DNA of 64,000 bases from an uncultured Bacillota bacterium. GTDB taxonomy: Bacteria; Bacillota; Clostridia; Christensenellales; Pumilibacteraceae. Below the pieces are notes generated by a model, which did no database searches, had not been told where the DNA came from, and saw only the letters and a program-made list of their open reading frames with translations. Below are positions 1-64,000 of this stretch, piece by piece; the stretch's first letter is position 1; each line of letters starts with the position of its first letter. Made by a program: the position numbers and the translations under genes. The DNA lies in NCBI GenBank assembly GCA_949294845.1, contig CASFJH010000032.1:1-64000 (forward strand). The letters run 5' to 3'.

Positions 1-979
1 GTTCGTCGTGAAGATTGGTAAAGCATACCGCAGTCTGCGTCTGCTCGTAAACCGTGCGGTAAAACACCAGTCCGTCGCGAACGGCGTCTATCGAAGCGGT
101 CGAGCTATTGTGGAAAATGAACCTTTCTTCACCGTCCGGACGCACACATTCGAGAGTGACTCCGGTACGCTCGTCTACCGAGCGCGTGAAGTAGGCGAAG
201 TTTTCCACTCCGTTTTCGTCGATGCCTTGGTAGTAAACGGGGCGCTCGGGAATGACGAGACTTGTTACGTCTTCGGCAATCTGAGTTATCTCATGCTTAC
301 GCGCTCCCACCTTAACCGACTTCAATGTAGTTCCGTCGAGAACGACAAGATACACGCTTCCGTTGTATTTATAGAATCCGTAAGGCTTGTCCGCGCTGTC
401 CTCGGTCGTGGTGAATATCTTCTGCGTTTTGCTTCCGTCAAGCTTGGTGCGGAAAAAGTCGGTCTTGGACGACTGCACCACGCCTTCCTTATTCTGCTGA
501 TTATTGGGGCTGGCGTAATAAACGTAATCGTCGTAAATGTATATGCCGCCCGTATAGCCGCTGGTACCGATCGTTTTGGGAGCGATCAATTCAACGTCGA
601 TTATATCGACTATCTCGTCAGACGAATTGAGGCCTTTCGCCGACTTGAATTCAAGACCGGTCGTTTCGTCCTTTGCAATATTAAACTCTTTGCCGTCCGA
701 GGATTTTGTGCCGTTAAGCTCAGCCCTGTAAAGAGCGCCTTTGATAACTTTACCCCAAACGTTGGCAGTACCGTCTGCGTCGTCGTATCCGCGGTTGCCG
801 TTGATGAAATAGACGTAATTGCCGTACTGCACCGCGCTGCCGCCGTTGGAATATACGGTATAAGCCGTATCCTGTTTGCCCGAAACGGATATCGCGCCGT
901 AGTTGCCGTCGCCGCTGCACGCCGATACCGACAAAGCGATCATTATGCCGAGTAAAACTGCCAAGATTCTTTTCTTCAT
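1..979 (-). CDS. Lipoprotein with beta-propeller-like repeats (3' end outside window)
   Basis: Reading the minus strand from an ATG at 977-979 gives an open frame running off the window start, so the C-terminus is missing. The N-terminus is a lipoprotein signal: basic MKKR, a hydrophobic stretch, and a lipobox ending SVSAC about residue 21, so the mature protein should be lipid-anchored outside the membrane. The rest is rich in short beta segments with spaced Tyr and Gly (NYVYFIN, DYVYYAS, GSVYLVV), a pattern seen in DUF5050-like propeller proteins that report residue-by-residue YYxN blades. The ribosome-binding site is weak (TAAGGA about 10 nt upstream). It lies 77 nt downstream of the GH2-like gene on the same strand and may be co-transcribed. 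Specific function unknown. Confidence 0.75.
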   Translation of the reverse strand, partial: MKKRILAVLLGIMIALSVSACSGDGNYGAISVSGKQDTAYTVYSNGGSAVQYGNYVYFINGNRGYDDADGTANVWGKVIKGALYRAELNGTKSSDGKEFNIAKDETTGLEFKSAKGLNSSDEIVDIIDVELIAPKTIGTSGYTGGIYIYDDYVYYASPNNQQNKEGVVQSSKTDFFRTKLDGSKTQKIFTTTEDSADKPYGFYKYNGSVYLVVLDGTTLKSVKVGARKHEITQIAEDVTSLVIPERPVYYQGIDENGVENFAYFTRSVDERTGVTLECVRPDGEERFIFHNSSTASIDAVRDGLVFYRTVYEQTQTAVCFTNLHDE

Positions 980-1056
980 TGCCTGTTTTCCTTACCAGTA
1001 GTTATTTAATGCCGACCGGACGCGTCATGCGTCAGTTCAGGTCGTTCGTATATCCT

Positions 1057-2913
1057 TTATGCTTTCGCGTTGCCCGCGTTTACGCATTTTACGGAGGCGC
1101 GCGCTTTTTTGAGTCCTTCCGCCGAAGCGATAAGTCCCGTCCGGCCCGTCCCGTCGGCATAGACCGCCGCGACCGCCCTTCCCTTGTAAAGCCTGATCCT
1201 GTCCGTCGCAGGCAGCGCTCCGGCGTCGCCGGTAAACAAAGCCGCAACAGTGCCGCAGAGCGCGGTCACTTTGATTTCCGCGTCGCAGCTTTGAGAGACA
1301 TTACCGTCCGCGTCTACGGCCTCAACGGCAAAGTACGCGAGTCCGTCGGCATTGAGATCGGCCTTTGCCGTCTGCGGCGTGACTTTAAGCGCCGAAGCCG
1401 GAGCCGGAGTACAGAGCTTGTTTCGGGACAGCTCGTATCCGCGGTGGAAACATACCGCTTCGAGCGCGCCCGGTTTGTAGTCTACCGTAAACACTGCTTT
1501 GCCGCCGCTGTCCCTGTCGGCAAGCTTGCGACCGACCTGCACTCCGTTAAGCAGCAAAGACACCACTTCGCCGGAAGTGCTTACGACGACTTCGACAGGC
1601 TTTCCTTCATAACCTTCAAAATCCCAGCCGGCGCTTTCCGTTCCGTCCGGCAATTTAACCGTGACGGCCGCTTCGTCGCTCAGCCTGGTGCCCGGCTTGA
1701 TAAATCCGGCGCAGTCGTACAGTCCGGCGCGGCAGTAAAGAAGAGGTTTTTCGCTCTTTTCCGCCGAGCCGAGATAATCGAAGAAATACGGCGCGTCCTC
1801 AGCGCTGACCACGGGCTTATCGTCAAGTCCGCCTATCAGCTCCGCCAGCTCTCCGAACCTTTGTCCGCTCGGCAAAGCGTATGCTTTTACGCAGGGATGA
1901 TTGCGCAGATATTTTACTCCCAACCGTATCAGCTCGTCGCAATCGCGCTCGAAATAAGCCGTATCGAAAGGCGTTTGGGGCGCGCCGAGCGTTTTCGTCA
2001 GCAACGCCACTACGTTAATTCCTTCGGCGTCGGCCGCACGCAAAAGCGGTTCTCTGGGATAATCGGCCAGCACCGTTTTGTATCCGGCGGCCTTTACAAT
2101 ACCGATACGCCTGGTCTCGGCGGTGATGCTGGAAACCGCGCCCAGCGGACCGTTATCGTAAGCGAGCCTTACGCAGCCGCCATGCCCGGCCTTTTCCGTC
2201 ACTCCGAATACGGTTTCGGCCTCGTCAGAATGTCCTTCTTCGTCCGACACCGTCGCTTTTAAAGTGTAAACGCCTTCCTCTCCGTTCCAGACGCAGTAAC
2301 CTGAAAAAGCGATCTGCACGCAGAACGTTTTAACCGCTCCGGCTGCAATACGAAAAGTCCTGACCTTTCTGGTCATACGGCGGCCGCGACGGTTGTATGC
2401 TTCCACGGTAACGTAAATCCTGCGTTTTTCCGAAGTTTCGTTAGCTATCTCGACATAAACGTCCGAAACCGCTTTTGCGGCCGGTCTGCTTACCGCGCGC
2501 ACGCCGTAAGGCGTAATAAAAAGCGGCGACTGAGCGTAGAGCACCGAAACTCCGTCGGCTATTCCGCATCCCGTATAGCGCCCGGTATTTACCGCGGTAA
2601 CATCGTAAACGACGCGCGAAGCCTTATCGGGCAGCCTTATGAGACTGCGGCCGCTGTGGGTGACAGTGCCGAGATATGCTCCGTCGGCGTAAACGTCCGC
2701 TTTGCCGCAAACGCCGCCCGTTTCGATGTACGCTTTATAATAATTCTTGACAGGAACGTCGTTAGTTAAACGGACATAAGCCGCGCCGTAATAACTGTTA
2801 AGCTCGCCGTACGGCGCGGAAAAATCACGGTCGGTTAAAGCGAGTGCGTCAAAAGGAAGGCTTATCTCATCCTTCTCTCGCTTCCAATGCTTATTGAGAC
2901 CGACTGACTTCAA
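1057..2913 (-). CDS. Glycoside hydrolase family 2-like protein lacking the catalytic motif
   Basis: A 618-residue protein with the GH2 domain order: N-terminal sugar-binding-like sandwich, an Ig-like domain, a shortened barrel-like region, a DUF4982-like segment (SLLLNGVQVGRK) and a GH2 C-terminal Ig-like domain. Family members carry an Asn-Glu acid/base after RNHPxV (typically WSxGNE) and a second Glu further on. Here, near residues 336-350, the text is RNHPCVKAYALPSGQ, so the Glu is absent, and the distance to the C-terminal domains leaves no room for a normal second half of the barrel. There is no signal peptide. The start is a TTG chosen because MKSVGLNKHW aligns with usual GH2 N-termini; its ribosome-binding site is poor. 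It has its own consensus promoter and a palindrome in the leader. Catalytic loss is inferred from sequence. Confidence 0.7.
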   Translation of the reverse strand: MKSVGLNKHWKREKDEISLPFDALALTDRDFSAPYGELNSYYGAAYVRLTNDVPVKNYYKAYIETGGVCGKADVYADGAYLGTVTHSGRSLIRLPDKASRVVYDVTAVNTGRYTGCGIADGVSVLYAQSPLFITPYGVRAVSRPAAKAVSDVYVEIANETSEKRRIYVTVEAYNRRGRRMTRKVRTFRIAAGAVKTFCVQIAFSGYCVWNGEEGVYTLKATVSDEEGHSDEAETVFGVTEKAGHGGCVRLAYDNGPLGAVSSITAETRRIGIVKAAGYKTVLADYPREPLLRAADAEGINVVALLTKTLGAPQTPFDTAYFERDCDELIRLGVKYLRNHPCVKAYALPSGQRFGELAELIGGLDDKPVVSAEDAPYFFDYLGSAEKSEKPLLYCRAGLYDCAGFIKPGTRLSDEAAVTVKLPDGTESAGWDFEGYEGKPVEVVVSTSGEVVSLLLNGVQVGRKLADRDSGGKAVFTVDYKPGALEAVCFHRGYELSRNKLCTPAPASALKVTPQTAKADLNADGLAYFAVEAVDADGNVSQSCDAEIKVTALCGTVAALFTGDAGALPATDRIRLYKGRAVAAVYADGTGRTGLIASAEGLKKARASVKCVNAGNAKA

Positions 2914-2942
2914 ACGGCTGTACCACCCGTATAGCGCGGATT

Positions 2943-2960
2943 AATCTCCGGGCGGAGATT
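2943..2960. promoter_or_regulatory. Perfect palindrome in GH2-like leader, candidate operator
   Basis: AATCTCCG-GG-CGGAGATT has perfect 8-bp arms with a 2-bp centre. It starts 13 bp downstream of the -10 box of the GH2-like gene, so it falls in the first transcribed bases, a common place for a repressor site. It could instead form a short RNA hairpin. Confidence 0.5.
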
Positions 2961-2972
2961 TCGCTACACAAT

Positions 2973-3001
2973 ATTATATCAATTCTGCCGTTATAAATCA
3001 A
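2973..3001 (-). promoter_or_regulatory. Sigma-A promoter of GH2-like gene
   Basis: On the minus strand TTGATT (2996-3001), 17-nt spacer, TATAAT (2973-2978). Predicted start is near 2966, giving a leader of about 50 nt. Confidence 0.75.
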
Positions 3002-3053
3002 GCAAATAAGCTATTTATTTGCAATTTCTTTGCCTGCAAAAATCCTTTGCGAT

Positions 3054-4268
3054 TCATTTGCCCACGCTCTTGCCGGTCACTGCGTCCTGATACATTACCC
3101 AGAAACCTTCCTTTTCCGGTTCTGTCGGATCGCGCGGCACCCATACCGCGTAACCGTCAAGCTCCTCCGGCGGTTCTTTGGTGAAAACCGCCGGCACGGC
3201 GTAGCCAACATAATCCGGACGCGCGCCTATCAGCCCGACCGCATAATAATTGCGGCCGTCAAAATCGACTCTCACCCACCTGGTGTCCGGCAGCAGCTTT
3301 TCCAGTTCGCCGTACCTCGGATTTTCTTTGAACAGCTTTTCTATCTGCGGAGCAGCCTGCTCGAAAAAGCTTGCCTTGCGCGTGCGCCCTGCTACGGCAG
3401 AACCGGCTTTGGGTATGTCCCCCGACGCCGCCGCTTTTTTAAGACGCTGCCTTTCTTTTGCCTCCGGCACACCGTGTTCCGACTGTACTGCCGCGCCTGC
3501 TCCGTATATTTCCCCGCGTTCCGACTGTACTGAAGCGCCGTATTGTCCGCCGCGTTCGTCACGGCGCTCAGCGACGGACGGCGAGAGCGACATGAGCCGC
3601 AGTATGTAGCGTTTTTCCAGTTCGCTCGGGGACTCGGCGTCGCGACGCTCGTATTCCGTACCGCTTTTGCCGCGCACGTCTTCTCCTCTCGCTTCACGCG
3701 CTGAATTTTCACCGCGCTCATTTTCCATGCCGCTCGCTTCGTGTTTGAAATTTGTTCCGTTCTCTTCGTCCGGAGCAAAATCGGGAGAATAGAAATTCAC
3801 GCTTGCGACGGCGTTATCGCGGTAATCGCCGCTTGTGGGGAAAATATCGTAAAAATAGTCCTCGAGTTTCCTGCGGCCGGAATACTCGGGCAACGCAGCG
3901 GCGCCGGTTTTTAGAGAAGTCTTGCGCCTTATAAGATCGGCCATATTGCCTTCCCACATCGCGGTCGTGGCGTTTGTGCCGTACAGTCTTATTTTAACGT
4001 CCGAACCGCATTCGGCTACCGCAAAATGTATGCCGTCGATGCGCGTGTCCGAATCGAGTTTTATTCTGACGTTCGTCTTGCCCGTTTTGCCGATATCGTA
4101 TATCGCCGTTTTGTCCGAAAAGACGGCAAGAACATAGTTGCCCAGTCTCAGATCGGGCAGATTATAGGTAGCGAGTCTGCACTCCAGCCCGGCCGCGCTG
4201 CGCTCAAGCGTAACGGCGCCCTTGCCGCCTATACCGGACAGAACAATCAGCTTCTTGGCGTAAATCAT
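3054..4268 (-). CDS. Conserved hypothetical protein with charged linker
   Basis: A 404-residue cytoplasmic-looking protein with two compact ends joined by a polar linker. Residues about 1-110 are a beta-rich domain (KLIVLSGIGGKGAVTLERS); residues about 150-285 are low-complexity, rich in Glu, Arg, Gly and Ser; residues about 290-404 form a second domain with conserved-looking aromatic text (YYAVGLIGARPDYVGYAVP, then GFWVMYQDAVTGKSV). I recall a similar C-terminal block in many clostridial hypothetical proteins, but not a function. The start is the ATG at 4266-4268, 10 nt after GGAGG; a TTG three codons upstream is too close to that site. Upstream lie two GTATAC hexamers (4284-4289 and 4296-4301), which may be an operator. 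No obvious sigma-A promoter. Confidence 0.7.
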   Translation of the reverse strand: MIYAKKLIVLSGIGGKGAVTLERSAAGLECRLATYNLPDLRLGNYVLAVFSDKTAIYDIGKTGKTNVRIKLDSDTRIDGIHFAVAECGSDVKIRLYGTNATTAMWEGNMADLIRRKTSLKTGAAALPEYSGRRKLEDYFYDIFPTSGDYRDNAVASVNFYSPDFAPDEENGTNFKHEASGMENERGENSAREARGEDVRGKSGTEYERRDAESPSELEKRYILRLMSLSPSVAERRDERGGQYGASVQSERGEIYGAGAAVQSEHGVPEAKERQRLKKAAASGDIPKAGSAVAGRTRKASFFEQAAPQIEKLFKENPRYGELEKLLPDTRWVRVDFDGRNYYAVGLIGARPDYVGYAVPAVFTKEPPEELDGYAVWVPRDPTEPEKEGFWVMYQDAVTGKSVGK

Positions 4269-4384
4269 ATATTTCAAGCCTCCGTATACCTATAAGTATA
4301 CACGTTAATATATGCCGAATTCCGTCCTATAATGTTGATAAAAGCTGAATTCACGCTAAAAAAGCGTGCGCCCGAACGCGAAAA

Positions 4385-4416
4385 CGAGGCGCCCCGCGTT
4401 TTTGACGGGCGCCTCG
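4385..4416 (-). terminator. Hairpin downstream of CvpA-like gene
   Basis: CGAGGCGCCC and GGGCGCCTCG form perfect 10-bp arms around a 12-nt loop. On the minus strand the stem is followed by a short U run (TTTTCG), so it can end transcripts coming from the CvpA-like gene. Confidence 0.5.
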
Positions 4417-4492
4417 GAAAGGTTATACAGAATGCTGTAAAATATGTTTTCTCGCCGGCTTTAAAATCCTGCCGACGCGTTTTTTCAAGTCG

Positions 4493-4537
4493 TTTTTGAC
4501 GGACGCCGCAACGTCTTTTTGACGGACGCCGCAACGT
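4493..4537. repeat. Tandem duplication, 22-bp unit, period 23
   Basis: Two identical 22-bp copies at 4493-4514 and 4516-4537 (unit starts TTTTTGACGGACG and ends CCGCAACGT), separated by one C. They lie just downstream of the CvpA-like stop codon. Probably replication slippage. Confidence 0.85.
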
Positions 4538-4552
4538 TTTTATAAAAACGTT
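4533..4552. repeat. 20-bp perfect palindrome abutting the CvpA-like stop
   Basis: AACGTTTTTATAAAAACGTT is perfectly symmetrical and ends directly beside the stop codon (4553-4555, minus strand). It overlaps the second copy of the tandem repeat. It could be a weak AT-rich terminator or mRNA end, or a protein site. Confidence 0.6.
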
Positions 4553-5458
4553 CTACTGATCCGTTACGCCGTTTTCGCCGGCCTCGTCCGTGACGGCGGC
4601 ATCCGTTCCGCCGCCGACGGTCGCGGTTCCGCCCGTCTCTTCGCCTGAGGATTCGTCCGTACCGCCTGTCTCTTCGCCTGAGGATTCGTCCGTACCGTCG
4701 GTCTCGTCCGATCCGAAGCCGGCGTTTTTGAGCAGGTCGGAGAACCAGCTGTCGTCGTTAAGCACTTTTTCGGGCAAGGACGCGACGCATTCGGAAACAG
4801 GCGCGCATATGGTGGATTTTTTAAGCTCTCGGTTATAGCCGCTCATAAAGCTGAAACCGGTGAAAAAGCTCGCGCAGAAGAGCAGTACGCACGCCAGCAA
4901 CGCGCCGCGAGCCGCGCCGAGCAGAAAGCCAAGAAACCTGTTGGCCGCGGTAAGCGTCTTGCTGGAATCGATAGCGGAATTTGCGAAATGCGCGAACAGC
5001 GACATAAGTATTCTCGCTACTATGAAGATTACCACTCCGCATATGAGCGTGAACACCGCGTTTGCAAGAACGAGCGCAATACCCTCTCCGACGGTAGCCG
5101 ACGAAACCATAAACTCGCTTGAGGTAAACAGTCCGACAAACGGTTTAATAAGGGCGGAGAATATTCCCGAGCCGAGTGCTGCGGTTATTTGTTCCGCGGA
5201 AGCTCCTGCCTGAAGAGTCATTATCGATTCGGGCAGCTTGCCTGCAAAGAACGAGTAAAGCGATTTATCGCCGGAAACGATGCTCTTGCAAACGCCGCCT
5301 GCCAGCCATTCGGCCAAAGGTTTGGCGCAGAAGAACGCGATCAGCAGCGAAACTATCCAGCCGAACATTCCTATTACCGATTTGATAAAGCCTCTCTTTA
5401 CCCCGATAAGGGCAAAGATGACAATCAGAGCGATAAATGCTATGTCAAGATAACTCAT
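4553..5458 (-). CDS. CvpA-family membrane protein with acidic repeat tail
   Basis: A 301-residue integral membrane protein. The N-terminus (YLDIAFIALIVIFALIGVKR then GFIKSVIGMFGWIVSLLIAF) is typical of the CvpA/colicin V production family, with four predicted membrane segments at about 3-20, 25-45, 120-145 and 165-200. Family roles are poorly defined and tied to envelope stress. The unusual part is the tail after residue about 240: low-complexity Asp/Glu/Gly/Ser/Thr containing a duplicated 11-residue unit (TDESSGEETGG), encoded by a 33-bp direct repeat. ATG with GGAGG 4 nt upstream. Divergent from yyaC, with only 82 bp between the two starts. Confidence 0.8.
   Translation of the reverse strand: MSYLDIAFIALIVIFALIGVKRGFIKSVIGMFGWIVSLLIAFFCAKPLAEWLAGGVCKSIVSGDKSLYSFFAGKLPESIMTLQAGASAEQITAALGSGIFSALIKPFVGLFTSSEFMVSSATVGEGIALVLANAVFTLICGVVIFIVARILMSLFAHFANSAIDSSKTLTAANRFLGFLLGAARGALLACVLLFCASFFTGFSFMSGYNRELKKSTICAPVSECVASLPEKVLNDDSWFSDLLKNAGFGSDETDGTDESSGEETGGTDESSGEETGGTATVGGGTDAAVTDEAGENGVTDQ
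4635..4700. repeat. 33-bp in-frame tandem repeat in CvpA-like gene
   Basis: A 33-bp unit starting GTCTCTTCGCC occurs at 4635 and again at 4668, encoding the duplicated acidic TDESSGEETGG unit. The reading frame is kept, so copy number could vary without breaking the gene. Confidence 0.8.
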
Positions 5459-5505
5459 GCGTACCTCCGTCGTTGATTTTTGCCGTTTTTAATGCGCATA
5501 AACCG

Positions 5506-5535
5506 GTATAAACTCGCTCATTCGAGGCAAAAATC
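5506..5535 (+). promoter_or_regulatory. Sigma-F/sigma-G-type promoter of yyaC
   Basis: GTATA (5506-5510), 15-nt spacer, GGCAAAAAT (5526-5534). This fits the forespore consensus GYATA-N15-GGnRAnAMT at every defined position. The -10 element ends six bases before the yyaC ATG, so the predicted start is at or within the start codon. Confidence 0.65.
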
Positions 5536-5540
5536 AAAGA

Positions 5541-6065
5541 ATGATAATTTTAAAGAATATCCCGGGCGCCGCGGACGCTCTCGCGAGACACCTGCGCTCG
5601 CGCCTAAGAAACAATCCGGTATTCCTCTGCATAGGAAGCGACAGGGTTACCGGCGATTGCCTCGGTCCGCTTTGCGGTCATCTGCTCAAAACGCGATATA
5701 ACGCTCCGGCGTTCGTTTACGGCGGACTGGACTGTCCGGTAAACGCTCTCAACGTGCGCGAGACCGCCGAATTTATCGCGCTGCGGCACCGAGGCTCGCC
5801 GCTGGTTGTAATAGACTCGAGCGTAGGCGCCGAAAAAGAGATCGGCTGCATCAGGCTGTTCGACGGCCCCGTAAAACCGGGAAGCGCAGACGGGAAAAAG
5901 CTCGGTGCGGTCGGCGATATAGGCATTACGGCTACCGTTGCCGCGCAAAAATCAAATCTGTGCGCGGTGCGGCTGAGCGTCGTTTACTCTCTGGCCGAAA
6001 CGGTTTCGGCGGCGATAAGCAACGCCCTGACTCCTACACATAACATTATAGCTTCGCTTTATTAA
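5541..6065 (+). CDS. yyaC: Sporulation protein YyaC (DUF1256, GPR-protease-like fold)
   Basis: A 174-residue protein matching the YyaC family, found in endospore formers and structurally related to the germination protease GPR but of unclear activity. Family marks visible are the CIGSDRVTGDCLGPLCG segment at about residues 29-45, VIDSSVGAEKEIG at about 93-105, and GVGDIGITATVA-like text (GAVGDIGITATVAAQ) at about 127-141. The ATG at 5541 sits immediately after a forespore promoter; the nearest purine-rich site (GAGG) is 13 nt upstream and would lie before the transcript start, so the message may be leaderless. Convergent with the HAD phosphatase across a shared terminator. Confidence 0.88.
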   Translation: MIILKNIPGAADALARHLRSRLRNNPVFLCIGSDRVTGDCLGPLCGHLLKTRYNAPAFVYGGLDCPVNALNVRETAEFIALRHRGSPLVVIDSSVGAEKEIGCIRLFDGPVKPGSADGKKLGAVGDIGITATVAAQKSNLCAVRLSVVYSLAETVSAAISNALTPTHNIIASLY

Positions 6066-6100
6066 AAATCAAGTGTTTTTTTATTAGAAAAACATTAAAA

Positions 6101-6143
6101 AATCGAGCCGGATTCATCTTAGACGAGCGTGTCCGGCTTTTGC
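6101..6143. terminator. Bidirectional terminator between yyaC and HAD gene
   Basis: AGCCGGA (6106-6112) pairs with TCCGGCT (6132-6138). The stem is followed by TTTTGC on the plus strand and by a run of six U after CGA on the minus strand. Confidence 0.65.
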
Positions 6144-6145
6144 TT

Positions 6146-6913
6146 TTAAAGTATCCCGGCTATGGAAGGAACGATGCAGTCGATATTCAATCCCGAAGCT
6201 GCGGCGTCGGCGGCGGTAGCCTCTCCCGACAGCACCAGCACCGATTTGAATCCGTTGTTTACCGCAAACCTCATATCCGTCATCAGACGGTCGCCCACCA
6301 TAGCGATCTCGTCGGGGCGGCAGCCGGCGCGTTCAGCTACGCCTTCGGCGATGGGCGCGTTGGGCTTGCCGCATATCAGTTCGGGCTCGCGGCCGGTGCT
6401 GGCTTTAACGAGCGCGAGAAAGGAGCCCACGTCGGGAATATATCCGTCGCGCACGGGGCAGTTAAAATCCGGATGCGTCGCTATAAAGCGAACGCCTTCG
6501 CGTATATGCTTACAGCACAGGCTGAGTCTTTCGTACCTCAGCGAAGTGTCGAACCCTATGACTACCATCTGCGGATCGGAATCGGTAAGCCCGAATCCGG
6601 CGCGCTCGAACTCGGCTTTAAGTTTATCGGTGCCCAGCAGAAAGATTTTATCGGTAATGCCGTTCTTTTTAAGCCAGTCTATAGTCGCGTTGCCGGCAGT
6701 GTAAATATCGTCCTCCGTCGCTCCGAATCCCATAAAATTCAGTTTATCCGCATAATCGCTGCGAGCGATCGACGTATTGTTGGTGAGAAAAACGACTTTG
6801 GCGCGGCTACGCATACGCCCGACAGCTTCGATCGCGCCGTCGATAGGCTTGCCGCCCAGATATATCGTGCCGTCCATGTCCAGAAGCCAACATTTTACCT
6901 TAGCAAAATCCAT
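6146..6913 (-). CDS. HAD-superfamily phosphatase, NagD/4-nitrophenylphosphatase type
   Basis: A 255-residue HAD hydrolase of the NagD/AraL group. Motif I is LLDMDGTIYLGG (residues 10-21) with two catalytic aspartates, motif II is FLTNN (42-46), motif III includes the CGKPNAP lysine (about 186-192) and motif IV is MVGDRLMTDM (about 208-217). The long insertion between motifs II and III is the C2 cap of this subfamily, whose members dephosphorylate small sugar or nucleotide phosphates; the substrate cannot be read from sequence. ATG with GTGAGG about 7 nt upstream. Its promoter overlaps the end of the preceding G1PDH-like gene. Confidence 0.88.
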   Translation of the reverse strand: MDFAKVKCWLLDMDGTIYLGGKPIDGAIEAVGRMRSRAKVVFLTNNTSIARSDYADKLNFMGFGATEDDIYTAGNATIDWLKKNGITDKIFLLGTDKLKAEFERAGFGLTDSDPQMVVIGFDTSLRYERLSLCCKHIREGVRFIATHPDFNCPVRDGYIPDVGSFLALVKASTGREPELICGKPNAPIAEGVAERAGCRPDEIAMVGDRLMTDMRFAVNNGFKSVLVLSGEATAADAAASGLNIDCIVPSIAGIL

Positions 6914-6949
6914 TTGTACCTCACCCTTTTCTTGAGTATTACGCCGTAA

Positions 6950-6979
6950 ATTATACTACAAACTCGAGGTATCCGTCAA
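6950..6979 (-). promoter_or_regulatory. Sigma-A promoter of HAD gene inside upstream coding end
   Basis: Minus strand TTGACG (6974-6979), 18-nt spacer, TATAAT (6950-6955). The -10 box overlaps the stop codon of the G1PDH-like gene. Confidence 0.6.
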
Positions 6980-8198
6980 GCAGTCCGACGTTCTTCATGT
7001 ACGTCAGGAAAGTAAATCTGCCGCACATTTCGGGAGCGAGCGCAAACGCCAGAGCGGCGTCGTCCGCGCCCAGAGCGTCTACAAACGAATATCCGCCGTC
7101 GGGCGCCAGACGCCTGTAAGCGTGAAGCAGCGAGTCGACAGCCGCCGAACATCTGCGATACATCGCGTCGGTTTCTTTTCTGCGCAGCCGCAGTATATAC
7201 GCCGCGCGTCTGACTTCGGAAGGATCCATCATGGGCGAAATTCTTTCCGCAGCTTCGGCAGGCGGCAATCCGAGCAGAGTCTCCATAGCTTCCGAACGGA
7301 GATTGTTGTCGGGCGGCGCGATAAAACCGGCGTGCGGCTTAAGCGCACCCGAGTAAAATCTCATAAGTACGGACGGCAGAAAGACAAAACATTGCGAAAA
7401 CGACGGTATTGTACGCCCTTCATTGTGCGCCAAAGCCTGCAAAAACGCCGCCGCGGAAAAAACCGAGCCGGCGAAGTATCTCGAATCGCCTGCAAGCGCG
7501 CCGACAGCAGAGACTTTTGCGCACGCCGTACAGATATGTTCCCCGATGTTTTTTTCAGCAGCTTTAAGCGCGGTCTGTTCCGCTATGCCGAGAATCGCCG
7601 CAGCAGATTGCGGACAGAACGGCGCTCTGCCGAAAAGCGAGCATATATATCCGTCGAAAACGGCCGTTACGGCAGCAGAAAGCAGCCCGAGTCCGGTTTC
7701 GTAACATTTTCCGTCCGAAATGTTCACAACGACGGCGGCCGGAGAAGGCGTGCGGAATACGCGCAATCCGCTGCTGTCAAGAACGGCCGACGGCAAAAAT
7801 GCAGTCGCAGACGGCTCGGACAATGCGCAGTATACCGGCAGTCCGGTCATTGCGGAATAATATTTCACTGTATCCGCGCAATCGACGGCAACCGCCGCGC
7901 GCACATACTCGGGAAGCTTTATCGTCTGCGCCTCGGCCGCAGTATTCCCCTTCGTTTTTAACGGAAAAACCCTGTAGCCGCTTCGTGAAAGGATGCGCTT
8001 GACCGACATGAATTTTTCGTCGTCGCAATATACCGCGGCCAGCGCGGTCCCGGGCGGGAAATCGCGTCCGATCGCCGCCGGAAGCGCGTCGTATGCCTGC
8101 GGTCCGACCGCACAGAAAAAGCTGCCCGAGGCGTTTTCGCAGCAGGTGCAGCCGAGTGGCTCTCCCAAGGAGCCGTTTACAAGTTCAAGAACGTTCAT
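6951..8198 (-). CDS. Glycerol-1-phosphate dehydrogenase-like protein (AraM/EgsA fold) without metal ligands
   Basis: A 415-residue protein I assign to the AraM/EgsA sn-glycerol-1-phosphate dehydrogenase family by pattern. Residues about 168-195 (GLGLLSAAVTAVFDGY and on to FC) align without gaps with the family block GFGDLLAKYTALxDW...YC; residues about 236-246 (GDSRYFAGSVF) align with GSSRPxSGSEHH; the C-terminus (CGRFTFLTYMKNVGLLDGY) matches the usual RFTxLxLxxxLGLLD ending. The metal Asp of GFGD is Leu, the Glu-His of SGSEH is Val-Phe, and the NAD-binding glycine block is also degraded (VAVDCADTVKYY). Known family members make G1P in archaea and some Bacillus. This one looks like a non-catalytic relative. 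ATG start. It lies between hisC and the HAD gene. Confidence 0.55.
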   Translation of the reverse strand: MNVLELVNGSLGEPLGCTCCENASGSFFCAVGPQAYDALPAAIGRDFPPGTALAAVYCDDEKFMSVKRILSRSGYRVFPLKTKGNTAAEAQTIKLPEYVRAAVAVDCADTVKYYSAMTGLPVYCALSEPSATAFLPSAVLDSSGLRVFRTPSPAAVVVNISDGKCYETGLGLLSAAVTAVFDGYICSLFGRAPFCPQSAAAILGIAEQTALKAAEKNIGEHICTACAKVSAVGALAGDSRYFAGSVFSAAAFLQALAHNEGRTIPSFSQCFVFLPSVLMRFYSGALKPHAGFIAPPDNNLRSEAMETLLGLPPAEAAERISPMMDPSEVRRAAYILRLRRKETDAMYRRCSAAVDSLLHAYRRLAPDGGYSFVDALGADDAALAFALAPEMCGRFTFLTYMKNVGLLDGYLEFVV

Positions 8199-8255
8199 GT
8201 CACCGCCGTACAGCTTATATTTAACTATATATTACCATACGGAAACGGCGAAAAA

Positions 8256-9287
8256 TCATCTTATTTTGTCGAAAACGCGCAAAAATTCGTCCATTTGGGC
8301 GTCGGTACCCACCGAAACGCGCAGTTTATCGCTTATGCGCGGTTTGTCGAAATGCCTCACCAGTATATTCTGGCTTTTGAACTTTTCGTAAAGCGACTTG
8401 TCTCCCTCCATAAATATGAAGTTGGCGTCCGAATCGAACACGGCTACTCCCCTCGCTCGCAGCTCGGATATTACCCGCGAACGCGTGTTCTTTACCTTTT
8501 GTATCTTGTCTTTTAAATATTCCCTGTCTGAGACGGCGGCGGCGCACACGGCCTCGCACACGCGGTCGACCGGATAGCTGTTGAAGCTGTCCTTTATCGC
8601 GCGCATCGCGTCAATTATCTTGCGTCCGGCTATCATATAGCCGCAACGGATACCGGCAAGGCCGTAGCTTTTGGAAAAGGTCTTTACTACCGCAAGCGTA
8701 TCGTACTCTGAAGTAAGCCGGACGGCGGACTCGGTGCGATCGGCAAAATCGATATAAGCCTCGTCGACTATCAGCGCCTTGCGGCTCCTTTCGGCGGCGG
8801 CGCGCAGGGCGTCGACCGGCACGGACAGCGACGTCGGCGCATTGGGGTTTGCTATTACGGCGCCGTTATAAAAGTTAAATTTATCGAAGGGCAGAGAGAA
8901 GTCGTCGTTCAGCGGAACCGTATTATACGGAATGTCGAAAAGACGGGCGAATACCGGATAAAAGCTGTAGGTCACGTCGGCGAATTCTATCGGCTCGTCA
9001 GCGTCGAACAGCGCAGCAAACGCCAGCGCCAGCACTTCGTCCGAGCCGTTTCCCACGAATATATTATCCGCGTCTACCCCTTCGGCTTTGGCTATAGCGG
9101 CTCTCAGTCCGGCGCTGTCGGGCGAAGGATAAAGCCTCAGCTTGTCGACGTCAAAGCCTCTTAACGCTTCCGCAGCTCTCGGACTGGGCGGATAAGGGTT
9201 CTCGTTGGTATTGAGCTTTATATAGCCTTCAGCCTGTTCTCCGGCGGTATAAGGCACAATGGAAGCGGCTTTTTTAGAAACGTTCAT
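8256..9287 (-). CDS. hisC: Histidinol-phosphate aminotransferase
   Basis: A 343-residue class I/II PLP aminotransferase of HisC type, converting imidazole acetol phosphate to histidinol phosphate. Visible marks: LNTNENPYPPSP near the N-terminus, FVGNGSDEVL (PLP phosphate region), NPNAPTS (about residue 146), DEAYIDFA (PLP aspartate), and VVKTFSKSYGLAGIRCGY with the Schiff-base lysine at about 205. The length equals that of normal HisC. I take the ATG at 9285-9287 (MNVSKKA), six bases after a GGAGA site, over the longer frame. No other his gene is nearby, so related substrates are possible. It follows the PrsA-like gene beyond a terminator. Confidence 0.85.
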   Translation of the reverse strand: MNVSKKAASIVPYTAGEQAEGYIKLNTNENPYPPSPRAAEALRGFDVDKLRLYPSPDSAGLRAAIAKAEGVDADNIFVGNGSDEVLALAFAALFDADEPIEFADVTYSFYPVFARLFDIPYNTVPLNDDFSLPFDKFNFYNGAVIANPNAPTSLSVPVDALRAAAERSRKALIVDEAYIDFADRTESAVRLTSEYDTLAVVKTFSKSYGLAGIRCGYMIAGRKIIDAMRAIKDSFNSYPVDRVCEAVCAAAVSDREYLKDKIQKVKNTRSRVISELRARGVAVFDSDANFIFMEGDKSLYEKFKSQNILVRHFDKPRISDKLRVSVGTDAQMDEFLRVFDKIR

Positions 9288-9325
9288 TGCTGTTCTCCAC
9301 GCCGCTTTCAGCGGCCTTTTGAAAA

Positions 9326-9356
9326 TGTCCGCCGCCGTTTTAAGCGGCGGCGGACA
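9326..9356 (-). terminator. Terminator of PrsA-like gene
   Basis: TGTCCGCCGCCG and CGGCGGCGGACA form perfect 12-bp arms around a 7-nt loop. On the minus strand the stem runs into TTTTC. It lies between the PrsA-like stop (9383) and hisC. Confidence 0.75.
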
Positions 9357-9382
9357 CACTTAGCGTTAACCGTAATTATTTT

Positions 9383-11077
9383 TTATTTAATCAGATCCTC
9401 GAACCTGTCCGAATAGATATGAATTATCTCGTCGTCGCCTTCGAGGTTTTCGTAATAGAGTATTCTCTCGTTAAGCCAGTTATTGAAACGCGCGTTCCTG
9501 AATTCAGTAAGCAGCTCTTCCTCGAACAGATCGTAATAAGTCTTGTCGCTGCCCGGCGTCAAACGGTCGGTAATTTTGACCTCTCCTACCGCCGGATCCT
9601 TTGCGTAATACATGATGTGAACGCCGTAGTCGGTAACGACCATCTCGTCGTATATCTGTCCTACCGAATAACCGTCGTCGCGGAACGCTCTGGCTGCTTC
9701 GGCGAACTCGGTCATATAAGTCTCCGATTCTCCCTCGTCCAGTTCGTAAGCAACCGCGTAACCGAAATCGCTGTCGAATATTCCGGGATCGGTATTGAAT
9801 TTGTAAATGAATTCTTCGAACTTCTTTTCGGCACCGGCCACGTTTCCGGTCGCTTCGTAGCTCGCCATGGCGGCTTTTACTTCGGTAAATATCTCCTGAG
9901 CGCTGTAAGCGTAAGATTTGTCGTCCTCGCCTTCGACATGCGCGTAAGCTTTGATGCCGTTGACCATCTGCGCGCGGTAAGCTTCTTTCTGCGCCTTAGT
10001 CGCTTCGGGGTGGTCGTTTTTCCATGCGGTGTATTCGGCTGTCTGCGCGTCTGAAAAAGGAATCAGAATATGCTTGACGTAAAGGTATTTATCGCTCGGA
10101 TAATACAGTATGGTCTGCGATCCGTCGCTGACGGCGGAATTAAAAGACGAAAGATCGGCAAACGACGATTTCTGACTCTTGAGCGTGTTGCTGAAATAAT
10201 TGCTGACCTGATTGTAAGTAACCGATACGCTGTCGGTAAGGTATTCCTGCAACAGCGTGATCTTCTGATTGTCGCGGGCGCTTTCGCCGATGAGCCAGTC
10301 TACAGATCCGGCCTCGCCCAGTTTAAGATAAACCGCCGAATAGCTGTCGCTTTTTCCCAAAGCGAACAGCTCCTCGATCTCGTTAAGATACGCCTTTCTG
10401 TCTGCGGACGAAAGGCGGAAATCCGCATCTATATTCTCCCTGAAAAGTTCGAGCAGGCGGCGCATTGCCTCGTTATCGAGACTGATTTCCTCGTCGGTGC
10501 CGTATTTCCCCGGAACCCTTCCCTCGTCGGGAACCCAGACTTCGGTATCCTCGGTCTCGTCCGCTTCTTCCGTTTCGGGAACGGGATAGGTGGTAGTCGC
10601 GCTGTCCGTACTGTCGGTCGTATCGTCCGAGGCGACCGATTCGCCGCGCTCTGAACGGATCTCGTTGCGGATGGTCTTAAGCTCCGAATCTATCGTTGCG
10701 TATACCGTCTTCAATACGGCGTTGTCTTCCGTCATGCCCCACTCGATTTCGCCTGTCTGGATACGGAAATCGGCTTCGTTAATCAGAAGTTTCTGCTGAA
10801 CGAGCTGATCGACCAGATAATTGATGGCGTCTTCCTGCGAATAGCCGCTGTTTACGAGAGACGCGAGATTGTTGTTCGCGAGGCTGACAAGCTCGGATTT
10901 GTATATCTTATGCGCTTTCGTGGTGATTTCCCGATCGTTGTAAGTCTCGGTCACGGGCGAAATCTCTACAATGACCTGCTGGTAATCCTTTTCGTAATTA
11001 TGCTCGAAAAGCGCGCAACCGGTAAAACCGAAAGCGCACACTAAACTTAATAAAACACTTAAAATCTTACTGCGCAT
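9383..11077 (-). CDS. PrsA/SurA-like peptidyl-prolyl isomerase lipoprotein
   Basis: A 564-residue lipoprotein: short basic N-terminus, hydrophobic segment and a lipobox ending FGFTGC near residue 20. Residues about 50-230 carry SurA-N-like helices (YSQEDAINYLVDQLVQQKLL), with an acidic Thr/Ser insertion around 150-185. A YVKHILIPF motif near 318 marks the beginning of a rotamase domain of PpiC/parvulin type, ending near VVTDYGVHIMYY. Family members fold exported proteins on the outer face of the membrane. At 564 residues it is much longer than PrsA (about 290) because of the insertion and long helical part. ATG at 11077 is chosen, with AAGGGA 7 nt before; a GTG two codons earlier is too close. 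Confidence 0.78.
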   Translation of the reverse strand: MRSKILSVLLSLVCAFGFTGCALFEHNYEKDYQQVIVEISPVTETYNDREITTKAHKIYKSELVSLANNNLASLVNSGYSQEDAINYLVDQLVQQKLLINEADFRIQTGEIEWGMTEDNAVLKTVYATIDSELKTIRNEIRSERGESVASDDTTDSTDSATTTYPVPETEEADETEDTEVWVPDEGRVPGKYGTDEEISLDNEAMRRLLELFRENIDADFRLSSADRKAYLNEIEELFALGKSDSYSAVYLKLGEAGSVDWLIGESARDNQKITLLQEYLTDSVSVTYNQVSNYFSNTLKSQKSSFADLSSFNSAVSDGSQTILYYPSDKYLYVKHILIPFSDAQTAEYTAWKNDHPEATKAQKEAYRAQMVNGIKAYAHVEGEDDKSYAYSAQEIFTEVKAAMASYEATGNVAGAEKKFEEFIYKFNTDPGIFDSDFGYAVAYELDEGESETYMTEFAEAARAFRDDGYSVGQIYDEMVVTDYGVHIMYYAKDPAVGEVKITDRLTPGSDKTYYDLFEEELLTEFRNARFNNWLNERILYYENLEGDDEIIHIYSDRFEDLIK

Positions 11078-11138
11078 GCACACGTCCCTTCGCCGGAAAA
11101 GCTTTTATCCGGCAATACAGCTGATATTAGACTTAACT

Positions 11139-11167
11139 ATTATATATTATCGCGAAAAAAAAATCAA
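11139..11167 (-). promoter_or_regulatory. Sigma-A promoter of PrsA-like gene
   Basis: Minus strand TTGATT (11162-11167), 17-nt spacer, TATAAT (11139-11144). The leader contains a short hairpin (GCCGGA/TCCGGC) enclosing AAAGCTTTTA, just before the ribosome-binding site. Confidence 0.7.
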
Positions 11168-11171
11168 TTGT

Positions 11172-14100
11172 TTAGGCGGTCTTTTTGTGACAATTGAGTA
11201 AAAATTTTACCATGGAAGCGGCGGCGGAATTGCCGTTCCACGATATGACGGCGACGCTTGCTACGGTAAATCTGGCCGAAAGATCGCCCTTTAATACAGT
11301 CATGACCGCTTGCGGAATATCCGCCGCTTTAAGAAAGACTATTTCGCCTGCGCCCTTGTTGACCGTAACGCGCGACGCGCCCAGCCGCGCGGCAAGATTT
11401 TTTACCAGCGCGACGGTTATCAGATTTTCGCACGGCGACGGGACTGGGCCGTATACGTCTCTCAGCTCCGCAATAATAGCCGCGCGCGCTTCGGCGGAAT
11501 CGGTTTCGGCTATGCGCGAGTATGCGCGGAACCGCTGCCCGGCGTCGGTAATATAGTTGTCGGGAATAAACGCTTTGTAATCGGTCGCGGCCTTGACCTC
11601 GCCGTGCTCGCCTGTTTTTTCGCCTTTCAGCTCTGCAACGGCGCGGGCAAGCAGCTTGCAATACATATCGTAGCCCACCTTATCCATATGCCCGTGCTGC
11701 TCGCGCCCGAGCACGTTGCCCGCTCCGCGTATCTCAAGATCGGCCATTGCGATCTTGAACCCGCTGCCCAGCTCGGTATACTGCATGATCGCCTCCAGCC
11801 GCTTGTACCCCGCGTCCGTAAGCTGTTTCCCTTCGGGATAAGTAAAGTAGACATACGCCAGCCTGTCGCTGCGCCCCACGCGTCCGCGCAGCTGATACAA
11901 CTGACTGAGCCCCAGTTTGTCGGCGTCCGCCACTATCATGGTATTTGCGCGCGGAAGATCGATGCCGTTTTCGATTATCGTAGACGATACGAGTATATCC
12001 GTTTCGCCGTGCGTGAAAGCGTCTATAGCCGCCGCCAGCCGCTTTTCGTCCATCTGTCCGTGCGCTACGGTTACCTTTCTGCCGGTTATGTCGGCAAGCC
12101 GCGCCGCGAAAGAATCTATCGTTTCAACACGGTTGTATACGACAAACACCTGTCCGCCGCGCGAAATCTCGCGTTCCACCGCGTCGGCGCACAGCGTCTC
12201 TGTAAACTCCGTTACATACGTCTGGACCGGAAGCCTGCCTGCAGGGGGCGTATCCAGAACGCTTATATCCCTTATGCCGGTCATCGCCATATGCAGAGTG
12301 CGCGGTATGGGCGTTGCGGACATACTGAGCACGTTGACGTTTTTGCGTATTTCCTTGAGCTTTTCCTTGTCCTCCACTCCGAAACGCTGTTCCTCGTCCA
12401 GTATCAGCATCTGAAGATCGGAAAACTTCACGTCCTTGCTCAAAATCCTGTGCGTGCCGCAAACGATGTCGGCTTTGCCGGTTCTGAGCTTTTCAAGCGC
12501 GTCCCTCGTCTCGGCCGGAGTGTTGAAGCGCGTCAGCTGAACGACCCGTATCCCGAAATCGGCATAACGCTTTTTTACCGTTTCGAAATGCTGGCGCGCG
12601 AGTATGGTTGTGGGCGATACGAACGCCACCTGTCCGCCCTCCTCCATCACCTTGAAAGCCAGTCTAAGCGCGACTTCGGTTTTTCCGTAACCGACGTCGC
12701 CGCAAAGCAGTCTGTCCATGATTTTCCCCGAGACGAGATCGCGCATTCCGTCTTCTATCGCCGTCAGCTGATCGTCGGTCTCTTCAAAAGGAAACGCACG
12801 CGCAAACTCGTCGTCGAGCGTCATATCGGCCGAATACTTCCTGCCGCGCATTGCCTCCCTTTCGGCGTAGAGTCTGGAAAGATCGATGGCCATTGCGCGA
12901 ACCGAGCGCAGAACCTTGTCCTTAAGTCTGCCGAACTCGGCTCCGCCCAGCTTATTAAGGCGCGGGTTCTCTTCTCCGCCCGAATACTTCGACAGGCTGT
13001 CCATGTTTTCGGCAGGCAGATACAGCTTGTCTCCGTCGCGGTAGGCGATCACGATGTAATCGCGCTCGCCGCCGCCCAGACTCATTCTCTTTATGCCCTC
13101 GCACAATCCTATACCGTGCGTTTCGTGTACCACATAATCGCCCTGTTTAAGCTCGCCGAACGCAGCCTTTTTCGACCTCTTAAGCGCTTTCTTTGCGCGC
13201 TTGAGCGTTATGTCGTAAGTGCCTATAACTACCGTCGCCCAGTCGTGAAAGATGGCGCCGTGCGGCAGAAAATCGTCAAGTATAACCAGTCTTTCGCCCC
13301 ATTTAAAGCTATACGGTACCCCGTTTTCGGTAAAAAAGCTTTCAAGCGAAGCGCGCGTTTCGGCGTTGCCGGCAAATATGACGGTATTATACCGCTGCCG
13401 CCAGTTCCGCACGTCGGAAAGCAGCATGGCGTAGTCCCTTGCATATGAAGGCATCGCCGGAAATTTAAAAGTAACCACCGCGTCAGGCCGAAAAAATCTG
13501 TTCGCCGTAGTTATTGCGTGAAAAGCGATTTTCCTGCCCCGACATTCTGTCGCCTGCTCGGTACCGAAAAACTGTCCGGCAGCAAAAGCGAACGCTTCGC
13601 CGCGCTCGGTGAGATACCTGACGCGCGAAAGATGCTCGGTCAGATGCGCCGAGCACGCGTCGAACGTCTGCTTGGCGTCGTCGAAAACGAGATAATCCGG
13701 ATCGAACAGACCGGCTATCGTACAGGTGTCGGTAAAAGGAAGCGCTACGTCGAGCGCTTCGTCTGCAACTACGCCGCCCGCCGCGGTATCAGGCAGCATT
13801 TTAAGGCGCAGAGACAATTCGGATCTTACAGTGTCGTATCTTGCAAAGTATTGCTCGTCAGGCGCGGGAGACCCGGCTATCGCTTCAAGCGCCGCCTCGG
13901 CCTCCTCCGCGGTCATAAATACCGACGCAAACGGTTTAAAAAGCGCTCTGTCGGTCTCCGACACCGATCTGCCGTCCGTATCCAGCACTCTCAGATCTTC
14001 GAGCAGATCGCCGAAAAATTCCGCTCTTACGGCAGAGGCAGCGCCGGCGCCCCACACGTCCAGAATATCTCCGCGCAGCGAAAATTCTCCGGGTGCGGTT

Positions 14101-14579
14101 ACCGCCGGATTGTTTTTGTATCCCGCGGCTATCAGGCGGCGCTTAAGGACGTCCGTATCGTATTCTGCGCCCTTTTCTAAAGAGACCGCCGTACTGATTA
14201 TTCTCTCCCGCGTCGGATAACGCTGCAAAAACGCCGCCGCGGTAACGACCGCAATTTCGGCGTCGCCCGAAGCCATATCGTACAGCGCGGAAAACCTGTC
14301 GCCGTCGCCCTCGCCGGCCGACATCCGTTTTAAGGTAACGACGTCGTAACGCGGCAAAAGCAGAACGGTCTTTTTGTTAAGCGCAAAAAAAGTTTCGTAA
14401 GCCTCTCTGGCCACCGAGACGTCCGACACGACGTACATGAGTTTTTTCATTCGCGCGGAGACAAGCAGCCGCGCGGAAAACGGTATGCCGAAAACGGAGA
14501 CGTTTTTACCGTCCCCGATCGCTTCGGCTAATTCCGCAGCCGCCCCGCTATATCCGCTTAAAATATCGTCAACGATCAA
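11172..14579 (-). CDS. mfd: Transcription-repair coupling factor
   Basis: A 1135-residue Mfd, the ATP-driven translocase that removes RNA polymerase stalled at DNA damage and recruits UvrA. Order seen: UvrB-like N-terminal region (about 1-340), the RNA-polymerase-interacting CarD-like domain (about 470-560, QGDYVVHETHGIGLCEGI), then the SF2 motor with Walker A GDVGYGKTE (about 630), DEEQRFGVE box, SATPIPRTL (motif III), and GRVGRS (motif VI), then the TRCF C-terminal domain. Length is normal. Start is a TTG sharing bases with the pth stop (TTGA), which indicates translational coupling. Third gene of the DUF1858-pth-mfd operon; pth-mfd adjacency is usual in Bacillota. Confidence 0.97.
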   Translation of the reverse strand: MIVDDILSGYSGAAAELAEAIGDGKNVSVFGIPFSARLLVSARMKKLMYVVSDVSVAREAYETFFALNKKTVLLLPRYDVVTLKRMSAGEGDGDRFSALYDMASGDAEIAVVTAAAFLQRYPTRERIISTAVSLEKGAEYDTDVLKRRLIAAGYKNNPAVTAPGEFSLRGDILDVWGAGAASAVRAEFFGDLLEDLRVLDTDGRSVSETDRALFKPFASVFMTAEEAEAALEAIAGSPAPDEQYFARYDTVRSELSLRLKMLPDTAAGGVVADEALDVALPFTDTCTIAGLFDPDYLVFDDAKQTFDACSAHLTEHLSRVRYLTERGEAFAFAAGQFFGTEQATECRGRKIAFHAITTANRFFRPDAVVTFKFPAMPSYARDYAMLLSDVRNWRQRYNTVIFAGNAETRASLESFFTENGVPYSFKWGERLVILDDFLPHGAIFHDWATVVIGTYDITLKRAKKALKRSKKAAFGELKQGDYVVHETHGIGLCEGIKRMSLGGGERDYIVIAYRDGDKLYLPAENMDSLSKYSGGEENPRLNKLGGAEFGRLKDKVLRSVRAMAIDLSRLYAEREAMRGRKYSADMTLDDEFARAFPFEETDDQLTAIEDGMRDLVSGKIMDRLLCGDVGYGKTEVALRLAFKVMEEGGQVAFVSPTTILARQHFETVKKRYADFGIRVVQLTRFNTPAETRDALEKLRTGKADIVCGTHRILSKDVKFSDLQMLILDEEQRFGVEDKEKLKEIRKNVNVLSMSATPIPRTLHMAMTGIRDISVLDTPPAGRLPVQTYVTEFTETLCADAVEREISRGGQVFVVYNRVETIDSFAARLADITGRKVTVAHGQMDEKRLAAAIDAFTHGETDILVSSTIIENGIDLPRANTMIVADADKLGLSQLYQLRGRVGRSDRLAYVYFTYPEGKQLTDAGYKRLEAIMQYTELGSGFKIAMADLEIRGAGNVLGREQHGHMDKVGYDMYCKLLARAVAELKGEKTGEHGEVKAATDYKAFIPDNYITDAGQRFRAYSRIAETDSAEARAAIIAELRDVYGPVPSPCENLITVALVKNLAARLGASRVTVNKGAGEIVFLKAADIPQAVMTVLKGDLSARFTVASVAVISWNGNSAAASMVKFLLNCHKKTA

Positions 14580-15112
14580 TGTCCGCCGTCCCCGATAAGC
14601 TTTTCCACCTCGTCGACCGCTCTCTCTATCGCCGCGGCCAAAGAAGGCCTTTCGTCGCGCGGAACCTCGCTCAGCACATAATCCGCAAGCGGAACGTGTT
14701 CGGGCGGTCGGCCAATCCCTATGCGCACGCGCGGAAACTTTTCCGTGCCGATGGTTTCGATTATATTGCGCATTCCGTTATGCGTACCGCCGCTTCCCGA
14801 CAGGCGCACGCGCACCGAGCATCGCTCGATGTCGATATCGTCGAAAACGACTATCAGATCTTCGCTCGGGCATTTGTATTTGCCCATAAGCTCTTTGACG
14901 GCGCGTCCCGAAAGATTCATATAAGTGAGCGGGCGGGCTATTATCACGCGCTCACTGCGAAACGAAGCGACCGCCGTCTCGCTGCTGCATTCGCGCGTCC
15001 TGAACTTTACGTTCAGCCTGTCGGCAAGGCACTCGGCGGCGAGAAACCCCATATTATGAAAAGTATACGCGTAACGGTCTCCGTAATTGCCGAGGCCTAC
15101 AACTATCTTCAT
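14576..15112 (-). CDS. pth: Peptidyl-tRNA hydrolase
   Basis: A 178-residue Pth, which releases peptides from stalled peptidyl-tRNA so the tRNA can be recycled. Visible family marks are GLGNYGDRYAYTFHNMGF (residues 6-23, with the catalytic His of the HNxGF motif, here HNMGF, at about 19-23), PLTYMNLSG (about 80-88), VFDDIDIE (about 108-115) and GSGGTHNGMRNI (about 126-137). Typical length for bacteria is near 190. The ATG overlaps the DUF1858 stop (TAATG) and its own stop overlaps the mfd TTG, so all three reading frames are translationally coupled. Confidence 0.97.
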   Translation of the reverse strand: MKIVVGLGNYGDRYAYTFHNMGFLAAECLADRLNVKFRTRECSSETAVASFRSERVIIARPLTYMNLSGRAVKELMGKYKCPSEDLIVVFDDIDIERCSVRVRLSGSGGTHNGMRNIIETIGTEKFPRVRIGIGRPPEHVPLADYVLSEVPRDERPSLAAAIERAVDEVEKLIGDGGH

Positions 15113-15312
15113 TACTCCGCTTTGTCGATAAACTCGTTAAGACGGCTGAGCATTTCGTCTACCGAAACGCCGTGAGCTTCTGCCGCCTGTTCGACGGTTT
15201 CGCCGCGGGAAATCGGGCAGCCCAGGCAGTGCATTCCGAACTCGAAAAATACAGGTCCGATGTCGGGCGCAATCTGCAACACTTCATATATGGTCATATC
15301 CTTGGTTATCAT
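15112..15312 (-). CDS. DUF1858 (hybrid-cluster-associated redox disulfide) small protein
   Basis: A 66-residue protein of the DUF1858 family, found beside hybrid-cluster and redox proteins in anaerobes. The key feature is the HCLGCP motif (about residues 28-33), a CxxC pair expected to form a redox-active disulfide or bind a partner. N-terminal MTIYEVLQIAPDIGPVF and the helix AAEAHGVSVDEMLSRLNEF are normal for the family. It has GGAGG upstream and a strong promoter. First gene of the operon with pth and mfd, which is an unusual pairing. Confidence 0.85.
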   Translation of the reverse strand: MITKDMTIYEVLQIAPDIGPVFFEFGMHCLGCPISRGETVEQAAEAHGVSVDEMLSRLNEFIDKAE

Positions 15313-15343
15313 GAGTCTTTCCTCCGAATTGAATTACGACATT

Positions 15344-15372
15344 ATTGTATAACAATTCCTTTCCGTTGTCAA
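15344..15372 (-). promoter_or_regulatory. Sigma-A promoter of DUF1858-pth-mfd operon
   Basis: Minus strand TTGACA (15367-15372), 17-nt spacer, TACAAT (15344-15349). Predicted leader of about 25 nt with GGAGG. Confidence 0.75.
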
Positions 15373-15452
15373 CCGCACGAGCGGCAATTGCCCCCAAAAT
15401 AACTTTTCAGCCGTCCGGCGGCAGGCCAAATTAAAAATCTTGCCTAAAATTA

Positions 15453-15481
15453 TTTACTTTTTTTAAACGTTATGATATACT
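15453..15481 (+). promoter_or_regulatory. Sigma-A promoter of ferredoxin gene
   Basis: TTTACT (15453-15458), 17-nt spacer, TATACT (15476-15481). The predicted start lies near 15488, 26 nt before the ATG. Confidence 0.65.
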
Positions 15482-15513
15482 GTTGATATTACAAATAAAG
15501 GAGTTTTGTTATT

Positions 15514-15684
15514 ATGGCACATCAGATCAGCGACGAATGCATCAGCTGCGGATCCTGCGAATCGGAATGCCCTGTCAACGCAATCAGTCAGGGCGCCGAT
15601 CATTACGAAATCAATGCCAACGAGTGCATCGATTGCGGCGCCTGCGCCGCGCAGTGCCCCGTAGGAGCGATTTCGGAAAAGTAA
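15514..15684 (+). CDS. 2[4Fe-4S] ferredoxin, clostridial type
   Basis: A 56-residue protein with two classic cluster motifs: CISCGSCESECP and CIDCGACAAQCP, each CxxCxxCxxxCP. Such ferredoxins carry two low-potential [4Fe-4S] clusters and serve pyruvate:ferredoxin oxidoreductase, hydrogenases and other anaerobic enzymes in the cytoplasm. AAAGGAG lies 10 nt before the ATG. It is a single-gene transcript with its own promoter and a strong terminator, divergent from the DUF1858 operon. Confidence 0.96.
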   Translation: MAHQISDECISCGSCESECPVNAISQGADHYEINANECIDCGACAAQCPVGAISEK

Positions 15685-15703
15685 CGGGCTTCGTTATGCG
15701 CTA

Positions 15704-15737
15704 AAAAACCCCGACGGCAATCACCGTCGGGGTTTTT
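15704..15737 (+). terminator. Terminator of ferredoxin gene
   Basis: ACCCCGACGG and CCGTCGGGGT close a 6-nt loop (CAATCA), flanked by A and T runs. It begins 20 nt after the stop codon. Confidence 0.9.
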
Positions 15738-15899
15738 CGTTTGAAATCTTATTGATTTGCCGCCTGCCGCGGTAAGCGCAGGATAATTATTTTACCGCGC
15801 CTGCCGCGGCCTGATAAATATTGCCGCCGGCGTCGCCTTTGGCTTATAGCGCGAACGCTTACCGCCGCTTAAAGTTTAACGGACAAGCGCGGCGATCGG

Positions 15900-16778
15900 T
15901 CAGTCTTCGAGACGCTTAAGCTCGTCGTCAGCCGGTTCTTCCTTTTCTTTTTCCTTTTGTCCGCCCGCGCGCGGCTTGAATCTGATCTCCGACAGGCTGT
16001 AATCGTTGAGTTCTATTGCGTTGCCCTCTTCCGTCTTGACTCTTACGGTCTCCTTGAGCGGATTGACGGCGATACAAACGCCCTGTTTACCGTCCGGCGT
16101 GGTAACTGCGCCGCCTACCTTAGGCATACGCTTGTTCGTTTCGGCATAATGCTCGTTTTCGTATGCCAGACAGCACATCAGCCTTCCGCACAGTCCGCTT
16201 ATCTTGGACGGATTGAGCGACAGATTCTGATTTTTGGCCATTTTTATGCTTACGTGCGCGAAATCGGATATATGATCCGAACAGCAGCAGGCCCGTCCGC
16301 ACGGCGCGATACCGCCTTTCATGCGACATTCGTCGCGCGCGCCTATCTGCCTCAGCTCTATACGGGTATGAAATTCGCGCGCCAGATCCCTTACAAGGTT
16401 GCGGAAATCCACCCTCGATTCGGCAGTGAAATAAACGATCAGCTTGCTGCCTTCGAATGTGTATTCCACATCGACCAGCTTCATCTCGAGTCCCGATTTT
16501 TCTATCATCTCGAGCGTTTTACGCCTAGCTTCCGGCTTGAGTTCGCGGTTACGCGTATAGATTTCGTCGTCCTTCTTTGTGGCAAGGCGCAGAACGGGCT
16601 TTATCTTTTTGGGCAGACTGGTTTCGTCCGCAGAATGAGGCAGCTGCACGCATTTGCCGTACTCTACGCCCCGTGCGGTTTCGACCACTACGCCGCAGCC
16701 CTGAGTATATTCGTTGTCTCCTGCCTCGAACCAATAGATCTTAGGCGAAGAGTCGAATTTTATTCCTACTATTTCCAT
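15900..16778 (-). CDS. ricT: PSP1-domain protein RicT (YaaT)
   Basis: A 292-residue PSP1-family protein, RicT/YaaT in Bacillus, where it acts with RicA and RicF in a complex that binds Fe-S clusters, stimulates RNase Y-dependent mRNA maturation and affects sporulation. Cysteine-rich family segments are visible: GIAPCGRACCCSDH (about residues 154-167) and GLCGRLMCCLAYENEHY (about 193-209). The acidic/lysine tail after about 260 is variable in the family. It starts within the holB end (10-nt overlap), closing the tmk-darA-holB-ricT cluster in its usual order. Confidence 0.92.
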   Translation of the reverse strand: MEIVGIKFDSSPKIYWFEAGDNEYTQGCGVVVETARGVEYGKCVQLPHSADETSLPKKIKPVLRLATKKDDEIYTRNRELKPEARRKTLEMIEKSGLEMKLVDVEYTFEGSKLIVYFTAESRVDFRNLVRDLAREFHTRIELRQIGARDECRMKGGIAPCGRACCCSDHISDFAHVSIKMAKNQNLSLNPSKISGLCGRLMCCLAYENEHYAETNKRMPKVGGAVTTPDGKQGVCIAVNPLKETVRVKTEEGNAIELNDYSLSEIRFKPRAGGQKEKEKEEPADDELKRLED

Positions 16779-17737
16779 TTAGACTTTACCTCCAGCATTG
16801 AAAACAACAGTTCGTCGACCATACCGGCCGCATTGCCGTTAAGCTTTAAGCGGCTGCGCGCGCGCGTAAGCAGCGGCATAATGCGTATGACGACTTCGGG
16901 CGCGTAAGACTTGGAAATCTCGCGCGTATCGGTTATTCCGGCTTCGTTGAGCGCCAGATACGGCTTCATTGCGGTAACGGCGAAGCAGTCGCGCAAAAGA
17001 AGCTCGATGTACTCGAGTATATCGGCGATGTTGTCCTTATATTTGAGAATACGCGACGCGAAACGCGCTATGTCCGAGCTGCGGCGCATATTTTTGAGCA
17101 TATCTACGACAAGCTCGTACATTTCGGAATATATCTCGCCGCTTATCAGGCGCTCCGCCTCCGAAATCATGCCGCGGTTAGCCGCGCGCGCGACCGGCAG
17201 ACGCGTATTGCCCGCATAAAGCAGGTCGATGACTTCGTTAAGCTCTCCTAGCGCGAACGGTTTGAGCTCGACTATCCTGCAGCGCGAGCGGACGGTGGGC
17301 AGCATTGCGCTTTCCGAAGCCGTCTTGATGATTATCATAGTCACCGACGGCGGTTCCTCGAGCGTTTTGAGCAGTTTATTCTGCGCGGCTTCGTTCATCG
17401 TCTCGCCGAAGCTTATGACGTAAAATTTCCTGTCCAGCTCGGTAGGCGTTATATAGGCCGTTTCGGTAAGAAAATCAATATCGCGTACCGTCACTTTTCC
17501 GTCGTTTTCGGGCAGCGTTATAACGTCGGTAAGCGTTCCCGAACACACGCGGCGGTAAGCGTCTTCCACGCCGGACGCCGCAGCCACAAAAAGATCGGTA
17601 AGCACGTCAAGTCCCAGCCTGTCGGGCGAAACGAGCATATACGCATGCGACAAACCCTTTTCAACGTCGCGCCCGAGCTGTTTGCTTGCCGCCGACCGTC
17701 TGACCAGATCAATGTATTTGTCGCCTATAGTGTTCAA
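16769..17737 (-). CDS. holB: DNA polymerase III delta-prime subunit
   Basis: A 322-residue AAA+-fold protein identified as delta-prime of the clamp loader by context (between darA and ricT) and by motifs: the sensor-1 SRC motif (VRSRCRIVEL, about residues 150-159) and KTLEEPP (about 125). The N-terminal P-loop region (LSHAYMLVSPDRLGLDVL) has no GxGKS, and the zinc-module cysteines of many gamma/delta-prime proteins are missing too, so it should not hydrolyse ATP, which is normal for delta-prime. The start overlaps the darA stop by 4 nt. Confidence 0.88.
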   Translation of the reverse strand: MNTIGDKYIDLVRRSAASKQLGRDVEKGLSHAYMLVSPDRLGLDVLTDLFVAAASGVEDAYRRVCSGTLTDVITLPENDGKVTVRDIDFLTETAYITPTELDRKFYVISFGETMNEAAQNKLLKTLEEPPSVTMIIIKTASESAMLPTVRSRCRIVELKPFALGELNEVIDLLYAGNTRLPVARAANRGMISEAERLISGEIYSEMYELVVDMLKNMRRSSDIARFASRILKYKDNIADILEYIELLLRDCFAVTAMKPYLALNEAGITDTREISKSYAPEVVIRIMPLLTRARSRLKLNGNAAGMVDELLFSMLEVKSKWK

Positions 17738-18057
17738 AATTTATGCGAAGCCTCTATATTAAGCACGAATACGGTAGCGCCTCCTACCGTGATCCCCTCG
17801 GATGTTGCCGGCAGCGCGTAGACTCCCTCGGGAGAAAGATATTTAGCCGGATACCTGTGCGATTTGCACGAGCTTCTCAGCACTTCGAGCGCGGCAGGCA
17901 CCTGTCCGTCCGCGACTGCGCTCATTATTGTCGTCATGCCGCCGCGGAACAATCCTCCGCTCGATCCTATTTTGGTGACCGAAAAGCTTCCGGCAAGCAT
18001 ACGCTTGGTAACTTCGGCGGTGTCCGAGTTGTTTATTATAGCCAATATCATTTTCAT
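17734..18057 (-). CDS. darA: Cyclic-di-AMP receptor DarA (YaaQ, PII-like)
   Basis: A 107-residue PII-like trimeric c-di-AMP receptor. Family text: MKMILAIINNSDTAEVTK at the start, KIGSSGGLFRGGMTTIMSA (about residues 30-48, ligand loop) and the C-terminal VGGATVFVLNIEASHKF. The downstream target is still unclear in the family. I start at the ATG at 18057, 9 nt after GGGAGG; an ATG three codons upstream touches the ribosome-binding site. Close to tmk (20 nt) and overlapping holB. Confidence 0.94.
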   Translation of the reverse strand: MKMILAIINNSDTAEVTKRMLAGSFSVTKIGSSGGLFRGGMTTIMSAVADGQVPAALEVLRSSCKSHRYPAKYLSPEGVYALPATSEGITVGGATVFVLNIEASHKF

Positions 18058-18076
18058 TTTAAGCATCCTCCCTTTA

Positions 18077-18700
18077 TCATATTATGCCGCGCTCGCGCAG
18101 TATCTTCATTATCGCTTCGTGCGTTTCATACTTCGTGCCTGTCGCGCGGACGCGCGCCACGCGCTGCGGCTCCTCGTCCGCAATCGCGCAGAATCCTTCG
18201 TATACGAGACGGTGAAAGTCCTCCGTTTCAGCCTCGAGCCGGTCGGACCTGTCGGCGCCGCCTTTGCGCAGAAAGCCCTGTTCGGGAGGAACGTCTATAA
18301 AAATCGTAAGGTCTATCTTCACGTCGCCCATCGCCAGAGCGTTAAGCCGCCGAACGACCTCTTTGCTCATTCCGCGCGCATAGCCCTGATATGCCAGCGT
18401 GGAGTCTACATACCTGTCGCAGAAAACCGTCTTTCCCTCTTCGAGAGCGCGCCTTATCTTCTCTTCGGTATGCTGGCGGCGCGCAGCCGCGTACAGCAGC
18501 AGCTCGGTAAGTCCGTCCATTTCGGAATTGCCGGCGTCGAGTATGATACTCCTTATCTGCTCGGCGATAGGCGTGCCTCCCGGCTCGCGCGTAAAAACCG
18601 CTTCGCGGCCGGCGGCTGCAAATTCCTCTCTGATCAGGCGGAGCTGAGTGGACTTTCCCACCCCCTCGCAGCCTTCGATTGTCACAAACTTTCCTTTCAC
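18077..18700 (-). CDS. tmk: Thymidylate kinase
   Basis: A 207-residue dTMP kinase making dTDP for DNA synthesis. Motifs: P-loop EGCEGVGKST (about residues 7-16), the dTMP-binding REPGGTPIAEQIR (about 38-50), DRYVDSTLAYQGYARG (about 93-108), and a LID region near RKGGADRSDR. Start chosen is GTG at 18698-18700, seven nt after GAGG, because MKGKFVTIEG fits the family; an in-frame ATG 12 codons earlier adds a tail without a ribosome-binding site. Length is usual (200-215). It heads the darA-holB-ricT group. Confidence 0.95.
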   Translation of the reverse strand: MKGKFVTIEGCEGVGKSTQLRLIREEFAAAGREAVFTREPGGTPIAEQIRSIILDAGNSEMDGLTELLLYAAARRQHTEEKIRRALEEGKTVFCDRYVDSTLAYQGYARGMSKEVVRRLNALAMGDVKIDLTIFIDVPPEQGFLRKGGADRSDRLEAETEDFHRLVYEGFCAIADEEPQRVARVRATGTKYETHEAIMKILRERGII

Positions 18701-18851
18701 TGCAAAACCTCTTTGATTTGCGTATACTTTACGCAACTGACTTAAAGCCGCTCATTCAACGTAATACGCTGAAATCCGCTCCCGTTAAAGTAATACGCGG
18801 TCAAAGCTTAAAGCCGCTCGGACGTTTGTCGCCGACTTAAGGCCGCCCGCG

Positions 18852-19856
18852 TCAGCGCAGGACTTCACCGAGCTTTTCTGACAGAAGCTCAATATCGTCG
18901 GGCGTATCGTAATGGGTGACGATGAAAACGACGTATCTGAGGTCGTATTTTTCGGCTGCCACCCCTTTTTCCAGAAGCGCCCGATAAACCGCCGCTCCGG
19001 TTCTGCCGTAAGGAGCGCAGTCTAGAACAAGCCGGGAAAAATCGTCGTTGCAAGCGAAAACGTACTTTTTCTTCAAGCCTTTTACGGCTTCGTACAGCTC
19101 GGCGTATCTGTCCGACGCCTTACGCGCGGCGGCAATTGCGCTCTCGAGTCCGGCCAGGAGGATATACGAAGGGCTTGTAGTGCCTATGAGCTTGAGCGCT
19201 TTGTCCGTTTTTTGCACGAAACTTAATTCGTTTACGGCTAAAAGCGCGCTCTGGGTATATGCGCCCAGCGTTTTATGCGCCGACATATTGCACATATCGG
19301 CATAAGCGCAGGGCGGCGCGGGAAAAAGCGGCGAAAAAGCGAAATGAGCGCCGTGAGCGCCGTCGACTATAAGCGTGTATCCGGCTCGCTTTACCGCGGT
19401 GAAAACGCTTTCGTTTACGGTACGTCCGTAGTAATCGGGAGAGGTCAGCAGCACTGTACCCGCTCCGCAGCGCTCGGCAGCCTCAATTACCTCGTCCGCT
19501 GAAGGCGGCACATACAGCCCGTTTTCGCTCCCGCGCTCGAGCATATACAACTTTTTCCCCGCCAGTTCGGCGCCTTCAGCGACCGACTGATGGGAAATGT
19601 TTTCGGCGAGAATGTCGCCCGGCGCGGACATTACGGCGGCCTTTACTCCGGCCGAAGAACCGCCGACGAGAAAGCGCATATGCGCCGCGCCGTAAACGCG
19701 CGCCGCTTCGGCCTCCGCAATTTCTATCGCATCGAGCGGAAAGACCTCTTCTATCTCGGTTAGGTCGCGCGCATCCAGCTTGCCCTTATGCCCGGGCGTA
19801 TGCATACGAAGCATACCGCGAGCCGAATATTGACCGATTTTATCGAAAATACTCAA
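18852..19856 (-). CDS. Short Orn/Lys/Arg decarboxylase-family PLP enzyme
   Basis: A 334-residue fold-type I PLP protein of the YaaO/SpeA-like decarboxylase family. Marks: HTPGHKG (about residues 19-25), GGSSAGVKAAVMSA (about 64-77), VDGAHGAHFAF (PLP aspartate and neighbours, about 169-179) and SAHKTLGAYTQSALL with the PLP lysine at about 195. Family proteins are usually near 460-490 residues and end in a C-terminal domain that is missing here, although the reading frame ends cleanly. It lies upstream of tmk as yaaO does in Bacillus. The start overlaps the preceding gene by 4 nt. Substrate unknown. Confidence 0.85.
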   Translation of the reverse strand: MSIFDKIGQYSARGMLRMHTPGHKGKLDARDLTEIEEVFPLDAIEIAEAEAARVYGAAHMRFLVGGSSAGVKAAVMSAPGDILAENISHQSVAEGAELAGKKLYMLERGSENGLYVPPSADEVIEAAERCGAGTVLLTSPDYYGRTVNESVFTAVKRAGYTLIVDGAHGAHFAFSPLFPAPPCAYADMCNMSAHKTLGAYTQSALLAVNELSFVQKTDKALKLIGTTSPSYILLAGLESAIAAARKASDRYAELYEAVKGLKKKYVFACNDDFSRLVLDCAPYGRTGAAVYRALLEKGVAAEKYDLRYVVFIVTHYDTPDDIELLSEKLGEVLR

Positions 19857-20650
19857 GCCAGCACACCCGACTGAGCATACCAGAGCAACTTGCTCACCAG
19901 CTGGAAGGTCTGCGTATCGGACGCTTCGCCTTTGCGGCCTTTGTCGCCTATATTGACGAGCGACGGATTGATTACCAGATAAAATTCGGTATCGTACTTT
20001 GCCTGCTCCGATTCGTACTGAATTTTATCGTCCTCCGGAAGATTTTCGTAGCTCTCGTTAAGAATGGAATCTTCGGGTATCTCGCCCGGATCGAACCCGA
20101 ACAAAAGGTCGATATTGGGCAGATTGTCCACACGCACTCCGCGCTTGTAAGAGACGCCGTTCAGCTCGACCTCCCAGAACGTAAGCTCCATAGCCGGCAC
20201 CTTCTGTCCGTTTTCGTCGTATTTATACGGCGTGCAGGCGTCGATCACCTCTTCGTCCCAGGTAAGCATCGAATACTGATAATTTTTCATATAGCTCTTG
20301 CCTACAATGAGCAGATCGCTGGTCACGTCGCCGTGAGTCTGCAGCAAAGTGCCGTACTCTTCGCTCTGCGGATTCTGCGCCTCGATACCGACGCTGCGGA
20401 TCGTAGTTTTGCCGTTTTCCGCCTGCTCGTTGTCCGCATTTATTACGACGCGCGCGCGCTCGGCAAAATCGCCGCCCCTGTATTCGTAGCAGCTGGCATA
20501 AATCTGCAGAGTCTCGTTCTCGCGGTCGCTGTTTATCTGTTTGAAAACAAAGACGAACAGCGCTACGGCGACGATTATTATAATTACATATTTAAACCAG
20601 TCGTACTCCAGATGATTGTTGAGCCTTTCCTTGGTTACCTTGTTATCCAA
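19853..20650 (-). CDS. Single-pass membrane-anchored hypothetical protein
   Basis: A 265-residue protein with a short cytoplasmic N-terminus (about 20 residues), one membrane helix (residues about 21-38, YVIIIIVAVALFVFVF) and a roughly 225-residue outside domain rich in Asp, Glu and Tyr, with a hydrophobic C-terminus. No catalytic motif or lipobox was found. The layout is common in clostridial hypothetical proteins of this size. It lies 36 nt after lysS and overlaps the decarboxylase start by 4 nt, so it belongs to the same transcript. Function unknown. Confidence 0.75.
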   Translation of the reverse strand: MDNKVTKERLNNHLEYDWFKYVIIIIVAVALFVFVFKQINSDRENETLQIYASCYEYRGGDFAERARVVINADNEQAENGKTTIRSVGIEAQNPQSEEYGTLLQTHGDVTSDLLIVGKSYMKNYQYSMLTWDEEVIDACTPYKYDENGQKVPAMELTFWEVELNGVSYKRGVRVDNLPNIDLLFGFDPGEIPEDSILNESYENLPEDDKIQYESEQAKYDTEFYLVINPSLVNIGDKGRKGEASDTQTFQLVSKLLWYAQSGVLA

Positions 20651-20686
20651 TGAATTCCTCCGGTGACGTCCGCAAGAGAACCTACG

Positions 20687-22189
20687 TCAGTTTTTGCGGA
20701 TCGGTTTCATCGTCGGGAACAGTATTACGTCCCTTATAGAGCTGCTGTCGGTAAGAAGCATGACCATTCGGTCGATGCCTATTCCGAGTCCTCCCGTAGG
20801 AGGCATACCGTACTCGAGCGCCGTCACGAAGTCCTCGTCCGAAACGAAAGCTTCCTCGTCGCCCGCTTTGAGGCGTTTGGCCTGCGCCTCGAAGCGTTTG
20901 CGCTGATCTATGGGATCGTTGAGCTCGCTGTAAGCGTTACCGCCCTCCCTGCCGTAAATATAGAACTCGAATCTGTATGTGAGATTGCTGCCGTCGCTCT
21001 TGTTTTTGGCGAGCGGACTAACTTCTATGGGATAATCGGTTATAAACGTCGGCTGTATAAGCCGGCTTTCGACGAGACTGTCAAAGACCTCGTACATCAG
21101 CCGCCCCATGCTGTCGGCGGTTGGAGGCACTTCCGCGCCCTTTGCCAAAGCCGCCGCCTTGGCCTCCTCAAGCGACGAGAACGAATCGAAGTCCAGACCG
21201 GTGTATTCCTTGACAGCGTCTTTCATGGTAAGTCTGCGCCAAGGCGTGCGCATATCGATTTCCACGCCCTCGTACACGATAGTATCGCCTGCACCTACGG
21301 CTTTGAGCGCTGCGGAATAGATGTCCTCCGTAAACCGCATCATGTCGTTGTAATCGCAGTAAGCGGCGTAAAGCTCGAGCATGGTGAACTCGGGATTGTG
21401 TTTGATACTCATTCCCTCGTTGCGGAAATTGCGTCCCAGCTCGTAAACGCGCTCGAAGCCGCCCACTATCAGCCGCTTAAGATACAGCTCGGGCGCAATA
21501 CGCATATACATATCAATGTCGAGCGTGTTGTGGTGCGTGACGAAAGGGCGCGCCGCCGCTCCGCCGGCAACAGTATTGAGAATGGGCGTCTCCACTTCCA
21601 TAAAGCCTTCGCCGTCCAGATAAGCGCGTATTGCCGTAATTATCTTAGAGCGCGCGACGAAAGTCTTTTTAACCTCGGGGTTAGCTATAAGGTCGACGTA
21701 ACGCTGTCTGTATCGGAGATCGTTGTCTTTAAGCCCGTGAAACTTTTCCGGCAAAGGAAGCAGCGCCTTGCTGAGCAGCTTAACGCTGTCGGCGGCGACG
21801 CTGACTTCGCCCTTATGCGTGACGAAAACTTTGCCTTTTACGCCCACGATGTCGCCTATATCGAGTTTTTTCCACGCGTCGTATTCTTCCGCTCCGAGCG
21901 CGTCTACGCGCACATAGATCTGTATTCTGCCGCTGCCGTCGAGTATATGCGCAAAGCTGGCTTTGCCCATAACGCGCTTGGACACAATACGTCCGGCTAC
22001 GCTTACGGCGGCGTCAAGCATTGAATCGGCGGCCGCGACTATTTCAGCGGCGTCGTGAGTCTTATCGAAACGAGTGATTTCGTAAGGATTTTTATTTTCG
22101 GCGGTAAGCGCGGCAAGCTTGTCCATACGGACCGCTCTCGCTTCGGTCTCCTGTTCGGCCGTTCCGGCTGTCAGATTATCGTTTTCCAC
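20687..22189 (-). CDS. lysS: Lysyl-tRNA synthetase, class II
   Basis: A 500-residue class II LysRS charging tRNA-Lys. The N-terminal OB-fold (VAGRIVSKRVMGKASFAHIL, about residues 64-83) binds the anticodon; the catalytic part shows motif 1 (GFMEVETPILN), motif 2 (RNFRNEGMSIKHNPEFTMLE, about 255-274) and motif 3 (GIGIDRMVMLLT near 475). Length is normal. The start is a GTG directly after the greA stop (TAAGTG); greA-lysS is a frequent pair in Bacillota. The C-terminus ends in the normal FPTMKP. Confidence 0.97.
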   Translation of the reverse strand: MENDNLTAGTAEQETEARAVRMDKLAALTAENKNPYEITRFDKTHDAAEIVAAADSMLDAAVSVAGRIVSKRVMGKASFAHILDGSGRIQIYVRVDALGAEEYDAWKKLDIGDIVGVKGKVFVTHKGEVSVAADSVKLLSKALLPLPEKFHGLKDNDLRYRQRYVDLIANPEVKKTFVARSKIITAIRAYLDGEGFMEVETPILNTVAGGAAARPFVTHHNTLDIDMYMRIAPELYLKRLIVGGFERVYELGRNFRNEGMSIKHNPEFTMLELYAAYCDYNDMMRFTEDIYSAALKAVGAGDTIVYEGVEIDMRTPWRRLTMKDAVKEYTGLDFDSFSSLEEAKAAALAKGAEVPPTADSMGRLMYEVFDSLVESRLIQPTFITDYPIEVSPLAKNKSDGSNLTYRFEFYIYGREGGNAYSELNDPIDQRKRFEAQAKRLKAGDEEAFVSDEDFVTALEYGMPPTGGLGIGIDRMVMLLTDSSSIRDVILFPTMKPIRKN

Positions 22190-22672
22190 TTATTTCTTTC
22201 CTTTATCTTCACCGATTTTGATTATCTTTACCTTGTACTCGTGCTTGGGCGTCTTTACGAGACATTCGTCTCCCTCGCTCCTGTCCAGAACGGCTTTGCC
22301 GAGCGGAGACTCGTTGGAAATCTTGTTGTTGAGCGGATCGGATTCGTGCGTGCCGACAATCTTGTAGCTGTACTGCTCGTTGTCGGTCAGATCGAGAATC
22401 GTGATTGTCGAGCCTATCTGAACCTTATTACCCTTAACGTTTTCCTTGATTATCTTGCAGTTTCTCAGTTTCGCTTCGATCTCTATGATCTCGGCTTCCA
22501 TTTTGGCCTGTTCGTCTTTTGCAATATCGTACTCGGCATTTTCGGAAAGGTCGCCGAACTCGCGCGCGACGCGAATCTTTTCAGCCATTTCGGCGCGGCC
22601 TACAACCTTGAGGTATTCGAGTCTGTCCTCAAGCTGCTTTTTGCCTTCGGCCGTCAAAAAAACTTCTGCCAT
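22190..22672 (-). CDS. greA: Transcription elongation factor GreA
   Basis: A 160-residue GreA that rescues backtracked RNA polymerase by stimulating transcript cleavage. N-terminal coiled coil (about 1-75) contains LTAEGKKQLEDRLEYLK and the tip acidic pair in FGDLSENAEYD (residues about 39-49); the C-terminal FKBP-like domain includes SPLGKAVLDRSEGDE (about 125-139). ATG with AAGGAG upstream and a strong promoter. First gene of the greA-lysS run. Confidence 0.96.
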   Translation of the reverse strand: MAEVFLTAEGKKQLEDRLEYLKVVGRAEMAEKIRVAREFGDLSENAEYDIAKDEQAKMEAEIIEIEAKLRNCKIIKENVKGNKVQIGSTITILDLTDNEQYSYKIVGTHESDPLNNKISNESPLGKAVLDRSEGDECLVKTPKHEYKVKIIKIGEDKGKK

Positions 22673-22718
22673 TATATATCTCCTTCAATTATAATCTTGA
22701 TTCTGTTTAAACGACTAT

Positions 22719-22747
22719 AGTATATACCGCGCGTGAGCTTTTGTCAA
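22719..22747 (-). promoter_or_regulatory. Sigma-A promoter of greA-lysS operon
   Basis: Minus strand TTGACA (22742-22747), 17-nt spacer, TATACT (22719-22724). Predicted leader of about 40 nt. Confidence 0.8.
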
Positions 22748-22769
22748 GCGCGTCCGCCTGCCGAACGGC

Positions 22770-23942
22770 TCAGCTCGCCCCTATAAAACGGCGTATGCGC
22801 GCCACCGCCAGCTCCAGCGACTTCATCGCCGTCGCGTACGAGCAGCGTATGAAGTTTTCGCCGCGCGGTCCGAACGCGCTGCCGGGTACGACCGCAACCT
22901 TCTCGCCGTAAAGCAGTTTTTCGGCAAATTCGTCGCCGTTCATGCCCGTGGAGGCAACCGACGGAAAAACGTAAAACGCGCCTTTCGGCTCAAAGGTATC
23001 GAGCCCCATGCTGCGGAACTCCGATACGAGATACCGCCGCCTCAGGTCGTACTTTTCGCGCATATCGGCAACCGTGGCGTAATTTTCCTGTCTGCCGCTT
23101 TCAAGCGCGGCAAGACCGGCGTACTGCGACATGGTGGGCGCGCAAAGCAGCGTGTACTGGTGGATCTTCAGCATACCGGCCGTCAGCTCCTGAGGCGCGG
23201 CTACAAAGCCGAGTCTCCAGCCGGTCATTGCAAACGCCTTTGAAAAACCCGATATCGTCACGGTGCGCTCGTAAAGCCCTTTTACGGTACCGGTGGCGCA
23301 GTGCCTTGCGCCGTAAGTCAGTTCGCCGTAAATCTCGTCCGAAATAATCATAAGGTCGTTTTCGATGACCGCGGGAGCTACCGCTTCCAGCTCATCTTTG
23401 GTCATGACCGCTCCCGTAGGATTATTGGGAAACGGAAAAATTATTACGCGCGATCTGTCCGTAACTGCGGCGCGTATTGCCTCGGGCGTCAGTTTGAATT
23501 CATTTTCTATACTGCACGGCACCGGAACCGGACGCCCTCCGGCGAGCTGAACGCACGGCGCGTAACTGACATAGCACGGATCGGGTATAAGCACGTCGTC
23601 CCCCGGCCGCACCAGAGTGCGCAGCGCCAGATCTATGCCCTCGCTGGCTCCCACGGTTACGATTATGTCCTTTTCGTCGTACTTCAGTCCGAAACGGCAG
23701 TCCAGATAACCGGCTATCTCGTGGCATAGCGCCGGCAGTCCTCTGTTGGAGGTGTACTGCGTATAGCCGCGCTGCAGCGACCTTACCGCCGCATTGCGCA
23801 CGCCCCACGGCGTTACGAAATCGGGTTCGCCCACGCCCAAAGACACGACGTCCGCCATTGTCGAGGCTACGTCGAAATATTTCCGGATACCGCTCGGCTT
23901 CATGTCGCGCACTACCGGATTGATCTTATCCTGATAATTCAC
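22770..23942 (-). CDS. Class I/II aminotransferase (PatA/AspC-like)
   Basis: A 390-residue PLP aminotransferase of the branch that includes Bacillus PatA and many aspartate/aromatic transaminases. Marks: SLGVGEPDFVTP (residues about 34-45), YTSNRGLPALCHEIAGYL, FPNNPTGAVM (about 170), SDEIYGELTYG (PLP Asp/Tyr) and ISGFSKAFAMTGWRLGF with the PLP lysine at about 231. The start is a GTG overlapping the Lrp stop (GTGA); the longer reading extends into Lrp. Third gene of the aconitase-Lrp operon. Substrate unproven. Confidence 0.9.
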   Translation of the reverse strand: MNYQDKINPVVRDMKPSGIRKYFDVASTMADVVSLGVGEPDFVTPWGVRNAAVRSLQRGYTQYTSNRGLPALCHEIAGYLDCRFGLKYDEKDIIVTVGASEGIDLALRTLVRPGDDVLIPDPCYVSYAPCVQLAGGRPVPVPCSIENEFKLTPEAIRAAVTDRSRVIIFPFPNNPTGAVMTKDELEAVAPAVIENDLMIISDEIYGELTYGARHCATGTVKGLYERTVTISGFSKAFAMTGWRLGFVAAPQELTAGMLKIHQYTLLCAPTMSQYAGLAALESGRQENYATVADMREKYDLRRRYLVSEFRSMGLDTFEPKGAFYVFPSVASTGMNGDEFAEKLLYGEKVAVVPGSAFGPRGENFIRCSYATAMKSLELAVARIRRFIGAS

Positions 23943-24430
23943 GGCTGTACTACCAGCCTTTTGGAGTCGGCGGGTTCGCAAAGCGTAACCCCCTCCGTCT
24001 TATACTTTTTGAGAATAAAATGCGTGGCGGTGGAAATGACTTTATCCATAAGCGAAAGCTTTTCGCTGACGAACATCGCCACTTCTTTGAGGGTACGTCC
24101 CTCGATAATTATTGCGAGATCGAAACCGCCGCTCATGAGGTACAGGCTTTTTACCTCGTCGAAAGCGCACAGCTCGGCCGCTATCGCGTCGAAGCCGCGC
24201 GAGTACATCGGCGAGACCTTGACCTCTATAAAAGCCTGAACGGTCTCTTTGCCCATTTTGGATTCGTCGAAAACGGGAAGGTACCGTATGATCACACCGC
24301 TCGATTCCAGATCTTCCACTGCGGCGCGCACTTCCGACTCGTCGCGGCCGAGCATGGCCGCCATCTGTGCGGGAGTAATGCGCGCGTCCTCGGATAAGAT
24401 GCCGATTATGTCGTTTTTCAGTTTATTCAT
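23939..24430 (-). CDS. Lrp/AsnC-family transcriptional regulator
   Basis: A 163-residue feast/famine regulator. An N-terminal helix-turn-helix spans about residues 10-52 (ARITPAQMAAMLGRDESEV, recognition helix near residue 30), followed by a ligand-binding RAM domain at about 70-145 (AFIEVKVSP, LMSGGFDLAIIIEG). Such proteins sense amino acids and often control neighbouring amino acid enzymes. It starts 2 nt after the aconitase stop and overlaps the aminotransferase, so it is likely to act on, or be tuned by, the product of that enzyme. Confidence 0.93.
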   Translation of the reverse strand: MNKLKNDIIGILSEDARITPAQMAAMLGRDESEVRAAVEDLESSGVIIRYLPVFDESKMGKETVQAFIEVKVSPMYSRGFDAIAAELCAFDEVKSLYLMSGGFDLAIIIEGRTLKEVAMFVSEKLSLMDKVISTATHFILKKYKTEGVTLCEPADSKRLVVQP

Positions 24431-24431
24431 A

Positions 24432-26357
24432 TTACTCTCCCAAAGCTCCCGACGCGATCGCGGCGAGCACTCCGCCGGCGAGAATTATATTCTTAAGCCG
24501 CGGCGAAAGCTTAAGCGTCGTTTTGAACCGGTATCCCTTGGTTTCGTTCTTTACCGTAACCGTACTGCCCTTGGCTATCTGCGCTCTGGCGTTCTCGATA
24601 ACCAGCACGTCGCCCTGCTCGATCTTCGAATAATCGGCGGCGTCCGAAAACTCAAGCGGCAGTATACCGTTGTTTATGAGATTGTCGCGGTGAATACGCG
24701 CAAACGACTGCGCTATGACCGCCTTTATGCCGAGGTAGAGGGGAACAAGCGCCGCGTGCTCGCGCGACGAGCCCTGACCGTAATTTGCGCCGGCGACGAT
24801 GAATCCTCCGCCCTTTTCCTTTGCTCGCGCCGCAAACGTGGGATCGGACGGGTTGAGGCAGTAATCGGAAAGATACGGTATGTTTGATCGGTACGGCAGC
24901 AGCTTGGAATTGGAAGGCATTATGTGGTCTGTCGTTATATGGTCCTCGAGCACGATAAGCGTTTCGCCGGATAAAGTGTCCGCAAGCGCATGATGCTCCG
25001 GAAATGGCTTTATGTTGGGTCCGCGCACTACCTGCACGTCGGAGAAATCTTCCGGCCGAAGTATGAGATTGTCGTTTACGGCAAACTTCTGCGGCATACG
25101 GATTTCGGGCAGGGGCTCGCATTCCGTCGGATCGGTCAGATAGCCGTTGATTGCCGAATACGCGGCCGTTTCGGGCGAAACGAGGTACACGCCGGCAGTA
25201 GCCGTTCCGCTTCTCGCGTAAAAATTACGGTTGAACGTGCGCAGAGAAACAGCGTTGTTCTTGGGCGACTGTCCCATTCCTATGCAGGGACCGCACGCAC
25301 ATTCGAGAACGCGCGCGCCGGCATTGACTATGTCGGCAAGCGCGCCGTTCGACGCAAGCATGGACAGCACCTGCCGCGAGCCGGGGCTTATTGTAAGGCT
25401 GACGCCCGGATTTACCGTCTTGCCCTTCAGAATGGCGGCGACTTTCATCATGTCGAGATAGGAAGAATTGGTGCACGAACCGATGCATACCTGATCGACG
25501 GCAATACGCCCTATCTCGCTGACCTTTTTGACCGCGTCGGGCGAATGAGGACAGGCGGCAAGCGGCGTAAGCGCCGAAAGATCTATCTCGACGATTTCGG
25601 CATACTTCGCTCTGCCGTCGGCTTTGAGCGGTCTGTAAACGTCCTCTCTGCCCTGCGCTTTCAGGAACGCCTTCGTCACAGAATCGGAAGGAAAAACCGA
25701 CGTCGTGGCGCCCAGCTCCGCGCCCATATTGGCGATGGTAGCGCGTTCGGGAACGGACAGCGTTTTTACGCCCTCTCCGCCGTACTCTATTATTTTGCCC
25801 ACTCCGCCTTTTACGGTAAGACGCCTCAGCACTTCAAGTATGACGTCCTTGGCGGAAACGTTTTTGCGCAGAGCGCCTGTAAGCTCCACCTTAACCACTT
25901 TAGGCATGGTAAGATGCAGCGGTCCTCCGCCCATAGCCACGGCGACGTCGAGACCGCCGGCGCCTATGGCAAGCATGCCCAGTCCTCCGCAAGTGGGCGT
26001 ATGCGAGTCGGAGCCGAGCAGCGTCATTCCCGGTATGCCGAATCTCTCGAGGTGAACCTGGTGGCATATGCCGTTGCCGGGCTTGGAAACCGAAATTCCG
26101 TGTTTCAACGCAACTGACTGAATATACGCGTGGTCGTCGGCGTTTTCAAAGCCCGTTTGCAGCGTATTGTGGTCTATGTACGCTACCGATTTATACGTCT
26201 TAACTTTATCGATGCCCATCGATTCAAACTGCAGATAAGCCATTGTGCCGGTAGAATCCTGCGTGAGCGTCTGATCTATCTTAATGGCGATCTCTTCTCC
26301 AGCCTTCATCTTTCCCGATACCAGATGGGACGAAATCAGTTTTTCAGCTAAATTCAA
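24432..26357 (-). CDS. acn: Aconitate hydratase (clostridial AcnA, fused swivel domain)
   Basis: A 641-residue aconitase, citrate to isocitrate. The LeuC-like part carries LLGSDSHTPTCGGLGM (about residues 114-129), CIGSCTNSSYLDM (about 289-301) and CACGPCIGMGQSP (about 353-365); the three cysteines bind the [4Fe-4S] cluster. The LeuD-like swivel follows on the same chain (EDHITTDHIMPSN near 470, GSSREHAALVP near 540), as in other short clostridial aconitases. TTG start with GGGGAGG six nt before. With pckA it suggests a partial citric acid cycle serving glutamate synthesis. First gene of an operon with Lrp and an aminotransferase. Confidence 0.95.
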   Translation of the reverse strand: MNLAEKLISSHLVSGKMKAGEEIAIKIDQTLTQDSTGTMAYLQFESMGIDKVKTYKSVAYIDHNTLQTGFENADDHAYIQSVALKHGISVSKPGNGICHQVHLERFGIPGMTLLGSDSHTPTCGGLGMLAIGAGGLDVAVAMGGGPLHLTMPKVVKVELTGALRKNVSAKDVILEVLRRLTVKGGVGKIIEYGGEGVKTLSVPERATIANMGAELGATTSVFPSDSVTKAFLKAQGREDVYRPLKADGRAKYAEIVEIDLSALTPLAACPHSPDAVKKVSEIGRIAVDQVCIGSCTNSSYLDMMKVAAILKGKTVNPGVSLTISPGSRQVLSMLASNGALADIVNAGARVLECACGPCIGMGQSPKNNAVSLRTFNRNFYARSGTATAGVYLVSPETAAYSAINGYLTDPTECEPLPEIRMPQKFAVNDNLILRPEDFSDVQVVRGPNIKPFPEHHALADTLSGETLIVLEDHITTDHIMPSNSKLLPYRSNIPYLSDYCLNPSDPTFAARAKEKGGGFIVAGANYGQGSSREHAALVPLYLGIKAVIAQSFARIHRDNLINNGILPLEFSDAADYSKIEQGDVLVIENARAQIAKGSTVTVKNETKGYRFKTTLKLSPRLKNIILAGGVLAAIASGALGE

Positions 26358-26417
26358 AGTTAACCTCCCCGTCCGATACGCGGTATACTGCCCGTACCGG
26401 CGTTTTTTCGTTTTTTT

Positions 26418-26446
26418 ATTTTACAACTATTTGCCGCAAAAGTCAA
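26418..26446 (-). promoter_or_regulatory. Sigma-A promoter of aconitase operon
   Basis: Minus strand TTGACT (26441-26446), 17-nt spacer, TAAAAT (26418-26423). Its -35 is only 8 bp from the divergent -35 of the small protein gene. Confidence 0.65.
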
Positions 26447-26454
26447 ATATCTGC

Positions 26455-26483
26455 TTGTCGTTTCGGCTAAATTGTGGTATACT
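26455..26483 (+). promoter_or_regulatory. Sigma-A promoter of small conserved gene
   Basis: TTGTCG (26455-26460), 17-nt spacer, TATACT (26478-26483). It is back-to-back with the aconitase promoter, so one bound protein could affect both. Confidence 0.65.
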
Positions 26484-26503
26484 GAGACGTAAAAGAGGTG
26501 CGT

Positions 26504-26767
26504 ATGCTTAAAATCTGGGCCAAAACGCTTGTCGATAAAGATAAAATCCGAAAGGACCTGATGTACAAACGTCCGGAGGCTTATTCTCCGGATAAATTCG
26601 ACCAGTATCTTATGGAGATATGCTACGAGCTCGATATCCCCACCCCCGTCGTTCTCAAATCGCACCGTCACAATTTCGCGCATTTTAACACGACGCGTTT
26701 CCGCCGCGACGACTTTGTAGAAAGCGTCGACTTCGACACGCTCGTACTGGAAAACGCCAGCGACTGA
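26504..26767 (+). CDS. Small conserved clostridial protein, function unknown
   Basis: An 87-residue soluble protein (MLKIWAKTLVDKDKIRKDL, with YSPDKFDQYLMEICYELDI, TPVVLKSH, and FRRDDFVESVDFDTLVLE further on). I recall near-identical small proteins in many Clostridia but no assigned function. The pattern suggests an alpha/beta domain with a conserved His-Asn pair (RHNFAHFN). ATG at 26504 is chosen over an upstream GTG because AAGAGG lies 5 nt before it. It has its own promoter and is followed by a terminator after a gap, so it is monocistronic. Confidence 0.8.
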   Translation: MLKIWAKTLVDKDKIRKDLMYKRPEAYSPDKFDQYLMEICYELDIPTPVVLKSHRHNFAHFNTTRFRRDDFVESVDFDTLVLENASD

Positions 26768-27100
26768 CCGCGCTGCCGTAGCTGGCAACGCCTGCCTCGC
26801 GCCGCACATTGTACCCGATTTTATATTGCCTGCCGCGCGCGTCCGTTATATACTTCACACAACGTATATTTTACCGCTTCCGTAGCTCTGTCGCTTATTT
26901 AACGGCTGCGCCTTGGGGTTATATACAGCAAAGTCCGCTCTAATGCGGACTTTGCTGCGTTTTTACCGTATTTTTAACGGAGCGGATCGCATGAAGTTTC
27001 CGGCTCCCGTCCGAGATATGCGACACAGGCATAAGGCGCGGAACTTAAACCGGCTTTCCCCGGTAATAAGCTTTCGCCTCCGGATTGCCGGGCGGCGCCG
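26768..27100. other. Intergenic region after small conserved gene
   Basis: About 330 bp between the small gene and the FtsX-like gene stop. It contains one strong plus-strand terminator (26926-26966). No coding frame with a ribosome-binding site or RNA family signature is visible; the rest looks like non-coding sequence of coding-like base composition. Confidence 0.6.
26926..26966 (+). terminator. Rho-independent terminator
   Basis: CAGCAAAGTCCGC and GCGGACTTTGCTG form perfect 13-bp arms around a 6-nt loop, followed by CGTTTTT. It sits 160 nt past the small gene stop. Confidence 0.8.
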
Positions 27101-29590
27101 TCACTCGGGGGATTTAAGAGCGGCGACCATATCTATTCTGAACACTTTTCTCAAAAGCAGCAGCGTGGCGGCCATAGAGAACAGGAAAGCCAGACCGAAG
27201 GAACTGAAAACGACGAGCGCGTTAAGGTTAAGCGGCAAGGAAATATTCATGCTTGACGCCACGGTTCCCACCCACCTGAACAGACCGTATCCGAGCGGCA
27301 GTCCGATCAGGCAGCCGATTATTGTCGTAACCACGTTCTCTATAATCAGCATACGCGAAGTTTCAAGCCGTCTGTAGCCGAGCACCATCAGCGTCGCTAT
27401 CTCCCTCGCGCGTTCGTGAACGTTAATCGCCGTAATGTTATAAATTACTGTAAGGGCGAGCACTGCGGCGCCTATTACAATAATAATCATGAAAATATTG
27501 AGAACGACGGCCGCTTCAAGCGCTCTGTCGGCCATTTCGGCCCGAGAGCGGATATATTTGACCGCGCTGATTTCAAAATCGTCCTTCGCCATGCCGCCCG
27601 CGTCCACGACATAGAAATTGTCGGCGTACATTGGCGCTTTAAGACCGGCGTAAACGTTATGACCGCAGTACACCGTCGGCATAAGATATTGAACGGCAAT
27701 GCCGGTGACGACGCTCTCGTACTGTCCGTATACGCCCGAAAGTATTATTTTATCGCCCGTCTCGACGCCGAGATTTTCAGCCATATAGTGCGGAAGAATT
27801 AGGCTGTCGCCGTCAATAGAGAGTACGTCGCCGTTTTTATCGGTAAGCTTTATTGCCGTACAGCCGGCCGGCAGCGAGGTAAGCTGCACCAATTCGTCGG
27901 TGTTGTCCCCGAATGAAACCGTGACCGAATACATCGGCGCGCCGACTACTTCGACCGGTATGCCGTCTATACTCGTATTGTCGAGCGGAAGCTTTTCGTC
28001 CGTCACTATCAGGTAATCGTAATTGAGGCTGCTTGCGTATGCGTCGACGGCGCAGTTTACGCTGTCGTACATACCTACGCCCATTATGAGCATCATAACG
28101 CTGCCTATAACGCCTATACTGGAAAGCAGTATTCTCAGCTTATTGCGGAAAATGTTGCGGAAGATCATCTTGCCGCCGAAGCCCAGTCTGCGCCATAACC
28201 AGCCTATTTTTTCCACGAATACCGAATGTCCCACTTTTTCTTTCTTGGGACGCATTGCCGCGGCCGGATTGAGCTTAAGCGTTTTCCCTATGGATACGCC
28301 TGCCGCCGAAGCCGCGACAATGCACGCAATGATTGCCGAAATCACTATATAACCGCCGTTTAGCGCATAGGAGAACTGCGGCATAACAAACTGCAGCGCA
28401 AATACATAATGATACAGCTTGGGCATGAAGAACATACCGGCAACGCCGCCTAAAGCAGTACCCAGTACGGCGGCAATAAGAGCGTATGCAGTATACATGA
28501 AATAAATCGAGCTCTTTTTGCGGCCTATAGCCTGCATAACCGCTATCTGCGCGCGCTCGTTATCCACCATCTTGCTGAGCGAAATAAACGTTATAACGGC
28601 GGCGACAATGAAAAACAGCGTGGGGATTATTGCAACCAGACTGCTTATCTGTCTGTAAGCCGACCTGAACGTGCTCTCGCTCGTTCCGTCCCCGAGCACA
28701 TAGCTCATCTTGGAAACATATACGGCAAAATCGCCCGTTTCGAGATCTATGTACGGATCCTCGTAATCGGCGAAAATTTCGTCGGGCGTAAGCTCGGTAT
28801 CCGCGACAAGCACCTGATTGTAAATATTCATGCCGCCGCTCATATCGGCGACATAGATGGGCGTTTCCATCCCTTCAACGTAAAAATAAACGGTGTCGGT
28901 CGTAGTCTGTATGTCGGAATACGGCGCTATTATAACGGCAAACTCGTCGCGCGCCGCCGATATATCCGACTGGTTTATCTTGTAAAGATATTCGGACGAA
29001 AGAAAAAATCCGCTTACCGTCGACTCCACATATCTGGCGTCGTCGTCATAGTATTGCGTATACTCGATGGTGTAGTTGTCTATTGTCAGCGACGAAACGT
29101 CCGGATTGCGGCTTTGCAGCGTAACCGACTTGACCTGCGGATTGAATATCTTTACCGTGTCTCCGATCGAAAGTCCGTTGGCTTCGGCAAAAGTGCGGTC
29201 AACGATACATTCGCCCGATTTTGACGGCGCTTTGCCCGAAGTGATATAGGGAACGTTTATTTCCTTCGTTTCGGTAAGCAGCACGGTTTCATACCGCGCG
29301 CCCTTATACTCAAACGACGTGTTTATGACGTAGCGTCCTTCCGCCGCCGAGCCGGAAACCTCCTCGGCCTTTTCTACCGCGCAGTCCCCGGCCGCTCCGA
29401 AAACGCCGGTCGCGTCGGCGAGCGCGGTCGTCTCGTAATAATCTTCGATATTGCTCTTAAGCGTGCCGGACGCCTCGTTCATTCCCGCAAACAGAAATGC
29501 TCCGACCGCTACTACCAGCATTATCGAAAGGAACTGTCCGATCGAGGAACGGATATTGCGCATAAGTTGTCGTAAGGCAAGCTTCACCAC
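27101..29590 (-). CDS. ABC permease with two FtsX domains
   Basis: An 829-residue MacB/FtsX-type permease. A first membrane helix (about residues 14-35) is followed by a roughly 270-residue outside domain (about 40-315), then three helices (about 318-340, 360-385, 412-435), then a second unit: a helix near 480, an outside domain of about 180 residues, and three helices near 690-715, 745-770 and 790-815. Typical FtsX text includes ERAQIAVMQAIGRKKSSIY and ERAREIATLMVLGYRRLET, the coupling helices. These systems move lipoproteins or peptides, or transmit force rather than transport. A GTG start overlaps the ATPase stop. Divergent from the giant exported protein. Confidence 0.92.
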   Translation of the reverse strand: MVKLALRQLMRNIRSSIGQFLSIMLVVAVGAFLFAGMNEASGTLKSNIEDYYETTALADATGVFGAAGDCAVEKAEEVSGSAAEGRYVINTSFEYKGARYETVLLTETKEINVPYITSGKAPSKSGECIVDRTFAEANGLSIGDTVKIFNPQVKSVTLQSRNPDVSSLTIDNYTIEYTQYYDDDARYVESTVSGFFLSSEYLYKINQSDISAARDEFAVIIAPYSDIQTTTDTVYFYVEGMETPIYVADMSGGMNIYNQVLVADTELTPDEIFADYEDPYIDLETGDFAVYVSKMSYVLGDGTSESTFRSAYRQISSLVAIIPTLFFIVAAVITFISLSKMVDNERAQIAVMQAIGRKKSSIYFMYTAYALIAAVLGTALGGVAGMFFMPKLYHYVFALQFVMPQFSYALNGGYIVISAIIACIVAASAAGVSIGKTLKLNPAAAMRPKKEKVGHSVFVEKIGWLWRRLGFGGKMIFRNIFRNKLRILLSSIGVIGSVMMLIMGVGMYDSVNCAVDAYASSLNYDYLIVTDEKLPLDNTSIDGIPVEVVGAPMYSVTVSFGDNTDELVQLTSLPAGCTAIKLTDKNGDVLSIDGDSLILPHYMAENLGVETGDKIILSGVYGQYESVVTGIAVQYLMPTVYCGHNVYAGLKAPMYADNFYVVDAGGMAKDDFEISAVKYIRSRAEMADRALEAAVVLNIFMIIIVIGAAVLALTVIYNITAINVHERAREIATLMVLGYRRLETSRMLIIENVVTTIIGCLIGLPLGYGLFRWVGTVASSMNISLPLNLNALVVFSSFGLAFLFSMAATLLLLRKVFRIDMVAALKSPE

Positions 29591-30285
29591 TCGATCTCCT
29601 CTACCGGCTTTCTTACCGCATTGGTTTCAATCTTCTCTATAGCGCCGCTGCGCACTCTTATTATCTTGTCAGCCATAGGCGCTATGAGCGAATTATGCGT
29701 GATGAGTATGACGGTTTTGCCCGACTTAACGTTTATATCCTCAAGCAGCTTGAGAACTTTTTTACCCGTCTTGTAGTCGAGCGCGCCTGTCGGCTCGTCG
29801 CACAGCAGCAGCAGCGGATTTTTCGCCACGGCGCGCGCTATGGCAACGCGTTGCTGTTCGCCTCCCGAAAGCTGCGAAGGGAAATTGTTCGCCCTGTCTT
29901 TAAGCCCCACCGCTTCAAGCGTTTCCGCCGGATCGAGATGGCCGGGCGACACCGACGCGGCAAATTCCACGTTTTCAAGCGCGGTAAGATTGCTTATAAG
30001 ATTATAAAACTGAAAAACGAACCCTACCTTTTCGCGCCTGTACATAGTCATCTTCTTGTTGGTATAGTTCGTTATATCCTCTCCCTGAACGATGACCGAG
30101 CCGGAGGTGGCTCTGTCCATTCCTCCGAGAATATTCAGAATCGTGGATTTACCCGCACCGCTCGCGCCGAGCACGACTGCGAACTCGCCCTCTTCCACCG
30201 TAAAATTCACTCCGCTAAGCGCGTGAATATCCACCTCTCCCATCTTGTATATTTTAGTTACGTCACGGAATTCTATCAGCGACAT
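29584..30285 (-). CDS. ABC ATPase, MacB/LolD family
   Basis: A 233-residue ATPase partner of the FtsX-like permease. Walker [11 protein letters not shown] (residues about 39-48), Q-loop FVFQFYNLI (about 89-97), signature [14 protein letters not shown] (about 138-151), Walker [13 protein letters not shown] (about 159-170) and switch VILITHNS (about 192-199). The GALD after the Walker B glutamate is typical of this subfamily. ATG with AAGGAGG. First gene of a two-gene operon. Confidence 0.95.
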
Positions 30286-30333
30286 GGCGGCCTCCTTGTA
30301 AGCGAAAAAGTGAATTAATTTTCTCTTTTATCA

Positions 30334-30362
30334 ATTATACCATATTAGGGCGACAAAGTCAA
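30334..30362 (-). promoter_or_regulatory. Sigma-A promoter of ABC/FtsX operon
   Basis: Minus strand TTGACT (30357-30362), 17-nt spacer, TATAAT (30334-30339). Divergent from the giant gene promoter, 126 bp between the -35 boxes, with very AT-rich DNA between them. Confidence 0.8.
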
Positions 30363-30488
30363 TAAGCCGGTGTAACAATAAAAATAAAAGTTATTTCACA
30401 TTTGTATTTTTAAAAGTAAATTAATATCAATATAATGCAAAAAATAAAACGGCTTTGCATAAAATTTTCATTTTCCTGCGGTTAAACA

Positions 30489-30517
30489 TTGCGCGTAATT
30501 TTCAAGTGGTTTATAAT
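30489..30517 (+). promoter_or_regulatory. Sigma-A promoter of giant gene, next to the start codon
   Basis: TTGCGC (30489-30494), 17-nt spacer, TATAAT (30512-30517). The ATG starts at 30524, six nt after the -10 box, so the predicted transcript begins at or near the A of ATG. Confidence 0.6.
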
Positions 30518-30523
30518 GATAAT

Positions 30524-33500
30524 ATGAAGTTTTTTGCAAAACGCTCACGGCTTATACTTGCGCTCATGCCGATAATGGCAATAGCGTTTTATACGCTTAC
30601 CTATAATAACTCTCTTAATGCGGATAACGCATATAAACCGGTAGAAAAGGTAGCCAATATCGTCGCGATGATGGACAAGCCCGATTCGGGAACGCCTTCC
30701 GATTACGGCGTGCTCGAAAATATCGCGATCGCCAATAAAATTTTGTATACCGCCGACTATTTCGAAGGTCATTCTTACGGGGAAGTCAAAGCAAGCATTG
30801 CAACGCAGAAGGTTTACAATATACGCAAAGTGAAAAACGGCGACGTCTTTATGCAGTCGGTTTCCACCTCTCCCTTCGTCAAGATCGCCGATCAGAAATA
30901 CGTTTCGGGAGATACATATCTCTACCGCGACGGCACGAATATCAGAAACGACACGGCTGAATTCGGCGAAGTAAAGGAGATGTCTCAGGACGGGTATCTG
31001 CAGAAATACGGAATTGTGCCGCGCGAGATAGCGAAATACGTTATCAATGAGCAAACGGTGCTCTCTTCCGCAGTCGAATCTTTTCCGGCAAAGGCGGGCG
31101 AAGGCGACTACGTTTTCCGGCTTGAGCTCGATCCGGACGCAGCAACCTCGTACTATGCAAACGAAGTGCGCACTCTTTCGGGCGCCACGGCAAAATATCC
31201 GCAGTTCCAATCGGTTACCGTCACAATAACTATAGACGGCAACTGGCTGGTCAAATCGTTTACCGTAAGCGAAATTTACGTTGTGGACAAGCCGTTCAAG
31301 GTGACCTGCGAGGCGAATCTGACCGAGACGTTTTCAAACATAAACGCCGGCCTCGATATACCAGAGGCCGAGCCTTTTCTCGCTTACGTTCCCACCGGAG
31401 AAACGGAAGATCAGACTGCCGCCGTCTCGCCCGTCCAGTTCCTCGGCACGGCTTTCGGCTCTTACCTGAACGGCGAGCCTCTTTACCTTGACGCGGACAT
31501 CCGTATTCCGGCATATAAATTCTCTCTGGATCTCAAAGCGGATATCGATCTTGCCGCAATGAGATTTGACCTGCTGCTCGACGACGAGATATACATAAGC
31601 TACCGCAGAGACAAGACCGCAACGGGAGTCGACGGCAACGGCGAAACCGTTTATAGCGACAACAGCAGAATTTATTTCAAGGCAGGCGGCATTTACGGCT
31701 GGATGCCGGTTTCGGCTTTCTCGCAGTCCTTTCCCGAACTGCTCGCTATGCTGCCCGATATCAGCCCCGGGCTGTCCGATAAGCTCTCGGGGCTCGATAT
31801 CGGCTCCCTGCTGGACGATCCCGCCTCATTGCTGGCCGGAGCGCAGCTGACGGTGGGCGAAGAATTTTCTACCGTAACGCTGCCCGTAAAAATCGGTTCG
31901 GTAACGCTTGACGTCGAAATCGAAGCCTATAACGAAGGCGGACTGCGTTCTCTAACCGCAGGCGCCGGATTGTTCAATCTGGCCGCCGACATAAACGTCG
32001 TTCCACTGCAGTCAAAGCCCGATATGCCTCAGAATACGGACTCCTACCCCGATCTCACCTTCCTTGCGGACATAATCGTCCCCGTTGCCAGAACGTTTAC
32101 GGGCGACTATTACGATTTCAATATCAGCGGCTTTGCGGAGGCTGCCGGCGAAAAATTCGATATAGACGGCACGGCTTCGTATAACCGCGACGAAAAATCG
32201 GCGAAAGCGGATGTTACCGTCGGCGCATACGGAACTGCTGTCGACGCAAAGCTCGCTTATGTCGGCGGAACTCTCTATCTGTCCTCCGACCAGCTGGCAC
32301 TGAGCGCCTCGGTTGAAGACATAAAGGCCGCGGCGGAAAAATTTGCCGGCGATTTATTGAGCGGCATAACGGAAACGGGACTTCCCGATCTGTCGGCGAT
32401 AGCGGCAAAAATAACGGGTGCCGAAAAAGGCGACGGCTGCGTAACGCTTCTTTTAAACGGAGCGACGATCGTAATCGAACTGGATGAAACGGTAACTGCC
32501 GTTTCGGTGACAACGTCCGATATAAACGGCTTCAGGTTTGACGGACGCATAGAGATAGCGATTGCCGACGCGCCGCGGACGGTACCCGTTCCGCAAAACG
32601 CCGTTGCCTTAAACGACGTTATGAATATTGTCGGGATTCTCACCGGCACCGATTTCAAAGGGGGCGCTTCCCTTTCCGGCAATGCCGCCATAACTTACGG
32701 CGGCTTTTCGGAAGCCGTTTGCGAAAGCCTTACCTTCAGCGCGGCTTTTAACGGTTCGGGCGACTTTTCGGCGGATATTTATGCCGATAATACGGGCATA
32801 AGCGGTTCGGTTACGGCGGCGGACGGCACGTTATACGTTTCGGCAGCAGGCTTCAACCTTAAGTTTGCGCTTGACGGATTGTCAGCTCCCGACCTTTCGG
32901 GCGTGCTTCCTCCCGAAATAGCTTATCTGGCCGACAACGGCTTAAAAGCTCCCCAATCGGTCCAGAACATAATCGCGCTTATAGGCTATATTAAGAGCCT
33001 GTCGGCGTCGGGCAACAACCTGACCGCCGAGATAGACTGCGGAACTCTGTCTCTCGTCGCCGACGTGACTTTCGGCGAGGAAATCCGCGCCGCCATAACT
33101 TTAAACGCCGGCGAGCTTTCGCTTGACGTTAACGTCGGCGCCGCGTTCGGCGCGCAATCGGTCGAAACTCCGACCGGCGTTTTCGTCCCCGTTGAAGGAG
33201 TATACGACACGCTGGCTTCGGTTTTTAAGGACAAGCTTCTGACTTTCGACGTCGAGGCCGCAGTTGAGGCAGGCACCTTCTCCGATACCGTTACCGCAGA
33301 CGGCAAGCTTCAGGGCGGACAGAACGGGCTTACCGCCTGCGCTTCGGTCGGACTGAGCGGCGCGGGACTGAACGCGCGCCTTACATATGCGGACGATATT
33401 CTCAGCGCCGCAGCCGGCAATATTGCCGTCAGCGCCTCCCGTACCGAGCTTGCCGATCTGATTTCGGAGTTTGCCGGTACATACGACGTATCTTCCGCCG

Positions 33501-36500
33501 ACCTGTCGGCGTTCGCCAAAAAAATACTCGGCGCGACCATCGGACAAGGCTTTGTTACGGTAAAGCTTACATACGGCGAAGTAACGCTGTCGTTTGCCGA
33601 CGGTCTGCTCGCTTACGCGCAGGCGGACCTTTCCGGTCTGACTGCCGGAGACGCGGCACTGGCGCTGACCGCTTCGCTGAGCATAAGCGCCGCCGAAACG
33701 CCTCTGACCGTAAGTAAACCCGATTCGACCGTTCCCCTTTCGCAGCTGATGTCGCTGTACGAAGATATAAAGCGGCTCTCCGGCTGCGACGGCTTCACCT
33801 TAACCGGCTCCGCGGCAATCGCGTTCGGCTCGCTCGCCGATACTCTCGATTACTCTGTCAAATTTAACAAAATAGCCGAATTCTCGCTCGACTACGCTCT
33901 CCGCAGCGCAGGTCTGTCTGGCAACGTGTCAAAAACCGCCGACGGATTTATCCGTATCTCCGCAGGCGATTTCAGAATAAAAACGCCGTACGAGGACAGC
34001 GGTTCGCAGACGGCGTTGCCCGAATTCCTGACCGAGCTGCTGCCGGCCGAGATATTCAGTTTAGCAGAGAACGGATTTGACGATATAAACGCCGCAATAG
34101 CAGACATAGCGGCTCTTAAAGGCCTGATAAAAGAATTTTCTGCCGATCAGTCGGGTATACGCATATCTTTGGCTACCGACCGCCTCTTTGTAAACGCGAC
34201 TGTAGTTACGGGACAGACGCTGTGTGCGGAAGCCGCCGTCACGACCGGATTTAACGGCTATAACGTGTCGATAGGACTAAGCGCCGCCGTGTCGGGCAGC
34301 GACGGGCGCATATCCGTTCCCGACGGCGATTATGCCGACGTTTTCGATCCGGTAAGCGTGTTGCTGCCGGCGATTGCGGAGGCAAAGACGTTAGCGGCAG
34401 ATTTCGCGCTGAACGCGGTCGCGCCTTACGGCAACGGCGGCGAAGTCGACTTTTCGGCTGAAGGCAATATAAAACTTAGCGTTTACGGCGGACAGCCGGC
34501 ATTTGCGCTGGACGTCAACGCTCTCGGTACGCCCGTCTCCGTTCGTTTAGCCGGCGGAAATTATTATCTCCAGATCGGCAGCCTCATGCTCAGACTGGAC
34601 GGGGGCGACAAACAGGCTTTCATTGACGCTCTGTACGAGAACCTACCCGCCTTTATCGGCGATCTGTTTGAAAAGCTTCTGACATTCGACGTCAGCGGTC
34701 TTACGGACGGTATCAAGACGGGCAGAACGGACTCGCAGACGACTTTTGAAGGAATAGACGTTACAGACGACGGCAAAGTCGTACTGCAGCTGGAAACCGG
34801 CGGCAGCCTCATAAAAATCAAGGTCGCCTATCCTGCGGACGGGTCGGTAAGCGGCGCGGAGCTCGAGCTGCACACCGCTGACGGAGCTGTTCTCAACGTT
34901 TCGCTCATTTCCCCGTCGGTATCGCCGTGCTACTCCCTGTCGGACGAAAACGGCTGTCTGTACGCGCCTGTCTCACCCGAAGATTATGTCGACGTCATGC
35001 TTTTCTCCGAATATTTCGCGGCGATAAAAGCCACCGTAGCTTCGGACGGATTCGAGCTTACTCTTACCGAAGACCTTACCGTCACACTTCCGGGAGTCAC
35101 TTACCTGGTTAACGACGGCATGACAATCGGCTCCGATAAGGCGATATACGACGAAAAAGGCAATCCCGTGACCGCTCCGATAACGCGCACCGTTACCATA
35201 TGCAAAAATACAGCCGAAACTCCTGCCGTGATACGTCTCGTACCCGAAGGCGTTATCGGACAGAACGGTTGGTTTATCAATATTTTCGCTCAATTTACCG
35301 TAAAACGCACCGAAGAAGTCATAGGCGTCGGACAAATCATACAAAGCCGCGAGCTGTCACAGAATATATCCTTCACCCTCGTCAACGAAGGCGGCAATAA
35401 GTGCGTTTATCTCGATTACGACGGCATGAAAGTAAAAGCCGGCTATAACGAGGTGCTGGGAATGTTGGCTTACGCGCGCGACATAATAGGAATCTCCGGC
35501 ACTATCCTCGACGATATTCCCGAGTCTTATTACAATGCGCAGCTCGATACTTCGATATTCGGCGATATGCAGCTTGCCGGTCTCGATTCGTTAAGAACGT
35601 CGGTTACCGAAATTCTTAAAAAAGCCGAAAGCATATTTAACGTTCTGTTCGGCTATCCGGCCGATCCTCAGTCGGGACTCTCCGGCTACGACGGAGCGCT
35701 GAACGCCTTAAAATCGTTCACGGAAGCGCGCGATATAGCCGAGCTTGCCGACATAATAGGACGTCTTAACACGGCGCTCGGCGAAAACGGCCTGTCGGGC
35801 GAATCCTCGTCGGGCGATATTATGGCTACGGTACAGTCGGTTATCGGAACCGTCGGCTCTCTGTCGCTTTCTTTTGAAAACGGCGAGCTTTCCGTCGCAA
35901 TCCCCGACGAAGCGGGCGTTTCTCCTGCGGTTATCTCGCTTTCGGCGGCAAACGGCAAACTCGCTTCCCTGTCCGTCGGCGGTCTTTCGTTCGGGGAAAC
36001 GTCCGTCAACGGAGCGGTCGCCCTTAACACCGACTCGGTTACGGTAGCCCCTCCCGAAGGCGGCGACGCGACTTACGACTCGGTCGACAGTAACGGTGAG
36101 CGGCTGTATTACAGCGATTTCAGCTCGGTCAACAACCTCTTCGAGGATCTCATAAATACCGCCGACCTTAAAGCCTTCCATATCGGCGGCGCAAACAATG
36201 CCGAGAAGGGCACGATAGCCATGACGATTCCGGAGGTCATAGGTATTTCGTCAAGCATAGGCATAAATATTCCGTTCACCGTCAAAGTGCAGCTCGTGCA
36301 GGATTCGGAAGGCACTTTCAAGCCGCTGGTATATGTGCGGCTCGAGGTTCCTTCCTTCCCTCTCGTCGTTACCGAAAGCATTTCGTCGCTGTATTTCTAT
36401 GACGGAATGTTCCTGTTCACGCGCACCACGTCGGAAACCAAATATTCAACGCCCGACTGGAACGATACCACTTACTGGACTAAGACGGAGTATGTAAAGG

Positions 36501-37126
36501 CTACTACCGATACGCTTCTGCTTAAAGACGCTAACGGTCAGCTCGACATAACAAATATAATGAAATATGTGTACTTCATGCTGCCGCTCTCGTCCACCGT
36601 TCAGGATCCTATCAATGAAGCTATTCAGAACGGAATCACAAAAGACTTCTCGCAGTCGGAACAGATACTCAATTACTACGGCTACCGCAACGGAAATTAC
36701 CGCCTCGGCATAGATGTTTCCGAAATCTCGCGTATCGCTGAGCTTAACGACGCGAATATTACATTAAACACCAAGCCGGCGGAAGGCGGCGGAAATTATC
36801 TCGACAGACTGCAGGCCGATATGACCTTCCTCTACGGTACGACAGGTATTGCCAAAGGCATTAAGCTTTCGGTAGACGGTTATCTCGTAAATCCCGGTTC
36901 AAGCGCCGGAGATATAACTTATTACGATCCTACTCGTCCGAACAACAGTTGTCCGGACAAACTCAGCGGCTGGCTGATAAATAACCACTACCACCGCGAC
37001 GGCGTATATACCGAGGATATTACCGTTATACCTTCCATGATGGCTAAAATCGTCGGCGGAGGCACTATAAGCGGCGCCGGCACAATAGACAGCCCTTACT
37101 CCCAGTACTCCTGCAACAGCAAATAA
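30524..37126 (+). CDS. Giant exported repetitive protein (about 2,200 residues)
   Basis: An exported protein of about 2,200 residues with no family I recognise. The N-terminus (MKFFAKRSRLILALMP, hydrophobic to about residue 26, then NSLNADNAYK) is a signal peptide or signal anchor. Three repeats of about 380 residues begin near residues 572, 949 and 1337: a beta hairpin (LAYVGGTLYLS; LTYADDILSAA; LAGGNYYLQIG), a helical stretch (SVEDIKAAAEKFAGDLLSG; SRTELADLISEFAG; KQAFIDALYENLP), then a long beta region with alternating hydrophobic residues. A shorter related unit may begin near 336. The last 370 residues are a separate aromatic beta-rich domain. No LPxTG, SLH or lysin motif and no lipobox. 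No ribosome-binding site precedes ATG 30524; an upstream in-frame ATG at 30455 would lie before the promoter. Elongated surface protein; a lipid-groove fold of AsmA/TamB type is a guess. Confidence 0.75.
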   Translation: MKFFAKRSRLILALMPIMAIAFYTLTYNNSLNADNAYKPVEKVANIVAMMDKPDSGTPSDYGVLENIAIANKILYTADYFEGHSYGEVKASIATQKVYNIRKVKNGDVFMQSVSTSPFVKIADQKYVSGDTYLYRDGTNIRNDTAEFGEVKEMSQDGYLQKYGIVPREIAKYVINEQTVLSSAVESFPAKAGEGDYVFRLELDPDAATSYYANEVRTLSGATAKYPQFQSVTVTITIDGNWLVKSFTVSEIYVVDKPFKVTCEANLTETFSNINAGLDIPEAEPFLAYVPTGETEDQTAAVSPVQFLGTAFGSYLNGEPLYLDADIRIPAYKFSLDLKADIDLAAMRFDLLLDDEIYISYRRDKTATGVDGNGETVYSDNSRIYFKAGGIYGWMPVSAFSQSFPELLAMLPDISPGLSDKLSGLDIGSLLDDPASLLAGAQLTVGEEFSTVTLPVKIGSVTLDVEIEAYNEGGLRSLTAGAGLFNLAADINVVPLQSKPDMPQNTDSYPDLTFLADIIVPVARTFTGDYYDFNISGFAEAAGEKFDIDGTASYNRDEKSAKADVTVGAYGTAVDAKLAYVGGTLYLSSDQLALSASVEDIKAAAEKFAGDLLSGITETGLPDLSAIAAKITGAEKGDGCVTLLLNGATIVIELDETVTAVSVTTSDINGFRFDGRIEIAIADAPRTVPVPQNAVALNDVMNIVGILTGTDFKGGASLSGNAAITYGGFSEAVCESLTFSAAFNGSGDFSADIYADNTGISGSVTAADGTLYVSAAGFNLKFALDGLSAPDLSGVLPPEIAYLADNGLKAPQSVQNIIALIGYIKSLSASGNNLTAEIDCGTLSLVADVTFGEEIRAAITLNAGELSLDVNVGAAFGAQSVETPTGVFVPVEGVYDTLASVFKDKLLTFDVEAAVEAGTFSDTVTADGKLQGGQNGLTACASVGLSGAGLNARLTYADDILSAAAGNIAVSASRTELADLISEFAGTYDVSSADLSAFAKKILGATIGQGFVTVKLTYGEVTLSFADGLLAYAQADLSGLTAGDAALALTASLSISAAETPLTVSKPDSTVPLSQLMSLYEDIKRLSGCDGFTLTGSAAIAFGSLADTLDYSVKFNKIAEFSLDYALRSAGLSGNVSKTADGFIRISAGDFRIKTPYEDSGSQTALPEFLTELLPAEIFSLAENGFDDINAAIADIAALKGLIKEFSADQSGIRISLATDRLFVNATVVTGQTLCAEAAVTTGFNGYNVSIGLSAAVSGSDGRISVPDGDYADVFDPVSVLLPAIAEAKTLAADFALNAVAPYGNGGEVDFSAEGNIKLSVYGGQPAFALDVNALGTPVSVRLAGGNYYLQIGSLMLRLDGGDKQAFIDALYENLPAFIGDLFEKLLTFDVSGLTDGIKTGRTDSQTTFEGIDVTDDGKVVLQLETGGSLIKIKVAYPADGSVSGAELELHTADGAVLNVSLISPSVSPCYSLSDENGCLYAPVSPEDYVDVMLFSEYFAAIKATVASDGFELTLTEDLTVTLPGVTYLVNDGMTIGSDKAIYDEKGNPVTAPITRTVTICKNTAETPAVIRLVPEGVIGQNGWFINIFAQFTVKRTEEVIGVGQIIQSRELSQNISFTLVNEGGNKCVYLDYDGMKVKAGYNEVLGMLAYARDIIGISGTILDDIPESYYNAQLDTSIFGDMQLAGLDSLRTSVTEILKKAESIFNVLFGYPADPQSGLSGYDGALNALKSFTEARDIAELADIIGRLNTALGENGLSGESSSGDIMATVQSVIGTVGSLSLSFENGELSVAIPDEAGVSPAVISLSAANGKLASLSVGGLSFGETSVNGAVALNTDSVTVAPPEGGDATYDSVDSNGERLYYSDFSSVNNLFEDLINTADLKAFHIGGANNAEKGTIAMTIPEVIGISSSIGINIPFTVKVQLVQDSEGTFKPLVYVRLEVPSFPLVVTESISSLYFYDGMFLFTRTTSETKYSTPDWNDTTYWTKTEYVKATTDTLLLKDANGQLDITNIMKYVYFMLPLSSTVQDPINEAIQNGITKDFSQSEQILNYYGYRNGNYRLGIDVSEISRIAELNDANITLNTKPAEGGGNYLDRLQADMTFLYGTTGIAKGIKLSVDGYLVNPGSSAGDITYYDPTRPNNSCPDKLSGWLINNHYHRDGVYTEDITVIPSMMAKIVGGGTISGAGTIDSPYSQYSCNSK

Positions 37127-37326
37127 CCGCTTTACGGCCGTAATCGGCTGGGCTGAAAACTTCGCGCTTTACTCCGCTTTTATCCTCTGCCCGTCGCTAT
37201 ACTGAAAAATACGGCTTTGCCTTTTGTAACGTCTGACCGCAGCTACAAGGGATACAAGATTTCGCGCTTTTTGACGTCTGACCGCCTTAATAGCGAACCG
37301 GTTTAACAATAAAAAACTGTAAAGTA

Positions 37327-37368
37327 AAAGCTCTTTTTGCTTATGCGCGCAAAGAGAGCTTTTTGTTT
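37327..37368 (+). terminator. Terminator downstream of giant gene
   Basis: AAAGCTCTTTTTGC pairs with GCAAAGAGAGCTTT (14-bp stem with one wobble) and is followed by TTGTTT. It lies 200 nt after the stop codon, so the giant transcript has a long 3' tail. Confidence 0.7.
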
Positions 37369-37759
37369 AGAGAGCTTTCGGTTTGCTGCGTTTGAAGCGG
37401 CGACCGTTTTCATTAAAGCTGCCGTGAATACAAAAACGCTTATTCCCTTTATGCGCTTCCAGTCTGCCGTTCGCATAATTTCCTTATTGTCTGCCGTGCT
37501 TTCCCGCCGCTGCCGCCCTAAATAACTTTAAACTCTTATAATTTTAATTGTTAAATAAAAAGACACATAATTAAACTTTAACATACTACGGTTGCAAAAT
37601 AAGGTTAAATGGACGCTCGTATTGCATACTTGTTTATTCCTGAGGTTTGCCTGAATTTTATGCAGTAGGGCATATTTTTTTACGGATATTTAAGCAGTTC
37701 GGCTTTTCCGCGGACGGCAAAGCTTTTTCGTTCCTTGCATCTTTCGCGTTTTTACTATA

Positions 37760-37789
37760 AAAAAACCGCACTTATAGGTGCGGTTTTTT
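37760..37789. terminator. Terminator of pckA
   Basis: AAAAAACCGCAC and GTGCGGTTTTTT form 12-bp arms with a 6-nt loop. It is 19 nt past the pckA stop and has U runs in both directions. Confidence 0.9.
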
Positions 37790-37807
37790 GAAAAGGTTTA
37801 AAGGTAA

Positions 37808-39388
37808 TTACGCCTTTGGTCCTGCCTCAACTATTTCTTTAGGCATCTTGCTGTACTTCTTGAAGTTTTCAACGAAGCTTGCGGCAAGCTTTTTGGCAAG
37901 GCGGTCGTACTCTTTCTTATCCTGCCATACGTTCTTCGGATTAAGGATCGCGCTGTCAACGCCGGGGCATGACTTGGGAATCGCAAGTCCGAAATAAGGC
38001 TCGACTTCGTACTCGGCTTTGGCAAGTTCGCCGTTGAGGGCGGCCGTTACGATAGCGCGGGTAGCAGGCAGACTCATGCGCTTGCCTACTCCGTAAGCGC
38101 CTCCGGTCCAACCGGTGTTGATAAGATAGACGCTTGAGCCGTGCTTATCGATCTTTTCACCGAGCAGTTCGGCATAAATGCTGGGATCGAGCGGAAGGAA
38201 CGGCGAGCCGAAGCAAGTCGAGAAAGTCGATACAGGATCGGTAATGCCGCGCTCGGTACCGGCAACCTTGGAGGTGTAGCCCGATACGAAATAATACATC
38301 GCCTGCTCCTTGGTCAGTTTGGCCACCGGAGGCAGAACGCCGAAAGCGTCTGCGGACAGGAAAACAACGGTCTTGGGGTGGCCGCCGACTCCGGGGATAA
38401 CGGCGCCGGGGATATAATCGACAGGATAGGATACGCGGGTGTTTTCGGTGAGCGACTTATCGGAGTAATCGGGAGTACGCTCGGCGTCGTCGACTATAAC
38501 GTTTTCCACGACCGAACCGAACTTTATGGCGTTGTATATTTCAGGCTCTTTCTCTTTGGAAAGGTCTATGCACTTCGCGTAGCAGCCGCCCTCGATGTTA
38601 AATATTCCGTTTTCGCTCCAGCCGTGCTCGTCGTCGCCGATAAGCGCGCGGTTGGGATCGGTTGACAGAGTGGTTTTGCCCGTTCCGGACAGTCCGAAGA
38701 ACAGAGCGGTATCGCCGCTGCCGTCTTTAGCCATGTTGGCAGAGCAATGCATTCCCAGCACGCCCTTGTGCGGCAGCATATAGTTCATTATGCTGAATAC
38801 GCCCTTCTTCATTTCGCCGCAGTATTTGCTGCCGGCGATAACAAGCAGCTTCTTGTTAAAGTTGAGCAGTATCGCGGCTTCGGAATTGATATTTTCAACC
38901 GCCGGATCGAGCTTAAGGCCGGGAGCGCATATTACGGTATACTCGGGAACAAATTTCTCAAGTTCCTCAGCCGTCGGACGGATAAGCATATTGTGCATGA
39001 AGAGATTCTGCGACGGATACTCGTTGATGATGCGAATATTAAGACGGTTAACGGGATCGGCTCCGGCAAATCCGTCGAAAATAAATATGTTACGGTTGTT
39101 AAGATAGCTCGTCACTTTGCCGTAAATGCTGTCGAACTGCGCGGGAGTGATCTTTTTATTCTCGTTGCCCCAGGCAATTTCTCCCGTGGTGGCTGGCTCG
39201 TCGACGACATAACGGTCCTTAGGAGAACGGCCGGTATACTTACCGGTGTTCACGAGCAGCGCGCCGTTGTCCATCAGACGGCAGTCTTCAAGCGAAAGCG
39301 CCATCTCGGTGAGTACGGCAGGGCTCAGGTTGCGGTAAACGTTTACCGGATTAAGGATGCCGTGCTTTTCGATTCCGTAAGTTTCCAT
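37808..39388 (-). CDS. pckA: Phosphoenolpyruvate carboxykinase (ATP)
   Basis: A 526-residue ATP-type PEP carboxykinase, interconverting oxaloacetate plus ATP with PEP, CO2 and ADP. Marks: TGRSPKDRYVVDEP (about residues 52-65), the kinase-2/metal text FFGLSGTGKTTLSTDPNR (about 228-245), LIGDDEHGWS (about 247-256) and RVSYPVDYIP (substrate region near 310). In fermenters that fix CO2 into succinate it may run toward oxaloacetate. The ATG at 39386-39388 (METYGIEK) follows GGAGG by 10 nt; the longer frame is not used. A roughly 100-nt leader contains a small hairpin (GCGGATCTCCGC). Confidence 0.96.
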   Translation of the reverse strand: METYGIEKHGILNPVNVYRNLSPAVLTEMALSLEDCRLMDNGALLVNTGKYTGRSPKDRYVVDEPATTGEIAWGNENKKITPAQFDSIYGKVTSYLNNRNIFIFDGFAGADPVNRLNIRIINEYPSQNLFMHNMLIRPTAEELEKFVPEYTVICAPGLKLDPAVENINSEAAILLNFNKKLLVIAGSKYCGEMKKGVFSIMNYMLPHKGVLGMHCSANMAKDGSGDTALFFGLSGTGKTTLSTDPNRALIGDDEHGWSENGIFNIEGGCYAKCIDLSKEKEPEIYNAIKFGSVVENVIVDDAERTPDYSDKSLTENTRVSYPVDYIPGAVIPGVGGHPKTVVFLSADAFGVLPPVAKLTKEQAMYYFVSGYTSKVAGTERGITDPVSTFSTCFGSPFLPLDPSIYAELLGEKIDKHGSSVYLINTGWTGGAYGVGKRMSLPATRAIVTAALNGELAKAEYEVEPYFGLAIPKSCPGVDSAILNPKNVWQDKKEYDRLAKKLAASFVENFKKYSKMPKEIVEAGPKA

Positions 39389-39495
39389 TTGTATATATCC
39401 TCCATAAAATTTATTATCGTTTTTATGCCCGAAGCACAATTTATGTACTTCGAATCCGAGCGGAGATCCGCAAAAGCTTAACCTCCACCAATACG

Positions 39496-39524
39496 ATTAT
39501 ATCATACAACAGTCAAAAAAGCAA
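39496..39524 (-). promoter_or_regulatory. Sigma-A promoter of pckA
   Basis: Minus strand TTGCTT (39519-39524), 17-nt spacer, TATAAT (39496-39501). The leader is about 100 nt, long enough to hold regulation. Confidence 0.65.
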
Positions 39525-39567
39525 CCGTTTAGCCTGAAAAGATTTGTTTGTCTGCGACGGTCGATCG

Positions 39568-39596
39568 TTGCTTTTTATACGAACTTATGCTATACT
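39568..39596 (+). promoter_or_regulatory. Sigma-A promoter of rsmA, close to the start codon
   Basis: TTGCTT (39568-39573), 17-nt spacer, TATACT (39591-39596). The rsmA ATG at 39606 is 9 nt past the -10 box, leaving at most a 2-4 nt leader and no ribosome-binding site. Confidence 0.6.
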
Positions 39597-39605
39597 TATT
39601 ATATT

Positions 39606-40430
39606 ATGGACGCAATCAACGATATTTTGAAAGACAACGGCTTCGTTTTCTCGAAAAAATTCGGGCAGAATTTTATTTCCGACCGCAATCTGCTCAGAGC
39701 CATAGTGTCCGACGCCGGAGTCACGACAGCGGACAGCGTTGTGGAAATCGGCCCCGGCGCCGGTTCGCTTACCCGTGAACTGGCCGGCGCCGCGCTCAAA
39801 GTCACGGCATACGAAATCGACTCCAGACTGGCTCCGGTACTCGAAAAGACGTTAGAAGGCGCGGATAACGTTGAGATTATATTCAAAGACGCGATGACCA
39901 TTACCGACGAAGAGCTTATCGCCCGAGCCGGTCGGGATTATATCCTTGTCGCCAATCTCCCCTATTATATCACGACTCCCATACTGTTCCGCTTTACCGA
40001 GTGTCCTTACCCTCCGCGGACAGCCGCCCTTATGGTGCAAAAAGAAGTCGCCGAACGTCTGGCCGCAAAGCCGGGAACCGCGCAGTACGGAGCAATCACG
40101 GCCTCCGTTGCCGTAACTTACGACGTTACGGTAACGCGCAATGTCTCACGAAAAATGTTTACGCCCGTTCCCAACGTTGACAGCGCGGTCGTAAGACTAG
40201 ATCTCAACCCCAAATGCCGTGACGCGGCGGGAGTGCGTAAGCTGATACGCGCGGCGTTTGCAATGCGGCGCAAAACCCTCTCGAACAATCTTACCGCGGC
40301 AGGTATAAGCCGGACGGCGACAGAATCGGCTCTTGAGACTATGGGCTTCGCTGCAGATATTCGCGGCGAGCGATTGTCCGCCGCCGATTTTATCGCACTG
40401 TATGAACTGCTGAATAAAAATAAAGCCTGA
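39606..40430 (+). CDS. rsmA: 16S rRNA dimethyladenosine transferase (KsgA)
   Basis: A 274-residue RsmA/KsgA that dimethylates the two adjacent adenines in helix 45 of 16S rRNA. Marks: KKFGQNFISDRNLL (residues about 16-29), the SAM-binding VVEIGPGAGSLTREL (about 43-57), DAMT (about 96), NLPYYITTPI (catalytic loop, about 117-126) and FTPVPNVDSAVVRL (about 182-195). Normal length. The start ATG has no upstream Shine-Dalgarno and the promoter nearly touches it. Monocistronic, facing upp. Confidence 0.96.
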   Translation: MDAINDILKDNGFVFSKKFGQNFISDRNLLRAIVSDAGVTTADSVVEIGPGAGSLTRELAGAALKVTAYEIDSRLAPVLEKTLEGADNVEIIFKDAMTITDEELIARAGRDYILVANLPYYITTPILFRFTECPYPPRTAALMVQKEVAERLAAKPGTAQYGAITASVAVTYDVTVTRNVSRKMFTPVPNVDSAVVRLDLNPKCRDAAGVRKLIRAAFAMRRKTLSNNLTAAGISRTATESALETMGFAADIRGERLSAADFIALYELLNKNKA

Positions 40431-40499
40431 CGGTTGAAAAGCTACGACTCGCCGGTTAAGTATTCCGGTTGAAAAAGCCGGCATTGTCTCTTTGCATTA

Positions 40500-40594
40500 A
40501 AAAAAGATCCGCCCGTCCGTATCTGCGATACGCGGCAGCGACGCTTTAAGCGTCAGTATGCGCGTACCGCTTGTCGGACAAACGGATCTTTTTT
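40500..40594. terminator. Long nested-stem bidirectional terminator between rsmA and upp
   Basis: A 95-nt rod: AAAAAAGATCCG (40500-40511) pairs with CGGATCTTTTTT (40583-40594); GTCCG (40515-40519) with CGGAC (40575-40579); GCG and TACGCG (40525-40534) with CGCGTA and CGC (40561-40570) around one A-C mismatch; and GACGCTT/AAGCGTC closes an inner hairpin (40540-40554). U runs at both ends serve both convergent genes. Confidence 0.75.
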
Positions 40595-40620
40595 CGTGTT
40601 ATACAGTTCCCGTGCTTCGG

Positions 40621-41259
40621 TTACTTCGTACCGAACAGTCTGTCTCCGGCGTCGCCCAAGCCGGGAAGTATATATCCGTGCTCGTTAAGGCAGCGGTCGA
40701 GAGTCGAAACGTACACGGATACGTCGGGATGCGCTTCGGCCACCCTTTTAACTCCTTCGGGCGCGGCTATTATCGACAACAGCTTGATGCTTCTGCAGCC
40801 GCGCTTTTTGAGAAAATCTATCGCGGCCACCGAGCTGCCTCCCGTCGCAAGCATGGGATCGAGCACCATTACTATCTTCTGGTCTATACCTACGGGCAGT
40901 TTGCAATAGTATTCCTTAGGCTCGAGAGTTTCTTCGTCTCTGTACAGTCCGATATGCCCCACCTTGGCTGTCGGGAACAGGCTGAGCACTCCGTTGACCA
41001 TGCCCAGTCCGGCGCGCAGTATAGGCACTACGGCTATGGAATTTTCCTGCACCATCTGCTGCTTGGTCTTTTCGAGCGGAGTCTCGACCTCCACTTCGCG
41101 CGTAGGCACGTCCTTGAAGCTTTCAAACGCCATGAGCATGGCGATCTCCTCGATAAGCTCGCGGAACTGCTTGGTGCCTGTAGATACGTCGCGCAGTATT
41201 GCGACTTTATGTCTTATGAGCGGATGATCGAGAATATTTACGTTGCTGTATGTTTCCAT
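40621..41259 (-). CDS. upp: Uracil phosphoribosyltransferase
   Basis: A 212-residue UPRTase making UMP from uracil and PRPP. Marks: [14 protein letters not shown] near residue 10, [15 protein letters not shown] (about 76-90), the PRPP loop [19 protein letters not shown] (about 128-146) and the C-terminal [22 protein letters not shown] with uracil-binding residues. Length is standard. It lies 18 nt downstream of the uracil permease gene, forming a salvage operon. Confidence 0.97.
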
Positions 41260-41277
41260 CTTGCTCTCCTTTTTAAG

Positions 41278-42780
41278 CTACGCTTCCGATCCGGCAGTTG
41301 CTCCGGCCTCGGCGTCAGAAGCTTCGTTCGTCTCGGCTGCAGGAGTTTCCTCTGCGGCAGCGGAGTCTTCTTCAGCGGCGGCGTCGGACGATTGGGAATC
41401 GGACGACACGAGCTCGCCGCCGTAAGTACCCGAAAGACCAGACGGCTGCTTTTTGTCCTTGGTGACGAGGAACAGCGCGTTCACTATGATACCGACAAAG
41501 GTTGCGACAGCAAGCGGCGAGAACGAAACAACGCCTATATCGAGGGTGTGTCCGGTGATTTTAAGGCCCAGTCCTATAACGAGTATCAACGAACACACTA
41601 TCATGTTTTTGGAATCGGAGAAGTCAACCTTGGCTTCGACCATCGTTTTAAGACCGTTTGCGGCGATCATTCCGTACAGGATGAGCGAGGCGCCGCCGAT
41701 GACCGGCGCGGGGATCGTCGCGATAATCGCGCCGAACTTGGTGAATACGCCGAGCACTATCGCAAATATGGCCGCAAGCGCGAGCAGGTACGGGTTGTAG
41801 TTCTTGGTGATGGCGAGCACTGCGGTGTTCTCGCCGTAGGTGGTGTTGCACGGGCCGCCGAGAAGGCCTGCCGCCATTGTCGCAACGCCGTCGCCGAGCA
41901 GCGTGCGATGCACGCCGGGATCGCGCACGAAGTCCTTACCGCAGACTATCGAGCTGGCGTTTATGTCGCCGAGGTGCTCCATGAACGTTACTATTGCAAT
42001 CGGTACGAAAGCGAATATAACGCCTACAAGGTTTTTATTCCACACTTCGGAACCGAACATCTGTCCCCAGAATCCGAACGATTTTTTGAACTCAGACGGC
42101 TGGAAGATCACCCAGCCCGATTCTTTGACTACCGAGAAGTCGACGATGCCGAAGCACAGGGCGCATATATATCCTACGATTATACCGAGCAGAACAGGTA
42201 TGACTTTGAAAAAGCCCTTTGCGAATACCGAAACGCCGATTATCGTGGCGGCGGTAATGACGGCGGTCACGACGTAGCCGGCCTTAACCACTTGCGTCGA
42301 GCCGGCCGCAGCAGCCATATTGTTTATGGCGGCGTCGGCGAGGCACAGACCTATAACGACGATAACCGGGCCTACTACGACCGGCGGAAACAGCTTGCGT
42401 ATAAAGCCGGTTCCAATCATTTTTATGACGGCTGCCAGTATTACATAAACCGCACCTGTATAGAAGACGGCTATGCATTGCTGAGCCATAGCCACGTTCC
42501 ATGTGTGCGAGCCTATTTCTCCGGCGCCTCCCATCTGCGTGGCGAGCGCGCTGAGAAAAGCGAAGCTCGAGCCGAGGAATACCGGAACCTTCTTCTTGGT
42601 GATAAAGAAGAAGATTATCGTTCCCACGCCGGCCGAAATAAGGCCGACGGCGATGCTCATGTTGCAGAGCATAGGAACAAGAATGGTCGCACCCATCATG
42701 GCGAACAGATGCTGAATGCCCATAACGCCGTTGCGGCCGTAACGGAGCATTCTGTCTTTGGTAAAGAAGCTTTTATCCAT
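41278..42780 (-). CDS. uraA: Uracil/xanthine permease (UraA/PyrP) with acidic tail
   Basis: A 500-residue nucleobase:cation symporter (NCS2) importing uracil. It starts FTKDRMLRYGRNGVMGIQHL, contains about 12-14 membrane segments, and has the NCS2 signature region around GLLGGPCNTTYGENTAVLA (about residues 300-320), QHLFAM (first helix) and GVIFAFVPIAIVTFMEHLGD. After residue about 450 the chain leaves the membrane and ends in a 50-residue Ala/Glu/Ser/Asp low-complexity tail that most UraA proteins lack. ATG at 42778-42780 after AAAGGGAG. First gene of uraA-upp. Confidence 0.93.
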   Translation of the reverse strand: MDKSFFTKDRMLRYGRNGVMGIQHLFAMMGATILVPMLCNMSIAVGLISAGVGTIIFFFITKKKVPVFLGSSFAFLSALATQMGGAGEIGSHTWNVAMAQQCIAVFYTGAVYVILAAVIKMIGTGFIRKLFPPVVVGPVIVVIGLCLADAAINNMAAAAGSTQVVKAGYVVTAVITAATIIGVSVFAKGFFKVIPVLLGIIVGYICALCFGIVDFSVVKESGWVIFQPSEFKKSFGFWGQMFGSEVWNKNLVGVIFAFVPIAIVTFMEHLGDINASSIVCGKDFVRDPGVHRTLLGDGVATMAAGLLGGPCNTTYGENTAVLAITKNYNPYLLALAAIFAIVLGVFTKFGAIIATIPAPVIGGASLILYGMIAANGLKTMVEAKVDFSDSKNMIVCSLILVIGLGLKITGHTLDIGVVSFSPLAVATFVGIIVNALFLVTKDKKQPSGLSGTYGGELVSSDSQSSDAAAEEDSAAAEETPAAETNEASDAEAGATAGSEA

Positions 42781-42840
42781 TTCTTTCTCCCTTTGTATTT
42801 TTGGCTTTGCGGACGCTGTCCGAAAAACCCCATCCGAAAT

Positions 42841-42869
42841 ATTATATAACATTCTGTCGATATTTGCAA
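42841..42869 (-). promoter_or_regulatory. Sigma-A promoter of uraA-upp
   Basis: Minus strand TTGCAA (42864-42869), 17-nt spacer, TATAAT (42841-42846). The leader of about 55 nt has a small CGGAC/GTCCG hairpin; no PyrR anti-terminator motif is recognisable. Confidence 0.7.
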
Positions 42870-42895
42870 GAAAATACAGCCTGCAAATAAAGAAA

Positions 42896-42923
42896 GTATA
42901 AAATTTTAGCGATCGGGCATAAT
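42896..42923 (+). promoter_or_regulatory. Possible sigma-F/G-type promoter of ferritin-like gene
   Basis: GTATA (42896-42900), 14-nt spacer, GGGCATAAT (42915-42923). It fits the forespore consensus except for a C in one purine position and a spacer one short. No sigma-A pair fits as well. Confidence 0.35.
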
Positions 42924-42953
42924 GCGTTTATCTGTTTACAGGAGGAACAAAAC

Positions 42954-44210
42954 ATGAAATTCAACCCGTTTGAAAGCAAGCCGATCAAAATGGAAAAATG
43001 TTTCGAAGACTGGCAGAAGCTTTCGCCCGGACCTTACGACAAAAACAACGTCGATCCGTATACGCGCGTGCGCTGTATTCTGATGAACGGCACGGAATTC
43101 GAAATGAACTGGTTTATGCACCAGTTCGCGCGTCATACCGACAACAACGACCTGCGGCGCGACCTTGCCATGCTCCGCAGGAGCGAACAGCAGCAGCAGA
43201 AAAAAATTTCGGCGCTGAAGCCGATTGACGAAAGCATACTGGAAACTACTATCGGATACGAGCAGCTTGCCGTCGATCTGACCGCCGTTATGGCGCGGCG
43301 CGAGCCCGACGCTTATGTCAGGAACACTCTCGATTTCGCGCTGCTGGAAGATTTCGACCACCTTTACAGATACAGCGATCTGCTGGAAATGGAGCACGGC
43401 GTCCGCGGCGAAATGCTTGTGGGCGGCTATACCGAGATCATGCCAGGCCGCCCCACTATTTCGGAGCACAGACACCCCCACGACGACGTCCGCCGTTCCA
43501 TAAACAAGTCGGCCGATCCTCTCACGAAGCTGCAGACGGCCATCATCACTGCCGCCGAACAGCAAACAATGAATTACTATATGAACGTGGGACAGTTCTA
43601 CACGAGCGAAATCGGCAGAAAACTTTATGCGGAAATCGCCATGATCGAGGAGCAGCACGTCACTCAGTACGAAAGCCTTATGGATCCGACCAAAACGTGG
43701 CTCGAGTGCCTCTTAGAGCACGAATATACCGAATGTTATCTCTATTATTCCATGATGACGGACGAAACGGACGAACGCATCAGAAAGATATGGGAAAAAC
43801 ACTTGGAATACGAAATAGCGCACCTGCACATGGCGGCCGGTATGCTTAAAAAATACGAAAAGAAGGAATGGCAGCAGGTAATTCCCGACGGCACATTCCC
43901 CGAAATACTGAGATTCAATTCGCAGGCGGCAAAAAACCGCGAATATATCCGCAACGTTCTGAAAGGTACGGTTCAGAATACCGCCATGCTGGAGGATTTC
44001 GTTCCGGTAAGCACGCTGCCCGAGGATTACGAATTTTTCAGATATAACGGCACTGTCAACAAAACCGCCGCAAACGTGGCGAGTCACAAGGTGATAGATA
44101 ATTATATCAACGAATTCGGAGAGGATTACCGTTTCGAGACGGACGACCACCCGATAAAAGCTCTGCGCAACAGAAAAACCGATAATACAGACGTAGGCAG
44201 AGTCAGATAA
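42954..44210 (+). CDS. Ferritin-like diiron-type protein, possibly spore-related
   Basis: A 418-residue, soluble, helix-rich protein. Residues about 190-305 form a ferritin-like four-helix pattern with iron-site text: AAEQQTMNYYM, EIAMIEEQHVTQYESL (EExxH), EHEYTECYLYYSM and HLEYEIAHLHMA (ExxxHxH). Residues about 85-150 (IGYEQLAVDLTAVMARRE, LLEDFDHLYRYSDLL) look like a second, weaker helical pair, so it may be a double bundle. Family roles include iron or peroxide handling; some clostridial members are spore-coat catalases. AGGAGG lies 7 nt before ATG. The forespore-like promoter is tentative. Single-gene transcript, ending at a terminator shared with the ABC pair. Confidence 0.65.
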   Translation: MKFNPFESKPIKMEKCFEDWQKLSPGPYDKNNVDPYTRVRCILMNGTEFEMNWFMHQFARHTDNNDLRRDLAMLRRSEQQQQKKISALKPIDESILETTIGYEQLAVDLTAVMARREPDAYVRNTLDFALLEDFDHLYRYSDLLEMEHGVRGEMLVGGYTEIMPGRPTISEHRHPHDDVRRSINKSADPLTKLQTAIITAAEQQTMNYYMNVGQFYTSEIGRKLYAEIAMIEEQHVTQYESLMDPTKTWLECLLEHEYTECYLYYSMMTDETDERIRKIWEKHLEYEIAHLHMAAGMLKKYEKKEWQQVIPDGTFPEILRFNSQAAKNREYIRNVLKGTVQNTAMLEDFVPVSTLPEDYEFFRYNGTVNKTAANVASHKVIDNYINEFGEDYRFETDDHPIKALRNRKTDNTDVGRVR

Positions 44211-44212
44211 TA

Positions 44213-44253
44213 AAAATCCTCCGCGGCCGTATGACGGCAACGGAGGATTTTTT
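44213..44253. terminator. Bidirectional terminator
   Basis: AAAAATCCTCCG and CGGAGGATTTTTT enclose a partly paired loop (GCGGCCGTATGACGGC region). It serves the ferritin-like gene and, in the other direction, the ABC exporter operon. Confidence 0.85.
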
Positions 44254-44267
44254 GTAACGTCAAATTG

Positions 44268-46328
44268 TTATCTGCTGAACTGGCTGTTGTACAGCGTGGC
44301 GTAAAATCCGTTCTGCTTCATAAGCGTCTCGTGATTGCCCTGCTCCACTATGTCGCCGTCGCGCATGACAAGTATGAGATCTGCGTCCTTTATGGTCGAC
44401 AGGCGATGCGCAATAATGAACGACGTGCGCCCTTCCATGAGTCTGTTCATCGCTTTCTGAATAAGCAGCTCCGTGCGCGTATCGACCGACGACGTGGCTT
44501 CGTCGAGAATAAGCACCTTGGGATCGGCGAGAACGGCGCGGGCTATCGTAAGCAGCTGTTTCTGTCCCTGAGATATGTTATCGGCCTCTTCGTTTATTTC
44601 GAAGCCGTAGCCTCCTTCAAGCGTGCGTATGAAATGATCGGCGCAGGCGGTGACCGCCGCCGCCTTAACCTCGTCGTCTGTTGCGTCGAGACGGCCGTAG
44701 CGTATGTTCTCCATTATAGTGCCGGAGAAAAGCCATGTGTCCTGCAGCACCATGCCGAACTCGTCGCGCAGTTTTTCGCGGTTGAATTCGGTCATGTCGC
44801 GCCCGTCAAGATATATCGCGCCGCCGTTAAGCTCGTAATACCGCATAAGCAGTTTTACCATAGTGGTCTTGCCCGCTCCGGTAGGTCCGACGATGGCCAC
44901 GCGCTCGCCGGCGCGCACCGACGATGAAAAATCGTTGATTATTATCTTGTCGGGATCGTACCCGAAGCGCACATTTTTAAACTCTATGTTGCCCTGCACG
45001 TTTTCGGGGCATTTATCGCCCGTTTCCTTCTCCTCGTCCGCTTCGAGGAAAGCGAAGACGCGCTCTGCCGACGCGACCGTAAGCTGAAGCGTGTTCATTA
45101 TGTTGCCGAACTGCGACACCGGCTGATTAAACTGTCGGATATACTGTATAAACGCCTGAATATTGCCTACTCCGAGGCCGCCGTTGACCACAAGTATACC
45201 GCCGACTATGCAGGTCAGAACGTAACCGATATTGCCTATAAACTGCATGATCGGCTGCATGAGACCTGACAGAAACTGCGATTTTCTCGCGGCGGAGGCC
45301 AGCTTGTTGTTGTACTCGGCAAACTCGGCGCGGCTGTTTTCCTGCGCGTTAAACAGATCGATAACCTGATGCGCGCCGTACATCTCCTCTATATGCCCGT
45401 TCACTTCGGCGAGATACTTCTGCTGCCTTACGAAATGCTTCTGCGAATGTTTTATGACGAGCATTATAAGTAAGAGCGATATTGGAACTATGACAACCGG
45501 TATGAGCGTGAGTATCCAGCTTATGCGCAGCATCATTATAAGAACGCCCACCAGCGTGGTGATCGAAGTAACGAACTGCGCAAGGCTCTGATTGAGCGTA
45601 ATGGAAATATTGTCGACGTCGTTGGTCAGATAGCTGAGCACTTCGCCGTTGCTGACCTTGTCGTAATATTTAAGCGGTAATTTTGAAATCTTGACGTCGA
45701 TATCGCGGCGGAATCGGTAAGATATCTTCTGCGCGACTCCGGCGAGCAAAAAGCTCTGTACATACGTCAGCGCGCCCGAAGCGCATATAAGCGCTATCAT
45801 CAGTATCAGTATGCGTATTATCGAATCGATATCTATCTGCGGCTCGTAGTAAAGCGGCAACGACATCAGCCCTTCCAGATATTTTTCGGCTACGTTATTC
45901 TGCGCGGAATCGACTTCGTCCGACGGCGCGATCGACGCGAGATCGCCTAACGTGACGTCGTATTTCGTTTTATTCTCCCCCGTCATACTGTTGTACATGC
46001 CGGCAACAATCTCGAGCGCGCTATCCATGGACGACACGCCTAGTCTCGAGGGCAGCTCTTCTTCCACGGCGGAGTAAACCTGCTTGCCGAGCACTCCGCT
46101 TATAAGCGTATCGGTGGCCTCGCCAAGAATATTCGGTATATTCAGCGTGAGTATGACCGAAGCAATCGCAATCAAAAACGACACGATCATCACCGGAAGA
46201 CTGGTCCTCATGTAACGGATCAGCTTTCCAAGCGTTTTTTTGAACTCTTTGGGCTTTTCTCCCGGCATCATCATTCCGGGTCCCATAGGACCGCGGCGCG
46301 GAGGTCCGGCATGATTATTAGCGGGCAT
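44268..46328 (-). CDS. ABC exporter half, heterodimer subunit with catalytic Glu
   Basis: A 686-residue half-exporter: proline/methionine-rich N-terminus (GPMGPGMMMPG), six membrane helices with a roughly 80-residue insertion between the first two, then an ATPase domain. Walker A VGPTGAGKTT (about residue 477), Q-loop GMVLQD, signature ISQGQKQLLTIARA, Walker B VLILDEATSSVD with intact glutamate, and switch IIAHRLSTI with intact histidine. It overlaps the upstream partner by 11 nt. Heterodimers of this LmrCD/TM287-288 type pump out drugs or peptides. ATG with GGAGGAGG. Confidence 0.93.
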   Translation of the reverse strand: MPANNHAGPPRRGPMGPGMMMPGEKPKEFKKTLGKLIRYMRTSLPVMIVSFLIAIASVILTLNIPNILGEATDTLISGVLGKQVYSAVEEELPSRLGVSSMDSALEIVAGMYNSMTGENKTKYDVTLGDLASIAPSDEVDSAQNNVAEKYLEGLMSLPLYYEPQIDIDSIIRILILMIALICASGALTYVQSFLLAGVAQKISYRFRRDIDVKISKLPLKYYDKVSNGEVLSYLTNDVDNISITLNQSLAQFVTSITTLVGVLIMMLRISWILTLIPVVIVPISLLLIMLVIKHSQKHFVRQQKYLAEVNGHIEEMYGAHQVIDLFNAQENSRAEFAEYNNKLASAARKSQFLSGLMQPIMQFIGNIGYVLTCIVGGILVVNGGLGVGNIQAFIQYIRQFNQPVSQFGNIMNTLQLTVASAERVFAFLEADEEKETGDKCPENVQGNIEFKNVRFGYDPDKIIINDFSSSVRAGERVAIVGPTGAGKTTMVKLLMRYYELNGGAIYLDGRDMTEFNREKLRDEFGMVLQDTWLFSGTIMENIRYGRLDATDDEVKAAAVTACADHFIRTLEGGYGFEINEEADNISQGQKQLLTIARAVLADPKVLILDEATSSVDTRTELLIQKAMNRLMEGRTSFIIAHRLSTIKDADLILVMRDGDIVEQGNHETLMKQNGFYATLYNSQFSR

Positions 46329-48054
46329 TTGCCAATTCCTCCTCCGACAGCTGTGATCTGGCTATATCCTGATATACGGGACAGGTCTCCATCAACTGCC
46401 TGTGCGTACCGTATCCTACCATTTTGCCGTCGTCCATAACTATAATGCGGTCGGCTCCCATAATGGAACCTACGCGCTGCGCAACTATAAATATCGTCTT
46501 GTCCCCCAGGTTCTCGCCAAGCGCTTTACGTAGATTGGCATCCGTCTTGAAATCCAGCGCCGAAAAGCTGTCGTCGAAAACGTATATCGGCGCCTGCTTG
46601 AAAACAGCCCGGGCGATAGCGATACGCTGTTTCTGTCCGCCAGAAACGTTTGCTCCGCCCTGCGCTATCGGATCGTCGTACTGCTCGGGCTTTTCGTTTA
46701 TGAACTCGGCGGCCTGAGCTATCTCCGACGCTTTCACCATTCTCCCGTCCGATCCGTTTTCATCGGCGTATTTGATATTGGAAGCTATCGTGCCCGAAAG
46801 CAGTACGTTCTTCTGCGGCACATATGCGATGTTGTCGCGCAGCGATTTTAAAGTGAAAGACCTTATATCCTTGCCGTCGATAGTTATGCGGCCGGAGGAA
46901 ACGTCGTACATCCGCGGCAAAAGCGAGACGAGCGTCGATTTGCCCGAGCCGGTAGCGCCGATTATCGCCGTCGTCATGCCGCTCGCCGCCGTAAAGGAAA
47001 TATTCTCTATCGCCGCGTTTTCGCTGTCGCCGTACCTGAAAGTCACGTTCTCGAACGCGACGTCGCCTTTGAGACGGCCTGCGTCGGCAGCGTCCTTTGC
47101 GTCGGAAATAACGCTTTCGGTTTTAAGCACCTCGTTTATTCTCTTGGCGGCGACTATCGCGCGGGGCATGAGCACAAACACCATCGTGACCATCATAAAA
47201 GCCATTATTATCTGCATGGCATACTGCATGAAAGCCATCATGTTAGTCACCATTGTGATGTCCGTAGCATAATAGGACGCAATCCAGACGACGGCTATCG
47301 ATACGCCGTTCATTATTATCATTATGACCGGCATAAGCGCGCTCATCACTCTGTTGACGAACAGGTTTGTGTCGCGCAGCTCTTTGTTGACGCCGTCGAA
47401 GCGCTGTTCTTCCCTTTCCTGCGTATTGAACGCGCGTATTACCATCATGCCGGTCAGCCCTTCTCTGGCGACTAAGTTCAGTCTGTCCATTATCTTCTGA
47501 AGCGACATGAATTTGGGCTGCGCCACCAGTAGCAGCACCAGTATGGTGGTTACGAGAGCCGCTACGGCCGCAACTATAACCCATACCAGATACGACATAC
47601 CGCTGGAATTCTGCACGGCGCGTATTATACCGCCCACAGCCATCATCGGCGCATAAAGCACTATGCGTATGAGCATGATAGTAAACATCTGTATCTGCAT
47701 AACGTCGTTAGTGCTTCTCGTGATCAACGACGACGTGGTGAAACGGTCGTATTCCGTGCCCGAGAACGTGCTCACTTTATTGAATATCGCCGCGCGCATA
47801 TCCCTTGACGCGCCAGAGCCGATATACGCGGCAAGATATCCGACGGCAACGCTGCAGGCAGTAACCGCAGCCGAATACCCCAGCATCACCAGGCCGATTT
47901 TGAGCACGGCCGTCGTTGCCGCTCCCGTTATCACTTCGTTCATTATTTGCGCCATCTTGTCGGGCAGAGCCAGATCGCACATCGCCTGTACGAACAAGAG
48001 CGCAAGAACGAGCAGAATCAGCGGTATATATTTTTTATAAAATCCCGATACCAA
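46318..48054 (-). CDS. ABC exporter half, heterodimer subunit with degenerate site
   Basis: A 578-residue half-exporter with six membrane helices and an ATPase domain: Walker A IGATGSGKST (about residue 366), signature VSGGQKQRIAIARA and Walker B YVFDDSFSALD, where the catalytic Glu is Asp; the switch is IVAQRVGSI with Gln for His. That is the degenerate partner pattern of TM287-like heterodimers, so only one composite ATP site should be active. I start at a TTG (48052-48054), six nt after AGGAGG; an ATG nine codons upstream has no ribosome-binding site. First gene of the pair. Confidence 0.92.
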   Translation of the reverse strand: MVSGFYKKYIPLILLVLALLFVQAMCDLALPDKMAQIMNEVITGAATTAVLKIGLVMLGYSAAVTACSVAVGYLAAYIGSGASRDMRAAIFNKVSTFSGTEYDRFTTSSLITRSTNDVMQIQMFTIMLIRIVLYAPMMAVGGIIRAVQNSSGMSYLVWVIVAAVAALVTTILVLLLVAQPKFMSLQKIMDRLNLVAREGLTGMMVIRAFNTQEREEQRFDGVNKELRDTNLFVNRVMSALMPVIMIIMNGVSIAVVWIASYYATDITMVTNMMAFMQYAMQIIMAFMMVTMVFVLMPRAIVAAKRINEVLKTESVISDAKDAADAGRLKGDVAFENVTFRYGDSENAAIENISFTAASGMTTAIIGATGSGKSTLVSLLPRMYDVSSGRITIDGKDIRSFTLKSLRDNIAYVPQKNVLLSGTIASNIKYADENGSDGRMVKASEIAQAAEFINEKPEQYDDPIAQGGANVSGGQKQRIAIARAVFKQAPIYVFDDSFSALDFKTDANLRKALGENLGDKTIFIVAQRVGSIMGADRIIVMDDGKMVGYGTHRQLMETCPVYQDIARSQLSEEELANAR

Positions 48055-48171
48055 TACCTGCCTCCTCGTAATTTGCGGCATGGCCGCGCGTAAAAATTTT
48101 CATGCTACAATATTTCCAAAGCTCCAAAATATCTATAATAAAATATGCCGACAGAAAAATATCTGCTTAAC

Positions 48172-48200
48172 AGTATATACTCTTATAAGGATAATGTCAA
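48172..48200 (-). promoter_or_regulatory. Sigma-A promoter of ABC exporter pair 1
   Basis: Minus strand TTGACA (48195-48200), 17-nt spacer, TATACT (48172-48177). GTCAACCGTT (48196-48205, plus strand) overlaps the -35 and is repeated identically at the other exporter operon. The leader is about 110 nt. Confidence 0.8.
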
Positions 48201-48261
48201 CCGTTGATAAAGTCTTAAACCGTGAACAATCTGTGAAATAGGACGTACTGCCCGTTTTTGG

Positions 48262-48290
48262 TTGAAAAAATTATTATTGTCTGCTATAAT
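48262..48290 (+). promoter_or_regulatory. Sigma-A promoter next to ATG of membrane protein gene
   Basis: TTGAAA (48262-48267), 17-nt spacer, TATAAT (48285-48290). The ATG begins at 48297, so the transcript should begin at or beside the start codon. Confidence 0.7.
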
Positions 48291-48296
48291 TATATT

Positions 48297-49010
48297 ATGT
48301 CTGAAAAACGCAGAAAAAAGCCCGCCCGTATTTACGGAAAATACGTTACCGACCGTTCGGAAGCGGAATGTGCCCGTGCGCAGCTCGTTCGGCTTATTCT
48401 TATAGTCATAGCCGACGCATTGATGGCGATATCTGTCTTTATACCCAGCGATTCCATGTCATATATGTCGGGCAACGCGAAAGAAGGCTATCCCGGCGTA
48501 CTGTGGCTCAATACCCTGTATCTTATAATTTTTCTGACCATGCTTGTTACAGCCGTATTTGTAAGCGTGTCCGCCGCGCGCGGAGCTAAATTCGCCGTTG
48601 AAACAAGCGAAAAATGCGCGCCGTCGCGCGGACTCGATTCGCGCCTTACGTTCGCCTCGTTCGAGCTCGACTTTCTCTTAAGAGTTGCCTGGAGCGCTCT
48701 GCAGATTTATATAACCGTTATGGCTTTCGACTTTGCCGGAGTCGTGCTTTCGGTCATGGCGGTAGCAAGCGCCGCGCTCAGCTTCGCCGTGCGCACTTTC
48801 ACTTCGCATTTTTACCGCGGTCATACCGTTTACAAGCCTCCCGTGCGCAGCGCTTCGCGCCCGACCTCAGACGAGGATCCGGCTCAAGACTTTTACACGG
48901 CCGATTCCGATCTCCCCGAACGACCGGACGGCGCGGACGGGCGCGCGGAAGGCGCCGTTCTCAACGAAGCTTCCGACGAGGCGGAGGATTTTTACGGAGA
49001 CGGTCAATGA
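48297..49010 (+). CDS. Four-helix membrane protein of unknown function
   Basis: A 237-residue protein: a basic N-terminus (SEKRRKKPARIYGKYV), membrane helices at about residues 28-48, 65-90, 125-142 and 145-165, then a polar acidic tail of about 55 residues. No family recognised. No Shine-Dalgarno precedes the ATG, and a near-perfect promoter ends six nt upstream. It ends overlapping the rsmF start (ATGA), so the pair is translationally coupled. Confidence 0.7.
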   Translation: MSEKRRKKPARIYGKYVTDRSEAECARAQLVRLILIVIADALMAISVFIPSDSMSYMSGNAKEGYPGVLWLNTLYLIIFLTMLVTAVFVSVSAARGAKFAVETSEKCAPSRGLDSRLTFASFELDFLLRVAWSALQIYITVMAFDFAGVVLSVMAVASAALSFAVRTFTSHFYRGHTVYKPPVRSASRPTSDEDPAQDFYTADSDLPERPDGADGRAEGAVLNEASDEAEDFYGDGQ

Positions 49011-50293
49011 TTCCGGAGAAATTCGTCTCGCGCACCCGCGCCCTTTTCGGCAGCCGCGCACAATCGATAATCGAAGCTTTAAGTCTGCCTCCTCTTCGCG
49101 CGGCGCGCGTCAACACTCTTAAGATTTCGCCCGACGATTTTTTTCGCATGGCGGGCAGTTTCAGGCGCAACGAGCTGTGCAGCGACGGCTTTTATTTTGA
49201 CGGTGAGCTGCGGGGATCCGACCCTTACCACGTCGCCGGACTGTACTACATACAGGAAGCGAGCGCGCAGCTTCCCGTTGCGCTTGCCGCCGCCGACATA
49301 CGCGGTCGGGTGCTCGATCTGTGCGCGGCGCCGGGCGGAAAAACCTGTCAGCTCGCAGCACTCCGTCCGGACGTTCTGTACTCGAACGAATACGTTTATA
49401 AGCGCGCGTCAGCGCTGAAAAGCAACATCGAAAGGTTGGGCGTAAGAAACGCTCTCGTGACCTGCAACTCTGCCGAGGACTACGCACGACAGCTTCCGGG
49501 ATTTTTCGACGCGGTCGTGGTGGACGCTCCTTGCTCGGGCGAAGGTATGTTCCGTAAGGAGCCTGCCGCTATCGGAAACTGGAGCGAAGCCAACGTGGAA
49601 GCCTGCGCCCAACGTTCTTTAAAGCTGCTCCTGTCCGCCGCCGAAACGCTTAAGCCGGGCGGAATACTCGTATATTCCACCTGCACGCTGAATTACGAAG
49701 AAAACGAGGGCGTAATAGAAAAGTTTATTGCCGCGCGCGATTTTACCGTTCTACCGGCAGCCGTACCGCGCGGCGCGGAAAGCGGATTTCTGGAAAATAC
49801 CGTGCGCGTACTGCCCGATCGCGGCGCCGGCGAAGGGCATTTCACCTGCCGTATGGTCAAAAATTACGGCAACGTCATAAAACCGCGCCAACCTCCTGTC
49901 CGACGCGGATCGCTGCCCAAAGAGACATGGAAACAGATTGCTTCAGTTACGCCTTGGGCCGATACGGCAGAAAAAGACGGGGCGCTTTATCTGGCGCCCG
50001 AAATTTACGGTGAGCTCAACTATCTGTCTTGCGGCGTCAAAATTTTCGACGTCGGAAAAACAGCCAAGCCTTACCATTCTCTCGCAATGGCATTATATAA
50101 AGGCCAGACGGCCAACTCAATTGACTTTTCGCGCGGAGACAGGCTGCTTAAAGAGTATCTGTCGGGCAGGGAGCTGTCCGATCCGCCCTTCCGCGGCTGG
50201 GGTACCGTAACGGTCGAAGGCTTTCCCGTAGGCCTTGTCAAATGCGGCGACTCCGTGAAAAATCATTTGCCCAAAGGACTGTACATTGCGTAA
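49007..50293 (+). CDS. rsmF: 16S rRNA (cytosine-C5) methyltransferase, RsmF/YebU type
   Basis: A 428-residue RNA m5C methyltransferase of NOL1/NOP2/Sun type with C-terminal PUA-like domain. Marks: LPPLRAARVNTLK near the N-terminus (RsmF N-domain), SAM site VLDLCAAPGGKTCQLAAL (about residues 102-119), VVVDAPCSGEGMFRK (about 170-184) with one catalytic cysteine, and VYSTCTLNYEENEGVI (about 221-236) with the other. The C-terminal ALYKGQ and GWGTVTVEGFPVGLVKCGDS are the second half. True start is ATG 49007 overlapping the upstream gene; the longer reading is an artefact. Convergent with spoIIID. Confidence 0.93.
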   Translation: MIPEKFVSRTRALFGSRAQSIIEALSLPPLRAARVNTLKISPDDFFRMAGSFRRNELCSDGFYFDGELRGSDPYHVAGLYYIQEASAQLPVALAAADIRGRVLDLCAAPGGKTCQLAALRPDVLYSNEYVYKRASALKSNIERLGVRNALVTCNSAEDYARQLPGFFDAVVVDAPCSGEGMFRKEPAAIGNWSEANVEACAQRSLKLLLSAAETLKPGGILVYSTCTLNYEENEGVIEKFIAARDFTVLPAAVPRGAESGFLENTVRVLPDRGAGEGHFTCRMVKNYGNVIKPRQPPVRRGSLPKETWKQIASVTPWADTAEKDGALYLAPEIYGELNYLSCGVKIFDVGKTAKPYHSLAMALYKGQTANSIDFSRGDRLLKEYLSGRELSDPPFRGWGTVTVEGFPVGLVKCGDSVKNHLPKGLYIA

Positions 50294-50303
50294 GACGGCC
50301 GGC

Positions 50304-50555
50304 TCAGTCCGTTTTGCCAAATTTGCGCCGCGTGGCTTCACCGCCTCTGAGATGCCTTTCGCTGAGGTTAAAGTCGAGGATTTCCTTTACTTTGAGATAT
50401 TTCGGGTAATCGAGAGCTTTCAGCCTTTCCGTTACGTCTTTATGTACGGTCGACTTGCTTACCCCGCAGTTTTTTGCCGCGTCCCTAACGGTGGCGCGAT
50501 GGTCTATTATGTAATCGGCAAGCTCCCGCGCTCGTCTCTCGATGTGGTCTTTCAT
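50304..50555 (-). CDS. spoIIID: Stage III sporulation transcription factor SpoIIID
   Basis: An 83-residue SpoIIID, a DNA-binding protein acting in the mother cell during endospore formation to switch the gene programme from sigma-E to sigma-K. Helix-turn-helix region RATVRDAAKNCGVSKSTVHK (about residues 23-42) and the conserved LSERHLRGGEATRRK (C-terminal basic region, about 64-78) match the family closely. I use ATG 50553-50555, six nt after GAGG; a TTG four codons earlier overlaps that site. It has a sigma-E-like promoter. Confidence 0.97.
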   Translation of the reverse strand: MKDHIERRARELADYIIDHRATVRDAAKNCGVSKSTVHKDVTERLKALDYPKYLKVKEILDFNLSERHLRGGEATRRKFGKTD

Positions 50556-50584
50556 GATATACCTCGCCAAACTGTCGATAGTTT

Positions 50585-50611
50585 AAGATATGAGCATTAT
50601 CGACAAAATAT
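50585..50611 (-). promoter_or_regulatory. Sigma-E-type promoter of spoIIID
   Basis: Minus strand ATA (50609-50611), 16-nt spacer, CATATCTT (50585-50592). The sigma-E consensus is ATA-N16-18-CATAYAhT; one mismatch. Matches the known sigma-E control of spoIIID in Bacillus. Confidence 0.6.
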
Positions 50612-50733
50612 GACCGCTGCCGTTACCCCTCAGCGCAGAAGATCAGGCGAATTTCTATTCTTGCAAATTTCCCCATGGGGCTATGACATAATGCGGCAAA
50701 AAACCCGGTATTGCGGTTTTCCGTAAAAATCAC

Positions 50734-50762
50734 TTGATAACCGGTTCGATTTATAGTATAAT
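50734..50762 (+). promoter_or_regulatory. Sigma-A promoter of SASA esterase gene
   Basis: TTGATA (50734-50739), 17-nt spacer, TATAAT (50757-50762). The leader is about 40 nt and contains AAAGGAGAG as ribosome-binding site. Confidence 0.8.
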
Positions 50763-50811
50763 TATCGTTAAGCAAACTTACGCGGTTTAAATCAGCAAAG
50801 GAGAGAAATGT

Positions 50812-52380
50812 ATGAAAAACCTGTTTGCGACGCTTTCGGCGTTAATCGTTGCGGTTCTTGCCTCAGGAGTTTTATTTTTCGGTCGAAGCGGATCCGCAGA
50901 CGCGGCGGAAACCAAATTTATAGATGTTTATCTGATTGCGGGACAAAGCAATGCCGCAGGCTACTCTTCATTCCCGTCCGAACAGCAAACCTTTTCCAAC
51001 GTGATGTACGCCGGCGAAACCAACAGGAATATGAGCACGCAGGTACCGTCAAGCAATTACATAAACAATTTCAAAACCTCGGTCACCGTGGGCCTCGGAA
51101 GAGACGATTGGCATATCGGACCGGAATACGGTATGGCGGAAGTCTTTAATACCGTTTATTCTCAGGATAATAAGGCTTTGATTTTCAAATCAGCCGCCGG
51201 CGGCACCGCCTTACAGAATTTTGATTCGGGAGAAAGCGGAACTTACGGCAACTGGCTCCCCCCTTCGCAGCGCACCGAAAGCAATAAAAACGCTGCGACA
51301 GGCGTACAGTACGATCTATTTATCAAAAATTTCAAGTCCGTTTACTCAAAGCTTAAATCGATGGGATACACTCCGCGCGTGAACGGTATGGCGTGGATGC
51401 AGGGCGAAAGCGACCGCACGTCGCCAAGCGTTTATAAACAGCTAATCACCGCGTTTATATCAGACATCCGCAGCGATCTGTCCGAAATAGTCGGCGATGA
51501 CCTTTCGTGTATGCCTTTCGTAATGGGCGAAATTTCCGACTCCTTCTCGAGCGCAAGCGAAACGTCAACAAATGTCGCCTTCAATAATATGCTGGCTTCG
51601 GTAGCGCAGTCCGTCGATTTCTGCGCCGTTATCGATAGCGGTAAATACCAGATAAACAACTCTACCGGAATCGTAGGCACCGATCAGTATCACTGGAGCG
51701 GCAACGATATGGAAACTATCGGAAAGCTGTTCGGCGAGAAGCTTATGGAGCTCTCTTCCAAGCGGTATGTCAACCTCGACGTATCGCCCGAAGGAACGGT
51801 CAAATTCGCTCAAGGCTCCATCGACTATTCGTATTCGGACGGGAACGTTACGTTCACCCCCGTTCCCGACGAAAACTGCAAATTTGTAGGGCTTAAAGTC
51901 GACGGCGCGGCTGTCGAGCCTGTCGACGGCGTACTTACCGTAACCGCCAGCGGCACGATCGAGATAGACGCGGAATTTGCAGCGCTGTCCACATTCTCGG
52001 TCACATACGATTACGATATCTCCCAAGGCAGTGTGATAAGGCGCGGCAACTACAGCAAAGTTCAGTATGCCGAAGGCGCGGTCGTCATGGTAAAGGTTGA
52101 GCCTAAGGACGGCTATGCCGTGGAAAGCGTCAAATTCAACGGGACGGGCATGACTTACGACGAGACGGAGGGCGCTTACCTCTCCACCCCCATTACAGCC
52201 AATTCCGTAGTTTCCGTCACGTTTACACATGTCGGAACGGACGAACCCGTTACCCCGCCTTCCGAGGACGCCGACACTCCCTCCACCGAAAAAACGAACG
52301 GCTGCGGAGGTCAGGCTGCTGCGGCAGCTGCGGCTGCCTCCATAGCATTTATGGCGCTGTTCGTAAGAAAACCCAGATAA
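50812..52380 (+). CDS. Secreted SASA-domain (sialate O-acetylesterase-like) protein
   Basis: A 522-residue exported esterase-like protein. Signal peptide about 1-27 (ending ADAAE); SASA domain about 35-320 with the SGNH-type serine in LIAGQSNAAGYSS (about 42-54), the AAGGTAL turn, MAWMQGESD (about 186-194) and the DQYHWSG Asp/His pair (near 289). Two InlB/bacterial-repeat-like modules follow (about 325-400 and 403-475), then a proline/glutamate spacer, GCGG, a hydrophobic segment and RKPR. The family removes acetyl groups from sialic acid or xylan. It sits in opposite orientation between spoIIID and spoIIQ, with a good sigma-A promoter and AAAGGAG. Confidence 0.88.
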   Translation: MKNLFATLSALIVAVLASGVLFFGRSGSADAAETKFIDVYLIAGQSNAAGYSSFPSEQQTFSNVMYAGETNRNMSTQVPSSNYINNFKTSVTVGLGRDDWHIGPEYGMAEVFNTVYSQDNKALIFKSAAGGTALQNFDSGESGTYGNWLPPSQRTESNKNAATGVQYDLFIKNFKSVYSKLKSMGYTPRVNGMAWMQGESDRTSPSVYKQLITAFISDIRSDLSEIVGDDLSCMPFVMGEISDSFSSASETSTNVAFNNMLASVAQSVDFCAVIDSGKYQINNSTGIVGTDQYHWSGNDMETIGKLFGEKLMELSSKRYVNLDVSPEGTVKFAQGSIDYSYSDGNVTFTPVPDENCKFVGLKVDGAAVEPVDGVLTVTASGTIEIDAEFAALSTFSVTYDYDISQGSVIRRGNYSKVQYAEGAVVMVKVEPKDGYAVESVKFNGTGMTYDETEGAYLSTPITANSVVSVTFTHVGTDEPVTPPSEDADTPSTEKTNGCGGQAAAAAAAASIAFMALFVRKPR

Positions 52381-52412
52381 CGTTATGTAATTTCAATGTA
52401 TTCAACGCGCAT

Positions 52413-52446
52413 AAAAACCCCTTCCGGCACTCCGGAAGGGGTTTTT
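52413..52446. terminator. Bidirectional terminator between SASA gene and spoIIQ
   Basis: CCCCTTCCGG and CCGGAAGGGG close a 4-nt loop, flanked by AAAAA and TTTTT. It serves the esterase (plus) and spoIIQ (minus). Confidence 0.92.
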
Positions 52447-52486
52447 ATGTTTTCCCGACACAACAGACTAACGTCCTTATTAAATT

Positions 52487-53110
52487 TTACTTGTCGGTTT
52501 CGCCGGGCAGATATTCCATCGGATCGACATAAGTTCCGTTCTTCTGCATCTCGAGATGCAGATGCGTTCCGTCAAGCTGCTCGATCATCATGCTTTCGGC
52601 TACGGTGCCTATTACGTCTCCCGTCTTGACAGCGGTGCCTTCGGCTATTACGTTTTCACCGGCGAGCCCTTTATAAATGCTCACCAGCCCGTCGTCGTGG
52701 GCGACGGTAACGACGGTACCCTCCAAAGTCGAATTGACTACGCTCTGAACCGTTCCGTCGCATACGGCCATTACGTTGGCGCCGGCGGACGCCGCAAAGT
52801 CGACGCCGTTATGGGTGCGCCACTGATTGAGCGTGGACGAATACACCAGGCTGTCGAGAGCAGCACCTTTTCCGATTGTGTATTCGGCAAGCGGCATACC
52901 GAAAGTTACTTCGGGAACCTCCACGTCCACCGACGGCCCGGGACCGGGATCGACATTCGCCGGAGTTTCGGGAAGAGTGAACACCAGCGTCAGCGTGATC
53001 GCTGCTGCCACTATTAAAAGCGCCGTTCCGAATATTATCGGATACATATAACGGGCAAAAAAGTTCTTTTTCGCCTTTTTGTCGCTTGTGCCGGACTGAT
53101 ACGTTTTCAT
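52487..53110 (-). CDS. spoIIQ: SpoIIQ-type M23 (LytM) domain protein
   Basis: A 207-residue membrane protein: cytoplasmic N-terminus, one helix at about residues 21-43 (IIFGTALLIVAAAITLTLVF), a proline-rich linker, and a LytM/M23 domain. In Bacillus SpoIIQ sits in the forespore membrane and pairs with SpoIIIAH; there the zinc motif is broken. Here both halves look intact (THNGVDFAA for HxxxD, and THLHLEMQ for HxH), as in clostridial SpoIIQ that keeps activity. Start is ATG 53108-53110 with GGAGG 11 nt upstream; the longer frame lacks a ribosome-binding site. Tentative sigma-F-like promoter upstream. Confidence 0.9.
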   Translation of the reverse strand: MKTYQSGTSDKKAKKNFFARYMYPIIFGTALLIVAAAITLTLVFTLPETPANVDPGPGPSVDVEVPEVTFGMPLAEYTIGKGAALDSLVYSSTLNQWRTHNGVDFAASAGANVMAVCDGTVQSVVNSTLEGTVVTVAHDDGLVSIYKGLAGENVIAEGTAVKTGDVIGTVAESMMIEQLDGTHLHLEMQKNGTYVDPMEYLPGETDK

Positions 53111-53135
53111 AATCTTGTTTACCTCCGTAGACAAG

Positions 53136-53163
53136 ATTATTGACAGCATAAAAATTTATATAC
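53136..53163 (-). promoter_or_regulatory. Possible sigma-F-type promoter of spoIIQ
   Basis: Minus strand GTATA (53159-53163), 14-nt spacer, GTCAATAAT (53136-53144). One mismatch and a short spacer versus GYATA-N15-GGnRAnAMT. spoIIQ is a sigma-F gene in known species. Confidence 0.4.
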
Positions 53164-53193
53164 ATAGGAAATAAAGATTTTTTTATTTTAAAA

Positions 53194-55008
53194 TTACCGC
53201 TTAAGAGACTCTTCGCTGCCGCCGGTCACCAGTCTGTAATATCTTCCGTGCTTTTCCATAAGCTCTTTATGCGTTCCTGCTTCGGCTATGCCCTTGTCCG
53301 CTATAAAGAGTATACAGTCGGCCTTTCTTATTGTGGACAGCCTGTGCGCTATAACGAAGCTGGTTCTGCCTTTAAGCACGGTGTCGAGCGCTTTACGGAT
53401 AAGCTCCTCGGTCTCGGTGTCTATGCTGCTTGTCGCCTCGTCGAGAATAAGTATGCGCGGATCGGTAAGCAGAACTCTGGCAAAGCTCAGCAGCTGCCTC
53501 TCGCCTGCCGACAGTCCGGCGCCCATCTCGCGGGTAGGCGTGTTATAACCGCTCGGCAGCTTTTCTATAAAGCTGTCCGCGTGCACGGCTTTGGCCGCGG
53601 CGATACATTCCTCGGCGGTGGCCTCAGGCCGCGCATAACGGATATTCTCCAGAATGGTTCCGGAAAATACAAAGCTGTCCTGCATCATTACACCTATCTG
53701 GCTTCTGAGAGAATGAAGGCTTACGTCCCGCACGTCGTATCCGTCGATTTTGACCGCTCCGCCGGTAACGTCGTAAAACCGGCTCAGCAGATTGACCACG
53801 GTAGTCTTTCCCGCTCCGGTCGGTCCCACCAAAGCGATCATCTTACCGGCAGGAACGTCGAGATTGAAGTTTTCCAGAATATTTATGCCCTTCTCGTAAG
53901 CGAAATCGACCGATTCGAAGGTTACCCGTCCGGAGATCTGAGGAAGCGTCACGGCGCCCTCTTTATCGTATATCGAAGGCGGCGTCTCGGTCATTTCGAA
54001 CACGCGTTCGAGATTGGTGGTAGCCGAAGTAAGCTGCTGAGCAAGCGACGCGATATTGTTAAGCGGCGCGGAAAACATTCCCATATACGTTATAAAGCTT
54101 ATCAGCTTTCCTATAGTCAGGCCGCCAAGTCCGGCTCCGCTCAGGGCGAAAAACAGCGTTACTCCGTAAACCGCCATAAGTCCTATATAGAAAAACCCGT
54201 CCATGGTGGGCCACATGAATTCGTTTATATGGATAACCCTCTGCCACGACAGCTTGCAATGTCTGTTGAGATCGTCGTTTACGGCCGCGTTGAACGCGCT
54301 GCGGTTGAACGCTCTCGTGATCTGATTTCCTTGAATATTTTCCGCTATGTAGGCTGTACGGTTGCTGCTTTTATTTCGGACGTAGCGCTGGCGTTTGGTA
54401 AGCGTGCGGCGAAGGAAAAACAGTATAACGCCCATAGGAACGACAGACGCGGTCACGACTCCCGCAAGCCTGTAATCGAGGACGAAAAGCCAGACAAGTA
54501 TAAGCAGAACTTTGGACGACTCGACAATAATATTTACGACCGCCGTGGAAAAAATGTCAGCCAGCTCGTTGAGATAGTTTGTGAGTCTTACCAGAATCTT
54601 TCCTGCCGGACGGTTATCGAAATAATCGAAAGCCAGCCTCTGCAGACGTATAAAGCTGTCGCGGCGCAATTCGGCGACAATTCCGTGCCCCGTTTTGGAC
54701 ATAAAGTATGAACGGAAAAAAGTATATATCACGTCCGTCAAACCTATCATTGCCCATGCGGATATGAGAATTATGCCGACCTGCACGAAATCGAGACCTG
54801 CATAGCCTTTCTGCGAAATGACGTAATCTATTATAAATCTGTTAAGCAGCGGCGGCACGAGAGCGACGAAGCACATGACCAGCATTACGGTCATCATGCC
54901 TATCAGCACTTTTCTGTGCGGTTTGATGAAATGAAGCGTTTTTTTAAGCGCGCCGCGATCAAATTTGTACTGCAACGCCTCGTCTTCGAAATAACGGTTC
55001 CTGGCCAT
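53194..55008 (-). CDS. ABC exporter half, pair 2, catalytic-site subunit
   Basis: A 604-residue half-exporter with six membrane helices (about 30-330) and an ATPase domain: Walker A VGPTGAGKTT (about residue 389), Q-loop GVMMQD, signature LSAGERQLLSFARV, Walker B ILILDEATSSID with the catalytic glutamate, switch VIAHRLSTI with histidine. It overlaps the stop of the next upstream gene (TAATG), so the two are coupled. Substrate unknown. Confidence 0.93.
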   Translation of the reverse strand: MARNRYFEDEALQYKFDRGALKKTLHFIKPHRKVLIGMMTVMLVMCFVALVPPLLNRFIIDYVISQKGYAGLDFVQVGIILISAWAMIGLTDVIYTFFRSYFMSKTGHGIVAELRRDSFIRLQRLAFDYFDNRPAGKILVRLTNYLNELADIFSTAVVNIIVESSKVLLILVWLFVLDYRLAGVVTASVVPMGVILFFLRRTLTKRQRYVRNKSSNRTAYIAENIQGNQITRAFNRSAFNAAVNDDLNRHCKLSWQRVIHINEFMWPTMDGFFYIGLMAVYGVTLFFALSGAGLGGLTIGKLISFITYMGMFSAPLNNIASLAQQLTSATTNLERVFEMTETPPSIYDKEGAVTLPQISGRVTFESVDFAYEKGINILENFNLDVPAGKMIALVGPTGAGKTTVVNLLSRFYDVTGGAVKIDGYDVRDVSLHSLRSQIGVMMQDSFVFSGTILENIRYARPEATAEECIAAAKAVHADSFIEKLPSGYNTPTREMGAGLSAGERQLLSFARVLLTDPRILILDEATSSIDTETEELIRKALDTVLKGRTSFVIAHRLSTIRKADCILFIADKGIAEAGTHKELMEKHGRYYRLVTGGSEESLKR

Positions 55009-56813
55009 TACAGCAGCGCCTCCTTCGCCTGCGCGTCCTGCGCCGTAAATGTGTCGTAATATCTGCCCTTTTGCCGCATAAGCTCTTCATGCGAGCCGCG
55101 CTCGACTATACGGCCGTCCTCGAGGAATATAATCTCGTCGCACCCCATTACGGACGAAGCGCGGTGAGACGCAATTACGAGCGTCCGGTCGCCGTAATTC
55201 TCGCTGAGATTTTTAAGTATCCTGCGTTCGGTTTCCAGATCGAGCGCGGAGGTGCAGTCGTCGAGCAGAATGACGGGCGCGTCTTTAAGCAGCGCGCGCG
55301 CCATCGAAAGGCGCTGTTTCTGTCCGCCCGACAGACCTATGCCGCGTTCGCCCACGATCGTTTCGTATTTTTGAGGAAGCTTTTCTATGAACTCCGCCGC
55401 GCCAGCTATCTCTGCTGCGCGAACCACGCTCTCCTGCGGCGCATCTATATCGTAAAGCGCTATATTCGATTCGACGGTATCGGAAAACAGAAACACGTCC
55501 TGGAACACTATCGAGAACAGGCGTCTCACATCCTCCACTCTGTAGCTTTTTATTAAATTTCCGTTAATCCGAACCTCGCCGCCGGTAGCTTCAAACAGTC
55601 TGGGAAGCGTCTTTATAAGCACGCTTTTCCCCGCCCCGGTCTTGCCCATGATGCCCAGTTTTTTACCGTAAGGGAGATCGAGATCGACGTTATGTATCTG
55701 CTCGTTGTCGTCGAGGCATACGCTGACGTTGCGAAGCGTTATATCCGGATTACCCGATATGGGAACGGCGCCCTCCTTATCCTCTATCACGTTTGCGGTA
55801 TTGAGAAAGGTAAACATACGGTTACCGCATATCATCATGTTCTGTATAACGCCGATATAGTTTACTATATTTATAAGCGCCGGATTTATCATTCCGACAT
55901 AAGTTAAAAACGTGGAAAATTCGCCTACGCTCATTTTGCCGTTGACGGCAAGTATGACGCCTATTGTGATAGAAGCTATATTGACCGCCTGCCCGAGGAA
56001 ATTAAACAGCGCCTGATAGGACGCGACCGTCTTTGCGTGCGCGACGTATGCGTCGCGGTAAGCCTCGTTGACTTTGTCAAACTTGGCAAGCTCCACGTCC
56101 TCGCTGGAAAACGCGCGTATGATGCGCACCCCGTTTATATTCTCGGAGATCATGGTATTGAGATTGACGGCGCGCTCCCTTATATTGGAGTACAGCCGCC
56201 GCAGTTTTCTCGTGTACCTGACGGTGGCGCAAGCGGATATAACCGCAAGAGCAAGCGGGCAAAGCACCAGCCACGGATCTATACGCGTCAAAAAAAATAC
56301 TGCCAGAGTAATAACGAATATCTGCTCTATCAGTATTGTAAAATTGAGCACATAATTATCTTTGATGACCGTCGGATCGGAATTGCATATGCTGAGAAGA
56401 TCGCCCGACGTATATCTGTCAAGGACAACGGAATTCTGCGAAAGCATTTTCGCAAAAACTCTTCCGCGCATACGGTTCTCCATGCTCAGTCCGTAAGCGT
56501 GACCTAAATTCCAACGCACATAGTGCGCTATGTATCTTAAAAGGGCAAGCGACAGACAAACTGCGGCGATTCGTAAAAACATCGTTACATAATCGTCAGC
56601 CGCCAGTCCGTTCAATAAAAAGTTAAACGGATTGCTCTCGTTAACGACCGGAGTCTCGCCGAGAGCCGGATTGATTACTCTGTCGATTATAAGCTGCGGT
56701 GCCTGAGGCAGAAGATTGAGACAGACATCGCTTAACAGCGCTAACAGTATGACCGTTATCCAGACAGGCATATACCGCCTGGCGAACACGAAGGATTCCT
56801 TCAGAACGTTCAT
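55008..56813 (-). CDS. ABC exporter half, pair 2, degenerate-site subunit
   Basis: A 601-residue half-exporter with six membrane helices and an ATPase domain: Walker A MGKTGAGKSV, where the usual Thr after GKS is Val; signature LSGGQKQRLSMARA; Walker B VILLDDCTSALD with Asp in place of the catalytic Glu; switch IASHRASS. With its partner it forms a heterodimer with one weakened ATP site, as in pair 1. ATG with GGAG 6 nt upstream. First gene of the operon, behind its own promoter. Confidence 0.92.
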   Translation of the reverse strand: MNVLKESFVFARRYMPVWITVILLALLSDVCLNLLPQAPQLIIDRVINPALGETPVVNESNPFNFLLNGLAADDYVTMFLRIAAVCLSLALLRYIAHYVRWNLGHAYGLSMENRMRGRVFAKMLSQNSVVLDRYTSGDLLSICNSDPTVIKDNYVLNFTILIEQIFVITLAVFFLTRIDPWLVLCPLALAVISACATVRYTRKLRRLYSNIRERAVNLNTMISENINGVRIIRAFSSEDVELAKFDKVNEAYRDAYVAHAKTVASYQALFNFLGQAVNIASITIGVILAVNGKMSVGEFSTFLTYVGMINPALINIVNYIGVIQNMMICGNRMFTFLNTANVIEDKEGAVPISGNPDITLRNVSVCLDDNEQIHNVDLDLPYGKKLGIMGKTGAGKSVLIKTLPRLFEATGGEVRINGNLIKSYRVEDVRRLFSIVFQDVFLFSDTVESNIALYDIDAPQESVVRAAEIAGAAEFIEKLPQKYETIVGERGIGLSGGQKQRLSMARALLKDAPVILLDDCTSALDLETERRILKNLSENYGDRTLVIASHRASSVMGCDEIIFLEDGRIVERGSHEELMRQKGRYYDTFTAQDAQAKEALL

Positions 56814-56842
56814 AACAAACTCCGGTATTTGATAGTCTGTTA

Positions 56843-56871
56843 AGTTTACTACCTCGCTTGTTAAAAGTCAA
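56843..56871 (-). promoter_or_regulatory. Sigma-A promoter of ABC exporter pair 2
   Basis: Minus strand TTGACT (56866-56871), 17-nt spacer, TAAACT (56843-56848). The 10-bp sequence GTCAACCGTT (56867-56876) over the -35 is identical to that at pair 1, and CTGTTAAG (56837-56844) overlaps the end of the -10. Confidence 0.7.
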
Positions 56872-56911
56872 CCGTTAACAGGGTATATTCGTAAAAAACA
56901 AAAAATTATTT

Positions 56912-57436
56912 TTACAGATCGAGCAGCGTAACGGCGCCCGATTCCCGCGTCTTTTTCATATCGATTACCCGCTGATTGCGAGATCCTCTGAACGTGAGCA
57001 TCAAATCCCGTTCGGCCAGCACGAATCTGCCGTCGACAAGCACGTCCGTCTCGTCAAGCAGCGCCTCTACGCCGGCGTTTTTCCGGGCGGTTTCGTTCAG
57101 CTCTTCCAAAGTATAGCCGGTATAACACCAGACGTTCATGTTATGCTCATGCACCCAGCGGCACAGAACGGCAAGTTCCTTTGCCCATACGAACGGCTCT
57201 CCTCCGGAAAGTGTAATACCGTCCAAAAGCGGATTTTTTGCGATAAGCTCGGTTATTTTTCGTAACGTGAACTGATGCCCGCCTTCAAACGGGTGCGTGG
57301 TAGGATTATGGCATCCCTCGCAGCGGTGAGGACAGCCCTGCGTAAAAATCGTCATTCGTATCCCTTTACCGTCCACTACGCTCTCGCCGACCAGATCGGC
57401 AAGCCTTATTTCGACATCAAGCTCTTCAGCGTTCAT
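56912..57436 (-). CDS. nrdG: Anaerobic ribonucleotide reductase activating protein
   Basis: A 174-residue radical SAM enzyme that makes the glycyl radical on NrdD. The cluster motif GCPHRCEGCHNP (CxxxCxxC, about residues 32-43) and GGEPFVWAKE (SAM-binding, about 79-88) are visible. ATG 57434-57436 is chosen (AAAGGAG six nt before); the longer frame includes a non-coding stretch. It follows nrdD by 61 nt with an intercistronic hairpin. Confidence 0.95.
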   Translation of the reverse strand: MNAEELDVEIRLADLVGESVVDGKGIRMTIFTQGCPHRCEGCHNPTTHPFEGGHQFTLRKITELIAKNPLLDGITLSGGEPFVWAKELAVLCRWVHEHNMNVWCYTGYTLEELNETARKNAGVEALLDETDVLVDGRFVLAERDLMLTFRGSRNQRVIDMKKTRESGAVTLLDL

Positions 57437-57458
57437 AAATAACTCCTTTATTAAACAA

Positions 57459-57481
57459 GCCGCCGGCATAATGCCGGCGGC
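57459..57481. other. Intercistronic hairpin between nrdD and nrdG
   Basis: GCCGCCGGCAT and ATGCCGGCGGC are perfect 11-bp arms around a single A, so the tip opens to a small loop. No U run follows on the minus strand. It likely marks an RNA end or protects nrdD mRNA from decay rather than ending transcription. Confidence 0.6.
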
Positions 57482-57497
57482 CGTATGCGAAACTTGA

Positions 57498-59798
57498 TTA
57501 CAGTCCGTGCTTTACGCGATCGCGCTCTTCTGCGGCTTTGGCGTTATTGAAACGGTCAAGAGTGCCGACAAGGTAACCGGTAATACGTCTGATGCGCTCG
57601 AAATTGCCGTGCTCGTCTCCTTCGTGACGTCCGCACTTAGGACATACTTCGTCGATGACTCCCGTGTAGCCGCAGTAAGGATCGCGGTCGACGGGATGAT
57701 TTATCGAGCCGTAACCGATATTACATTCCTTCATAAAGCGTATGACCTTCTCGAACGCTTCGACGTTGTTGACAGTGTCTCCGTCAAGCTCGATATAAGA
57801 AATGTGTCCGCCGTTAGTAAGCGCGTGGTAAGGCGCCTCGATGCGTATCTTATCGAACGCCGAGATCTTGTAATAAACCGGAACATGGAACGAGTTGGTA
57901 TAGTATTCGCGGTCGGTGACGCCCTGAATAATGCCGTATTTCTTCTTGTCTATGCGCACGAAGCGGCCGGAAAGTCCCTCTGCGGGCGTCGCGATAAGCG
58001 AGAAATTGAGGTGATATTCCTTGCTCGCGTCGTCCATGCGCTTACGCATATGTCCTACTATCTCCAGACCGAGATTCTGCGCCTCTTCGCTCTCGCCGTG
58101 ATGCTTGCCTATAAGCGACTTGAGCGTTTCGGCAAGACCTATGAATCCGCACGTCAGAGTACCCTGCTTGAGCACCTCTCCCACGCGATCCTCCGGACCG
58201 AGCTTCTCGCTGCCGAGCCATACGCCCTGTCCCATAAGGAACGGATAATTCTTTACCTTTTTCTGCGACTGAATACGGAATCTGTCCAGAAGCTGCGCGA
58301 TTACGACGTCGATGACGTGATCGAGCTGCTCGAAGAACAGTTCTACATTGCCTTTCGACTTGATGGCGAGTCTGGGAAGGTTGACGCTGGTGAACGACAG
58401 ATTGCCGCGGCCGGTCACTATCTCGTTGTCGGGATCGAACGTATTGCCTATGACGCGGGTACGGCAGCCCATGTACGCGATCTCGGTTTCGGGACGTCCC
58501 TCGCGGTAATACTGCTTGTTGAAGGGCGCGTCGATAAACGAGAAGTTGGGGAACAGCCTCTTCGCGCTGCAGCGGCAAGCCATTTTGAAGAGATCGTAGT
58601 TGGGATCTCCCTCGTTGAAGTTGATTCCTTCCTTAACCTTAAAGATCTGTATCGGGAATATGGGCGTCTCGCCGTTGCCCAGTCCCGCTTCGGTGGCGAG
58701 AAGCAGATTCTTTATAAGCATTCTGCCTTCGCTCGAAGTGTCGGTGCCGTAGTTGATCGACGAGAAAGGAATCTGCGCGCCGGCACGCGAATGCATGGTA
58801 TTGAGGTTGTGTACAAGCGCTTCCATCGCCTGATAAGTGGCTTTTTCAGTCTCGGCTACCGCTCTTTCAAGCGCAAACGCCTGAGCCTTTTCAATATCGG
58901 CTTTCTTTATACCTGCCACCGTCAGCGCTTCCGCTTCCTTGGCGGCGTAGCCGTTGTTGTTGTCGAGAACCGGCTTTACCTCTGCCGAAAGCGGCTTATA
59001 GATTTCGGAAACGTATTTCCCGATATCCATGCCGGCTATAAGCTCGAGCGCTTTTGCCATGTTGTCGCGGTAATTTGCGGCATACGTTTTGGCAACGCCC
59101 TTCGACAAAGCGTAATCGAAATTGGGTACGCTCTGGCCGCCGTGCTGATCGTTCTGGTTTGACTGAATGGCTATGCACGCGAGCGAAGCGTAACTGCCGA
59201 TATGATTAGGCTCGCGCAGGAAGCCGTGTCCGGTGCAGAAGCCGCCGGTAAACAGCTTGTCAAGATCTATCTGACAGCAAGTCGTGGTAAGCGTGAGAAA
59301 ATCGAGATCGTGGATATGTATATCCCCGTTCTTATGCATTTCGCTGTGTACAGGATTAAGCACGCACAGCTCGTAGAACTGCTTTGCCGACTCCGATCCG
59401 TATTTGAGCATCGTACCCATAGCGGTGTCGCCGTCGATATTCGCGTTGTCGCGCTTCATGTCCGACTCGCGCGCCTCGTGGAACGTCAGCTCGTCCATGG
59501 TCTTCATAAGACGGGTGTTGGATTCGCGTATGCGCGTGCGCTCCGCACGGTACAGTATATACTCCTTGGCGGTACGCACCAGACCGTTCTCGATAAGCAC
59601 GGCTTCTACCTTATCCTGCACCTCTTCGACGGTAGGAATATAATCTGACGAAAACTTTTCGACGACCTGCTCCGCCAGCGTTTCCGCGCGCGAAGAATCG
59701 TGTATATTCGCAGCCTTGAGCGCCTTGTCTATCGCGCCCGCAATCTTTGAGATGTCGAACTTTACTCTGCGTCCGTCTCTTTTAATAATCTCTTCCAT
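57498..59798 (-). CDS. nrdD: Anaerobic ribonucleoside-triphosphate reductase
   Basis: A 766-residue class III RNR reducing NTPs to dNTPs without oxygen. The N-terminal ATP-cone (KRDGRRVKFDISKIAGAIDKA, about residues 5-25 and on to about 90) is the allosteric site; the barrel carries the cysteine text TTCCQIDLDKLF; the zinc site is in CGYTGVIDEVCPKCGRHEG (about 715-735); the glycyl radical loop is RRITGYLVGTLDRFN (about 740-754). ATG 59796-59798 seven nt after GAGAGG; the longer frame runs into the promoter region. Upstream are a consensus promoter and two NrdR boxes. Confidence 0.97.
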   Translation of the reverse strand: MEEIIKRDGRRVKFDISKIAGAIDKALKAANIHDSSRAETLAEQVVEKFSSDYIPTVEEVQDKVEAVLIENGLVRTAKEYILYRAERTRIRESNTRLMKTMDELTFHEARESDMKRDNANIDGDTAMGTMLKYGSESAKQFYELCVLNPVHSEMHKNGDIHIHDLDFLTLTTTCCQIDLDKLFTGGFCTGHGFLREPNHIGSYASLACIAIQSNQNDQHGGQSVPNFDYALSKGVAKTYAANYRDNMAKALELIAGMDIGKYVSEIYKPLSAEVKPVLDNNNGYAAKEAEALTVAGIKKADIEKAQAFALERAVAETEKATYQAMEALVHNLNTMHSRAGAQIPFSSINYGTDTSSEGRMLIKNLLLATEAGLGNGETPIFPIQIFKVKEGINFNEGDPNYDLFKMACRCSAKRLFPNFSFIDAPFNKQYYREGRPETEIAYMGCRTRVIGNTFDPDNEIVTGRGNLSFTSVNLPRLAIKSKGNVELFFEQLDHVIDVVIAQLLDRFRIQSQKKVKNYPFLMGQGVWLGSEKLGPEDRVGEVLKQGTLTCGFIGLAETLKSLIGKHHGESEEAQNLGLEIVGHMRKRMDDASKEYHLNFSLIATPAEGLSGRFVRIDKKKYGIIQGVTDREYYTNSFHVPVYYKISAFDKIRIEAPYHALTNGGHISYIELDGDTVNNVEAFEKVIRFMKECNIGYGSINHPVDRDPYCGYTGVIDEVCPKCGRHEGDEHGNFERIRRITGYLVGTLDRFNNAKAAEERDRVKHGL

Positions 59799-59842
59799 AC
59801 CGTAACCTCTCTTTGTAACATTAATTTTCCCCGCAAACCAGT

Positions 59843-59858
59843 ACACAATATATTGATT
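59843..59858. promoter_or_regulatory. NrdR box 1
   Basis: ACACAATATATTGATT matches the 16-bp NrdR consensus (acaCwAtATaTwGwgt) at nearly every position. Distal to the promoter, about 57 bp downstream of the predicted start. Confidence 0.75.
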
Positions 59859-59884
59859 GGTTTCGGCGTTCATTCAGCCTTTGA

Positions 59885-59900
59885 CCACAACATATTGTGG
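59885..59900. promoter_or_regulatory. NrdR box 2
   Basis: CCACAACATATTGTGG is a near-perfect palindrome fitting the same consensus. It begins 42 bp from box 1, four helical turns, so both sites face the same side of the DNA. It is about 15-30 bp downstream of the predicted start. Confidence 0.75.
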
Positions 59901-59921
59901 TTCTCCCCCGCGAGTAATATG

Positions 59922-59951
59922 ATTATACATCTGCTGTACTGCGCTTGTCAA
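59922..59951 (-). promoter_or_regulatory. Sigma-A promoter of nrdD-nrdG
   Basis: Minus strand TTGACA (59946-59951), 18-nt spacer, TATAAT (59922-59927). Both hexamers are perfect consensus. The leader of about 117 nt carries both NrdR boxes. Confidence 0.85.
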
Positions 59952-60011
59952 TACTTTTTTACTAAAAAAAATAATCTTTATTTTTTAAAAAAAGGTCTAA
60001 ATCGCTTGACA

Positions 60012-60041
60012 GAAAAATACGGCGCTGTAAGCCCCGTATTT
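60012..60041 (-). terminator. Terminator of NitT/TauT ABC operon
   Basis: AAATACGG (60015-60022) and CCGTATTT (60034-60041) form the stem; on the minus strand it runs into TTCTG after a U run. It lies about 85 nt after the ATPase stop. Confidence 0.6.
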
Positions 60042-60124
60042 AAGTTGTAAGGCATGGCGTAAGCACCGCACAAATGCGGACGTTAACGTCGGCAAAGCCT
60101 TAAAATTCAAATTTAATTATACTT

Positions 60125-60745
60125 CTATAACGAATACAAAAGCTCCGGCAATCCGTCAAAGCGGCCGTCCTTTTTATACGCGTCGTAGACGATCTCACCC
60201 TGATCGAGTACGATGGCGCGGGAAGCGAGAAATTCGGCTTCCGCCACGTCGTGAGTCACCATTACCACCGCTCCCGAAACGTAAAGCGACGCGGTCAGCT
60301 CCAGCAGCCGCTTTTTCAGTCCGAGATCGAGGCTTTTAAACGGCTCGTCCAGCAGCACGGTATCGGCCTTGACGGCGAACGCGCGGGCAAGGCCCACTCT
60401 CTGCGCCATTCCGCCCGACATCTGGTAGGGATAAAGCTTGCCGTCGACGCCGCACGATTTTAAAACTTCCTGAGCACGCCGTTCGTCTACTCCGGCATAT
60501 ATAAGATTTTTAACGGCGGTGAGATGCGGAATCAACCGCGGTTCCTGGAAAACGTACGAAACGCGCCCCTGCCCGGTAACTTCGCCCGAGTCGGCGACCG
60601 CCGTTCCCGCGATTATATTGAGAAGTGTGGTTTTGCCGCACCCCGAACGCCCCATTACTGCGGTTATCTCGTCGCCGAAATCTATGCTCAGCGAATCGTA
60701 GACCATTTTGTCTCCGTAATATTTTTTTATGCCGCGTATCTGCAT
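60125..60745 (-). CDS. ABC ATPase, NitT/TauT family
   Basis: A 206-residue ATPase driving the importer. Walker A MGRSGCGKTT (about residues 31-40), Q-loop YVFQEPRLI (about 66-74), signature MSGGMAQRVGLARA (about 109-122), Walker B TVLLDEPFKSLD (about 128-139), switch MVTHDVAEAEFL (about 157). The short Q-loop to signature spacing is that of SsuB/TauB/ThiZ. ATG with GAGG upstream. Third gene of the transport set. Confidence 0.93.
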   Translation of the reverse strand: MQIRGIKKYYGDKMVYDSLSIDFGDEITAVMGRSGCGKTTLLNIIAGTAVADSGEVTGQGRVSYVFQEPRLIPHLTAVKNLIYAGVDERRAQEVLKSCGVDGKLYPYQMSGGMAQRVGLARAFAVKADTVLLDEPFKSLDLGLKKRLLELTASLYVSGAVVMVTHDVAEAEFLASRAIVLDQGEIVYDAYKKDGRFDGLPELLYSL

Positions 60746-60753
60746 GGCGCACC

Positions 60754-61509
60754 TCAGCCGAAAACAAATCCGCGTTTTTTGAGCGGAATCTTTATCAAAG
60801 CGGCAAGTCCTTCAACGATAAACCCTATTATCACCGCGGCAAGAGCCACCGCCATAAGCCGCGCGGTCTCCAGAGCAACGTTTGCCTGCATCAGCAGAAT
60901 TCCCAGACTGGACGCGGTCATTGCGAGCGCTTCTGCCGCTACCACAAGCTTGACTCCCAGCGACAGAAATGTCGCCGACGAGACGAGCGGCGGAGCGAGC
61001 GACGGCACATAAAGCATTGTAAACCGCCTTAGCTTAGGCACGCGGTAGACGTCGCTCATCTCGCCCAGCCCGGCGTTTGCCGAATCTAGCGCGGTCTCGA
61101 ACTGCGAGTACATTGTAGGCAGCATGACAGTTACCGCCACAAGGACCGGCGCAGTACGCGCCCCCGTCCAGAGCAGCAGCAGAAATATCACCGCCATTGT
61201 CGGAACGCTTCTTACCGTCGTCATTACCGGCGACACCAGTCTGCGCACGGGTTTTATTCTCGCGGCCGCCGCCAGCAGAACGGACGCCGCCAAACAAACG
61301 AGATATGCGACGACAGCGCGCGCAAAAGTATTGCCCGTCCCCACCCAGAACGCGCGGGCTTTGAGCAGCTTCACAAATGCCGCGGCGGTTTCGGCAGGCG
61401 TCGGCAGCAGCAGACTTTCTCCAGTAGCCGCGGCGGCAACCGCCCAGACCGCAAGCATTAAGGCCACGGCCAGGACGGGATATATAACGATTTCCGCCGC
61501 TTTTTTCAT
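60754..61509 (-). CDS. ABC permease, NitT/TauT family
   Basis: A 251-residue inner-membrane permease with six membrane helices and the EAA-like loop typical of binding-protein-dependent systems (ETALDSANAGLGEMSDVYR, about residues 137-155, then VYRVPKLRRF). The start ATG overlaps the binding-protein stop (ATGA), and the stop is 8 nt before the ATPase start, so the three genes are coupled. Confidence 0.92.
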   Translation of the reverse strand: MKKAAEIVIYPVLAVALMLAVWAVAAAATGESLLLPTPAETAAAFVKLLKARAFWVGTGNTFARAVVAYLVCLAASVLLAAAARIKPVRRLVSPVMTTVRSVPTMAVIFLLLLWTGARTAPVLVAVTVMLPTMYSQFETALDSANAGLGEMSDVYRVPKLRRFTMLYVPSLAPPLVSSATFLSLGVKLVVAAEALAMTASSLGILLMQANVALETARLMAVALAAVIIGFIVEGLAALIKIPLKKRGFVFG

Positions 61510-62585
61510 CCTATGATATAAATTGAATCATCGGGCAATTTTCCGCCTACGCTGGACGCTATCGCTCCGGACGCCACGTCTTCCGCCTCGAGATCGAGTA
61601 TAAGCTGTATATAAGCGTTTATATCCGCTTTGTCCTGCTGCGTAAGGGCCGCGCCGGAAATATTGCAGCGGCGCGCGGTCTCGGCAGACAGCGACTGTAT
61701 GCTGGCGGCGACGCCTTCGGTCATGTGCGCTTTTACCAGCTCGACAGCCTTGGCCGGATTTTCCTCCGCAAAATTCTCCGCGGCGGCGTATGCGGTCACA
61801 AAAGCGTCCACATCCGATTTGCGCGCGGTGTACGTCTCGTATTTGACTGCAAGCACGGCCTGCGGAAATCCGTAGGAATTTCCGTCCTCAGCCTGTCTGT
61901 ACAGCTCCTGAACGTCGAGCATTTCAGCGTCCTCTATCGTTGCTACGGCATTAGTCGCGGCAGGCTCGCCCAGCAGTCCGAACGCCGCTTGTCCGGCCTT
62001 TACGGCTTTTATGACCGAAGGACCGTCGGCATAATATCTGATGCCCACCTTTCCGCTTACCGGCGCGTCGGCGATCGCATAATCAACCGAATTGCTCTCG
62101 AGTATGTACCTGAGCACAAGATCGGGGGTCTGTCCCTGTCCTATCACGCCCACCACGCTGCCGACAAGATCGGCAAGCGTAAGCCCGTCGCCGCTTCCCA
62201 CGCCCACGATGAACAGATTTCCGCGAGTAGCGCCTGCTATGATACGGTAATCCTTACCCTTGTTGAAAAGGTTGACTATAGCGTTTGTAGGCGCGATTAC
62301 AAGATCGGCTTCACCTCCGGTGATCTTGGAGCCGATAGTGTTGGACGCGACGACCTCGATATCGTAGTCGGAATTTTCCATAAGTCCCGAAAGCGCAAAA
62401 GCGGGCGCTCCGTCGGGCGCAAACACTTTAAGCGGCGTTTTGTTTGAGGGACCTTCCGTTTCAGTGGTATTTCCGTCAGTAGCTCCGCCGCCGTCAACCG
62501 GATTGTCCGTAGTCTTATCGGACGCACAGGCGACGCCGAACAGCGCGATAAAAAGCGCGATTACGATTGCCAAAATCTTTTTCAT
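61506..62585 (-). CDS. NitT/TauT-type solute-binding lipoprotein
   Basis: A 359-residue lipoprotein: signal MKKILAIVIALFIALFGVAC with the lipobox Cys at residue 20, a Thr/Gly-rich linker, then a two-lobe binding domain resembling NMT1/THI5-like proteins (VFAPDGAPAFALSGLME, IVVAPTNA-like text VIAPTNAIVNL, GQGQTPDLVLRYIL). Such systems carry taurine, nitrate, sulfonates or thiamine precursors; nothing here tells which. The linker lets it move above the membrane. The gene starts after AAGGAG, 78 nt downstream of the TM1266-like gene. Confidence 0.88.
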   Translation of the reverse strand: MKKILAIVIALFIALFGVACASDKTTDNPVDGGGATDGNTTETEGPSNKTPLKVFAPDGAPAFALSGLMENSDYDIEVVASNTIGSKITGGEADLVIAPTNAIVNLFNKGKDYRIIAGATRGNLFIVGVGSGDGLTLADLVGSVVGVIGQGQTPDLVLRYILESNSVDYAIADAPVSGKVGIRYYADGPSVIKAVKAGQAAFGLLGEPAATNAVATIEDAEMLDVQELYRQAEDGNSYGFPQAVLAVKYETYTARKSDVDAFVTAYAAAENFAEENPAKAVELVKAHMTEGVAASIQSLSAETARRCNISGAALTQQDKADINAYIQLILDLEAEDVASGAIASSVGGKLPDDSIYIIG

Positions 62586-62663
62586 AATATATTCTCCTTA
62601 AAAAATTAATAACAGATACAATACCGGCCTCCCCGCCGGGCGCTCCCGCAGAATAACGCCGAT

Positions 62664-62924
62664 TCAGACGTCTTCCTTACGGAACAACGCCTTTGCAGTA
62701 ACGCCGCTAAGTGAATTAAGCTTGCCGCACAACGCGTTGATCAAGTCCGCCGGCGCGTCTATAATTACGCTTATAATGCTCACGCCGCGCTTTTCGTAGG
62801 GCAGCCCCATGCGCCCCACTATATACTTAGCGCATGATGACAGCAGCGCGTTAACCGCTCCCGCGGCTGTCTTATCGGATACGATTATTCCTATGTGCGC
62901 CAGTCTTTCATTGTTTTCATTCAT
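62664..62924 (-). CDS. TM1266-family small regulator (ferredoxin-like, hydrogenase-associated)
   Basis: An 86-residue protein with an ACT/NikR-C-like fold, family TM1266, often encoded with iron-only hydrogenase maturation genes and annotated as a putative regulator. Marks are LAHIGIIVSDKTAAGAVN (residues 8-25), MGLPYEKRGVSIISVIIDAP (about 39-58) and the last strand. Here it precedes an ABC importer instead of hyd genes. Its ribosome-binding site is enclosed in a 14-bp hairpin. Start is the ATG at 62922-62924. Confidence 0.8.
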   Translation of the reverse strand: MNENNERLAHIGIIVSDKTAAGAVNALLSSCAKYIVGRMGLPYEKRGVSIISVIIDAPADLINALCGKLNSLSGVTAKALFRKEDV

Positions 62925-62927
62925 AAA

Positions 62928-62962
62928 AATTCTCCTCTTGCGGCAAAGGCAAAAGGAGAATC
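62928..62962 (-). promoter_or_regulatory. Hairpin hiding the ribosome-binding site of the TM1266-like gene
   Basis: Minus strand: GATTCTCCTTTTGC (62949-62962) pairs with GCAAGAGGAGAATT (62928-62941) over 14 bp with two wobbles, loop CTTTGCC. The 3' arm contains AGGAG, so the site is unavailable when the hairpin is formed. A U run follows, so it could also act as an attenuator. Confidence 0.65.
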
Positions 62963-63101
62963 ACACGAAATCCGCGCTTTAATATCTCTATCAATCGCGG
63001 GAAGTTATTTCCTTAGGCACTTTGCCGTCAGCAATTAAGCTTTCGGTTCAGTTAATTCGGTAAGGCAGCACGCCGTCCGCCAATCAGTCCTCAGAAACGG
63101 C

Positions 63102-64000
63102 TTACTCCGCTTCTTCCGGCTCCTGAATCTTATCTCGGTTACGGTGCGGCAGATTAATCTCCAACGCTTTCCCTTTGGCGTAAGTAACGATCATGCCGAC
63201 TGCAATCGCGAGCACTACTGCCAAAACGTAAATATAGAGCAACGGTATATCAAGCGTGTTGCGCGCATAGGCCGGAGACTGTATAGTGCGTATCGCGTTT
63301 GAAGAGTACCGCTCGGTAAAGTAATCGTATACTGTCTGGTTTACCGTATTTATATAATTGAGACAGTTGGCTTTAAGCGCAATCACTTTTTCGGCGGCAA
63401 GCGTCAGTATTTCCGCGTCGGTCGGAGTGGACGCGTCTTCAAAAACGGTCTGCAATCTTCCGTAGCGGCGCTGTCGCTTTGTAACCTCGCTCAAACGGAG
63501 AAGCGTTGCCGACAGCTGGCTCTGCAGCTCGTCGTATCCTTCGCCGAACTCGATAATGACGGTATTGCTTGTTCCGTTTGCGGTACTGGTTGTCTCGGTA
63601 TTAGGCTTATAATTTTCTATCTGTGTCTGTAACGAAGTGATTTCGTTCTCGATAGTCATCTTTTCGTCGCTTAGCTGCTGCACTATCTCGCCTATCTCGC
63701 TTGCAGCAATGGTTTTATCCTTGGCAACTTTGTCGTTGAGGATAAACAGGTAGAAAGAGTCAAGCTCTTCGCTTAATACGCTGTACATCGATTTGAGCGC
63801 CGCGAAGGATTTACCGTTTGAAGCAACATAATTTGCGTCCACTCCCGATATCGAATCGACGTAGCTGCTTATCGCCGACAGCTGGGTTTCGTAACGGATA
63901 TAATATGAAATGTATTCCACATCGTCTTCGAGATCGAAATCGTCCGCGACAAACGCCGTCCTGTTCGCGTATCTTTCGGTAAAATAATCTCTGTACGCCG
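63102..64000 (-). CDS. Wzz-like membrane protein with coiled coil (5' end outside window)
   Basis: The frame stays open to the end of the window, so the true start lies outside; the visible C-terminal part has about 299 residues. It contains long heptad-like helices (QQLSDEKMTIENEITSLQTQ) and one membrane helix near the C-terminus (LYIYVLAVVLAIAVGMIVTYA), then a short basic-acidic tail (LPHRNRDKIQEPEEAE). This is the second half of a Wzz/chain-length-determinant-like layout (two helices with a large outside coiled region). DYFTERY occurs twice, about 260 residues apart (near the visible start and about 70 residues from the end). Assignment is by layout only. Confidence 0.5.
   Translation of the reverse strand, partial: AYRDYFTERYANRTAFVADDFDLEDDVEYISYYIRYETQLSAISSYVDSISGVDANYVASNGKSFAALKSMYSVLSEELDSFYLFILNDKVAKDKTIAASEIGEIVQQLSDEKMTIENEITSLQTQIENYKPNTETTSTANGTSNTVIIEFGEGYDELQSQLSATLLRLSEVTKRQRRYGRLQTVFEDASTPTDAEILTLAAEKVIALKANCLNYINTVNQTVYDYFTERYSSNAIRTIQSPAYARNTLDIPLLYIYVLAVVLAIAVGMIVTYAKGKALEINLPHRNRDKIQEPEEAE

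Follow-up and report, generated by a model that had tools for sequence, protein, structure and literature searches.

The giant gene and its product

The window, by which we mean the whole stretch of 64,000 nt that was analysed, comes from a draft host genome (1.69 Mb, 91 contigs, 90% complete) and carries one giant gene on the forward strand, which is single-copy in its own genome. The open frame at 30524-37126 encodes 2,200 amino acids counted from the ATG. An in-frame TTG at 30455 is an alternative start, which adds 23 amino acids. On the other strand lie the genes for an FtsX-type permease and an ABC ATPase (Table 1). Neither tRNAs nor RNA families were found in the window.

The initial annotation had described an exported protein of about 2,200 residues, and this was borne out: the frame is real and the protein begins with a hydrophobic segment (approximately residues 8-28), which is the hydropathy peak of the whole protein and has a basic flank. 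A helix was predicted at residues 2-26 in the model of the N-terminus, with low confidence, and the segment is probably an uncleaved membrane anchor. There was no lipobox at this segment and no LPxTG at the end of the protein, and the whole protein matched no family in Pfam and NCBIfam, SLH included, in agreement with what had been annotated for all three. The whole protein also had no match among PDB sequences, and alignments of the N-terminal domain and of the repeat units returned nothing usable from Pfam or the PDB. The family had been called unrecognised, which holds for all of these sequence searches, but the predicted fold is a known one, the LolA/LppX half-barrel.

Table 1. Features of the giant gene, its product and the neighbouring ABC genes (window coordinates).
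Feature	Residues	Position	Strand	Basis
Giant gene, tandem LolA-fold protein (predicted)		30524..37126	+	open frame; homologues in 44/74 family genomes
N-terminal membrane segment, probably uncleaved anchor	1-27	30524..30604	+	hydropathy, model, relatives
D0, conserved LprG/LppX-like domain	44-290	30653..31393	+	model, structure matches; stand-alone relatives
D1, LolA-like unit	~300-495	31421..32008	+	unit profile; modelled strands/helices
D2, LolA-like unit	~508-692	32045..32599	+	structure matches; 11 strands modelled
D3, LolA-like unit	~694-880	32603..33163	+	unit profile; 11 strands, lower confidence
D4, unit	~884-1068	33173..33727	+	unit profile 954-1116, E 1e-22 to 1e-25
D5, unit	~1070-1268	33731..34327	+	unit profile 1139-1318, E ~3e-17
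D6, unit	~1271-1480	34334..34963	+	unit profile 1343-1521, E ~2e-14; low-confidence model
D7, unit with large helical insertion	~1484-1851	34973..36076	+	unit profile 1737-1902, E ~3e-16; LprG-like Z 8.1
D8, C-terminal domain, probably LolB/LolA-like	~1856-2124	36089..36895	+	tentative LolB match; conserved in relatives
ABC ATPase neighbour, judged outside the system		29584..30285	-	ABC_tran; adjacency not conserved
FtsX-type permease neighbour, judged outside the system		27101..29590	-	FtsX; relatives located away from giant gene

Repeat units

The repetition in the giant protein is beyond chance, as residues 573-933 aligned with residues 949-1337 by BLAST with an E value of ~1e-30 and 27% identity. 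The repeats had been annotated as three modules of 380 residues starting near 572, 949 and 1337. Iterated profile searches over 20 relatives gave matches at half of this period, and a unit profile built from half a 380-residue module found seven units in the giant protein with a step of ~190 residues, starting near 380, 578, 766, 954, 1139, 1343 and 1737 (E 1e-14 to 1e-26). As the units are spaced by ~190 residues, what had been taken as a 380-residue module corresponds to two of them. The starts at 572 and 949 are indeed unit starts, two units apart, but the one near 1337 opens one further unit and not a third full module. Alignments of overlapping repeat windows (A3 and A6) were left out because they were misaligned through self-identity.

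The C-terminal 370 residues, which had been considered aromatic-rich and distinct, are not clearly separate from the rest, since the unit profile extends to residue 1902 and a low-confidence model covering this region gave LprG- and LolB-like matches. They are rich in aromatic residues relative to the middle repeats, but not to the first 300 residues (F+W+Y 10.5% vs 11.7%). Taking the unit profile and the models together, the giant protein would be composed of D0 plus some eight LolA-like units, with the final two tentative.

Predicted fold

Residues 1-892 were modelled with AlphaFold2 from alignment A7 (28 sequences, register checked), in which the giant protein was aligned with relatives from public loci. 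The mean pLDDT was 75, exceeding 90 over most of residues 50-290, and the pTM was 0.45. All four domain models (D0-D3) consisted of a helix, about six strands, helices and five strands. For D0, these were a helix at 63-75, six strands, a helix at 155-162 and five strands; for D2, a helix at 512-525, six strands, helices at 597-628 and five strands, with D1 and D3 alike. The helix and curved antiparallel sheet of 11 strands (6 + 5) that define CATH 2.50.20 are therefore present in predicted D0-D3, and for predicted D0 and D2 a structural match extends over most of the domain.

The top PDB match of the model in Foldseek was LolA 2w7q (E 6e-6), and the top 10 entries from VIA-align were all LprG/LppX/LprF, LolA-type or ependymin-type structures (Z 9.7-11.9); the ependymin-related EPDR1 has been placed within the LolA fold superfamily (PMC6363788). 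D0 (residues 59-288) aligned with LprG/LppX/LprF over 169-185 residues at 3.9-4.6 A (Z 11.1-11.9), with LprG 3mh8 (Z 11.9, 181 residues) and LppX 2byo (Z 11.4) as the best matches and an identity of 6-12% to these structures. The D2 region (residues ~512-698) matched the ependymin protein 8i34 (Z 11.0) and LolA structures at Z ~8-9.5, including 8v1k (Z 9.5, 151 residues) and 8orn (Z 9.4). A viral structure library gave no convincing match.

A LolA-type fold is thus well supported for D0-D3 at the level of predicted structure, and D4-D6 would share it, judging by their sequence relation to the modelled units. For D7-D8 the same fold can be proposed tentatively. The C-terminal model (residues 1271-2200) matched LprG (Z 8.1, residues 1484-1851) and LolB (Z 7.2 and 6.6, residues 1856-2124), and these matches are leads only because the pLDDT of this model was 50.

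Sequence profiles did not recover the relationship. In the host genome, there was no match for PF07161 (LppX_LprAFG) at E 1, for PF03548 (LolA) at E 0.01, or for DUF6612 (PF20316), which we take to be LolA-like itself. Profile-profile comparison of D0, the units and the C-terminus with DUF6612 and LolA-like sets gave no link, the D0-DUF6612 alignment having an E value of 0.005 and a probability of 7%; this comparison had no power in the present case, since the positive control, DUF6612 against the LolA set, failed as well.

Two-facedness of the strands was assessed against within-strand shuffles. In D1-D3, alternate strand positions differed by 2.9 to 4.4 in mean hydropathy, compared with 1.3-1.9 after shuffling (p < 0.0005), a pattern that fits a modelled sheet with an apolar concave face but would equally fit a packed core. 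The D0 strands showed no two-facedness relative to shuffles (p 0.15-0.53), so D0 may bind something other than what the repeats bind.

Distribution of homologues

Homologues of the giant gene were found in 44 of 74 genomes from its own family. A search of the order with an N-terminal alignment of 21 sequences found them in 77 of 297 genomes. Across the class they occurred in 10 of 391 genomes, nine of them within the same order and the remaining one carrying a single-domain protein, placing the family of giant proteins nearly all within one order. A back-translated search of public genomes with the single giant protein returned nothing, and a narrow alignment in the same type of search returned 16 loci, all in Clostridia metagenome-assembled genomes, of gut origin as we read their records.

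The open frames of the homologues range from single domains of ~250-400 residues, including D0 as a stand-alone protein, up to 6,238 residues. In 41 homologous proteins of 1,221-5,865 amino acids, the number of detected units varied from 2 to 19 and protein length tracked it (r 0.77), with a median unit spacing mostly of 180-225 residues and mostly ~190-200. The units are diverse, with 11-24% identity to one unit of the giant protein. D0 at the N-terminus is the most conserved part, and the C-terminal region is also conserved in relatives.

Most relatives have a membrane segment near the N-terminus. A lipobox in the corresponding position was found by pattern in L054, L093, L108 and L109 and by eye in L057 (LPGC), and in L101, L104 and L110 a longer N-terminal tail precedes the membrane segment. 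Omp85, which was present in seven control genomes, had no match in the host genome, making an outer membrane unlikely and a single membrane probable in the host.

The FtsX-type ABC neighbours

It had been suggested that the giant protein could be the partner of the divergent FtsX-type ABC pair, which would predict that homologues neighbour this pair. Of 40 loci that carry the giant gene in relatives, none is flanked by such a pair, so that among the 41 loci including the window the pair is directly beside the gene in the window only, and each gene occurs without the other. The giant gene is found without a close FtsX relative in a sister species (G030), in genus g3 and in most of genus g8, and FtsX relatives were found elsewhere in genera g2 and g6. 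Genus g6 keeps a block of aminotransferase gene, aconitase, FtsX and ATPase, and a UppP-like gene near the ATPase occupies the place that the giant gene has in the window. In G020, ~4 kb separate the giant gene from an FtsX gene, and in both G013 and G017 the gene immediately upstream of FtsX encodes a single-domain D0 relative (L140 and L141).

A conserved partnership between the giant gene and the ABC pair is therefore not supported, and the giant gene does not show the conservation of a carrier gene with an FtsX-type ABC transporter that is associated with LolCDE and LolA. That the giant protein takes hydrophobic cargo from the pair on the wall side, as LolA does from LolCDE, is very improbable: the adjacency in the window, the position of L140 and L141 and the known pairing of a LolCDE-like transporter with a LolA-like partner, which has also been proposed in Borrelia (PMC13078400), would speak for it, but the loci in relatives, the g6 block and the genomes with no close FtsX relative speak against it. 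As a conserved pair it is largely refuted, and the two may act in trans.

Possible function

The function that we infer for the giant protein, with close to an even chance of being right, is that of a wall-side, membrane-anchored chain of about nine LolA/LppX cups that serves to bind or relay hydrophobic ligands such as lipids. We favour a hydrophobic ligand because of the LolA-fold matches, the apolar faces of D1-D3, a length that scales with copy number, the membrane anchors, the lack of Omp85 and the ligand binding known in the superfamily. Hydrophobic-ligand binding has been described as what unifies the LolA superfamily (PMC6363788), and LprG binds triacylglyceride and moves it between membranes (PMC4709180).

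In such a chain, the N-terminus would be embedded in the membrane with D0 adjoining it and some eight hydrophobic half-barrel cups beyond, the pocket of each repeat cup being occupied by a lipid or some other hydrophobic ligand. The chain could capture ligands outside the membrane and hold them or pass them between membrane and surface, by analogy with the single-domain LprG, LppX and LolA in two-membrane bacteria. Estimated from domain size, it would in principle be long enough for a Gram-positive wall. Against ligand-binding cups, the apolar face in D1-D3 could simply pack the core and a transport partner gene is not conserved.

The main rival is a protein-binding stalk or adhesin, in which the LolA-fold beads are lipid-free spacers that lift a C-terminal binding part beyond the wall. 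The wide range in copy number and length, as in length-tuned surface proteins, the diversity of the units, the missing partner gene and the conserved C-terminal region would all agree with this. We nevertheless consider it rather unlikely, because conservation is strongest at D0 and not at the distal end, stand-alone D0 proteins would make no sense as spacers, and the repeats retain an apolar sheet face. Docking is another way in which the fold could be used, as LolA-fold proteins are known to work through contact with another protein, GerS with CwlD (PMC8496864) and RseB with RseA (PMC6363788). An outer-face scaffold or sensor, with D0 docking an envelope enzyme or regulator and the repeats adding docking sites, would have its precedent for a Clostridia species in GerS and could explain both the lack of an apolar sheet face in D0 and the extended N-terminal tails of L101, L104 and L110. 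It is an unlikely explanation: the neighbours that were sampled included no recognisable amidase or anti-sigma gene, and many similar units are hard to reconcile with one partner.

Within the ligand-binding chain that we prefer, there is a fairly slim chance that the beads form a bridge in bacteria without an outer membrane, about nine cups (some twenty or more in the largest relatives) spanning the wall and handing on lipids, or molecules linked to lipids, from one cup to the next. This would, with the same slim likelihood, be a lipid relay made from separate half-barrels and not from one continuous groove.

Of interest here is the occurrence of long, membrane-anchored tandem LolA-fold arrays, as predicted, in Clostridia that probably have no outer membrane, in proteins unnamed in the family libraries searched. 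Lipid-binding cups would provide a direct example of lipids being handled across the wall of a single-membrane cell; cups that bind none would mean that the LolA fold has been taken over as a surface scaffold of adjustable length. In both cases, these large and unnamed proteins gain, as a family, a predicted fold and a testable hypothesis.

Comparison with known systems

The initial annotation had envisaged an elongated surface or bridge protein. Our results fit a surface protein that is exported, multi-domain and probably elongated, but neither the ABC partner nor the AsmA/TamB/Vps13 type that had been considered is supported. The repeating beta-groove proteins (Vps13 and its relatives) are likewise long, repetitive and beta-rich, with lipid handling proposed, but their repeats have five strands each and form one groove (PMC7613979). 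The giant protein does not fit this type, as its units are modelled as ~190-residue domains of 11 strands with helices, with no sign of a continuous groove.

Comparison with LolA-fold proteins is closer. The fold is known mostly from single-domain carriers, many of which serve a second membrane, and no description of tandem LolA-fold arrays was found in the parts of the open-licence literature on LolA-like proteins that were consulted, which is not proof of novelty. LolA and LolB (PF03548) have the half-barrel in common with predicted D2, but are single domains serving an outer membrane, which the host of the giant protein probably lacks. GerS of Clostridioides difficile, a LolA-like lipoprotein from a Clostridia species, is similar by its description, with an N-terminal helix and an 11-strand topology (PMC8496864); unlike the multi-domain giant protein, it is a single small protein, domain-swapped, which acts as the activator of the amidase CwlD. 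The mycobacterial lipoproteins LprG, LppX and LprF (PF07161) resemble D0 in predicted fold and are outward-facing and membrane-anchored. They consist of a single lipid-anchored domain, whereas the giant protein would have about nine domains and carries a membrane segment in place of the lipobox.

The block of genes for an aminotransferase, an aconitase, the FtsX-type permease and the ABC ATPase (window 22770-30285) was found by locus comparison to be kept in genus g6 (L143 and L144). At both of these loci, a UppP-like gene lies close to the ATPase gene, at the place occupied in the window by the gene for the giant tandem LolA-fold protein; therefore, the giant gene may have been relocated to its present site in the window.

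In two genomes of genus g2, a single-domain relative of D0, the conserved N-terminal LprG/LppX-like domain of the giant protein, was located immediately upstream of the FtsX gene (L140, L141). Between these two genes, no counterpart of the window's ATPase was seen. At other g2 loci, the genes next to the ABC pair encode surface proteins with collagen-like GAT repeats as well as a TetR-like regulator (L145, L147, L148 and others). Genomes of family f6 carried tandem genes for two D0-like single-domain lipoproteins (L167, L168).

The giant gene was flanked in family f20 by a conserved small gene, with a two-component system also among its flanks (L096, L098, L100, L103, L106). In L098, the small gene encodes a lipoprotein of ~190 residues, and another neighbour is a secreted protein that resembles endonucleases and carries Ig-like repeats. 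Of the two longest relatives of the giant gene, the one at L111 had 19 detected units.

Relatives of the giant gene and of D0
Feature	Location	Remarks
Giant-gene relative	L111 2405-19999	Frame of 5,888 residues; one of the two longest
Giant-gene relative	G265:C3:27249	Frame of 6,238 residues; one of the two longest
Single-domain D0 relative	L140 775-1536	Genus g2; directly upstream of FtsX gene
Single-domain D0 relative	L141 2909-3730	Genus g2; directly upstream of FtsX gene
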